A program made the translations under genes and the position numbers. This document shows positions 1 to 36,323 of a stretch of 36,323 nucleotides of DNA, piece after piece; position 1 is the stretch's first letter, and the number at the start of each line of letters is the position of its first letter. The notes beneath the pieces were generated by a model. That model searched no databases and was not told the origin of the DNA. It saw only the letters and a program-made list of their open reading frames with translations. The DNA comes from Dysosmobacter sp. (lineage in GTDB: Bacteria > Bacillota > Clostridia > Oscillospirales > Oscillospiraceae). Location: positions 1 through 36,323 of the forward strand of contig JALFSO010000084.1 in assembly GCA_022778785.1 (NCBI GenBank), given 5' to 3'.

Positions 1-111
1 GGCCGGGCGAAAACTCTCCGCAACCTGATACAGGGGCAGTCTGCCCTTTTTCAGAAAAAGAAGCAGAAAAGCAGAGAAATAATGGCTATTTTTTCGCTTA
101 AATTACCTTAA
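1..111 (+). CDS. possible 3' end of a gene cut by the window edge
   Basis: Frame 1 is open from the first base to a TAA at 109-111 and gives 36 residues rich in Lys and Gln. I do not recognise the sequence. It may be the C-terminus of a gene that starts outside the window, or chance: the stretch is short and the following 140 bases are AT-rich and non-coding. Confidence 0.2.
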   Translation, partial: GRAKTLRNLIQGQSALFQKKKQKSREIMAIFSLKLP

Positions 112-252
112 CCAAGTGCAAATAGCGGCTAATACATCGAGTAGGAACAGGAAAAAGGCTATTATTCAGAGGTTCCATAATTGCCATCACATATATGCGT
201 TGGAGTTTTCGGATTGAAACAATATTCTTTGGCATATAGCGATTGAATGGCC

Positions 253-281
253 TTGACAAAAGCGACCGCAATCTGTAATAC
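253..281 (+). promoter_or_regulatory. sigma-A promoter, near consensus
   Basis: TTGACA (253-258), a 17-bp spacer and TAATAC (276-281) form a strong housekeeping promoter. Transcription would start near 288, directly before the small terminator at 289-312. The next gene starts at 617, with a MITE-like element in between, so this may drive only a very short RNA or the acetyltransferase gene by readthrough. Confidence 0.6.
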
Positions 282-288
282 TCTGTTT

Positions 289-312
289 AAGAGTCGTCGA
301 GCGGCTCTTTTT
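289..312 (+). terminator. small intrinsic terminator just after a promoter
   Basis: AAGAGTCG (289-296) pairs with CGGCTCTT (302-309) with one G-U pair, and a run of five T follows (308-312). It lies within the first bases of the predicted transcript, so it looks like a transcription-limiting device or the end of a tiny RNA. Confidence 0.5.
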
Positions 313-385
313 CTCAGAATTTGTGTCACTATGTTTTATTACAAAAATACGCATGAGATTCCATCGGATTTTGCGTCATTATATT

Positions 386-552
386 TTAAGGCAACACCGC
401 ACAAATGCATCGGCGGCGCTTTGCGGAAACTTTGCACCATCCATGCGTTGCAATTTTTTGAAATACCCCAGCATTCCTGCAAAATTGCGCCTTTGTCTGA
501 CGCAAAATTTGCTCGCAAACCGCTCTTGCTGCATGATGCGGTGTTGCCTTAA
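386..552. mobile_element. MITE-like element with 16-bp terminal inverted repeats
   Basis: The ends TTAAGGCAACACCGCA (386-401) and TGCGGTGTTGCCTTAA (537-552) are perfect 16-bp inverted repeats around a 167-bp unit. The outer TTAA or TA could be the target duplication. Inside, GCAATTTT and AAAATTGC also pair, so the whole unit can fold. No transposase is encoded; the open frame crossing it has no recognisable protein content. The parent family is unknown to me. It sits between the promoter at 253-281 and the acetyltransferase gene at 617. Confidence 0.6.
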
Positions 553-616
553 TACTCCGTGTCATTATTTTTTATTAACTCATAGACGTGCCGGACGGCG
601 CAGGAAGAGAAGACGT

Positions 617-1243
617 ATGATAACAGAAATCGATCCCAAACAGACGAAGCGGGCGGCGGCATTTGAACTGTGGATGGACGCCCCCATGCCCATGGTGACG
701 GTGTTCAAGACCGTTAATGTGACGCGGCTGGTCCGATACAGCCGGAAAAAGAAGCTGAAATTCAATATGCTGCTGTGCTGGTGCATCGGCAGGGCGGCCA
801 GCGACATTGAGGAATTCTATCTGCTGCCTGTGGGAAAGAAGCTGGTGCGGTATGACAGAATCGCCGTCAACACCATCGTGCTGAATCGGGAGGGCGAGGT
901 GAGTTCCTGCGACGTGCCCTTCAGCCCGGATCCGGCACAGTTCAGCCGGGACTATCTGCGGCTGACCGGACAGGTCCGCGACACCTGCGGGAACCACGAC
1001 CTGACGGACAGCATGGTGATCGGCACCTCCGCCCTGGCGGAATACGGCATCGACGGCGTGGTGAATCTGTACAGCGGTATCTTCAACAACCCATTTGTCC
1101 TGTGGGGCAGATACCAGCGCCGGGGACTGAAAACGGTGCTTACCGTGTCCTTCCAGTTCCACCATACCCAGATGGACGGCGCCCACGCGGGCCGTTTTCT
1201 GGACGGCCTGCAGAGAGCCATCGACGAACTGACAGGCAGATAA
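617..1243 (+). CDS. chloramphenicol acetyltransferase-like (CatA family) O-acetyltransferase
   Basis: The 208-residue protein matches the type A chloramphenicol acetyltransferase fold in length (usual about 215) and motif. Near the C-terminus, residues 182-188 read HHTQMDG, the family HHxxxDG active-site signature, followed by the typical GRFLDGLQ segment. Family members are trimers that transfer acetyl from acetyl-CoA to a hydroxyl. The start at 617 was chosen because the family N-terminus begins there; the frame upstream runs through the MITE-like element. The ribosome site is weak (AGGAAG about 10 bases upstream). Drug resistance cannot be inferred: many gut Clostridia carry CatA-like enzymes of unknown substrate. 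The family is well supported, the substrate unknown. Confidence 0.8.
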   Translation: MITEIDPKQTKRAAAFELWMDAPMPMVTVFKTVNVTRLVRYSRKKKLKFNMLLCWCIGRAASDIEEFYLLPVGKKLVRYDRIAVNTIVLNREGEVSSCDVPFSPDPAQFSRDYLRLTGQVRDTCGNHDLTDSMVIGTSALAEYGIDGVVNLYSGIFNNPFVLWGRYQRRGLKTVLTVSFQFHHTQMDGAHAGRFLDGLQRAIDELTGR

Positions 1244-1285
1244 TTCGATTACGGGAGCTTACCGACCGACAGAAGGGAGCGGGCT

Positions 1286-1723
1286 ATGGATCTGGAGCTT
1301 CTGCTGTCCGCGCTGACGGCAAAGGATACAAAATGCGCTTATGGCACCCTGCTGGAGCTGGAGCGGCTGTCCGATGAGTCGGACTGCCTGTACCCGTATA
1401 CGGAGCGGTTCGCGGACATGACGGAGGACCGGGCCTACGCCGTCCGGTGCCGGGGGTTCCGGCTCTTTTGCAGGCAGGCCCGGTGGGACGACGGCGGCGT
1501 CATCGACCGCTGTCTGGACCGGGCGCTGGCGATCCTGGAGGATGAAAAGCCCACGGCGGTGCGGCAGGCGCTGGCGGCCCTGCTGGAACTGGTGCCGTAC
1601 AAGCGGGCGCTGTGGCCCGTGATCCGGGCGCGGGTGGAGGCTATGGACCTGAACAGGTACAGGGACACCATGGCGCCGCTGATCGAAAAGGACATCCGGC
1701 GGCTGCTGGACGCCATGGAATAA
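1286..1723 (+). CDS. small alpha-helical (HEAT-like) repeat protein
   Basis: A 145-residue acidic, almost all-helical soluble protein with no signal peptide or membrane segment. Helix pairs such as LLSALTAKDTKCAYGTLLEL and PTAVRQALAALLELVPYK resemble HEAT/SufBD-type repeats, and I recall close relatives as uncharacterised conserved proteins in Clostridia. The conserved look of VRCRGFRLFCRQARWD and AVRQALAALLELVPYK suggests a binding surface. GGGAG lies seven bases before the ATG. It is 42 bases after the acetyltransferase gene on the same strand, so the two are probably co-transcribed. Function unknown; a scaffold or protein-binding role is only inference from the repeat type. Confidence 0.7.
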   Translation: MDLELLLSALTAKDTKCAYGTLLELERLSDESDCLYPYTERFADMTEDRAYAVRCRGFRLFCRQARWDDGGVIDRCLDRALAILEDEKPTAVRQALAALLELVPYKRALWPVIRARVEAMDLNRYRDTMAPLIEKDIRRLLDAME

Positions 1724-1726
1724 AAA

Positions 1727-1752
1727 CACGGGGAGCCGTCCGGCTCCCCGTG
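1727..1752. terminator. bidirectional intrinsic terminator
   Basis: CACGGGGAGCCG (1727-1738) and CGGCTCCCCGTG (1741-1752) form a perfect 12-bp stem flanked by an A run on the left and a T run on the right. It separates the convergent helical-repeat gene and ygfK and can serve both. Confidence 0.9.
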
Positions 1753-1771
1753 TTTTGCAATTTGCGCGTTC

Positions 1772-4723
1772 TTATCCCAGCAGATAGCTGTACTTCGTCA
1801 GGACGGTAAGGATGAATACCTCCATCTCCGCGGGCAGGTCGTTCTGCTCGTCCAGATCGGCCTCGAAGACCTTGCCGCCCAGCCGGACCAGCACCTTGCG
1901 GCCGCCCAGGGGCAGGAAGCCCTGATTCTTCTCGCTCTCGTCGAAGCCCTTCCGGGTCAGGAACAGGGTGAACTTATCCCGGTAGGGGGCGGAGTCGTAG
2001 GGGCAGAACACGGCGCAGTTGCCGCACTCGTTGCACATCCGGTCCACATGGAGGATCTGATGGCGGCCGTCGGGCAGCTCAATGACCACATTGGCCCGGT
2101 TGGGGCATACGTCGGCGCAGACCTGACACACCACGTTGCAGGTGAGGCAGCGGTCGCCCTCGCACTTGGCGGACTCGCACAGGATGCCCTTCTTGGCGAT
2201 GGCGTCCGCCCGGCTGGCTTTGGCGTGGGCGGGGATGGCGTACTTGTGGGCCTCGCCGATGACGGCGTTGGCGAACCAGGTGGCGTCGGCGATGCCCTCC
2301 ACCACCGTGGCGGGGCCCCGCATGGCGTCGCCGCCCACGTAGACGCCGTCCAGATTGGTCCGGAAGGCGGGAACGCCCTTCTCATCCACCTCAATGCCGT
2401 TGGCGGTGAACAACTCCGACTCCACCTTCTCTCCCACGGCGGAGATGACGGTGTCGCAGGGGATGGAGACCGTCTCGCCGGTGGGGACGGGCTTCCGGCG
2501 GCCCTTTTCGTCCGGATCGCCCAGACGCATCTTCTCGCAGATCAGCGCGCCGTCCTTCTGCTCCACAGGCGCCACCAGCTCCAGGAACTGCACGCCGTCG
2601 GCCATGGCCAGTTCCAGCTCCTCGGCGTCGGCGGGCATGTACTTCTTGGTGCGGCGGTAGACTAGGGTGGAGGACTTGGCCCCGGCCCGGAGGGCGGCAC
2701 GGGCGGCATCCATGGCGGTGTTGCCGCCGCCCACCACGGCCACGTGGCCCAGGGACACGTCCTTTCCGGCCTTCAGATCTTTCAGCCAGCCGATGACCGG
2801 CACCACATTGCCGGGGATGTCCAGCCGACCGGCCTTCCAGGCGCCCACGGCGAAGAAAATGTGGGTGTAGCCCTGGGCCTTCAGCTCCGCCACGGAGGGG
2901 GCGGGAGTGTTCAGCCGCACCTGGACGCCCATCCGGAACATCAGGGCCACGTCCCTGTCGATGGCCTCATCGGAGATGCGGAAGGAGGGGATCACCTGGC
3001 GGACCACGCCGCCCAGGCAGTTGGCCTTCTCAAAGATGGTGACGGGGATGCCTGCCCGGCCCAGGAAATAGGCGGCGGACATGCCGGTGGGGCCGCCGCC
3101 GATGACGGCCACCTTGCGGCCGTCCGTGACGGGCACGGGCTGGGGCAGCTTTGCCAGCAGGGCGTCGTAGCCCCGCTGGGCGGCCACCAGCTTGGTGGCC
3201 CGGATCTGCACCGGCTCCTCGTAGAAGTTCCGGGTGCATTTCGTCATGCAGCGGTGGGCGCAGATGGTGCCGGTAATGAAAGGCAGGGGGTTCTTCTCCG
3301 TGATGAGCTGCAAGGCGGCGGCGTACTGTCCCCGGCGGCACAGCTCGATGTACTCCGGAATGTCCTGCTGGATGGGGCAGCCGCCCTTGCAGGGTGCGGT
3401 GAAGCAGTCCGTCAGGGGGACTTTGTCGTACAGCTTCCGGCGGGGCAGGGGCTTCACGGCCTTGAGGTGGTACTTGTCGGACCGGGCGGCCAGGGCCAGC
3501 GCCTCGATGCCGGCCACGTCCACGCCGGTGAAGGGCCGGAATTCCATGGCGTCCAGCTTGTCGCCGATCTGGACGAACCGCTGGTAGCCGCCGGGCTTCA
3601 GCTCTGTGGTGGCCATGGTGATGGGCCAGATGCCGCAGGCGAACAGCTTGTCGATGTTGAAGGCGTCGGCGCCGCCGGCGTAGGAGATCCGTAGCTTTCC
3701 GCCGAACTCTTTGGAGATCCGGGCGGCCATGGTGGTGGTCAGGGGGAACAGGCTCTTGCCCGCCATGTACATCTCCTCGCTGGGCAGTTCGCGGTTCTTC
3801 ACGTCCACCGGGAAGGTGTTGCTGAGCTTCAGACCGAATTCCAGCCCGTGGCGCTGAGCCAGTTCCAGCAGGCGATGGAACATGGGGACGGCGTCCTCAT
3901 ATTGCAGGTCCTCGTTGAAGTGATGCTCGTCAAAGGCGATGTAGTCGTAGCCCATGCCGTCCAGAATGGACCGGGCGGTGTCGTAGCCCAGAATGGTGGG
4001 GTTGCACTTGACGAAGGTGTGGAGATGCTTCTTCTCAATGAGGTAGCTGGCGATGCGCTCGATCTCGTCCGGCGGGCAGCCGTGGAGGGTGGACACCGTC
4101 ACGCTGCCGGAGATGCGGGGACTGATGGCATCGATGTAGCCGCTCTCCTGGGGGAAGAATTCCTTCAGGACCCGGATGCACTCCCGGAAAATGGGCGTCT
4201 GAGAGGCGTCCATCATGCCGTTGAGGAAGGTGTCGATCTTCTCACCCTGGATGCCCGCCAGATCGTAACCCACGGACATGTTGAACACGAAGCCGTTGGG
4301 GTCGCCCAGGCCGTAGACCTTGGACATGATCTTCAGGGCACACCAGGCCTTGACGTACTCCTCAAAGGCCTGCTGAACATACAGCTCCGTGGACCACTCG
4401 CAGTTGTAGCACTCGTCCTCCGCCAGGATGCAGGGACGGTTGATGCAGGCGGCCAGCTCGGAGCCGTCCATCTTCTGGACGGTTTTCAGCTCAAAGAACC
4501 GGGCGCCGGCGAAGTATCCGGCGATGATGTTCTGGGCTAACTGGGTGTTGGGACCGGCGGCGGGGCCGAAGGGCGTCTCAATGGTCTCACCGAAGATGGG
4601 CAGCTTCTTGACGCCCGCCCGGTAGGGCTTGTGGACGCCGAAGACGGCGCCATCCCGGAGGTACTCCGTGGTGATCCAGTTCATCAGATCCCGGAAGGGG
4701 ATAGGGGTCATCAGTTCACTCAT
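1772..4723 (-). CDS. ygfK: YgfK-type FAD/Fe-S oxidoreductase (putative selenate reductase subunit family)
   Basis: A 983-residue multidomain oxidoreductase. The N-terminal half resembles a dihydroorotate/dihydropyrimidine dehydrogenase-type barrel. A GltD-like part follows, with a cysteine cluster CTAPCKGGCP near residue 440, an FAD motif VIGGGPTGMSAAYF near 540 and an NAD(P)H motif VVGGGNTAMDAA near 660. Two 4Fe-4S motifs lie near 860-910 (CNVVCQVCADVCP and CNECGNCAVFCP). This order matches the YgfK family, named from selenium-dependent molybdenum hydroxylase clusters and later tied to anaerobic purine/urate breakdown; its exact reaction is unsettled. ATG at 4723 is preceded by GGGAGG; an upstream in-frame TTG at 4744 is less likely. 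It follows ssnA, its usual partner. No molybdenum hydroxylase subunits are in view. Confidence 0.93.
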   Translation of the reverse strand: MSELMTPIPFRDLMNWITTEYLRDGAVFGVHKPYRAGVKKLPIFGETIETPFGPAAGPNTQLAQNIIAGYFAGARFFELKTVQKMDGSELAACINRPCILAEDECYNCEWSTELYVQQAFEEYVKAWCALKIMSKVYGLGDPNGFVFNMSVGYDLAGIQGEKIDTFLNGMMDASQTPIFRECIRVLKEFFPQESGYIDAISPRISGSVTVSTLHGCPPDEIERIASYLIEKKHLHTFVKCNPTILGYDTARSILDGMGYDYIAFDEHHFNEDLQYEDAVPMFHRLLELAQRHGLEFGLKLSNTFPVDVKNRELPSEEMYMAGKSLFPLTTTMAARISKEFGGKLRISYAGGADAFNIDKLFACGIWPITMATTELKPGGYQRFVQIGDKLDAMEFRPFTGVDVAGIEALALAARSDKYHLKAVKPLPRRKLYDKVPLTDCFTAPCKGGCPIQQDIPEYIELCRRGQYAAALQLITEKNPLPFITGTICAHRCMTKCTRNFYEEPVQIRATKLVAAQRGYDALLAKLPQPVPVTDGRKVAVIGGGPTGMSAAYFLGRAGIPVTIFEKANCLGGVVRQVIPSFRISDEAIDRDVALMFRMGVQVRLNTPAPSVAELKAQGYTHIFFAVGAWKAGRLDIPGNVVPVIGWLKDLKAGKDVSLGHVAVVGGGNTAMDAARAALRAGAKSSTLVYRRTKKYMPADAEELELAMADGVQFLELVAPVEQKDGALICEKMRLGDPDEKGRRKPVPTGETVSIPCDTVISAVGEKVESELFTANGIEVDEKGVPAFRTNLDGVYVGGDAMRGPATVVEGIADATWFANAVIGEAHKYAIPAHAKASRADAIAKKGILCESAKCEGDRCLTCNVVCQVCADVCPNRANVVIELPDGRHQILHVDRMCNECGNCAVFCPYDSAPYRDKFTLFLTRKGFDESEKNQGFLPLGGRKVLVRLGGKVFEADLDEQNDLPAEMEVFILTVLTKYSYLLG

Positions 4724-4808
4724 AGCAGTTGATCCTCCCTGCAATAGAAATTAGGAATTGGAAAATTGGAAGTCAGGCGCAGCGGCATTCTGCCCGGCGG
4801 AATTGATC

Positions 4809-4935
4809 GGAATCATTTTTCCGGCGGCGTGTACGTCGGAAAAATACATTGACTCAGCCGCCTTGGGCGGCGTTCACCAGTGACCGACGTCACTGGTGGG
4901 GGGGAATCTAAAGGGGGGACGAAGTCCCCTCTTTA
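4809..4935 (-). repeat. structured intergenic repeat, copy 1
   Basis: About 127 bp, nearly identical to 9680-9807. It folds into four consecutive hairpins: ATTTTTCCG/CGGAAAAAT, GCCGCC/GGCGGC, ACCAGTGAC (4876-4884)/GTCACTGGT (4889-4897), and AAAGGGGGGAC (4910-4920)/GTCCCCTCTTT (4924-4934). The last hairpin overlaps the ssnA stop codon and looks terminator-like on the minus strand. The unit lies between ssnA and ygfK, so it either separates them or forms an internal processing or attenuation site. The gap 4724-4808 shows no other feature. Confidence 0.85.
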
Positions 4936-6276
4936 ATATTCTCTATGGTTCAGCCGTCCCCACAGCCGCTTGGCGCTCTCCAGAATGTGGGCGTTGACGG
5001 TCTCCTCGTCGATCTCCGTCAGGACCCGGTCCCGCATCAGGATCTTACCGTTGATCATGGTGGTCTGGCACTGACGGCCCGTCATGCCGAAGATCATGTG
5101 GCCGTCGATGTTGGCGTCGGAGAAGGGCGTGTAGGGCTTGTAGTCCATGACGATGACGTCCGCCGCCGCGCCGGGCTTCAGCACGCCCAGCGTGGGGAAG
5201 CCGCACCGCTCCGCCATCCTGGCGTTGTTCTTGAAGAGCATATCCGTCACCTCGCACCAGGCCACGTTGGGCAGGCAGGCGTTGTGCCGCTGGGAGCAGA
5301 GGGCCACCTTCAGGGATTCCAGCATGTCATTGGTGTAGGCGTCGGTGCCCATGCCGATGAGGATGCCCTTCTTGTACAGCTGCAAAACCGGGGAGATGCC
5401 CACGGCGTTGCCCATGTTGCTCTCCGGATTGTTGACGCACATGGTGTCCGTGGCCTTGATGATGTCCATTTCGGCGGTGTTCACGTGGATGCAGTGGCCC
5501 AGAATGGTCTTCGGCCCCAGAATGCCGTGGTCCTGAAGCCGCTGGACGGGACGGCGGCCGTAGTTCTGGAGGGAGTCGTACACGTCGTTCATGCCCTCGG
5601 ACACGTGGATGTGGTAGCCCACCCGGCCGTTGTTGGCGGCAGCCATCCGGTCGAAGGTCCTGTCGGAGATGGTGAACAGGGCGTGTCCGCCGAACATGGC
5701 CTTCAGCATGTCGGAGGGATTCTTCTCGCAGTAATCGATGAAGTCCTTGTTCTCCTGGACGGATTGGAGGGACTTCTCCTCGCCGTCCCGGTCGCTGACC
5801 TCGTAGCACAGGCTGGCCCGCATGCCGAACGCCTGCGTCACCTCGGCAATCTTCATCAGGGAGCCGGGGATCTCGCAGAAGGAGGCATGGTGGTCAAAGA
5901 TGGTAGTGACGCCCTGCTTGATGCTGTCGATGACAAGGGCCTGGGCGCTGGCCTTCGTGGCCTCCAGGTCCAGATTCCGGTCAATAGCCCACCAGGTGCC
6001 GTCCAGCACCTCATAGAAGTTGGTGGGGTTGTTGCCCACGATGCTGAGGCCTCGAGCCAGGGCGGAATAGATGTGGGTGTGGGCGTTGATGAGGCCGGGC
6101 ATGATGACGCCGCCCCGGGCGTCCACGAACTCGGCCTGGGGGTATTTGGCCTTCAGGTCGGCGGTGACGCCGACTTCCACGATTTTTCCGCCGTCGGTGA
6201 CCACGCCGCCGTCCGGCAGATAGCCCGCACCGTCGGGGTCCCGGGTGATGACCTTTCCGTTTGCCAGTAAAATCAT
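4933..6276 (-). CDS. ssnA: SsnA-type metal-dependent aminohydrolase
   Basis: A 447-residue member of the amidohydrolase superfamily (chlorohydrolase/guanine-deaminase-like). The barrel metal ligands are visible: H66 and H68 in NAHTHIYS, H224 in YHIHVSEG, H261 in LGHCIHV and D312 in MGTDAYTND. Sequence and neighbour match SsnA, the putative aminohydrolase that co-occurs with ygfK in selenium-dependent purine hydroxylase and anaerobic urate-degradation clusters. The exact substrate is not established; hydrolysis of a purine-derived ring is the likely role. ATG at 6276 has GGGAGG seven bases upstream. It is the first gene of a minus-strand unit, followed by an intergenic repeat and then ygfK. 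A leader with competing hairpins (6351-6450) precedes it, so transcription attenuation is likely. Confidence 0.93.
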   Translation of the reverse strand: MILLANGKVITRDPDGAGYLPDGGVVTDGGKIVEVGVTADLKAKYPQAEFVDARGGVIMPGLINAHTHIYSALARGLSIVGNNPTNFYEVLDGTWWAIDRNLDLEATKASAQALVIDSIKQGVTTIFDHHASFCEIPGSLMKIAEVTQAFGMRASLCYEVSDRDGEEKSLQSVQENKDFIDYCEKNPSDMLKAMFGGHALFTISDRTFDRMAAANNGRVGYHIHVSEGMNDVYDSLQNYGRRPVQRLQDHGILGPKTILGHCIHVNTAEMDIIKATDTMCVNNPESNMGNAVGISPVLQLYKKGILIGMGTDAYTNDMLESLKVALCSQRHNACLPNVAWCEVTDMLFKNNARMAERCGFPTLGVLKPGAAADVIVMDYKPYTPFSDANIDGHMIFGMTGRQCQTTMINGKILMRDRVLTEIDEETVNAHILESAKRLWGRLNHREY

Positions 6277-6350
6277 ATGAGAACCTCCCTGCGTTCAAAA
6301 TTCCACGGATACAAAAGCCCAAAAAGGGAAGGGGGAAATGCGGGAGAAAG

Positions 6351-6450
6351 AAAAAAGGCGTCTCAGACCATCCTCAGTCTGAAACACCTATCCGCGCAAA
6401 GGAAGATAGGTGTCAGCCCGTGCGCGCGGCACTCCGTTGCAGCTATCCAT
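6351..6450 (-). promoter_or_regulatory. attenuator or riboswitch-like leader of ssnA
   Basis: On the minus strand three helices compete. First, GATAGCTG (6447-6440) can pair with CACCTATC (6412-6405) with one C-C mismatch. Second, ACACCTATC (6413-6405) can pair with GATAGGTGT (6392-6384). Third, GGTGTTTCAGAC (6388-6377) pairs with GTCTGAGACGCC (6368-6357) and is followed by six U: a clear terminator. Helix 2 shares bases with both others, so forming helix 1 would free the terminator. This is riboswitch or attenuator logic; I do not recognise the aptamer class. A 20-codon open frame spans helices 1 and 2, so a leader-peptide mechanism is an alternative. Confidence 0.65.
6388..6450 (-). CDS. 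possible 20-residue leader peptide of ssnA
   Basis: ATG at 6450 opens a 20-codon frame ending in TAG at 6390-6388, inside the 3' arm of the antiterminator helix. The frame covers exactly the sequence that folds. No strong ribosome site precedes it and no run of one amino acid is present. It may be chance in a riboswitch; it is listed because its position fits a translated attenuator. Confidence 0.2.
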   Translation of the reverse strand: MDSCNGVPRARADTYLPLRG

Positions 6451-6466
6451 CTTTGCTTGTATTTGT

Positions 6467-6495
6467 ATTTTACCGTAAACCGGGACAAAATGCAA
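6467..6495 (-). promoter_or_regulatory. promoter of the ssnA leader
   Basis: On the minus strand TTGCAT (6495-6490), a 17-bp spacer and TAAAAT (6472-6467) fit a sigma-A promoter. The transcript would begin about ten bases before the first arm of the leader structure, which suits a cis-acting RNA. Confidence 0.6.
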
Positions 6496-6591
6496 TCAGG
6501 CCGCCGCAAAAAATTTTTGGAGGGATTTGTACAGTTTGCCGGGAACTTTTTGGCAGGCTTTTCCGACTAAACCGGAAAAGGGGTGATGGAG

Positions 6592-7875
6592 ATGAAGAAG
6601 GTTTTCACGATGATGACCGCCCTGTCCCTGCTGGCAGTTCTTGCTGGATGCGGCAGCAGCGGCTCCGACGGAGGCCCGGCGGACAGCCTGCCGCTGACGG
6701 AGGTGCGGAGCGCCCAGCTGGACGAGAGCCTGATCCTCTCCGCGGAGTGGCCGTCCTACGATTCGCTGGACGCCACCGTGTATGTGGTGCTGGAGAACCA
6801 CGGTGACGAGACGGTGACCACTGGCGCGGACTTCCAGCTGGAGCGGGACATGGGCGGCGGGGGAGAATTCTCCTGGTACCAGCTGGAGTTGAAAGAGAAC
6901 GTTGGCTGGACAGCCATCGAATTTGTCATCCCGCCCGGAGAGAGCATGGCCTTCGCCTGTCCGCTCTCCGTCTGCGAGACCTCCTTCCTCATCGGGGGGC
7001 ATTTCCGCATCGTCAAAGAGACGGGCGGGAACCGCTGCGCCGCGGAGTTCACCGTTTCTGATGACGCGCCTGTCTCCGAACAGCGGCCCTACGGCTTCGC
7101 GGCGCTGGAGGAACTTCCGGCGGACTACGGCACGGAGGACGCCATCGCCGACGGCTGTGTGGTGTTCCGGGACGGGGAGACCCCGGCCAACGCGGAGAAG
7201 CTGGGCCTGTTCTTTGAGAAGGTCCGATTGGGCATCCCCTGCCAGCTCCGCACCGTGCGTCTGACGGCGGAGGGTGCGCCGGTGCTGGAGGACGTGGTCT
7301 ATGAATCCATCAGCGGCGCAGGGGGCTGGTTCTCCTGGCGGCGGGACGACAGCCGGGACGCTCTGGACGCGGTACCCGGCATCGGCCCGGTATTTTACTA
7401 TTCCTATCTCCAGACCGACGGCCGGAGGATCGCCCTCAGCAACGCCGTGGAGTGGGACCGCAGCTATGGGGAGCCCAATCTGGAGCTCCTGGCGGGGGAA
7501 GAGGCCGCGCCCTATCTCGCCGCCGTGGAGGAGATGACCCGGGCCGCGCTGGAGGACAACATCACCCGCTATCGGGTCTGGTCTGCCGACGGCACGCGGT
7601 ACGCCTGTCTGACAGAGGACCCGCTGGAGTTCGCCTGGGGCGACGCCGGATATGGAGCGGTCCACTCCCTGGCGGACTACGATGGTCTGGACGATGCCAT
7701 CGAACACATCCGCTGGGCGGACGGCCACACCCTGGAACTGACGGTGCGGCAGTTGGCGGGACCGGAGGGCGATACGCCCGCCGTCATCTATCTCTGGGAC
7801 ACGGAGACTGGCAGGCTTACCGGCACGGACGCCGTATACTGCGTGCCGTCGGTCGTGGACCCGCGGGATCTGTAA
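6592..7875 (+). CDS. secreted lipoprotein with N-terminal Ig-like region
   Basis: The protein begins with a lipoprotein signal: basic MKK, a hydrophobic stretch, then the lipobox LAGC, so it should be anchored outside the membrane. Residues from about 45 to 160 are beta-rich (AEWPSYDSLDATVYVVLENH and later WYQLELKENVGWTA) and resemble the Ig-like domains of Firmicute surface lipoproteins. The rest, about 260 residues, I do not recognise. In-frame starts lie at GTG 6583, ATG 6586 and ATG 6592; the last is best spaced from AGGGGTG. It is divergent from ssnA and followed by its own terminator, so it is probably transcribed alone. Function unknown. Confidence 0.8.
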   Translation: MKKVFTMMTALSLLAVLAGCGSSGSDGGPADSLPLTEVRSAQLDESLILSAEWPSYDSLDATVYVVLENHGDETVTTGADFQLERDMGGGGEFSWYQLELKENVGWTAIEFVIPPGESMAFACPLSVCETSFLIGGHFRIVKETGGNRCAAEFTVSDDAPVSEQRPYGFAALEELPADYGTEDAIADGCVVFRDGETPANAEKLGLFFEKVRLGIPCQLRTVRLTAEGAPVLEDVVYESISGAGGWFSWRRDDSRDALDAVPGIGPVFYYSYLQTDGRRIALSNAVEWDRSYGEPNLELLAGEEAAPYLAAVEEMTRAALEDNITRYRVWSADGTRYACLTEDPLEFAWGDAGYGAVHSLADYDGLDDAIEHIRWADGHTLELTVRQLAGPEGDTPAVIYLWDTETGRLTGTDAVYCVPSVVDPRDL

Positions 7876-7892
7876 ATTGCCATGTTTTTCAG

Positions 7893-7930
7893 CGCCGGGA
7901 ACCGTTTTCAGCGGTTTCCGGCGTTGTTTT
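7893..7930 (+). terminator. intrinsic terminator
   Basis: CGCCGGGAACCG (7893-7904) pairs with CGGTTTCCGGCG (7912-7923) with one G-U pair, followed by TTGTTTT. It ends the lipoprotein gene. Confidence 0.8.
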
Positions 7931-7993
7931 GCGGCATACGAAGGCGGGACAGCACTTCAATTTTGTAGGAATTGTTAATTTTCTAGAAAAGAC

Positions 7994-8024
7994 TTGCAAT
8001 ATTTATAAAAACGTGTAATATAAT
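7994..8024 (+). promoter_or_regulatory. probable promoter of the hemolysin III pair
   Basis: A strongly AT-rich stretch holds TTGCAA (7994-7999) and overlapping -10 candidates TAATAT (8016-8021, 16-bp spacer) and TATAAT (8019-8024, 19-bp spacer). The gene with AAGGAG at 8063-8068 starts at 8076. Confidence 0.5.
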
Positions 8025-8075
8025 ATTTAAAATCATATTTTAAGATTTCAATTAGCAAATCCAAGGAGCGATCCC

Positions 8076-8735
8076 ATGAAACAACTCTTTTCCCACGCAC
8101 AGGACCCCATCAGCTGTGAGACCCACGCCCTGGGGGCGGCGGCCTCCTTTGCTGGAGGGCTTCTGTTTCTCCTGCGGGCGGTGTACAGCGGCGCCGGAAT
8201 GACGGCACTGGCGGCGGCTATGTGCTTTGCGCTGTCCCTGATGGCCCTGTACTTTTCCAGCGCCCTCTATCACTACTATCCCGGCACGGCGGACAGCGGC
8301 GGCGTGAAGCGGCTGCTACGGAAGCTGGATCACAGCATGATCTACGTCCTCATCGCCGGCAGCTACACGCCCTTCTGCGCGGTGCTGCTGCCCCAGCCCA
8401 AGGGCCTGCGGTTCTGCCTCGGCATCTGGTGCGTGGCGGTGGCGGGCGTGCTGATGAAGGTCTTCTGGCTGAACGCCCCCAGAGTGCTGTCCACGGCCAT
8501 ATACCTCATCATGGGCTGGTCGGTGCTGTTCATCTTTCCGGATTTCCTCCGGGTGGGGCAGCCCTGTGTGACGCTGGTGGCGCTGGGGGGACTGTGTTAT
8601 TCCGTGGGGGCGGTGTTCTACGCCGTCAAGCGGCCCAATCTCAGCCCGGACTGGACCTTCCACGAGCTGTTCCATCTGCTGATCCTGGCCGGATCGCTGT
8701 TCCACTATCTGGCCGTGTTCTTCTGTGTATTGTGA
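8076..8735 (+). CDS. hemolysin III family (PAQR-like) membrane protein
   Basis: A 219-residue, seven-helix integral membrane protein of the HlyIII/PAQR superfamily. The family's three conserved metal-site elements are present: SSALYH at 61-66, LDHSMIYVLIAGSYTPF with D85-H86, and HELFH with H196 and H200 near the C-terminus. The family is related to adiponectin receptors; bacterial members are often named hemolysin III, but a hydrolase-like, zinc-dependent role in the membrane is thought more likely. AAGGAG sits seven bases before the ATG. Ten bases downstream lies a second copy of the family, so the two are co-transcribed. The identity is clear, the physiological substrate unknown. Confidence 0.92.
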   Translation: MKQLFSHAQDPISCETHALGAAASFAGGLLFLLRAVYSGAGMTALAAAMCFALSLMALYFSSALYHYYPGTADSGGVKRLLRKLDHSMIYVLIAGSYTPFCAVLLPQPKGLRFCLGIWCVAVAGVLMKVFWLNAPRVLSTAIYLIMGWSVLFIFPDFLRVGQPCVTLVALGGLCYSVGAVFYAVKRPNLSPDWTFHELFHLLILAGSLFHYLAVFFCVL

Positions 8736-8745
8736 GGTGGCAAGT

Positions 8746-9453
8746 ATGAATCCCATGACTGCGGACACCTCTGCCTGCGCGGCGGCCCGGCTCCGAGCGG
8801 TGCGCCGTGCCCGGACCCGCGCACTGAACGAGCCGCCCCGGCTGACGGTGCCGGAGGAGATCGTCAACGCCGTCACCCATGGCGTGGGTGCCGCTCTGGC
8901 GGTGGCGGTCTTCGTCCTGCTGCTGTTGAAGTCGGAGACGACGCTGGAGATTATCGCCTCCTGCTTCTACGGCATCAGCATGATGCTGATGATGCTGATG
9001 AGCTGCCTGTACCACGCCTTTCCCGCCGGTTCCACGGTGAAGCGCATCTGGCGGCGGTTTGACTACGCTTCCATCTACCTGCTGATCGGCGGCACCTTCG
9101 CCCCCATTCTGCTGGTGTATCTGGGAAACACGCTGGGCATCACCCTTTTCTGCATTCAGTGGGGCGTGATCCTGTCCGGCGTCACCCTCATCGCCGTGTT
9201 CGGACCGGGGAAGTGGCGGCCCCTGCACTTCACGCTGTACTTCCTCATCGGCTGGAGCGGCCTGCTGTTCCTGCCGGACTTCTACCGCAACGCCCGGACG
9301 CTGCTGTGGTTCATTCTGGCGGGCGGACTGGTGTACACCCTGGGGATGATCCCCTTTGCCCGGAACCGGAAGTGGAATCACTGCGTCTGGCACGTGCTGG
9401 TGCTGGCCGCCGCAGCCATCCACTGGCTGGGCATCTACGGACTGATCTACTGA
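8746..9453 (+). CDS. hemolysin III family membrane protein, second copy
   Basis: A 235-residue paralogue of the preceding gene with about 35 extra, Arg- and Ala-rich residues at the N-terminus, probably cytoplasmic. Conserved elements: SCLYH at 86-90, FDYASIYLLIGGTFAP with D106, and HCVWH with H212 and H216. The His that follows the Asp in the first copy (D85-H86) is Tyr here (D106-Y107). ATG 8746 has GAGGTGG nearby; an upstream in-frame start at 8725 would overlap the previous gene and is less likely. The pair may have arisen by old duplication, since similarity outside motifs is modest, or may form a hetero-oligomer; both are inference. Confidence 0.92.
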   Translation: MNPMTADTSACAAARLRAVRRARTRALNEPPRLTVPEEIVNAVTHGVGAALAVAVFVLLLLKSETTLEIIASCFYGISMMLMMLMSCLYHAFPAGSTVKRIWRRFDYASIYLLIGGTFAPILLVYLGNTLGITLFCIQWGVILSGVTLIAVFGPGKWRPLHFTLYFLIGWSGLLFLPDFYRNARTLLWFILAGGLVYTLGMIPFARNRKWNHCVWHVLVLAAAAIHWLGIYGLIY

Positions 9454-9480
9454 GAGCTTTCACGCATAAAGACAGCCTGA

Positions 9481-9505
9481 GACGGCTGAGATCAGCCGTC
9501 TTTTT
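9481..9505 (+). terminator. intrinsic terminator of the hemolysin III pair
   Basis: GACGGCTGA (9481-9489) pairs with TCAGCCGTC (9492-9500), followed by TTTTT. It is a classic rho-independent terminator. Confidence 0.9.
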
Positions 9506-9541
9506 GTCTGTCAGTCCGAACCTTCCGCCGCAGAAAAGGGA

Positions 9542-9672
9542 GGGGCCAGGCAGCCGTAGGAAACCGCAGGTTTCCAACGGCCCCGCGCCTTTCGCCGGAA
9601 GCGAAAGGCGCCAAGGAAAAGGGCCAGGAAAAACCTGGGTTTTTCCGGTTCTTTTGCCCAAAGGGCAAAAGA
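9542..9672. other. array of four hairpins, candidate structured RNA or palindromic element
   Basis: Four hairpins follow each other with little spacing: GGGG (9542-9545) and CCGTAGGAAACC (9554-9565) against GGTTTCCAACGGCCCC (9569-9584); GCGCCTTTCGC (9585-9595)/GCGAAAGGCGC (9601-9611); CCAGGAAAAA/TTTTTCCGG (9624-9648); and TTCTTTTGCCC/GGGCAAAAGAA (9649-9673). Read on the minus strand this lies downstream of upp and after the repeat at 9680-9807. No protein frame in the area looks real. Confidence 0.6.
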
Positions 9673-9679
9673 ATATGCC

Positions 9680-9807
9680 GGAATCATTTTTCCGGCGGCG
9701 TGTACGTCGGAAAAATACCTTGACTCCAGCCGCCTTGGGCGGCGACGCCAGTGACCGATGTCACTGGCGAGGGGGAATCTAAAGGGGGGACGCAAGTCCC
9801 CCCTTTA
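9680..9807 (-). repeat. structured intergenic repeat, copy 2
   Basis: The second copy of the unit at 4809-4935. Hairpins: ATTTTTCCG (9686-9694)/CGGAAAAAT (9708-9716), GCCGCC (9729-9734)/GGCGGC (9738-9743), GCCAGTGAC (9747-9755)/GTCACTGGC (9760-9768), AAAGGGGGGAC (9781-9791)/GTCCCCCCTTT (9796-9806). It ends two bases before the upp stop codon on the minus strand, the same position relative to the upstream gene as copy 1. It can terminate upp transcripts. Confidence 0.85.
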
Positions 9808-9809
9808 CG

Positions 9810-10442
9810 TCATTTCGTTCCGAAGATCCGGTCGCCGGCGTCGCCCAGGCCCGGCACGATATAGCCGTGCTCGTTCAGGTGATCGTCCAGCGCGCCGCAG
9901 TAGATGTCCACGTCCGGATGGTTCTTCTGGATGCACTCCACGCCGTCGGGCGCCGCCACCAGGACCATCAGCTTGATGTGCTTGCAGCCCCGCTTCTTCA
10001 TCTCGTCGATGGCGGCGGAGGCGCTGCCGCCGGTGGCCAGCATGGGATCCACGATGAGGATGTCCCGCTCTGCGATGTCCTTGGGCATCTTGCAGAAGTA
10101 CACGTGGGGCTCCAGGGTCTCCTCGTCACGGTACATGCCGATGTGGCCCACGCGGGCGGAGGGCACCATCCGCAGCACGCCGTCCACCAGGCCCAGACCG
10201 GCCCGGAGGATGGGCACCACGGCGAACTTCTTGCCCTTCAGGGTGGGGGCGGTGGTGGTGCAGATGGGGGTCTCCACCAGCTTGGTGGTCATGGGAAGGT
10301 CGCGGGTGGCCTCGTAGGTCAGGAGCATTCCGATCTCGGAGACCAGTTCACGGAAATCCTTGACGCTGGTGCTCTTGTCCCGCATGATGGTCAGCTTGTG
10401 GGCAACCAGGGGGTGATCGACGATGTGCAGTGTACCGCTCAT
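9810..10442 (-). CDS. upp: uracil phosphoribosyltransferase
   Basis: A 210-residue enzyme, the usual family length, that converts uracil and PRPP to UMP in pyrimidine salvage. The PRPP-binding loop [10 protein letters not shown] lies at 132-141 and the uracil-binding C-terminal segment [13 protein letters not shown] at 193-205. The conserved PILRAGLG (77-84) is also present. It is cytoplasmic. ATG 10442 has AAAGGAG about ten bases upstream. It is last in the minus-strand unit tsaE-tsaB-upp, 33 bases after tsaB, and its end abuts the structured repeat that probably acts as terminator. Nothing is unusual in the protein itself. Confidence 0.97.
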
Positions 10443-10475
10443 AGTGTGTGAACTCCTTTATATATAGATTTGGGG

Positions 10476-11183
10476 TCAGTTCGCCTTGTTTGCCATGCGC
10501 TCTTTCAGGGTCTGGGCCGACACCGCCCGGAGATAGACCGGCAGCAGCTCCTGAGCCGTGCCGCCGCCTCCCGACCGGAGGATGTCCTCGGCGGCCAGGG
10601 CCACGCCCACGGCGTTCTGCTGGACCAGATGGGGCACCGCCAGGGCGCAGGGGATGCCGTGCTCCGTCAGATAGTCCCGGCACAGGACAGCGCCGTCGCC
10701 GGCCACGGTCTTGGGTTCATCGGACCCGGCCAGCTCCGCCGCCAGATCCGCCAGGGCGATGGGCCTGTCCGGCGTTAGACGGGTGAGGACGCCGTTTTGG
10801 ACGCGGAACACGGCGTTGTAGATCTGCTGGTGCCGGGCGTCCATGGCGCAGAGAATGAGACCGTCGGGTGCCGCCGCGTTCCGGGCCATGGCCTCCAGAG
10901 TGGAGACGCCCACGGCGGGGAGACCCGCGGCGAAGGCCAGTCCCTTGGCGGCGGCCACGCCGATGCGGATGCCGGTGAAGGAGCCGGGGCCGTTGGCCAC
11001 GGCGATGGCCCCGCAGTCCTGCATGGTGAGTCCGGCGTTTTTCAGCATATCCTCCACCATGGGCATCAGGGTGCGGCTGTGGGTCAGGCCGGTGCACTGG
11101 AAGGCGGAGGCGATGACCTGGCCGTCCTCCGTCACGGCGGCGGAGCAGGCCCGGGCAGAGGTCTCCAGAGCCAGAATTTTCAC
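10476..11183 (-). CDS. tsaB: TsaB, t6A tRNA modification protein
   Basis: A 235-residue ASKHA-fold protein that partners TsaD and TsaE in threonylcarbamoyladenosine (t6A) formation at position 37 of ANN-decoding tRNAs. Family marks: the N-terminal KILALETSARACSAAV, then HSRTLMPMVEDML and the segment VANGPGSFTGIRIGVAAAKGLA, typical of TsaB. The start is a GTG at 11183 that overlaps the tsaE stop by four bases (GTGA), which implies coupled translation; AAGGAGG lies upstream inside tsaE. tsaD and rimI, often adjacent, are not in the window. Confidence 0.95.
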   Translation of the reverse strand: MKILALETSARACSAAVTEDGQVIASAFQCTGLTHSRTLMPMVEDMLKNAGLTMQDCGAIAVANGPGSFTGIRIGVAAAKGLAFAAGLPAVGVSTLEAMARNAAAPDGLILCAMDARHQQIYNAVFRVQNGVLTRLTPDRPIALADLAAELAGSDEPKTVAGDGAVLCRDYLTEHGIPCALAVPHLVQQNAVGVALAAEDILRSGGGGTAQELLPVYLRAVSAQTLKERMANKAN

Positions 11184-11611
11184 GGCTGCGCGCCTCCTTC
11201 CACGGTGATGAGCCGCCAGCCGTCGTGTTCCGGATAGCGGGCGATGGTCACAAAGAGGGTGTCCTCCGGCAGGGCGTCGTCCACCCGCTCACTCCACTCC
11301 ACGGCGCACACGCCGCCCCGGCCCAGATAGTCCTCCCAGCCGATGTCGAACAGGGCGTCGGAGTCCTCCAGACGGTACATATCAAAGTGAAACAGCGGGA
11401 GCCGTCCGCCCTCGTACTCGTTGACGATGGTGAACGTGGGACTGGTGACCCGGCCGGTGTAGCCCAGTCCCCGGGCCAGTCCCCGGGTGAAGGCGGTCTT
11501 GCCCATGCCCAGGTCGCCCCGGTAGGCCAGGACGGCACCGGGGGACAGGGAGCGGCCCAGCGCCTCGCCGGCGGCCTCCGTCTCCAGTTCGCTGTGGGAG
11601 AGATATTCCAT
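11180..11611 (-). CDS. tsaE: TsaE, ATPase of t6A biosynthesis
   Basis: A 143-residue P-loop ATPase that drives the TsaB-TsaD complex in tRNA t6A37 modification. The Walker A motif GDLGMGKT is at 32-39; further family marks are VTSPTFTIVNEY (55-66), FHFDMYRL (74-81) and VEWSERV (104-110). The ATG at 11611 was chosen because AGGAGG lies nine bases before it and family similarity begins there; the frame extends upstream to 11740 through the promoter and is not coding. It is the first gene of tsaE-tsaB-upp, driven by the promoter at 11665-11693. Confidence 0.96.
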   Translation of the reverse strand: MEYLSHSELETEAAGEALGRSLSPGAVLAYRGDLGMGKTAFTRGLARGLGYTGRVTSPTFTIVNEYEGGRLPLFHFDMYRLEDSDALFDIGWEDYLGRGGVCAVEWSERVDDALPEDTLFVTIARYPEHDGWRLITVEGGAQP

Positions 11612-11664
11612 AAGTTCGGGCCTCCTTCTGCGGGGCGTGGACGTGCGCTCCGCATTTCCGAAAC

Positions 11665-11693
11665 AGTATATCACAAACATCTCCACTTGTAAA
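11665..11693 (-). promoter_or_regulatory. promoter of tsaE-tsaB-upp
   Basis: On the minus strand TTTACA (11693-11688), a 17-bp spacer and TATACT (11670-11665). It is back to back with the rodA promoter. Confidence 0.7.
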
Positions 11694-11708
11694 AACAAAA
11701 TTACAGCG

Positions 11709-11737
11709 TTTACACCGGAATGCAACTGTGTTATAAT
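11709..11737 (+). promoter_or_regulatory. promoter of rodA
   Basis: TTTACA (11709-11714), a 17-bp spacer and TATAAT (11732-11737). Transcription from about 11744 gives a leader of roughly 160 bases before the rodA start. Confidence 0.75.
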
Positions 11738-11753
11738 CATACAGCTTCAAAAA

Positions 11754-11880
11754 CGGCGGCCTGAGCCGCCGGAAGCCTGCAATTTTGTACCGGACAGCCG
11801 TTTTCGGCGGTGCTGTCCGGATCTCATCGCCGGAGGAGCGGCCCCTTGAAAGAGGGCGGACTTCTGCTCTGCTTCTCCGG
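11754..11880 (+). promoter_or_regulatory. hairpin-rich 5' leader of rodA
   Basis: Three stems in a row: CGGCGGC/GCCGCCG (11754-11771), CCGGACAGC (11790-11798)/GCTGTCCGG (11812-11820), and CCGGAGGAGC (11830-11839)/GCTTCTCCGG (11871-11880) with GCCCC/GGGC inside. No T run follows any of them, so they are not ordinary terminators. No known riboswitch class recognised. Confidence 0.45.
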
Positions 11881-11907
11881 ACGATATACGGCGAAACGGA
11901 GAATCTC

Positions 11908-13083
11908 ATGGTTGCACGTCTGAAAAACACGCTTCTGGAATTTTTGCAGCAGGCGGATCTGGTGCTGCTGGGCCTGTGCGTGGCTGCCAGCCTGTACGGC
12001 ATGGTGCTCATCGCCAGCGCCACCCACTATCTGGGGACTGCCAAGATGGCCCGCTATCTGGGCGTCCAGGGGGCCGGCATGCTGCTGGGCATCGCCGCCT
12101 ATATCTTCCTGTCCATGGTGGACGTGGAGGACCTGGTGCGGAAGTGGAAATGGATCGCCGTCTTCAACGTGGTGTTTATCTGCCTGCTGCGGACGCCTCT
12201 GGGCATCAGCGGCAACACCGGCAACCGGGCGTGGCTGGCCATCCCCGGCATCCCCTTCAACATTCAGCCGGCGGAGGTGGTGAAGATCACCTTTATCCTG
12301 CTGCTGGCCAAGCAGATCGAGTGGACATGGCAGGAGCGGCGGGAGCTGCGGAGCCTCCGGGCCGTGCTGCCGCCCACGGTACACCTGCTGTTCATGGTGG
12401 GCCTCATCTACGTGGTGTCCAGCGACATGGGCAGCGCCCTGGTATATGTCTTCATCTTTGCCTGCATGATGCTGGCGGCGGGCATCAGCTGGCGGTGGTT
12501 CGCCATCGGCGGCGTACTGGGCGGCGGGGGGATCTTCGCCATCTACAAGCTGGGGAAGATCCCGTCCTACATGGTGGACCGGTTCCGGACGCTGTTCGAC
12601 CACGACTACCAGCCCCTGGGCGTGGGCTGGCACCAGAACCGCAGCCTGCTGGCCCTGGGCTCCGGACGGCTGTTTGGACAGGGACTGTTTAACGGCACCC
12701 AGACCCAGAGCCGGGATCCCAGCTCCCTGCCGGAGCGGCGGACCGACTTCATCTTCTCCGTGGCGGGGGAGGAGTTGGGCTTCGTGGGCTGTCTGGCCAT
12801 CATTCTGCTGCTGACGGCCATCATCTTCCGCTGTCTCATGGTGGCCCGCCGGGCCAGATCCCCCTACGCCAACTACGTGTGCGTGGGCATCACGTCCATC
12901 CTGATCTTCCAGACCATCGAGAACATCGGCATGTGCCTGTTTGTCATGCCGGTCATCGGCCTGACGCTGCCGTTTTTCAGTTACGGCGGCTCCTCCATCG
13001 TGACGCTGTACGCCGCCATGGGCATCGTCTCCGGCATCAAGAAGCGGGCCGTCCCCACGCGGCGGTACTACCGCATCGGATAA
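11908..13083 (+). CDS. rodA: RodA/FtsW-type SEDS peptidoglycan glycosyltransferase
   Basis: A 391-residue polytopic membrane protein of the SEDS family, which polymerises lipid II into glycan strands with a partner class B penicillin-binding protein. Family marks: GNRAWLAIPGIPFNIQPAE, the extracellular segment PERRTDFIFSVAGEELGFVG, and the C-terminal LPFFSYGGSS. RodA (elongation) fits the NIQPAE and TDFIFSVAGEE variants better than FtsW, but SpoVE or a division role cannot be excluded. ATG 11908 has ACGGAGAA upstream; the open frame continues upstream into the leader without hydrophobic content. A strong terminator follows, so the gene is monocistronic. No mreBCD or PBP gene is adjacent. Confidence 0.92.
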   Translation: MVARLKNTLLEFLQQADLVLLGLCVAASLYGMVLIASATHYLGTAKMARYLGVQGAGMLLGIAAYIFLSMVDVEDLVRKWKWIAVFNVVFICLLRTPLGISGNTGNRAWLAIPGIPFNIQPAEVVKITFILLLAKQIEWTWQERRELRSLRAVLPPTVHLLFMVGLIYVVSSDMGSALVYVFIFACMMLAAGISWRWFAIGGVLGGGGIFAIYKLGKIPSYMVDRFRTLFDHDYQPLGVGWHQNRSLLALGSGRLFGQGLFNGTQTQSRDPSSLPERRTDFIFSVAGEELGFVGCLAIILLLTAIIFRCLMVARRARSPYANYVCVGITSILIFQTIENIGMCLFVMPVIGLTLPFFSYGGSSIVTLYAAMGIVSGIKKRAVPTRRYYRIG

Positions 13084-13102
13084 AAGAGCATCGGAATAAA
13101 AA

Positions 13103-13132
13103 GGAAGCGCCCCGCGGGGCGCTTCCTTTTTT
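13103..13132 (+). terminator. intrinsic terminator of rodA
   Basis: GGAAGCGCCCCG/CGGGGCGCTTCC (13103-13126), then a T run to 13132. Strong stem. Confidence 0.92.
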
Positions 13133-13176
13133 CACCGGCCAATCGTAAACAAATTTCAAATACTGCCTGCCGTTTC

Positions 13177-13205
13177 TTTACAAGGCTGGAAAAATGCTCT
13201 AAAAT
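13177..13205 (+). promoter_or_regulatory. promoter of the aminopeptidase gene
   Basis: TTTACA (13177-13182), a 17-bp spacer and TAAAAT (13200-13205) lie 112 bases before the start at 13317. The remaining leader holds nothing I recognise. Confidence 0.65.
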
Positions 13206-13316
13206 AAGGAAACCGGCCATCCAATGCGTTTTTTCGGCCCACAGCCCTGTTTAACATGCGGGAGACCGGCATATATTAAAATGATCAGACTGCTTTGCGG
13301 AAAGGATGCGATCCTC

Positions 13317-14552
13317 ATGAAGGATATGGAAGAAAAGTTTCAGGAATACGCCCAGCTGCTCATCGACATCGGACTGAACGTGCAGAAGGGGCAGACGCTG
13401 GTGATCTCCTCCCCGGTGGAGTGCGCCTGGTTCGCCCGGCTCTGTGCCGAAAAGGCCTATGACCGGGGCTGCCGGGAGGTGGTGATGAACTGGCACGACG
13501 ACGCCATGGCCCGGATGAAGTATCTGAAGGCCGACGGTGCCATCTTCGACGAGGTGCCCCTGTGGCGGCGGCACTTCTTCAACGACTACGCTTTGGAGGG
13601 GGCGGCCTATCTGGCCATCTCCGCCTCGGACCCGGAGAATTTCAAAGGCGTGGCGCCGGACCGCATCGTCCGGGCCCAGCAGGCCAGCGGCAAGGCCTTG
13701 AAGGACTTTGACCGGCTCCAGATGTGCGGCGGCTTCCCCTGGTGCATCGCGTCCATCCCCATCCCGTCCTGGGCCAGGGTGGTCTTCCCGGACTGCCCGG
13801 AGGACGAGGCCATGGAGAAGCTGTGGGACGCCATCTTTGCCGCCGTCCGTATCTCCGGCGACGGCAAGTGCGTGGAGAAGTGGGAGAAGCACCTGGTCAC
13901 CCTCCATCAGCGGATGGAGAAGCTGAACGAACTGAACTTCAAGTCCCTGCACTACACCAACTCCCTGGGCACGGACCTGACGGTGGAGCTGCCGGAGGGC
14001 CACATCTGGGAGGCGGGCAACGACGTCACCCTGTCCGGCCAGGAGTATATCGCCAATATCCCCACGGAGGAGCTGTTCACCTCGCCCCTGAAGACCGGCG
14101 TCAACGGCGTGGTGTACTCCGCCGTGCCCCTGGTGAACGACGGCAACATCATCGACAAGTTCCACTTCGTGGTGAAAGACGGCAAAATCGTGGAGGCCCA
14201 CGCGGAGAGGGGCGAGGAGGCACTGAAGGCCGCCATCTCCGTGGACGAGGGGGCCAGTTACTTCGGTGAGGTGGCCCTGGTGCCCTACGACTCCCCCATC
14301 TCCAACCAGAAGATCCTGTACTACAACACCCTGTTTGACGAGAACGCCGCCTGCCACATCGCCTTCGGCGAGGCATATCCCTGCCTGAAGGGCGGCCAGC
14401 AGATGACCAAGGAGGAGCTGAAAGCCCACGGCCTCAACGACTCCATCACCCACGTGGACTTCATGGTGGGTACGGCGGACCTGTCCATCGTGGGCACCAC
14501 CCATGACGGCCGGGAGATCCCCGTGTTCGTGGACGGCAACTTCGCCATCTGA
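13317..14552 (+). CDS. M29 family metallo-aminopeptidase
   Basis: A 411-residue cytoplasmic aminopeptidase of family M29 (AmpS/aminopeptidase II/T), which removes N-terminal residues from peptides using two metal ions. Ligand and catalytic residues line up with the known pattern: E251 or E252 in NIPTEELFTSP, E318 in GEVALVPYDSPI, H347 and Y354 in HIAFGEAY, H379 and D381 in HVDFMVG. Length is normal. The ATG at 13317 fits the family N-terminus; ATG 13326 is also possible, and the frame runs further upstream without family similarity. It probably shares a transcript with the carbonic-anhydrase-like gene 36 bases downstream. Confidence 0.93.
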   Translation: MKDMEEKFQEYAQLLIDIGLNVQKGQTLVISSPVECAWFARLCAEKAYDRGCREVVMNWHDDAMARMKYLKADGAIFDEVPLWRRHFFNDYALEGAAYLAISASDPENFKGVAPDRIVRAQQASGKALKDFDRLQMCGGFPWCIASIPIPSWARVVFPDCPEDEAMEKLWDAIFAAVRISGDGKCVEKWEKHLVTLHQRMEKLNELNFKSLHYTNSLGTDLTVELPEGHIWEAGNDVTLSGQEYIANIPTEELFTSPLKTGVNGVVYSAVPLVNDGNIIDKFHFVVKDGKIVEAHAERGEEALKAAISVDEGASYFGEVALVPYDSPISNQKILYYNTLFDENAACHIAFGEAYPCLKGGQQMTKEELKAHGLNDSITHVDFMVGTADLSIVGTTHDGREIPVFVDGNFAI

Positions 14553-14588
14553 GTTCCGGCACGGCACGAAAGAAAGAGAGCGATTCCA

Positions 14589-15077
14589 ATGGCTTACGAA
14601 CTGAGGACCACCGACGCGGACGTCCTGATCTGCGAGGGCGCGGCGGTGGTGGGGGACGTGACGCTGGGAAAGGGCGTCAGCGTCTGGTACAACGCCGCCA
14701 TCCGGGGCGACCAGGGCCCCATTGTGGTGGGAGAGGACACCAACATCCAGGAGTGCGCCGTGCTCCATGAGACGTCCACCATCGGAAAGGGCTGCACCAT
14801 CGGACACGGGGCGGTGGTCCACGGCTGCACCGTGGGGGACAACACCCTCATCGGCATGGGGGCCATCGTCCTCACCGGCGCCCGGATCGGCAATAACTGC
14901 CTGGTGGGCGCGGGGGCGCTGGTCACCGGCAAAATGGACGTTCCCGACGGCTCCCTGGTGCTGGGAAACCCGGCGAAGGTGATCCGTCCGCTGACGGCGG
15001 CGGAGATCGCGGAAAACGTGGCCTCCAGAGACGAGTATCTGGACATGGCCCGCCGCTGCCGGGCGGGGCGCGTCTGA
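14589..15077 (+). CDS. gamma-carbonic-anhydrase-like hexapeptide repeat protein
   Basis: A 162-residue left-handed beta-helix protein built of hexapeptide repeats such as VVGDVTLGKGVSVWYNAAIR. It belongs to the YrdA/PaaY/CaiE gamma-carbonic-anhydrase-like group: WYNAAIRGD and the three zinc-ligand histidines H60 (VLHE), H73 (GHG) and H78 (VHG) are all present. Family members form trimers with zinc at subunit interfaces; carbonic anhydrase activity is shown for only some. The terminal helix (residues 135-160) closes the trimer. The ribosome site is weak (AAAGAGAG). It follows the M29 gene closely. Zinc-binding is well supported, enzymatic activity uncertain. Confidence 0.9.
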   Translation: MAYELRTTDADVLICEGAAVVGDVTLGKGVSVWYNAAIRGDQGPIVVGEDTNIQECAVLHETSTIGKGCTIGHGAVVHGCTVGDNTLIGMGAIVLTGARIGNNCLVGAGALVTGKMDVPDGSLVLGNPAKVIRPLTAAEIAENVASRDEYLDMARRCRAGRV

Positions 15078-15126
15078 TTCCACAAAAGAAGCCGCCGGGA
15101 CGGGAACTCTTTCGGTGGTTTGCCAC

Positions 15127-15154
15127 TTGCAACGGCGGCGGAGTCTGCTATACT
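15127..15154 (+). promoter_or_regulatory. promoter of the MATE gene
   Basis: TTGCAA (15127-15132), a 16-bp spacer and TATACT (15149-15154), with the gene start at 15209 and AAAGGAG at 15192-15198. Confidence 0.55.
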
Positions 15155-15208
15155 GGCTTCCTGAATCAAAAGCAAACGATTTTCTGCACATAAAGGAGCC
15201 GGTATTCC

Positions 15209-16558
15209 ATGACTTTGAAGCCTTCCGTCCAGACCCGCCGGGTCTTCCGCCTGTCCCTGCCCATCTTCGCGGAGCTGCTGTTGCAGCTTCTGGTGGGCAA
15301 TGTGGACCAGTTCATGATCTCCCGCTTCGGTTCCGCCGCCGTGGCCTCCATCGGCAACGGCAATCAGGTGATGAATGTGGTCATCATCGTGCTGGAGACC
15401 ATGAGCGCCGCCACCACCATCCTGCTGACCCAGCACATCGGCGCCGGGCAGACGGGGGAGAAGTGCGACGAGATCGCCACGGTGGGCGTGGCCGTCAGCG
15501 CGCTGTTCAGTCTGCTGATGGGCCTGATCCTGCTGCTGGCGCCCCATGTGGTGTTCGGCCTGCTGCGGACGCCGGAGGAGTCCCTGGCCGGCGCCTGCCT
15601 GTACACCCGCATCGTGGGCGGTGCGGTGTTGATCCAGGGGCTGTACATCGAACTGTGCGCCGTACTGCGGAGTTATACGCTGCTGAGAGAGGTGGTCACC
15701 GCCAGTGTGGTGATGAACCTGCTGAACGTGGCGGGCAACGCCGTCCTCATCAACGGCTGGCTGGGCTTTCCGCAGATGGGCGTCACCGGCGCCGCCGTGT
15801 CCACCTGCTTCAGCAAGGCGGTGGGACTGGCGCTGGTGATCCGGATGCTGCGGCGGAAATGCGCTGTCCGGTTCTCCCTGAAGCACCTGAGGCCCTTTCC
15901 GTGGGCCACCTGCCGGAAGCTGCTGGCCATCGCCATGCCCTCCGGCGGAGAGTCCCTGTCCTACAATGTCTCGCAGATCTTTATCCTGCGCTTTATCAAT
16001 CTCATGGGCACCGCGGTCATCGCCACCAAGGTCTACGCCAGCATGCTGGCCAACGTGGCCTATGTATACTCCATCGCCGTGGCCCAGGCCACCCAGATCA
16101 TTCTGGGCTATCTCATGGGTGCACGGAAGACGGAGGAGGTGAGCCGCCGCGTGTGGTCCACCCTCCGCATCGCCCTGACGGTATCGGAGCTGCTGACGCT
16201 GCTGATCCTGATCTTCTGCGACCCCATCTACAGCCTCTTTACCGCCGACCCTGTCATTCATGAGTTGGGCCGGAAGGTGGTCATGGTGGAGTTTCTGCTG
16301 GAGATTGGCCGGTCCGTGAACATCGTCATGGTCCGATGCCTCACCACCGCCGGAGACGTGTGGTATCCGGTATGCGTGGGCGTGTTCAGCATGTGGCTGG
16401 TGTCGGTACTGGGCAGTTGGCTGCTGGGCCACGCGGTGGGCTGGGGCCTTGTGGGCATCTGGATCGCCATGGCCTGCGACGAGTGCCTGCGGGGAGTGCT
16501 GTTTACCATCCGGTTCCGGAAGGGCGTGTGGAAGCGGAAGCGGCTGGTGGACGAGTAA
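15209..16558 (+). CDS. MATE family efflux transporter
   Basis: A 449-residue integral membrane protein with about twelve helices in two similar halves, the MATE (multidrug and toxic compound extrusion) plan. Typical starts of the two halves are visible: FRLSLPIFAELLLQLLVGNV near residue 10 with QFMISRFGS, and LLAIAMPSGGESLSYN near 240. These exporters use a sodium or proton gradient to expel cationic compounds. The substrate cannot be read from sequence. AAAGGAG lies ten bases before ATG 15209. The AI-2E-type permease gene follows after 29 bases without a terminator, so they likely form one unit. Confidence 0.93.
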   Translation: MTLKPSVQTRRVFRLSLPIFAELLLQLLVGNVDQFMISRFGSAAVASIGNGNQVMNVVIIVLETMSAATTILLTQHIGAGQTGEKCDEIATVGVAVSALFSLLMGLILLLAPHVVFGLLRTPEESLAGACLYTRIVGGAVLIQGLYIELCAVLRSYTLLREVVTASVVMNLLNVAGNAVLINGWLGFPQMGVTGAAVSTCFSKAVGLALVIRMLRRKCAVRFSLKHLRPFPWATCRKLLAIAMPSGGESLSYNVSQIFILRFINLMGTAVIATKVYASMLANVAYVYSIAVAQATQIILGYLMGARKTEEVSRRVWSTLRIALTVSELLTLLILIFCDPIYSLFTADPVIHELGRKVVMVEFLLEIGRSVNIVMVRCLTTAGDVWYPVCVGVFSMWLVSVLGSWLLGHAVGWGLVGIWIAMACDECLRGVLFTIRFRKGVWKRKRLVDE

Positions 16559-16587
16559 ACCTTTTGGAAAGGAAATGAAGTCATTCG

Positions 16588-17745
16588 ATGGAATGGAATA
16601 AACAGACGGTCAAAAGTCTTCTGCTGGTGGTCTGCGGCGGCGTGGCGTTCTACTGCGCCCTTCAGCACCTGGGCACCGTGTTGGGCGCCGTGGGCTGGCT
16701 GCTGGGCATTCTTTCGCCGTTCCTGCTGGGCTGCGCCATCGCCTTTGTGCTGAACGTCCCCATGCGGGCCATTGAGCGGCACCTGTATTCCGGCGTCAGG
16801 AAGGGCGGGAAGCTGCGCCGTCCTTTGGCGCTGGTGCTGACGCTGGTAGGGCTGCTGGGCGTACTGAGCCTGGCCTGCGGCGTCATCGGCCCCGGCATCC
16901 GGGAGGCCCTGCGCTCTATCGGCGGACAGCTTCCCACCGCATTGGACCGGTTCGAGACATGGCTCCTCCAGCTGGAGGCCTGGCTGCCCTATGCGAAGGA
17001 TCTGGTGGCCGGCTGGGAGCTGGATTGGAGCTCCCTGTCCCAGAAGGCCATCGGCCTGGCCCAGAACTGGGGCACCGCTCTGGTGTCCTCCGGCGGCGGA
17101 CTGATCGGCGGCGTGGTCAGCGGCCTCAGCACCTTTGTCATCGGCCTGATCTTCTCCTTCTACATCCTGCTCCAGAAAGAGAAACTGGCCCGACAGGGAC
17201 GTCAGTGCCTGTACGCCCTGCTGCCGGAGCGGGCGGCGGACCGGACACTGGAGGTCCTGCGTCTGACAGACCGCACCTTCTCCGGCTTTCTGTCCGGCCA
17301 GTGCCTGGAGGCCTGTATCCTGGGGACCCTGTTCGTGGTGGCCATGAGCCTGTTCCGGATGCCCTACGCCCTCCTGGTAGGCGTTCTCATCGCTCTGACG
17401 GCTCTGATCCCCATTGTGGGCGCCTTCATCGGCTGCGCCGTGGGCGCGCTGCTCATCGCCATCAGCGACCCCCGGCAGGCGCTGGTATTCGTCATCCTGT
17501 TCCTGGTGCTCCAGCAGATCGAGGGGAATCTGATCTATCCCCATGTGGTGGGCTCCTCCGTAGGTCTGCCCTCCATCTGGGTATTGGCCGCCGTCACTCT
17601 GGGCGGCAAGCTCATGGGCATCGCCGGGATGCTGTTCTTCATCCCCCTGTGCTCCGTCCTGTACGCCCTGTTCCGCCAGTTCGTCATCCGGCGGCTGCGG
17701 CAGCGGCATGTGGATCCGAAAAAGTGGAAGGGCCCCGCGGCATAG
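16588..17745 (+). CDS. AI-2E family transporter (YtvI/PerM-type permease)
   Basis: A 385-residue membrane protein with about eight helices. The family pattern is clear: an N-terminal pair of helices (GVAFYCALQHLGTVLGAVGW), a soluble central stretch (about 110-155), then LIFSFYILLQKEKL, the FSGFLSGQCLEACILG helix, IALTALIPIVGAFIG and the closing QQIEGNLIYPHVVGSSVGLP. Members are called AI-2E transporters after TqsA; many instead act in sodium/proton exchange, so the cargo is unknown. The ribosome site is poor: GGAAAGGAAA is 13 or more bases from ATG 16588, and a mini frame (16575-16601) overlaps the start, hinting at low or coupled expression. Confidence 0.9.
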   Translation: MEWNKQTVKSLLLVVCGGVAFYCALQHLGTVLGAVGWLLGILSPFLLGCAIAFVLNVPMRAIERHLYSGVRKGGKLRRPLALVLTLVGLLGVLSLACGVIGPGIREALRSIGGQLPTALDRFETWLLQLEAWLPYAKDLVAGWELDWSSLSQKAIGLAQNWGTALVSSGGGLIGGVVSGLSTFVIGLIFSFYILLQKEKLARQGRQCLYALLPERAADRTLEVLRLTDRTFSGFLSGQCLEACILGTLFVVAMSLFRMPYALLVGVLIALTALIPIVGAFIGCAVGALLIAISDPRQALVFVILFLVLQQIEGNLIYPHVVGSSVGLPSIWVLAAVTLGGKLMGIAGMLFFIPLCSVLYALFRQFVIRRLRQRHVDPKKWKGPAA

Positions 17746-17762
17746 CGGGGCGACCGCACAGA

Positions 17763-17807
17763 ATGCCCTGCCGGTGTGGAACACGCTCCATGCCGACAGG
17801 GTATTTT
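17763..17807. terminator. terminator between convergent genes
   Basis: ATGCCCTG (17763-17770) pairs with CAGGGTAT (17797-17804), extended by CCGG/CCG inside, with TTTT following on the plus strand. It sits between the AI-2E permease and the DUF3298-like gene. Confidence 0.55.
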
Positions 17808-17817
17808 CCTTTGCAGA

Positions 17818-18522
17818 TCATGTTTGCAAACGGATCAAAGACTCTGGGATGGGCCAGGCACAGCCCTGTTCCCCGAAGGGCAGGGAGAAGGTGGGGACGC
17901 CCTCTGCCCAGGGGGCGATGGCGTACATCTGCCAGAAAAACTGAAGGCCCTCCGGCGTGACATAGTAGTTCTCCCGGTTGAAATTCCTGCGCAGCTCCTG
18001 CCGCCACTTCTCGTGATAGCGGGCCATGCCCGCCGCCTCCTGCCGCCGGATTTCCGCCTCCGCCGTCTGGCACAGCAGCTTCCGCACCGGCGTCCGCCGG
18101 GGGAAGAAGTCGCCCAAGGGAATGGGATAGCCGGTGCGCAGATCCCAGGTATCCCCCCTGCGGAGGATCTCCGTGCGGCCGCCCAGACACTCCCGGGTGT
18201 CAGTATGGAGGCTCCAGATACCTTTTTCCGAGCAGGTGACGCGATAGGTCAGCGACGCCGTGCAGCAGGGGAGGGGGGCGCTGTCCGCCAGGGCCTGCCG
18301 GTATTCCGCGGCGGCCTTGGGAAACAGCCAGTTCTCGCAGTAACGGAAATAGGACCGGGCCTGCAGCTGGTAGAAGCGGTCGATGCGCCTGCCCACCCGG
18401 CCGTTCCGCTCGATGGGACGGGGGAGGGATACCGTGGCCTTCAGCACGGGAATGTCCTCCGCCGTCCACTCCCGCTCCGCCGTGAATTCCTCGGTCTCCA
18501 GGGCCAGCAAACGGTCCTCCAT
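17818..18522 (-). CDS. DUF3298-like (RsiV C-terminal domain-like) protein
   Basis: A 234-residue protein without signal peptide or membrane segment. The C-terminal part shows the DUF3298 pattern: GDTWDLRTGYPIPLGDFFP, then an Arg/Glu-rich helix, then YYVTPEGLQFFWQMYAIAPW and GVPTFSLPF. In RsiV-type anti-sigma factors this domain binds lysozyme outside the cell, but here no membrane anchor exists, so a cytoplasmic or uncertain location is implied. The N-terminal region resembles the domain that normally precedes DUF3298 (beta-strands plus FYQLQARSYFRY). ATG 18522 is preceded by GGAGGTGG. It is divergent from yerC and stands alone. Family assignment is moderate, function unknown. Confidence 0.75.
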   Translation of the reverse strand: MEDRLLALETEEFTAEREWTAEDIPVLKATVSLPRPIERNGRVGRRIDRFYQLQARSYFRYCENWLFPKAAAEYRQALADSAPLPCCTASLTYRVTCSEKGIWSLHTDTRECLGGRTEILRRGDTWDLRTGYPIPLGDFFPRRTPVRKLLCQTAEAEIRRQEAAGMARYHEKWRQELRRNFNRENYYVTPEGLQFFWQMYAIAPWAEGVPTFSLPFGEQGCAWPIPESLIRLQT

Positions 18523-18616
18523 GGGACAGCCACCTCCGCAAAATCGTTCTGTCTCAGCCTATGCGGAGACCGGGAAAGGGTGCGGGAAAAACTTTGCGCA
18601 AAAACTACGCTTCCTC

Positions 18617-18645
18617 TTTACTTTCACGCTCTACAATGTTAAAAT
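18617..18645 (+). promoter_or_regulatory. promoter of the yerC unit
   Basis: TTTACT (18617-18622), a 17-bp spacer and TAAAAT (18640-18645), 42 bases before the yerC start. Confidence 0.65.
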
Positions 18646-18686
18646 GGATTGATCAAAAGGATCTTGACATTTAAGGAGTATGTGAC

Positions 18687-18995
18687 ATGGTGAAGATCGG
18701 CAAGAAAGAGAAGAACGGCGAACTCTATAAAGCCATTCTGATGCTGAAGGACGAGAAGGAGTGCTACGACTTCTTCCAGGACCTGTGCACGGTTTCGGAA
18801 CTGCGTTCCATGGAGCAGCGGTTTGAGGTGGCGTCCCTGCTGGATCAGGGGCTGATCTACAATGATATTCTGGAGCGCACCGGCGCGTCCAGCGCCACCA
18901 TCAGCCGGGTGAACCGCTCCCTGAGTTATGGCACCGGCGCCTATGCCAAGATTTTCGCACGCCGGAAGGGCCAGGAGGAACCGAAGGAGCAATGA
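18687..18995 (+). CDS. yerC: YerC/YecD family TrpR-related DNA-binding protein
   Basis: A 102-residue helical protein of the YerC/YecD group, distantly related to the Trp repressor. The helix-turn-helix core is VSELRSMEQRFEVASLLDQG, then YNDILERTGASSATISRVNR, ending with the family signature SLSYGTGAY. Targets of this family are not well established. AAGGAG lies eight bases before ATG 18687. Its stop overlaps the methyltransferase start by four bases (ATGA), so the two are translationally coupled, and hslO follows. A dimeric regulator is the likely role. Confidence 0.93.
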   Translation: MVKIGKKEKNGELYKAILMLKDEKECYDFFQDLCTVSELRSMEQRFEVASLLDQGLIYNDILERTGASSATISRVNRSLSYGTGAYAKIFARRKGQEEPKEQ

Positions 18996-19750
18996 GCAGT
19001 TACGAGGCGCTGGCCGGCGCGTATGACGTTCTGACCCAGGATGTACAATATCGCCGCCGGGCAGACTATCTGGACCGGCAGCTGCGGAAGAGCGGCGTCC
19101 CGGTGCGGACGGTGCTGGATCTGGGCTGCGGCACCGGGTCCATCGCCTGCCTGCTGGCGGAGAGGGGCTACGCTGTCACCGCCGCCGACGGCTCTGTGGA
19201 GATGCTGACGGAGGCGGCCCGGAAGATCGCGGCGCTGGATCTGGAGAAGCCGCCCTTCCTACTGCACCAGTCCATGTCCCGGCTGCGCCTGATGGGACAG
19301 GTGGACGCCGCGGTGTCCACGCTGGACGCCCTGAACTATCTGACCCGGCCGTCGGAACTGCAGGAGACCTTCCGCCGCGTGGCGAAATACCTGCGGCCTG
19401 GCGGACTGTTTCTGTTTGATGTGAACACGCCCTATAAGCTCCGCCGGATGGACGGCCAGATCTGGCTGGACGAGACGGAGGACGTCTACTGCGTCTGGCG
19501 GACGGAGTTCTCCCGGCGGACCCGGATCTGCACCTACTGGGTGGATCTGTTCCGCCGCAATGACGATGACACCTGGGATCGGAGCGTTGAGGAGCATCGG
19601 GAGCGGGCCTGGGAGGAGGACGAGCTGCGTCAGTGGCTGGCGGACGCCGGCTTTGATCAGGTGCGCCTGACAGGCGACATGACGGGCCGTCCGCCGAAGC
19701 CGGAGGAGGACCGCTGGATCTTCCATTGCCGGAAGGCCGCTGAGACGTGA
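18992..19750 (+). CDS. class I SAM-dependent methyltransferase
   Basis: A 252-residue Rossmann-fold methyltransferase. Motif I is VLDLGCGTGS at 41-50, the acidic motif II is in AVTAADGSVEML (61-72), and the downstream LRPGGLFLFDVNTPYKL is typical of the family. The C-terminal half carries a beta-rich Trp/Tyr-containing insertion (IWLDETEDVYCVWRTEF) found in small-molecule and tRNA-type methyltransferases of Firmicutes. The acceptor is unknown. It overlaps yerC by four bases upstream and precedes hslO by 56 bases; this order suggests one operon. Confidence 0.9.
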   Translation: MSSYEALAGAYDVLTQDVQYRRRADYLDRQLRKSGVPVRTVLDLGCGTGSIACLLAERGYAVTAADGSVEMLTEAARKIAALDLEKPPFLLHQSMSRLRLMGQVDAAVSTLDALNYLTRPSELQETFRRVAKYLRPGGLFLFDVNTPYKLRRMDGQIWLDETEDVYCVWRTEFSRRTRICTYWVDLFRRNDDDTWDRSVEEHRERAWEEDELRQWLADAGFDQVRLTGDMTGRPPKPEEDRWIFHCRKAAET

Positions 19751-19806
19751 GCCGTCCGGCGGCTTCGCGGCGGTATTTGAACGATGAACAAAAGGAGCAT
19801 TTTCAT

Positions 19807-20700
19807 ATGAGCGATCAACTGGTACGGGCCATCACCGCCGACGGCATGGTGAAGGCCACGGCAGTCTCCACCAAATATCTGACAGAGCGGGCGCGGCAGA
19901 TCCATCAGACGCTGCCGGTGGCCACGGCGGCTTTGGGCCGTCTGCTGGCGGCGTCCTCCATGCTGGGCAACGCCCTGAAGGACACCGGCAGCAGCGTGAC
20001 CCTTCAGGTGAAGGGCGGCGGCCCCCTGGGGACCATTCTGGCCGTCTCCGACAATGAGGGCAACGTCCGGGGCACGGTGGACGATCCGGCGGTAGACCTC
20101 CCCCTGCGGGAGGACGGCAAGCTGAACGTGGGCGCCGCCGTGGGCACCGACGGCACCCTGACCGTCATCCGGGACCTGAATATGAAGGATCCCTACGTGG
20201 GCACTGTGGCGCTGCTGTCCGGCGAGATCGCCGACGATCTGGCGTCCTACTTTGTGGAGTCGGAGCAGATCCCCTCGGCGGTGGGGCTGGGGGTGCTGGT
20301 GGACCGGGACCAGAGCGTCCGTGCCGCCGGCGGCTATCTGATCCAGCTGCTGCCCGGCGCGGGGGAGGACGTCATCGGCAAGGTGGAGGGCGGCGTGCTG
20401 GCCGCCGGAAGCGTGACGAACCTCCTGGACGGGAACGACAATCCCGAGGCCATGCTGCGGAAGCTGCTGTCCGACTTTGAGGTGGAGATTCTGGAAAAAA
20501 CTCCCATTGAGTACCGCTGCACATGCAGCCGGGAGCGGATGGCCCGCGCCCTCATCAGCATGGGTCCCGACGAGCTGCAAAGTCTGATCGACGAGCAGGG
20601 ACAGGCAGATCTCACCTGCCGCTTTTGTGACAGAAAACAGCATTTTTCCAGAGAAGACCTGGAAGAAATGATGGCAAAAATGCGGAAAAACAAAAAATAA
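19807..20700 (+). CDS. hslO: Hsp33 redox-regulated chaperone
   Basis: A 297-residue cytoplasmic holdase that is activated by oxidation. The zinc-binding redox switch at the C-terminus is complete: C238 and C240 in YRCTCSRERM, and C271 and C274 in LTCRFCDRKQ. The N-terminal substrate-binding part shows the family segments AALGRLLAASSMLGNALK and QVKGGGPLGTI. The start at 19807 was chosen for AAAGGAG about ten bases upstream and family length; the frame extends back to 19747 through the ribosome site. It ends the yerC-methyltransferase-hslO unit. In an anaerobe it would serve oxidative or heat stress. Confidence 0.97.
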   Translation: MSDQLVRAITADGMVKATAVSTKYLTERARQIHQTLPVATAALGRLLAASSMLGNALKDTGSSVTLQVKGGGPLGTILAVSDNEGNVRGTVDDPAVDLPLREDGKLNVGAAVGTDGTLTVIRDLNMKDPYVGTVALLSGEIADDLASYFVESEQIPSAVGLGVLVDRDQSVRAAGGYLIQLLPGAGEDVIGKVEGGVLAAGSVTNLLDGNDNPEAMLRKLLSDFEVEILEKTPIEYRCTCSRERMARALISMGPDELQSLIDEQGQADLTCRFCDRKQHFSREDLEEMMAKMRKNKK

Positions 20701-20718
20701 AAAAATTCAAAAAAACGG

Positions 20719-20747
20719 TTGACAAATGGGGGCCCGGTGAGTATAAT
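20719..20747 (+). promoter_or_regulatory. full-consensus promoter of the tRNA cluster
   Basis: TTGACA (20719-20724), a 17-bp spacer and TATAAT (20742-20747): an exact consensus, 32 bases before the first tRNA. The A-rich stretch just upstream may act as an UP element. Confidence 0.92.
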
Positions 20748-20778
20748 AACTTTTGTCGTCTGACGGAAGTGGTCATCC

Positions 20779-20855
20779 GGGAGCATAGCTCAGCTGGTTA
20801 GAGCACCTGCCTTACAAGCAGGGGGTCACTGGTTCGAGTCCAGTTGTTCCCACCA
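20779..20855 (+). tRNA. tRNA-Val (anticodon TAC)
   Basis: GGGAGCA acceptor arm pairs with TGTTCCC, the T-loop is GGTTCGAGTCC, the anticodon loop CTTACAA gives TAC at 20813-20815, and CCA is encoded at 20853-20855. Confidence 0.97.
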
Positions 20856-20880
20856 CTCAATGCGTCGGATGAAGGAAAAT

Positions 20881-20957
20881 GGCCCGGTAGTTCAGTTGGT
20901 TAGAACGCTAGCCTGTCACGCTAGAGGTCGACGGTTCGAGCCCGTTCCGGGTCGCCA
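20881..20957 (+). tRNA. tRNA-Asp (anticodon GTC)
   Basis: GGCCCGG pairs with CCGGGTC, T-loop GGTTCGAGCCC, anticodon GTC at 20915-20917, CCA encoded. Confidence 0.97.
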
Positions 20958-20960
20958 TTT

Positions 20961-21036
<76 letters not shown>

Positions 21037-21039
21037 TTT

Positions 21040-21115
21040 GCGGGCATAGCTCATCTGGTAGAGCGCCACCTTGCCAAGGTGGAGGTAGCGAGTTCGAGCC
21101 TCGTTGCCCGCTCCA
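21040..21115 (+). tRNA. tRNA-Gly (anticodon GCC)
   Basis: GCGGGCA pairs with TGCCCGC, anticodon GCC at 21073-21075, CCA encoded at 21113-21115. Confidence 0.97.
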
Positions 21116-21152
21116 TTTGAAAAGATCACACGCCGGTGTGATCTTTTCAAAT
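21115..21152. terminator. 17-bp perfect hairpin between tRNA-Gly and tRNA-Cys
   Basis: ATTTGAAAAGATCACAC (21115-21131) and GTGTGATCTTTTCAAAT (21136-21152) pair without mismatch around a GCCG loop. The T run lies inside the stem, so termination may be partial; it could also be an RNA-processing site. The left arm begins on the last base of the tRNA-Gly CCA. A TATAAT at 21161-21166 just after it could start a separate tRNA-Cys transcript. Confidence 0.55.
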
Positions 21153-21213
21153 GGGGAGCATATAATTCATGTGGGCTCTGATCAAGACCGCATTTCTGAT
21201 AGATCGTTTCCTT

Positions 21214-21288
21214 GGTGACATAGCCAAGTGGTAAGGCAAGGGTCTGCAAAACCCTGATTCCCCGGTTCAAATCCGGGTGTCACCTCCA
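21214..21288 (+). tRNA. tRNA-Cys (anticodon GCA)
   Basis: GGTGACA pairs with TGTCACC, T-loop GGTTCAAATCC, anticodon loop TCTGCAA with GCA at 21246-21248, CCA encoded. Confidence 0.96.
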
Positions 21289-21295
21289 GATCAGG

Positions 21296-21332
21296 AAAAG
21301 TCCTAAGGCTTGAAAAGGCCTTAGGACTTTTT
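21296..21332 (+). terminator. intrinsic terminator of the tRNA cluster
   Basis: AAAAGTCCTAAGGC (21296-21309) pairs with GCCTTAGGACTTTT, followed by further T residues to 21332. Confidence 0.92.
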
Positions 21333-21444
21333 CATGTATCCACGCCTCTGGGGACCGGGCGGCAGCGCCCGTTTTCCCTGTTCACCGTGGACAAGCACTC
21401 CGAATCACACTATTTCAAGCGCCGGAAGGCGCATGGAGGTTCTC

Positions 21445-23025
21445 ATGGCTGATCTTCGTTCTGAAATCTCCCGGCGGCGGACCTTTGCCATCATTTCCCA
21501 TCCCGACGCCGGTAAGACGACCCTGACGGAAAAGTTCCTGCTCTACGGCGGCGCCATCGCCCAGGCCGGCGAGGTGAAGGGCAAGCGGGCCCGGGCCGCC
21601 ACCTCCGACTGGATGGAGATCGAAAAGCAGCGCGGCATCTCCGTCACCTCCTCCGTCATGCAGTTCCAGCACGACGGCTTCTGCATCAACATTCTGGACA
21701 CGCCGGGTCACCAGGACTTCTCCGAGGACACCTACCGCACCCTCATGGCCGCCGACAGCGCTGTCATGGTCATCGACGGCGCCAAGGGCGTGGAGCCCCA
21801 GACCCGGAAGCTGTTCAAGGTCTGTGCCCTGCGGCACATCCCCATCTTCACCTTCATCAACAAGATGGACCGGGAGACCCGGGACCCCCTGGACCTCTGC
21901 GAGGAGGTGGAGCGGGAGCTGGGCATCGACACCTATCCCGTCAACTGGCCCATCGGCTGCGGCAAGGAGTTCCAGGGCGTCTACGACCGGGAGAAGAAGC
22001 GCATCCTGTTCTTCTCCGGCGAGGGACACGCCAAAAAGGCCGCCGCCACGGAGGTGGATCTGGAGGACCCCGCCGTCAGTGAGATGATCGGCGAGAAGCG
22101 TGCCGCCACGCTGCGGGACGACGTGGAGCTGCTGGGCGCCGGACGGGAGTTCGACATGGAGGCCGTGCGGAACGGCACACTGTCTCCGGTGTTCTTCGGT
22201 TCCGCACTGACCAACTTCGGCGTGGAGCCCTTCCTGGAGGAGTTCCTGCGGATGACCACGCCGCCGCTGCCCCGTGTGGCGGACACCGGTGAGGTGGACG
22301 TGTACAGCCAGGATTTCTCTGCCTTCGTCTTCAAGATCCAGGCCAACATGAACAAGGCCCACCGGGACCGTCTGGCCTTCATGCGCATCTGCTCCGGCCG
22401 GTTCCAGCGGGACACGGAGTATTTCCACATGCAGTCCGGCAAGAAGCTGCGGCTGTCCCAGCCCCAGCAGATGATGGCCGCGGAGCGGGAGATCGTGGAG
22501 GAGGCCTACGCCGGTGACATCATCGGCGTCTTCGATCCCGGCATCTACTCCCTCGGCGACACCATCACCGTGCCGGGAAAGAAGTTCAAGTTCTCCGGCA
22601 TCCCCACCTTTGAGCCGGAGCACTTCATGCGGGTGTCCCCCAAGGACACCATGAAGCGCAAGCAGTTTATGAAGGGCACGGAGCAGATCGCCCAGGAGGG
22701 CGCCATCCAGATATTCAAGATCCCCGACGCCGGCATGGAGGAGGTCATCGTGGGCGTGGTGGGCACGCTGCAATTCGACGTGTTCCAGTACCGGATGAAA
22801 AACGAGTACGGCGTGGAGCTGTATATGACGGGCCTGCCCTACGAGCACCTGCGGCGCATCACCGCCTGCCCCGGCGACCCCAAGGACCTGACCCTCTGCA
22901 CCGACGCCAAGCTGCTGGAGGACTTCCGGGGCCGGAATCTCATCGCCTTCGGCGGCGAGTGGTCCGTGGGCTTCCTGACGAAGCACAACCCGGGCCTGGA
23001 ACTCAGCGAGTCCCTGTCCGTATAA
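21445..23025 (+). CDS. prfC: peptide chain release factor 3
   Basis: A 526-residue translational GTPase that recycles RF1/RF2 from the ribosome after termination. G1 is SHPDAGKTT at 18-26, G3 is DTPGHQDFSEDTYRT, and G4 is NKMDRETRDP; the length equals the usual 525-530. The C-terminal domains follow the normal order. ATG 21445 was chosen for GGAGGT just upstream and the family N-terminus; the open frame reaches back to 21334 through the preceding tRNA terminator region. A hairpin follows, then the DUF4317 gene. Identity is firm. Confidence 0.96.
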   Translation: MADLRSEISRRRTFAIISHPDAGKTTLTEKFLLYGGAIAQAGEVKGKRARAATSDWMEIEKQRGISVTSSVMQFQHDGFCINILDTPGHQDFSEDTYRTLMAADSAVMVIDGAKGVEPQTRKLFKVCALRHIPIFTFINKMDRETRDPLDLCEEVERELGIDTYPVNWPIGCGKEFQGVYDREKKRILFFSGEGHAKKAAATEVDLEDPAVSEMIGEKRAATLRDDVELLGAGREFDMEAVRNGTLSPVFFGSALTNFGVEPFLEEFLRMTTPPLPRVADTGEVDVYSQDFSAFVFKIQANMNKAHRDRLAFMRICSGRFQRDTEYFHMQSGKKLRLSQPQQMMAAEREIVEEAYAGDIIGVFDPGIYSLGDTITVPGKKFKFSGIPTFEPEHFMRVSPKDTMKRKQFMKGTEQIAQEGAIQIFKIPDAGMEEVIVGVVGTLQFDVFQYRMKNEYGVELYMTGLPYEHLRRITACPGDPKDLTLCTDAKLLEDFRGRNLIAFGGEWSVGFLTKHNPGLELSESLSV

Positions 23026-23043
23026 AACCTTTCCGACGGCCTG

Positions 23044-23070
23044 ACTGCCGGTCTCGAAGAGACCGGCAGT
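23044..23070 (+). terminator. hairpin after prfC
   Basis: ACTGCCGGTCTC (23044-23055) and GAGACCGGCAGT (23059-23070) form a perfect 12-bp stem with loop GAA, but the following bases (TTCCGACC) are a weak T run, so it may only attenuate transcription into the next gene. Confidence 0.65.
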
Positions 23071-23106
23071 TTCCGACCTTTATAAGAGGAATGGGAGCGT
23101 ATCATC

Positions 23107-24258
23107 ATGAATGAAAAAGAAGTTTCGGAGCTCCGCCGCCGTCTGCGGCCGGAGAAGAACAACATCAGCCACGTCTGCGGCTGCTACGTCAACGACCAGC
23201 GGGAGATCGTCTCCCTGTTCAGCCAGTCTTTGACCATGATGGCCCAGGAGGAGGCGGAGGCGTATCTGGCGCTGCTGAAGAAGTGCCTCTCCGGCACGTT
23301 GGGGAAGAACCTCATCGACATCTCCTTCGCCACCCGGCAGGTGGCGGACGGCGACGAGCACCGTCTCCTGATGGCCCTGCGCTCCACAGAGCTGCGGGAC
23401 CGGGGCGTGGTGGAGGACTTCTGCCGAAAGATCATCGAGGGACTGGCCTTTGAGGGCAGCTACCTGATCCTGCTGGCCCAGGACGCCTACGACGTGCCCT
23501 ATCACACCAAGGACGGCGAGCGGCAGGACGACGCCTCCGAGGAGGTCTACACGTATCTGCTGTGCGCCGTGTGCCCGGTGAAGGCCGTGAAGCCCGCCCT
23601 GCGTTACGCCAGCGAGGAGCATGTGTTCCGCAGCCGGGACGGCGGCTGGGTGGTGGCGCCGCCGGAGCTGGGCTTCCTGTTCCCGGCCTTCGACCAGCGG
23701 GCCACCAACCTGTACAACGCCCTGTACTACTCCAAGGACATTGCCGAGACCCATCAGGACTTTGTGGACGCCGTGTTCCGCACGGAGCTGCCCATGCCGG
23801 CGGCGGCCCAGAAGGAGACCTTCCAGTCCCTGCTGGGGGACACGCTGGGGGAGGAGTGCAGCTATCAGGTGGCAAAGGCTGTCCACGACGATCTGTGCAG
23901 CCGCATCGAGGCCCAGAAGGAACATAAGGATCTGGAGCCGCTGACGGTCTCCAAGGCGGAGGTCCGGGAGGTGCTGGAGGACTGCGGCGTCTCCGGGGAG
24001 CGGGTGGACGCCTTCAGCGAGCGGTTCGACGCCGCCTTCGGCGAGGGCGCGGATCTCAGCCCCCGGAACATCGTGGACGATAAACAGTTCGAGATCAAGA
24101 CCCCGGACGTCACCGTCCGGGTCAGCCCGGACCGCAGCGACCTGGTGGAGACACGGGTCATTGGCGGCGTCCGGTACATCCTCATCCGGGCGGACGAGGG
24201 CGTGGAGGTCAACGGCGTCCCCATCGCCATCGCGGAGAAAAAAGAAGTATTTGCATGA
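23107..24258 (+). CDS. DUF4317 family protein
   Basis: A 383-residue soluble protein matching the DUF4317 family of Clostridia in length and opening (ELRRRLRPEKNNISHVCGCYVN). It has no signal peptide, membrane segment or known catalytic motif. The middle contains conserved AVCPVKAVKPAL and the segment ATNLYNALYYSKDIAETHQDF; the last third is acidic and helical, ending in a small beta region (GVRYILIRADEGVEVNGVPIA). Function unknown. GGGAGCG lies ten bases before the ATG. It follows prfC by 81 bases with a weak terminator between, so partial co-transcription is possible. Confidence 0.9.
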   Translation: MNEKEVSELRRRLRPEKNNISHVCGCYVNDQREIVSLFSQSLTMMAQEEAEAYLALLKKCLSGTLGKNLIDISFATRQVADGDEHRLLMALRSTELRDRGVVEDFCRKIIEGLAFEGSYLILLAQDAYDVPYHTKDGERQDDASEEVYTYLLCAVCPVKAVKPALRYASEEHVFRSRDGGWVVAPPELGFLFPAFDQRATNLYNALYYSKDIAETHQDFVDAVFRTELPMPAAAQKETFQSLLGDTLGEECSYQVAKAVHDDLCSRIEAQKEHKDLEPLTVSKAEVREVLEDCGVSGERVDAFSERFDAAFGEGADLSPRNIVDDKQFEIKTPDVTVRVSPDRSDLVETRVIGGVRYILIRADEGVEVNGVPIAIAEKKEVFA

Positions 24259-24259
24259 G

Positions 24260-24294
24260 AAAAGTGCCAGCGGCGATTCGCCGCTGGCACTTTT
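24260..24294. terminator. bidirectional terminator
   Basis: AAAAGTGCCAGCGGCG (24260-24275) pairs with CGCCGCTGGCACTTTT (24279-24294); A run on one side and T run on the other serve the convergent DUF4317 and M56 genes. Confidence 0.93.
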
Positions 24295-24325
24295 CCCGTT
24301 GTATGCGCAGAGAAGGGGAGAGGCC

Positions 24326-27300
24326 TTACGGCCCGGTGCCGACGCCGTCGCAGCGCCAGCCCTGTTCCGTCAGGTACATGGGGCCGATCCGGTTGTACAT
24401 AAAGGCCCCTTCCGGCGCCTCGCCGTACTGACCGGCGTAGTCGCCGGTGTTGCCCGCCATACTGTACATCAGGGCGGTCTGGTTGGCGGGGACGAAGACG
24501 GTGTCGTACTCAAAGTAGAACCGCTCTCTGCCCACCGTGTTCTCGGGATAGGCAGTCTCCGGGATCCTCTCCGCCTCCCTTGCGACGCTCCGGACATAGC
24601 TGTAGGCGCAGCCGCTGCCCTGGGTCACCTGAAAGCGGACGGCGTTACGGGCGTCCACCCAGGCCTGGGCGATCTCCTGATGGCTCTGCCCCTGGTCCGG
24701 GATGACGATACCGCCGGTGAGGGCGGCCCACTCCGCCTCGTCGAACCAGAGCCGGAGATAGGCGAAGACGCTGACGTCAAACACATCGTTCTCCTGCTCC
24801 GCCCGGGCGGACAGGAGCGTCCGGACGCCGTGGATGGTGCAGAGAACGGTGTCGCTGCCATCCCAGCACTGGATGGACGCACCGCCGTCAGGGGAGGAGA
24901 CCGTCAGAAAGGACGCCCCGGCGCCGACGGGCAGATCCGTGTCCCCGGAAACGCTCCACTGGAAGCCGGAGCCGAAGCCGAGAGCGCGGTTGGGGCCGTT
25001 GCCCCTGTCAGCGTCCACGGTGTACGTCCCGCCCTGATTCCGCCCCTGTTCGCTGTCCGCCGTGGTTAGGGACAGCGTCACCTGTCCGGAGGCCACCACG
25101 GCGTCCATGACCTCCTGGGCCAGATCGCCCGGGGTCTGGCCGGTCTCGCTGCTGTAGATGTCCTTCAGCCGCGCGTAGGCCGCAAGACCCTCCTCCGTCA
25201 GACCGTTCTGGTTCCAGTGCAGGGCCTCCATGGGATCGTCGATGAGGTAGGCCATGCCGGAACCGGCGGTGTTCCGGTAGGACACCAGCGTCCGAAGGGC
25301 CTTCACCTGCTCCTGGGCGTCGGACTTGCCCAGCTCATTGAGGAACCAGGTGCCCCGGTCATAGAACATCAGGGCCAGGAACTCCGGATTGATCTCGGAG
25401 AACCGAAGGGCGCCGGCGGCTGCCAGCGTCTCCGCCACACCGGCGGAGAACATGGGGGCGTCCCAGCTCACCACGGGGTCGATGCAGCTTTTCAGCAGAG
25501 CGCGGCCGCCATCTTTGTCCGTCAGGAACACCAGATAACAGTCCTCGTCATAGAAGCCGCCTACCCAGTTGTCCTCATCCATGTTCATGCCGCCGGCCAG
25601 CAGCACCTTCTCCGGCGTGGCGGTGTGCAGCTCATAGCCCAGGGAATACACCTCCGCCTGCACCTCGGGCCTCTGGCTGCTGATGCTCCGGACGGGGAGA
25701 TATTCCAGGGCGGTGATGCGCCAGTCGTCCCACTCCGCCGGTTCGCCGGTGTCCCGCCATTCGCTATCGATGTAGCTCTGTCTGCCGGAGTGGCTCTGCC
25801 ACCAGGCCAGTTTCTCCTGGACGTGGGCTTTGGCGGCGTCCACGGCGTAGTCCGGCCCGGAGACGCCCTCCAGCATGTGGTCCGTGGTCTGCCGCTGGTC
25901 CTTGTAGAGTAGGAGACGTTCTCCATCAAAGTACAGATAGCGCAGGAAATAGGGCTGCGAGCTGTCCGGCCAATCCAGCTGCTTCAGGAAGCCCCGGAAC
26001 ACCAGACGGTGGTTCTCCGTGTCCGGATAGCTGTAGTCCCACCAGTCCAGCCGGGGCCACGCATCCGATACCAGCGCCCGCAGATTGGCCTGATGGACCT
26101 GTCCGTCCCGCAGGAAGTACAGGAAGGGGCCTTCCTCACCCTCCTCCGGGGCAATGGGATCCCACAGCAGCTCCTGCTGGCCGTCGCCGTCCCAGTCCAT
26201 TGAGGTGACGGTGCCGGTGTTCTGGAACAGCAGGCGCAGGGAGGGCCGGAGCGGGTTGCTGTCGTTCTCCTCCAGAGCGTAGTATTCCGTCGTCCGGGTC
26301 CCCATCATGGTCTGATAGGAGACGGCGAAGCCGTCGCAGCCCAGTACGCTGGTGAAAGGCTCAATGGACAGCGCCTCCGGCCGGATGTCATCGTCGATGA
26401 TTTGGAACCGCAGGGCGTTCCAGGGATAACGGCTGTTCAGGGACGGCATACCCAGCGCCGCGTAGGTGTTCCCGTCGGTGGAGGTGTAGAAACAGACGGA
26501 GTACAGTCCGGACAGGTACTGGGATTTCAGCATCTCCGCGCAGTCTCCGGAACTCTGGGTGATTTCCACTTCAGGGGTGTTCAGCGCCGGCGCGCCGTAC
26601 AGCGGGATAGTCAGCTCCGGCTCCCAGTCGGGGTAGACGGTGGAGGAGACGGTAACAGCTTCCGGCGGCGGGTCGCGGAGCAGGTTGGAGTCGAAGTAAT
26701 AGGGGAAGCCGTCCACGGACTCGCCGGGATACTCCCGCAGGGTGACGCACTTCCAGCCAGTGAAGTCGAAGTCCGTGTCGTCGTAGTACAGCCGCACCAG
26801 ATCTCCCTGGCGCACACCCAAGGAGAACACGACGCCGCCCCGGGCGTTGGTGTCGCCGTGGAAAGCGTAGTAGGCGTCGTAGTCCGCCAGATAGTGGAAG
26901 GCGCCCATGCCCAGCGCCTGGGTCTGCTCCAGAGTCAGGCCGGTATATTGTTTCAGAACGGCGTCCACATCCCCGGCGGGCAGCTTGATGAGATCCAGAC
27001 CCGGGTCCTCTCCGCCGCAGAAGGTGTCCACCACCTGCTGCCGCTCCTCCTCGCCCATGGCCCCGGGCAGACCGGTGCCGTTGTAAAACAGCTGGGCCAT
27101 GTCGATGTCCTCAGGCCGCTCGTAGACGGAACTCAAAAACTGGCTGCGGATGCTGTGATAGGGTCCGGAGAAGTCCTGGCTGAACTGCTCCAGCTCCTCC
27201 GCCGTCAGAAGAACGGCCTCCGCGGCGGCTTCCCCGCTTTTGGCTCCGGTGAAGGTGGCCACACAGGCCAGCGCCGCCAGCGCCAGCACCAGAAACAGCG

Positions 27301-28258
27301 CCGCCGACACGGTCCGCCGGTTCTCCGCGATGCGGGTAATGCGGTCCTTCAGCTGCCGCTTTCCGGCGGTCATGGTGGTGGCGGACAGCAGGGGATCGGC
27401 GGGAGTCCGGCGCACCGGCACCAGGGCCAGCAGCGTCCGGCCGTAGGGGATGCGCTCCGCCTCACCCAGCCGCCGGAGAGCGCCCTCATCGCAGGCCAGC
27501 TCACAGTCCGTCCGGGAGACCAGCGCCGCCGCCCACACCAGCGGGTCGAACCAGTAGACCGTCAGGCACAGGCACCGCAGCAGGGACCACAGCGAATCCA
27601 GATGGCGGGCGTGGGTGGTCTCATGGGCGATGACGTGCCGCAGGCTGTCCGGAGACGCCAGGGCGGCGGGGGTCAGATAGATGGCAGGGCGGAACAGGCC
27701 AAACAGGCAGGGGGAGGGCAGTCCGTTCTCCACCAGATAGACGGAATATCTGCAATTTTCAACACTGTAAGGCGCTCTTGCTTGACGGATCTTCCGCCAG
27801 AACCGCAGGTTGGAGACCAGAAACCAGCAGGCCATGACGGCCATGCCGCCGCACCAGACGCACCGGAGGGCTTCCACGCCGGTGATCCAGCCGGCATAGA
27901 CCGTGGCGGTCTCTCCGCCGTCATCCACCACCATGACTCCCATGGAGGTGGGCGCCATCTCATAGCCGGGCTGTAGCTTCGGATTCCGGCGGCTCTCCTC
28001 CGGCAGGTCCACCTGTCCGGTGGGGAGGACGTAGACCTTCCGCTGTTCCAGCTGCCGGGAGACGGTCGCTGCCGCCGGTTCCGCCGCCGTCAGCACATTG
28101 TGCTGCAATGCGGGCAGACTCACCGGCGCCAGCAGCCGCAGCAGCACCAGTCCCCACAGGGCGTACTGCACCCGCCGGGAGATGGTCTTCCGGAACACCG
28201 CCCGCAGCGCCAGGATCGCCAGGATCAGCACCGAGGAGGTGATGAGAACGTCTTTCAC
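24326..28258 (-). CDS. very long BlaR1/MecR1-type M56 metallopeptidase
   Basis: A 1310-residue membrane protein. The N-terminal part (1-340) is the M56 peptidase module: helices near 5-45 and 125-150, HEXXH zinc motif HETTH at 212-216 with H219 following, E253 in DCELACDEGAL as probable third ligand, and a helix at 319-336. About 970 residues then face outside. This region includes the domain often fused to M56 proteins of Clostridia (DVDAVLKQYTGLTLEQ, then YDAYYAFHGDT), an EF-hand-like DWDGDGQQELLWD, and a C-terminal part I do not recognise. No serine beta-lactamase motif was seen. The GTG start overlaps blaI (GTGA). It should cleave BlaI upon a signal at the cell surface; length is well beyond the usual. 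Confidence 0.9.
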   Translation of the reverse strand: MKDVLITSSVLILAILALRAVFRKTISRRVQYALWGLVLLRLLAPVSLPALQHNVLTAAEPAAATVSRQLEQRKVYVLPTGQVDLPEESRRNPKLQPGYEMAPTSMGVMVVDDGGETATVYAGWITGVEALRCVWCGGMAVMACWFLVSNLRFWRKIRQARAPYSVENCRYSVYLVENGLPSPCLFGLFRPAIYLTPAALASPDSLRHVIAHETTHARHLDSLWSLLRCLCLTVYWFDPLVWAAALVSRTDCELACDEGALRRLGEAERIPYGRTLLALVPVRRTPADPLLSATTMTAGKRQLKDRITRIAENRRTVSAALFLVLALAALACVATFTGAKSGEAAAEAVLLTAEELEQFSQDFSGPYHSIRSQFLSSVYERPEDIDMAQLFYNGTGLPGAMGEEERQQVVDTFCGGEDPGLDLIKLPAGDVDAVLKQYTGLTLEQTQALGMGAFHYLADYDAYYAFHGDTNARGGVVFSLGVRQGDLVRLYYDDTDFDFTGWKCVTLREYPGESVDGFPYYFDSNLLRDPPPEAVTVSSTVYPDWEPELTIPLYGAPALNTPEVEITQSSGDCAEMLKSQYLSGLYSVCFYTSTDGNTYAALGMPSLNSRYPWNALRFQIIDDDIRPEALSIEPFTSVLGCDGFAVSYQTMMGTRTTEYYALEENDSNPLRPSLRLLFQNTGTVTSMDWDGDGQQELLWDPIAPEEGEEGPFLYFLRDGQVHQANLRALVSDAWPRLDWWDYSYPDTENHRLVFRGFLKQLDWPDSSQPYFLRYLYFDGERLLLYKDQRQTTDHMLEGVSGPDYAVDAAKAHVQEKLAWWQSHSGRQSYIDSEWRDTGEPAEWDDWRITALEYLPVRSISSQRPEVQAEVYSLGYELHTATPEKVLLAGGMNMDEDNWVGGFYDEDCYLVFLTDKDGGRALLKSCIDPVVSWDAPMFSAGVAETLAAAGALRFSEINPEFLALMFYDRGTWFLNELGKSDAQEQVKALRTLVSYRNTAGSGMAYLIDDPMEALHWNQNGLTEEGLAAYARLKDIYSSETGQTPGDLAQEVMDAVVASGQVTLSLTTADSEQGRNQGGTYTVDADRGNGPNRALGFGSGFQWSVSGDTDLPVGAGASFLTVSSPDGGASIQCWDGSDTVLCTIHGVRTLLSARAEQENDVFDVSVFAYLRLWFDEAEWAALTGGIVIPDQGQSHQEIAQAWVDARNAVRFQVTQGSGCAYSYVRSVAREAERIPETAYPENTVGRERFYFEYDTVFVPANQTALMYSMAGNTGDYAGQYGEAPEGAFMYNRIGPMYLTEQGWRCDGVGTGP

Positions 28259-28632
28259 GACTTGTCGCCTCCCGCCTTGTCCAGAATGGCGGACAGCTCC
28301 GCGATATCCGCCTCCGACAGCGCCCGGCTGTCCACCATGGCGCTCATCATCAGGCCCAGACTGCCGCCGTAGACCTTGTCCAGAAAGTTCTTTGTCTCCT
28401 CCCGGGCCGTCTCCGCCTGGGAGATGACGGGGAAGTACCGCTTGGCCCGTCCGCCCTCCTCATGCCGGACGGATCCCTTGGCCTCCAGCCGGGACAGCAT
28501 GGTGATGACGGTGTTCTTGGACCAGCCGGTGTCCTCCCGGGCCGCCGCCGTCAGCTCCATAATGGTCCGTGGAGACTGCTCCCACAGCAGATTCATCAGC
28601 TTCCACTCCGCGTCGGACAGATTCACTTTCAT
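28255..28632 (-). CDS. BlaI/MecI-type transcriptional repressor
   Basis: A 125-residue winged-helix repressor of the BlaI/MecI family: LSDAEWKLMNLLWEQSPRTI, then WSKNTVITMLSRLEAKGSVR, the recognition and wing segments, and a C-terminal dimerisation helix pair. ATG 28632 has GAGGTG six bases upstream; the longer frame to 28707 runs through the promoter. The gene overlaps the M56 peptidase gene by four bases, the standard sensor-protease arrangement in which the peptidase inactivates the repressor. Two operators flank its own promoter, so the pair is autoregulated. No beta-lactamase or penicillin-binding protein gene is adjacent, so other targets are unknown. Confidence 0.93.
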   Translation of the reverse strand: MKVNLSDAEWKLMNLLWEQSPRTIMELTAAAREDTGWSKNTVITMLSRLEAKGSVRHEEGGRAKRYFPVISQAETAREETKNFLDKVYGGSLGLMMSAMVDSRALSEADIAELSAILDKAGGDKS

Positions 28633-28657
28633 AGCCAGCACCTCGTTTGAAGAATAT

Positions 28658-28675
28658 GGTATACATTTGTCTACC
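28658..28675. promoter_or_regulatory. BlaI-type operator, proximal
   Basis: GGTATACATTTGTCTACC is an imperfect palindrome matching the 18-bp site at 28692-28709 (15 of 18 bases). It covers the transcription start of the blaI-M56 unit. Confidence 0.8.
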
Positions 28676-28678
28676 ATG

Positions 28679-28707
28679 ACCATATCAGAAAGGTAGACAT
28701 TTGTCAA
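28679..28707 (-). promoter_or_regulatory. promoter of blaI-M56
   Basis: On the minus strand TTGACA (28707-28702), a 17-bp spacer and TATGGT (28684-28679). The -35 box is inside the distal operator and the proximal operator begins just after the -10 box: a repression layout. Confidence 0.85.
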
Positions 28708-28709
28708 CC
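28692..28709. promoter_or_regulatory. BlaI-type operator, distal
   Basis: GGTAGACATTTGTCAACC, centred 34 bp from the proximal site, about three helical turns. It overlaps the -35 box. Confidence 0.8.
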
Positions 28710-28722
28710 TGAAAATGGTTAC

Positions 28723-28756
28723 AAAAAATGACGGAACGGGAGCTCCGTTCCGTCAT
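28723..28756 (-). terminator. terminator of the transporter gene
   Basis: On the minus strand ATGACGGAACGG pairs with CCGTTCCGTCAT (28756-28729), followed by six T (28728-28723). Confidence 0.9.
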
Positions 28757-28774
28757 GGGCGCTGTTTGGCATTT

Positions 28775-30043
28775 TCAGCTGTACAGTAGCCAGAAATAGA
28801 TGTACGCGGGGATGACCGCCGCCAGCGTAAAGGGGATGCCGATACGGACGAAGTCCCGGGTCCTGACCTCGTAGCCCGCTTTGCGGAGGATACCGATGCC
28901 TGCGATATTGGCCGATGCCCCGATGGGGGTGCAGTTTCCGCCGAGGGTGGCACCGGACAGCAGTCCGAAGTACAGCAGGGCCGGCGGGCTGCCCAGCGCC
29001 CCCGCCAGTCCGGTGATCACGGGAAGCATGGTGGCCACATAGGGGATGTTGTCGATGAAGGCGGACAACAGAACGGAGGCCCAGACGATGACGGTATAGA
29101 GCAGAAAGACGTTCCCGCCGCCCAGCTTTGCCAGAAGCGCCGCCGCCGCGTCGATGACGCCCATGTGGGTGATGCCGCCGATGACCAGAAACAGCCCGAA
29201 CAGCAGTCCGATGGTTTCCAGATCAATGGCCTTGACAGGACTTACTGCGGCCGACCGGTCATGGGTCTTTCCATAGCGGAGCAGCATTCCTACGGCCAGC
29301 AGGCTCACGCAGATCAGTCCGTTGGTGACGGACAGTTTGTCGGGGACAAAGGAGGCGGCGATGAGCAGGAGGATCATGCCGGCCAGCAGGACTGTGGGCG
29401 CGAAGTCCGTGACCGCCGTCCGCTGTGCCCCACGGGGGACGGGCTTCTTCTCTTTCCGGAACAGCCACGCGAGGATCAAAGCGGAAGCCGTGGCGCCCAG
29501 CTCCACAGCGAAGAAGATACCGGGCTTTCCCTCATAGACGATGAAGTCCATAAAGCTCATGTCCGCGTAAGAGCCCAGCATAATGGCCGTGGTGTCGCCC
29601 ACCAGCGTGGCGGCGCCCTGCAGATTGGAGGATACAGCCACGGAGATGATAAAGGGGACGGGATCGGTCTTCAGCTTTCTGCAGATCTCCAGTGCGATGG
29701 GAGCCACCATGAGAACGGTGGCCACGTTGTCCACGAACGCGGAGATGACGCCTGCGAAAAGCGCCAGCGCAACGGCGGCCATCTGGACGTTCGGCACCTT
29801 TTCCATGACCAGATCGGCCAGAAGCGCGGGCATCCTGCTGTCGATAAAGAGCTGGACCAGCCCCATGGTGCCCGCGATCATCAAAAGCACGTTGAAGTCC
29901 ACAGAGCCGGCGATATCACGGAGGGGCAGCATCCCGGTGATGATGAAGATGGCTGCGGAGCCCAGCGCGATATAGGGACGGTATCTGCTGAAGGTCAGCA
30001 TCAGGATATAAGTCACGGCGAACAGAAGAATGGCATATATCAT
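28775..30043 (-). CDS. ArsB/NhaD-like ion transporter (IT superfamily)
   Basis: A 422-residue protein with about eleven membrane helices in two repeated halves. Each half has the superfamily's signature: SAFVDNVATVLMVAP in the first and SAFIDNIPYVATMLPV in the second, followed by TLGGNCTPIGASANIAG. This fits the arsenite/sodium antiporter and P-protein branch (ArsB/NhaD/YbiR-like) rather than carboxylate carriers, but the ion cannot be told. No arsR or arsenate reductase is nearby, which speaks against arsenite. ATG 30043 has only a weak CAGG site. A 200-base, densely folded leader precedes it, which suggests control by a cis-acting RNA. A terminator follows, so the gene is monocistronic. Confidence 0.88.
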   Translation of the reverse strand: MIYAILLFAVTYILMLTFSRYRPYIALGSAAIFIITGMLPLRDIAGSVDFNVLLMIAGTMGLVQLFIDSRMPALLADLVMEKVPNVQMAAVALALFAGVISAFVDNVATVLMVAPIALEICRKLKTDPVPFIISVAVSSNLQGAATLVGDTTAIMLGSYADMSFMDFIVYEGKPGIFFAVELGATASALILAWLFRKEKKPVPRGAQRTAVTDFAPTVLLAGMILLLIAASFVPDKLSVTNGLICVSLLAVGMLLRYGKTHDRSAAVSPVKAIDLETIGLLFGLFLVIGGITHMGVIDAAAALLAKLGGGNVFLLYTVIVWASVLLSAFIDNIPYVATMLPVITGLAGALGSPPALLYFGLLSGATLGGNCTPIGASANIAGIGILRKAGYEVRTRDFVRIGIPFTLAAVIPAYIYFWLLYS

Positions 30044-30086
30044 TGAAGTACCTGCTTTCCCGGAGATTTTTACAGTTCATGTAATT

Positions 30087-30215
30087 TGGAGAGACGGGAC
30101 CAACGGCGCAACGGTCAGAATAAGATCCGGGCCGCGGTCCCATAGACAGCTATGGCGGCAGATGGCGATCTGCCGGACGCCGCGCTTGCTATCCCTCCTT
30201 CCGCGTCGGTCTCCA
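30087..30215 (-). promoter_or_regulatory. multi-helix 5' leader RNA of the transporter gene
   Basis: Minus-strand pairing: P1 TGGAGAC (30215-30209) with GTCTCTCCA (30095-30087), closing four further stems: GACGC (30207-30203)/GCGTC (30180-30176), GGCAGAT (30174-30168)/ATCTGCC (30163-30157), CATAG (30154-30150)/CTATG (30145-30141), and GGGACC (30141-30136)/GGTCCC (30101-30096). Zero to one base separates neighbouring stems at the junction, apart from one shared base, as in a compact riboswitch. No terminator follows; control would be translational. I do not recognise the class. Given the gene, sodium, lithium or other metal-ion riboswitches are the families to compare. Confidence 0.55.
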
Positions 30216-30248
30216 TGAGATGCTGTCCATGAATGCCTATCCTGCAAC

Positions 30249-30254
30249 ATTATA
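30249..30254 (-). promoter_or_regulatory. -10 box for the transporter leader
   Basis: TATAAT on the minus strand, about 34 bases before the first leader helix. No good -35 box is visible at 16-18 bp. The stretch 30255-30368 between the divergent promoters shows nothing else. Confidence 0.5.
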
Positions 30255-30368
30255 ATTTGGACAGGCAGAAGAAACTGTAGAAATATAAAGGGGCCGGACA
30301 ATTGTAACGGCTTTGTCCGCTCCGTGCGGGCAAAAGGAGGGTTCCGGCGGGATTTTCCCATCCCATGG

Positions 30369-30397
30369 TTGACCCCGCCGCTGTTTTGTCTTAAAAT
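30369..30397 (+). promoter_or_regulatory. promoter of pcrA
   Basis: TTGACC (30369-30374), a 17-bp spacer and TAAAAT (30392-30397), 32 bases before the pcrA start. Confidence 0.75.
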
Positions 30398-30429
30398 AGA
30401 CCCCGAGACTAACGAAGACGGGTGAACAT

Positions 30430-32982
30430 ATGAAGGACTTCAACGAACGATACATCGCCGCCCGAAGAAAGGCCATCGCCCGGGATTTCCAGCGGCTGAA
30501 CCCAATGCAGCGCCAGGCGGCGCTGACCACCGAAGGGCCGCTGCTGCTGCTGGCCGGCGCGGGCAGCGGCAAGACCACGGTGCTGATCCAGCGGGTGTAC
30601 AATCTGCTGACCTACGGAAAGGGCAGCGACACGGACTATGTCCCGGCGGACGCCGCGGAGGAGGATCTGGCGTTTCTGGAGCGGTACGCCGCAGAGCCGG
30701 AGGAGACAGAGCGGGGGAGAATGATCTCCCTCTGCGCGGTGGACGTGCCCCGTCCCTGGGAGATTCTGGCCATCACCTTCACCAACAAGGCGGCGGGAGA
30801 ACTGAAGGAGCGTCTGGCCGCACGGCTGGGCCTCCGGGCCAACGACGTGTGGGCCTCCACCTTCCACTCTGCCTGCGTCCGCATCCTGCGGCGGGACATC
30901 GATAAGCTGGGCTTCGCCAAGGACTTCACCATCTACGACACCGACGACTCCAAGCGGGTCATCAAGGACGTGGTGAAGGAGCTGAAGCTGGAGGAGAAGT
31001 CCTTCCAGCCCCGGGAGGTGCTGAGCGTCATCAGCACCGCTAAGGACAAGTACGAGACGCCGGAGGACTTTCGGGACAACGAGGCCTCCAACGGCGACTG
31101 GCGTCTGGCCCGCATCGCTAAAATCTACGCCAGATACGAGGAGAAGCTTCAGGCGGCCAACGCCCTGGACTTCGACGACTTGATCTTCCACACCGTCACG
31201 CTGCTGAAGCGGTGCCCGGAGGTGCGGGAATACTATCAGAACAAGTTCCGCTACGTGCTGGTGGACGAGTATCAGGACACCAACCACCTCCAGTATCTGC
31301 TGACGACCCTGCTGGCGGGCGGGCGGAAGAACCTCTGCGTGGTGGGCGACGACGACCAGTCCATCTACCGGTTCCGGGGCGCCAACATCGAGAACATCCT
31401 CAGCTTCGAGCAGCAGTACGCCGGTGCCCGGGTCATCCGTCTGGAGCAGAACTACCGCTCCACCCAGAACATTCTGGACGCCGCCAACGACGTCATCAGA
31501 AACAATGAGGGCCGCAAGGGCAAGACCCTGTGGACGGAGAACGGCGAGGGCGAGAAGGTCCGGGTGCGGACGGTGTTCAGCGAGAGCGACGAGGCGGCCT
31601 TCGTGGTGGGGGACATCCTGACGGCCAGAAGCAAGGGACGGGCCTTCAAGGACGACGCCATCCTCTACCGCACCAACGCCCAGTCCAACGCACTGGAGTA
31701 CGCCATGAAGCGCAACGCCGTGCCCTATAAGATCGTGGGCGGCATGAAGTTCTTCGACCGGGCGGAGGTGAAGGACATGCTGGCCTATCTCTGCGTGCTG
31801 AACAATCCCCTGGACGACCTGCGGCTGCGGCGGATCATCAACGTCCCGGCCCGGGCCATCGGCAATACCACGGTGGAGAAGGTGCAGACGGTTGCCGCGG
31901 AGCAGGGCTTGTCCCTGTACGAGACCATACGGAACGCCGACCTGTTTCCGGAGCTGAAGGCTCCGGCGGCCAAGCTGCTGAAATTCGCGGACCTCATCGA
32001 CGGACTGCGGAAGCTGGGGGGCCAGTTGGCCCTGCCGGAGTTCTACGACGCCGTCTGCGACCGCACGGGCTACGTCCGGGCACTGGAGGAGAAGAACGAC
32101 ATCGAGAGCCGGGGCCGCATCGAGAACGTGCAGGAGCTGAAATCCAACATCCTGAGCTTTCTGGAGCATCAGCCGGAGGATCCGACCCTGTCCGGCTTCC
32201 TGAACGAGATCGCCCTGTACACGGATCTGGACTCCCTGGAGGGGGAGGATGACTGCGTTACCATGATGACCATGCACTCTGCCAAGGGTCTGGAATTCCC
32301 GGCGGTGTATGTGGTGGGTATGGAGGAAGGGCTGTTCCCCAACAGCGCCGCCGCCTACGACCATGAGGAGCTGGAGGAGGAGCGGCGGCTGTGCTACGTG
32401 GCCATGACCCGCGCCAAGGAGCAGCTGACCCTCACCAACGCCCGCCAGCGGATGCTGTACGGCCGTACCACAACCAGCCTGCCCTCCCGCTTTCTGGAGG
32501 AGATCCCGGAGGACAAGCTGGAGTGGGAGGGAAAAGAGCAGCCCCAGCCCACCGGCGCCTGGGGAGAGGACGGAAGCTGGGACACCGGCTGGGGCGGCGG
32601 ACGCGCCCGCACCACCGGCTACGGCACCTGGGAGACCGGCGCGGCGAGAACGCCCCGGCCCGCATCCCAGGGGGACAGCTGGGTATCCGCCCGGTCCGCC
32701 GGGACCTGGAGCAGCAACGGCGTCCACTCCTACCGGCCCACGGAGCAGCCTCGTCCCGTCCGGAAGACGGCGGCCTCCGCCGCCCGGCCCACGCCCTCCG
32801 CAGGACCCAGCCTCCATTTGGAGTGCGGGGACGCGGTGCAGCACGACGCCTTCGGCAAGGGCGAGGTGCTGTCCGTCCAGCCCATGTCCGGCGACGCCCT
32901 GGTGTCCATCCAGTTTGAGGGGGAGGAGAAGCCCCGCCGCCTGATGCTGAAATACGCCGGGACGCACATGAAGAAGCTGTAA
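30430..32982 (+). CDS. pcrA: UvrD/PcrA-type superfamily 1 DNA helicase
   Basis: An 850-residue 3'-5' helicase for repair, replication restart and removal of recombinase filaments. Motifs in order: Q-motif LNPMQRQAA near 25, Walker A GAGSGKTT at 43-50, AITFTNKAAGELKER, Walker B DEYQDTN near 280, QNYRSTQNIL near 340, TMHSAKGLEFPAVYVVGMEE near 615 and VAMTRAKEQL near 657. A low-complexity Gly/Trp/Thr linker (about 690-790) leads to the C-terminal Tudor-like domain that contacts RNA polymerase in PcrA. An acidic insertion after the first motif (about 65-105) is extra relative to Bacillus PcrA. The ribosome site is modest (GGGTGA). Monocistronic, ending in a strong hairpin. Confidence 0.95.
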   Translation: MKDFNERYIAARRKAIARDFQRLNPMQRQAALTTEGPLLLLAGAGSGKTTVLIQRVYNLLTYGKGSDTDYVPADAAEEDLAFLERYAAEPEETERGRMISLCAVDVPRPWEILAITFTNKAAGELKERLAARLGLRANDVWASTFHSACVRILRRDIDKLGFAKDFTIYDTDDSKRVIKDVVKELKLEEKSFQPREVLSVISTAKDKYETPEDFRDNEASNGDWRLARIAKIYARYEEKLQAANALDFDDLIFHTVTLLKRCPEVREYYQNKFRYVLVDEYQDTNHLQYLLTTLLAGGRKNLCVVGDDDQSIYRFRGANIENILSFEQQYAGARVIRLEQNYRSTQNILDAANDVIRNNEGRKGKTLWTENGEGEKVRVRTVFSESDEAAFVVGDILTARSKGRAFKDDAILYRTNAQSNALEYAMKRNAVPYKIVGGMKFFDRAEVKDMLAYLCVLNNPLDDLRLRRIINVPARAIGNTTVEKVQTVAAEQGLSLYETIRNADLFPELKAPAAKLLKFADLIDGLRKLGGQLALPEFYDAVCDRTGYVRALEEKNDIESRGRIENVQELKSNILSFLEHQPEDPTLSGFLNEIALYTDLDSLEGEDDCVTMMTMHSAKGLEFPAVYVVGMEEGLFPNSAAAYDHEELEEERRLCYVAMTRAKEQLTLTNARQRMLYGRTTTSLPSRFLEEIPEDKLEWEGKEQPQPTGAWGEDGSWDTGWGGGRARTTGYGTWETGAARTPRPASQGDSWVSARSAGTWSSNGVHSYRPTEQPRPVRKTAASAARPTPSAGPSLHLECGDAVQHDAFGKGEVLSVQPMSGDALVSIQFEGEEKPRRLMLKYAGTHMKKL

Positions 32983-32999
32983 GCTCTGTTGAAAAAAAG

Positions 33000-33034
33000 A
33001 CCAGCGGCGCCGGAAATTTTCCGGCGCCGCTGGT
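33000..33034. terminator. bidirectional terminator
   Basis: ACCAGCGGCGCCGGAAA pairs with TTTCCGGCGCCGCTGGT around 33000-33034. The minus strand has a long T run after it (33000-32992 area), so it ends the XRE gene best; it also ends pcrA. Confidence 0.9.
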
Positions 33035-33042
33035 TTCCGTAT

Positions 33043-33537
33043 TTATGTTCTGTCTGATTGTTTTTCCAGCAGACGGAGGATCTTCGCCTGTGCGGCGAGG
33101 ATCACGGCCGCAATGACGCTGGCCGCCCAGATGGGGAAAGCGTCGCCCCAGTAGAAGCGGAACACCACACCATGTCCATCGCTGCCGGCACCGCTGCCGG
33201 ACCGGAGGCCCCACAGCAGTCCCATAACCAGGACCAGCTGGGACAGGACGGTACAGAGCCAGATCAGAAAGTCCTCGTTCAGAAGCTCCTCGTATTTCCA
33301 GCCCTGCTTCTCGCTGCCCTGAGGCTTTCCATAGATCAGCTGCTCCACGGGAACGGACAGCGCCTCCGCCAGCAGTTTCAGGCTGTCGATATCCGGCATC
33401 GATTTTCCGACCTCCCAGTTGGAGATGGTCTGCCGGGTGACATGGAGCCGGGAGGCCAGCGCCTCCTGGGACAGTCCGGCGGCTTTCCGGGCGGCGGAGA
33501 TACTGATTCCAACGGTATTGGATTTCTTGAAATTCAT
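33043..33537 (-). CDS. XRE-type regulator with two C-terminal membrane helices
   Basis: A 164-residue protein. Residues 10-66 form a helix-turn-helix of the XRE/Cro type (ISAARKAAGLSQEALASRL, then VTRQTISNWEVGKSMPDIDS, typical of Firmicute regulators). After a short linker come two hydrophobic helices (FLIWLCTVLSQLVLVMGLLW and IWAASVIAAVILAA), so it is a membrane-anchored DNA-binding protein. Signal and targets are unknown. ATG 33537 is chosen for AGGAGGG upstream; the longer frame to 33630 overlaps the neighbouring gene. It is last in the minus-strand group after the pentapeptide gene, 76 bases away. Confidence 0.88.
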   Translation of the reverse strand: MNFKKSNTVGISISAARKAAGLSQEALASRLHVTRQTISNWEVGKSMPDIDSLKLLAEALSVPVEQLIYGKPQGSEKQGWKYEELLNEDFLIWLCTVLSQLVLVMGLLWGLRSGSGAGSDGHGVVFRFYWGDAFPIWAASVIAAVILAAQAKILRLLEKQSDRT

Positions 33538-33613
33538 AAAGCACCCTCCTGTCCTTGCATGAGAAGACCGTACCACAGAGGGCCTTTGCAGGCAAGCAAA
33601 GAAGCTTTGCCCC

Positions 33614-34228
33614 TCAGTCCTCCACCTCAATGCCCAGGATCCGGGCCACCACGGCGGCCTGGGAGGCGGCGATCTTCGCGCCCTTCAGCTCCCCGCAGCC
33701 CTCCGTCAGGACGATCCGGTCCAGGGTGCAGGAGGTCAGGTCCATGCCCTTCAGGCTGCTGCGGCACAGCTCCGCGCCGGTGAGGTCTGTAGCGGACCAC
33801 TCGGTGGCGGTGAGCTTCATCTCCGTCAGGGAGGCTTCCTTCAGATCGCAGCCGCAGGCGAAGGCGCGGTCCCACACGCTGCCGGAGAAATTGGCGTACC
33901 GGAACAGGGAGCGGTCCAGCACGGACTCCCGGATCCGGGCGCGGCGAAAATCGCAGCCGTCGGCCTTACAGCCCTCCAACCGGGTGCTCTTCCAGAAGCT
34001 GGCGGTGAACCGGCAGGACTGGAACTCGCACTCCTGGAAGATGCAGTCGTAAAAGGCGGCGCCGGAGAAGTCGCAGTTTACAAACCGGCAGGACTGGAAG
34101 ATGACCCGCCGGCAGTCCAGCTCCGAAAAGTCCAGGCCCTCCACCGTCTCATGGGTAAAGCGGCGTCCGCCCAGAACACCGGGCTCCTCCAGGGCCTCGG
34201 TCAGGGCGTTTTTCAGTTGATCGCTCAT
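33614..34228 (-). CDS. pentapeptide repeat protein
   Basis: A 204-residue protein made mainly of pentapeptide repeats from about residue 25 to 185, seen as CRFVNCDFSGAAFYDCIFQE and repeated A(D/N/S)(F/L)xx units with F, L or C at the centre. This builds a right-handed square beta-helix. Some family members mimic DNA and protect gyrase from quinolones, but most have no known role and this protein has no further mark of the Qnr type. Cysteine content is notable. ATG 34228 has AAGGAG eight bases upstream and overlaps the HAD gene stop by four bases (ATGA), so translation is coupled. Confidence 0.9.
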   Translation of the reverse strand: MSDQLKNALTEALEEPGVLGGRRFTHETVEGLDFSELDCRRVIFQSCRFVNCDFSGAAFYDCIFQECEFQSCRFTASFWKSTRLEGCKADGCDFRRARIRESVLDRSLFRYANFSGSVWDRAFACGCDLKEASLTEMKLTATEWSATDLTGAELCRSSLKGMDLTSCTLDRIVLTEGCGELKGAKIAASQAAVVARILGIEVED

Positions 34229-34878
34229 TTTTGTTTCTCCTTTCGTTCCGGCATCCACAGCAGTTCCTCAAAGGACTTGATATACACGTCGCAGAAGCCG
34301 CGCATCTCTTTTTCATCCTGGGCAAAGTAGGGATCGTAGACGCCCACGGTCCGCATCCGGGCGGCACGGGCGCCCTTGCAGGCGGCCAGACTGTCGTCAA
34401 ACACGGTGCATTCCTCCGGCGCCGCGCCGGTTTCCCGGGCGGCGGTGAGCCAGATCTCCGGCTCCTTTTTCTCCAGCTGCAGCTCCTGGGCGAAGATGAC
34501 CCGCTCAAAGTACTTCTCCAGATCCAGATGCCGCAGGGCGGTGCGGCAGTGCTCCGGCACGGCGGAGGTCACCACGGCCATCCGGCGGCCCTCTGCCTTA
34601 CACTGCTTCAGATACGCCCGGACGCCGGGCTTGATGGCCACCTTTCCGTACATTCCCTCCGCCAGGTCCATCCACTCCGCCATGATCTCTTCGCAGGATT
34701 CGCTGAGATGGCAGAACTCCTTGGTGAACTTTGCCGCCAGCGGGAAGATGGTATGGGCCACGCCCTCGTAGTAGGCGTGGGTATAGGGCATGCCCCGCCG
34801 GGCCAGAAAGGTCCGGTCCACGTCCTTCCAGATGCCGTTGGAGTCCGTGAGGGTGCCGTCCATATCGAACAGAAGCAT
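34225..34878 (-). CDS. HAD superfamily phosphatase (phosphoglycolate phosphatase-like)
   Basis: A 217-residue cytoplasmic haloacid-dehalogenase-type hydrolase. Motif I is DMDGTLTD with the nucleophile D5 and acid D7, motif II is VVTSAV, the lysine of motif III lies in LEKKEPEIW, and motif IV is the acidic pair in VFDDSLAACKGARAA. The helical cap between motifs I and II (about 15-85) places it in subfamily I, like beta-phosphoglucomutase and phosphoglycolate phosphatases; the substrate is unknown. AAGGAGA lies six bases before ATG 34878. First gene of the group with the pentapeptide and XRE genes; no clear promoter was found in the divergent gap. Confidence 0.92.
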   Translation of the reverse strand: MLLFDMDGTLTDSNGIWKDVDRTFLARRGMPYTHAYYEGVAHTIFPLAAKFTKEFCHLSESCEEIMAEWMDLAEGMYGKVAIKPGVRAYLKQCKAEGRRMAVVTSAVPEHCRTALRHLDLEKYFERVIFAQELQLEKKEPEIWLTAARETGAAPEECTVFDDSLAACKGARAARMRTVGVYDPYFAQDEKEMRGFCDVYIKSFEELLWMPERKEKQK

Positions 34879-34936
34879 ACGCTGTCTCCTTCCCGGGGCC
34901 GCGCCTGTATCGCGGCCTAAAAATTGTCAAAAGGGC

Positions 34937-34965
34937 TTGCCATTTTCTGCGCCCGGTGCTATATT
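34937..34965 (+). promoter_or_regulatory. promoter of the DMT transporter gene
   Basis: TTGCCA (34937-34942), a 17-bp spacer and TATATT (34960-34965), 85 bases before the start at 35050. Confidence 0.65.
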
Positions 34966-35049
34966 TTTAAAATATGTGCCTGCTTTGCCGAAAACGGCGG
35001 AAGCGCCCACATCTGATTCTATCATCTTTTTATGTTTGGAGCAAGGACC

Positions 35050-35967
35050 ATGAGACAAAATGGAATGCGGCAGAATTTCTGTGCCGTTATGGCGGCGTTT
35101 ATCTGGGGCACGGCCTTCGTGGCCCAGAGCATGGGCGCGGAACATGTGGACGCCTTCACCTACAGTACCTCCCGTTTTTTTGTAGGCTTTCTGGCCCTGC
35201 TGGCCATCTGCGTCTTTCTGCGTAGGACCCGGAAGGAGGCCGCGAAGCGCAGCGGCCCGGCCTATTGGAAGACCCTGCTGATCGGAGGCTTCTGGTGCGG
35301 CTTGGCCATGGCCGCGGGCTCCAACCTCCAGCAGAAGGGCATTGAGACCACCTCTCCCGGTAAAGCGGGCTTCATCACGGCACTGTATATCGTCATCGTG
35401 CCCATTATCGGGATTTTTCTGCGCAGAAGAGCCTCCTGGACGGTGTGGTTCAGCGTGGCTCTGGCGGTGGTGGGCCTGTACTTCCTGTGCATCCAGGAGG
35501 ACATTCTCTCCATCGCGGAGGGGGACTTCCTCATCATCCTGTGCGCTTTCTGCTTCGCCGGACAGATCCTGCTCATCGACCACTTCGCCATGCAGGTGAA
35601 TGGCATCGAGCTGTCCTGTGCGCAGCTGTTCTTTGTGATGCTGTTCTCCGCCGTGGGCATGGTGTTCTACGGCGAGTCCTCCTGGCAGGACATCCAGATG
35701 GCCGCCGGCTCCATCCTGTACGTGGGCATCTTCTCCAGCGCCGGCGGCTATACGCTCCAGATCCTGGCCCAGAAGGACTCCAACCCCACCGTCATCTCCC
35801 TGCTGCTGAGTCTGGAGTCCGTGTTCGCCACGCTGTCCGGCGCGGTGATCCTCCACACGCAGATGACCGGCCGGGAGTATCTGGGCTGCGTCCTGATGCT
35901 GGCGGCGGTGATCCTGGCGCAGATCCCGGTGCCCAGCCTGAAAAAGAGGCCGCTGAAAAAGGCGTAA
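35050..35967 (+). CDS. DMT superfamily (EamA domain) transporter
   Basis: A 305-residue membrane protein with ten helices in two EamA repeats. The first opens with AVMAAFIWGTAFVAQSMG and includes GIETTSPGKAGFITALYIVIVP; the second includes GDFLIILCAFCFAGQILLID and ends with LSLESVFATLSGAVIL followed by the family's GCVLMLAAVILAQ. Family members export or import amino acids, nucleotides or other metabolites; the substrate here is unknown. Two starts are possible: ATG 35032 or ATG 35050, the latter preceded by GGAGCAAGG. A hairpin follows directly and the gene is single. Confidence 0.92.
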   Translation: MRQNGMRQNFCAVMAAFIWGTAFVAQSMGAEHVDAFTYSTSRFFVGFLALLAICVFLRRTRKEAAKRSGPAYWKTLLIGGFWCGLAMAAGSNLQQKGIETTSPGKAGFITALYIVIVPIIGIFLRRRASWTVWFSVALAVVGLYFLCIQEDILSIAEGDFLIILCAFCFAGQILLIDHFAMQVNGIELSCAQLFFVMLFSAVGMVFYGESSWQDIQMAAGSILYVGIFSSAGGYTLQILAQKDSNPTVISLLLSLESVFATLSGAVILHTQMTGREYLGCVLMLAAVILAQIPVPSLKKRPLKKA

Positions 35968-35982
35968 TAAAAGAAATCAGTA

Positions 35983-36010
35983 TGAAGCGGGGACATTCGT
36001 CCCCGCTTCA
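35983..36010. terminator. hairpin after the DMT gene
   Basis: TGAAGCGGGGAC (35983-35994) and GTCCCCGCTTCA (35999-36010) form a perfect 12-bp stem with loop ATTC. No T run follows, so it may be a weak terminator or the first stem of the structured region to its right. Confidence 0.6.
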
Positions 36011-36323
36011 TCAGCTTGTCGAAAGACCCTGTCTGAAGGAAAAGAATTCCTTTATTGCAGGGGGAGTACGAGGGGGCAACCGGCGAAGCGCCGCCAGCGG
36101 CGGAAAAAGCGAACCGGTTGCGAGGAAGCGGCGCGATTCCCGGCCCAAAAGAGGCCGGAAATCGCAATGCCGCGACGGTGTCCGGGAGCCCCCTCGTGTT
36201 GGATCGAATGCCTGCAAAAAGCCTGTGTCAGCAGGCGTTTGCGCCGCGCAGCGGCAGCTTTTCGGCCCGCTGCGCGGGCAGAAAAGCGAGGCATTGTGAA
36301 GGCTGTCGAAAAAGTCCATCGGA
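36011..36323. ncRNA. large hairpin array at the window edge, candidate structured RNA or repeat
   Basis: No plausible gene lies here. ACGAGGGGGC (36068-36077) pairs perfectly with GCCCCCTCGT (36188-36197) and encloses AACCGG/CCGGTT (36078-36119, with CCGCC/GGCGG inside) and a long stem GCGGC..GCGATT..CCGGCC with GGCCGG..AATCGC..GCCGC (36128-36173). Further right are AATGCCTGC/GCAGGCGTT (36207-36239), GCCGC/GCGGC (36243-36255) and GCTTTT..GCCCGC/GCGGGC..AAAAGC (36257-36287). TGTCGAAA occurs at both borders (36017-36024, 36304-36311). Strand is unknown and the right end may lie outside. Confidence 0.5.

Follow-up and report, generated by a model that had tools for sequence, protein, structure and literature searches.

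What kind of RNA precedes ssnA in this Dysosmobacter sp., and in which direction does it switch the gene, are the questions raised by a leader on the minus strand of the window, by which is meant the whole 36,323-nt stretch of DNA analysed here. An earlier note on this DNA had described the leader as a three-way switch, with helix 1 closing a sensing domain, an alternative helix 2 and a terminator, and had held that its small first domain matches no class known to the author of the note.

Identity and parts of the ssnA leader

A scan with the Rfam covariance models (cmscan) assigns positions 6452-6405 of the minus strand to RF03031, "ssnA RNA", with 59.6 bits (E 3.2e-14) against a gathering cut-off of 37.3 bits, and the Rfam alignment covers positions 1-48 of the 48-position model. 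The earlier note had itself named a hit to an existing family as the result that would overturn its label of unassigned, and that label is therefore withdrawn. RF03031 is a curated family of type cis-reg, and its defining features, stems P1 and P2 with the conserved junction and a position in cis before ssnA, are all found in the window, where the aptamer shows no difference from the family. The only other match at E up to 1 was a weak and unrelated one to RF01067 (E 0.9), below its own cut-off, and no other known aptamer scored above cut-off in the leader within that limit. Judged by sequence comparison, the leader is thus a member of an orphan cis-regulatory family known from gut bacteria. 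The first description of ssnA RNA is reportedly that of Weinberg et al. in 2017; no ligand was found in the literature searched, which did not include that description and does not establish absence in print. The Rfam model stops before the expression platform, and what is new relative to RF03031 is that the switch logic, the tandem form and the ON sign are worked out. The features of the locus are as follows.

6467..6495, minus strand: promoter-like element, −35 TTGCAT (6495-6490), 17-nt spacer, −10 TAAAAT (6472-6467), read from sequence
6405..6452, minus strand: ssnA RNA (RF03031), whole 48-position model, cmscan 59.6 bits
6443..6448, minus strand: OFF helix 5′ strand GGAUAG (helix 1 of the earlier note), its UAG common to P1
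6441..6445, minus strand: P1 5′ strand UAGCU, from Rfam alignment and pair counts
6433..6440, minus strand: conserved junction GCAACGGA, candidate ligand pocket together with G 6419
6420..6432, minus strand: P2 hairpin GUGC/GCAC, from Rfam alignment and pair counts
6414..6418, minus strand: P1 3′ strand GGCUG, from Rfam alignment and pair counts
6405..6413, minus strand: antiterminator 5′ strand ACACCUAUC (helix 2 of the earlier note)
6404..6409, minus strand: OFF helix 3′ strand CUAUCU, its CUAUC common to the antiterminator
6384..6392, minus strand: antiterminator 3′ strand GAUAGGUGU, its AGGUGU common to the terminator
6356..6389, minus strand: intrinsic terminator hairpin, U-rich tail from 6355
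4933..6276, minus strand: ssnA, aminohydrolase SsnA, 447 aa (NF005540 612.2 bits, TIGR03314 539 bits)
1772..4744, minus strand: ygfK, open frame as listed with a provisional start position (TIGR03315 1305.7 bits)

Elsewhere in the window, two neighbouring open frames of the haemolysin III / TrhA family overlap slightly (8076-9453, plus strand), and five tRNA genes form a cluster (20779-21285, plus strand).

The promoter proposed at 6495-6467 is in place by sequence; it scores under the promoter-scan threshold, and among the 43 leaders built on the same plan, 35 have their best hexamer-scan match ending 14-15 nt before the RNA, as it does in the window. Sequence, folding and relatives also bear out helix 1, helix 2 and the terminator at the places given to them, with successive helices sharing bases. 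The terminator (6389-6356) has 14 pairs and −21.1 kcal/mol and is followed by the U-rich tail, and the whole leader folds at −43.8 kcal/mol compared with −33.4 kcal/mol (sd 3.6) for dinucleotide shuffles (z −2.88), 2 of 200 of which fold as well. Overlooked in the earlier note was a further stem, UAGCU (6445-6441) with GGCUG (6418-6414), which is P1 and competes with helix 1. Since helix 1 takes UAG from P1, the two are mutually exclusive, and since it is the conserved stem that uses the same UAG, helix 1 is read as a competing OFF helix. The mutually exclusive structures ending in gene control that define a riboswitch are thus found in the leader at the level of sequence and folding. The P2 loop of the window ends in GC (6424-6425), with G in 76 and C in 77 of 77 leaders, so that a second P2 register (GUGC/GCGC) is possible; it appears in the predicted OFF folds of second tandem copies.

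Distribution, architectures and conserved helices

Matches to RF03031 occur in 78 of 300 genomes sampled from the window's family. They fall at 79 places, of which two (L082 and L084; weak, without ssnA and taken as chance) were dropped to leave 77 leaders. By this comparison the link to the gene is close: ssnA is next downstream in 75 of the 77, at a distance of 45-383 nt, the exceptions being L075, which precedes other genes, and L079, which runs off its contig. Where the next gene can be read it is thus ssnA in 75/76 leaders and an NfnAB-like gene in 1/76. Lists compared by eye show the RNA in 73 of the 89 genomes that bear ssnA over cut-off, and one of the other 16 (G196) has a divergent copy before ssnA (L097). 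As in the window, ygfK follows ssnA in all 20 representatives checked. Among 391 genomes sampled from the class, none passed the cut-off except the window's own (weak matches L032-L036, without ssnA, were dropped), and among 394 from the order 16 passed, one of them (G955) from another family, with the weak match L248 dropped. A scan of named genomes gave at least 80 loci, including Oscillibacter, Dysosmobacter, Intestinimonas, Pseudoflavonifractor, Gemmiger and Fournierella massiliensis. Among the matches listed from that scan, an ssnA start lies within 500 nt in 72 of 80; L146, L156, L182, L194 and L198 offer too little DNA, the ssnA start being visible in L182; in L154 the leader and the gene start match those of L075; and in L176 and L187 a different gene comes next.

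The few other neighbours are of some interest in themselves. Genome G287 has a second RNA copy before NfnAB-like genes (PRK06222 393.7 bits, gltA 588 bits; L105:2283-4618, minus strand), towards which a carbamate kinase gene runs, and L154 carries the same leader. In L187 a DUF6198 membrane protein of unknown function begins 82 nt after the pattern start; in L176 a frame beginning like that of L187, at the same 82 nt, turns into another protein in the present assembly.

Beyond the aptamer the leaders fall into three architectures. Type A, with OFF helix, antiterminator and terminator, comprises 43 of 77 leaders including the window's; in type B (15 of 77, from nine genera, none the window's) the terminator stem holds aptamer bases; and in type C (17 of 77, assigned by eye) an antiterminator strand lies behind P1. 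L060 and L073, where the terminator merely abuts P1, fit no type. The automatic terminator finder had returned 43 leaders of type A, 19 overlapping, 13 of type C and 2 without a terminator. Ten terminators (L023, L038, L060, L062, L066, L069, L071, L072, L080 and L083) were set by hand from the sequence because the finder took a long-range or over-extended hairpin or nothing, after which L060, L062, L066, L073 and L083 left the overlapping class and L071 joined it, giving 15. A later automatic classifier, which called 26 of 77 "direct", was not used, as in several leaders of type A it had called a terminator where the OFF helix is followed by an early U-rich stretch. Inspection by eye of the very short leader L151 (Subdoligranulum MAG) showed no terminator before ssnA and, shortly behind P1, a ribosome-binding site; control there may be at translation. 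From shuffles, a TGT-N9-ACA motif between promoter and RNA would be expected in 0.6 of the 34 non-A leaders and in 0.8 of the 43 of type A; it is present in 11 and 1, respectively. In leaders of types B and C it mostly stands 12-30 nt ahead of the RNA, and it is perhaps an operator or a further part of the RNA. A complementarity between upstream CUGUGC and aptamer GCACGG was dropped because by eye it varies without compensation.

The alignment used for pair counts holds 78 leaders (the 77 plus L097), 71 of them distinct. Of the 639 cells of P1 and P2 in these, 97.5% are paired. Both bases have changed in 15 cells, a figure that none of 500 shuffles attained, and the covariation score also exceeded every shuffle; the number of two-sided-change pairs and pair types was not above shuffles (211/500). 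P2 is paired in 100% of cells, 10 of which go from C-G to U-A, and P1 pairs are altered on both sides in the divergent L097 and in first tandem copies, as read from the sequences. Hardly any variation is seen in the junction, where model positions 13, 15, 16, 18 and 20 are identical in all 77 leaders. Helix 1, put forward as the stem of the sensing domain, does not hold that role, as it keeps 69.0% of its pairs over the same 71 distinct leaders compared with 97.5% for P1 and P2. Over these leaders it also beat most shuffles, with slid versions (−3, +2 and +3 columns) nearly equal on some measures. In type A it is kept in 97.6% of cells, and from its sequence distribution it is a part of this one architecture. 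Metabolite aptamers usually combine a strictly conserved junction with varied expression platforms and tandem units, and the same combination in ssnA RNA argues, not decisively, against a reading in which a protein binds the conserved hairpin as antiterminator or attenuator and the RNA binds no small molecule. The small size of the element (48 nt) would suit such a protein, and none of the computed results shows ligand binding, but on balance the protein reading is unlikely. The 20-codon frame for which a leader-peptide mechanism had been left open is present in the window, but of the 77 leaders the window's is the only one with a start codon and open frame at the start place of that frame, where the count was made, and attenuation by a leader peptide can be given hardly any weight.

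The claim that mutually exclusive helices form a switching leader ahead of ssnA fared better, being conserved in sister leaders. For the subtype of the window, 20 distinct leaders chosen for carrying GGGCTGACACC, standard pairs are kept in 96.1% of cells for helix 1, 97.5% for helix 2 and 100% for the terminator. Both whole structures, OFF helix with P2 and terminator and P1 with P2 and antiterminator, are kept in 98.7% of cells in these 20, compared with 27-48% when partners are slid by 1-3 columns. Selection by GGGCTGACACC itself fixes P1 and part of the antiterminator (helix 2) 5′ strand, and with many pairs invariant this support is therefore one of conservation more than covariation. The antiterminator of other type A leaders, CACUC/GAGUG, is kept in 95.6% of cells with weak covariation.

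Proposed mechanism and the sign of the switch

The reading favoured here, at slightly better than an even chance, is that the leader is a transcriptional ON switch of the RF03031 family that would rest in the OFF helix without ligand and pass to P1/P2 and antitermination with a purine of the urate pathway. Comparison establishes the family, the conserved helices with their mutual exclusion and the link to the genes; that the RNA is a riboswitch, which sign it has in this particular leader and what it binds are inferences. In the absence of ligand GGAUAG would pair with CUAUCU to form the OFF helix, which would tie up the antiterminator strand and open the aptamer stem P1, so that the terminator could form and ssnA-ygfK would be silent. 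A small molecule, for which urate, 2,8-dioxopurine (yanthine) and purines close to them in the reductive urate pathway are the likeliest candidates, would on binding in the conserved junction fix P1 (UAGCU/GGCUG) and P2. The OFF helix would then be blocked and CUAUC left free for GAUAGGUGU, a pairing that would prevent the terminator.

The earlier note had not settled on a sign for the switch; the build of the leaders suggests that a bound small molecule switches the genes on. In type B the same strands can pair either in the aptamer or in the terminator, an overlap matched by at most 14 of 500 shuffles in 12 of 15 leaders; in L065, L076 and L077 it spans 4-5 nt and is not significant against shuffles. 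Two ssnA RNA units in series, their starts about 130-170 nt apart before ssnA, are found in Gemmiger An87, An194 and An50, in Fournierella massiliensis and in one MAG (L136, L159, L197, L208 and L198; also L247/L249 of G955, which resembles An194); of the five loci, four are close relatives. The terminator could be examined in 9 of the 10 tandem copies, and in all nine the P1/pocket 5′ strand pairs with the terminator 3′ arm through 8-11 of positions 8-18, with at most 12 of 500 shuffles as good for each copy. Because aptamer and terminator exclude one another in type B and in the tandem leaders, binding of a ligand there would prevent termination, which is the behaviour of an ON switch. Transcription-terminating ON riboswitches, single or tandem, include the guanidine-I and glycine classes. 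The mutual exclusion of aptamer and terminator is common to them and the ssnA RNA leaders, and two complete units in series are likewise seen in tandem ON riboswitches as in Gemmiger and Fournierella, a likeness for which no sequence relationship to guanidine-I or glycine riboswitches is shown.

For type A the evidence comes from folding. With the aptamer forced, these leaders shift to antitermination by a mean of −1.4 kcal/mol compared with +0.9 kcal/mol for shuffled flanks (60 flank shuffles per leader), and the coupling lies below shuffles in 38 of 43 leaders and 13 of 14 genus means (p 2.4e-4). Type C gave no significant coupling (11 of 17 leaders, p 0.31), and the signal was confined to type A; values for direct-overlap leaders were discarded, the measure being invalid where both structures cannot form together. 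Taken by itself, the window gives neutral folding measures and some contrary ones. Its coupling is −1.2 kcal/mol, which is not significant, 13 of 60 shuffles doing as well. In truncated folds the upstream occupancy of its terminator arm is 0.53 with the aptamer favoured and 0.64 without, contrary to the ON reading, and the same measure does not separate aptamer-favoured from free states across type A. Energies computed for the window, which count in favour of the ON reading, are −29.1 kcal/mol for the OFF state, −25.9 kcal/mol for the antiterminator without P1 and −21.9 kcal/mol for P1 with antiterminator, not every forced pair having formed. Across type A the energies are near balance, the OFF helix being more stable than the P1-free antiterminator in only 16 of the 41 leaders tested, which counts against that reading.

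The stability of the OFF state, higher in the window than that of the two other structures tested, would together with the retention of helix 1 in type A also suit an OFF riboswitch, in which the ligand stabilises a domain closed by helix 1, the terminator is free and ssnA is repressed by product feedback. A model for such a sign is the NMT1 xanthine/urate riboswitch, which, in the available portions of PMC8266621 and PMC7373994, is proteobacterial, is built of stems P1, P2a and P2b with junctions J1 and J2, and is an OFF switch that probably regulates translation. The likeness to ssnA RNA lies in a small hairpin with a conserved junction and in oxidised purines as known or suspected ligands; NMT1 differs in its P2a/P2b and J1/J2 build, its hosts and its sign, as far as those portions describe it, and its covariance model has no match in the window leader at E up to 1 (Rfam). 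The lower retention of helix 1 across the family, the exclusion of the terminator by the aptamer in type B and tandem leaders, and the simpler expectation that a degradative enzyme pair is induced rather than repressed by its purines all speak against the OFF riboswitch, which is improbable. All leader evidence together puts the ON sign at about two in three.

Candidate ligand and the reductive urate pathway

The link to purine breakdown drawn in the earlier note finds support in the downstream genes. According to the portions of PMC12507026 available, SsnA and YgfK convert yanthine (2,8-dioxopurine) to ureidomethyl-hydantoin in the reductive urate pathway, and a commentary (PMC12990295, likewise in part) states that urate induces ssnA and ygfK in gut bacteria. 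The window's own genome (G000) encodes YgeY (638.8 bits) and a selenium-dependent xanthine dehydrogenase (1326.8 bits). No diaminopropionate ammonia-lyase was found over cut-off in this genome, which is 95% complete, and the end of the pathway may differ there.

As to the ligand, the earlier note had offered a purine breakdown product or a signal related to molybdenum or selenium, and judged from the genes the purine is the better fit. The names of the SsnA and YgfK models refer to selenium metabolism, and a selenium-dependent xanthine dehydrogenase follows ygfK in L115, as another is present in the genome of the window. Against a molybdenum or selenium signal, the next genes in the 76 family leaders where they can be read are ssnA or, once, NfnAB-like, none of them a molybdenum or selenium gene, and the tested chemistry of SsnA and YgfK acts on a purine (PMC12507026, in the portions available), so that this alternative is highly unlikely. 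A signal from a substrate fits a switch that turns ssnA-ygfK on, and a purine of the urate pathway, namely urate, yanthine or dihydro-yanthine, is the probable ligand. The rare other targets, NfnAB-like genes beside a carbamate kinase gene and a DUF6198 protein, are compatible with a purine and do not contradict it. The fuller proposal, somewhat short of an even chance and put forward tentatively, is that ssnA RNA is an ON riboswitch and direct sensor of urate, 2,8-dioxopurine or its dihydro form, which would induce anaerobic uricolysis in Oscillospiraceae and relatives, with NfnAB-like supply of reductant in one genome and tandem forms in Gemmiger and Fournierella.

SsnA stands as a putative enzyme in the family libraries, and the urate pathway work of 2025 supplies its substrate. 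The switch logic predicts that ligand means ON. The two together reduce the candidate ligands to a few compounds, and the switch logic, the tandem form and the pathway link make the ligand question directly testable. If the ligand is indeed a urate-type purine, ssnA RNA would be a direct RNA sensor of gut uricolysis, with a bearing on hyperuricaemia and gout, and would provide a ready genetic sensor.
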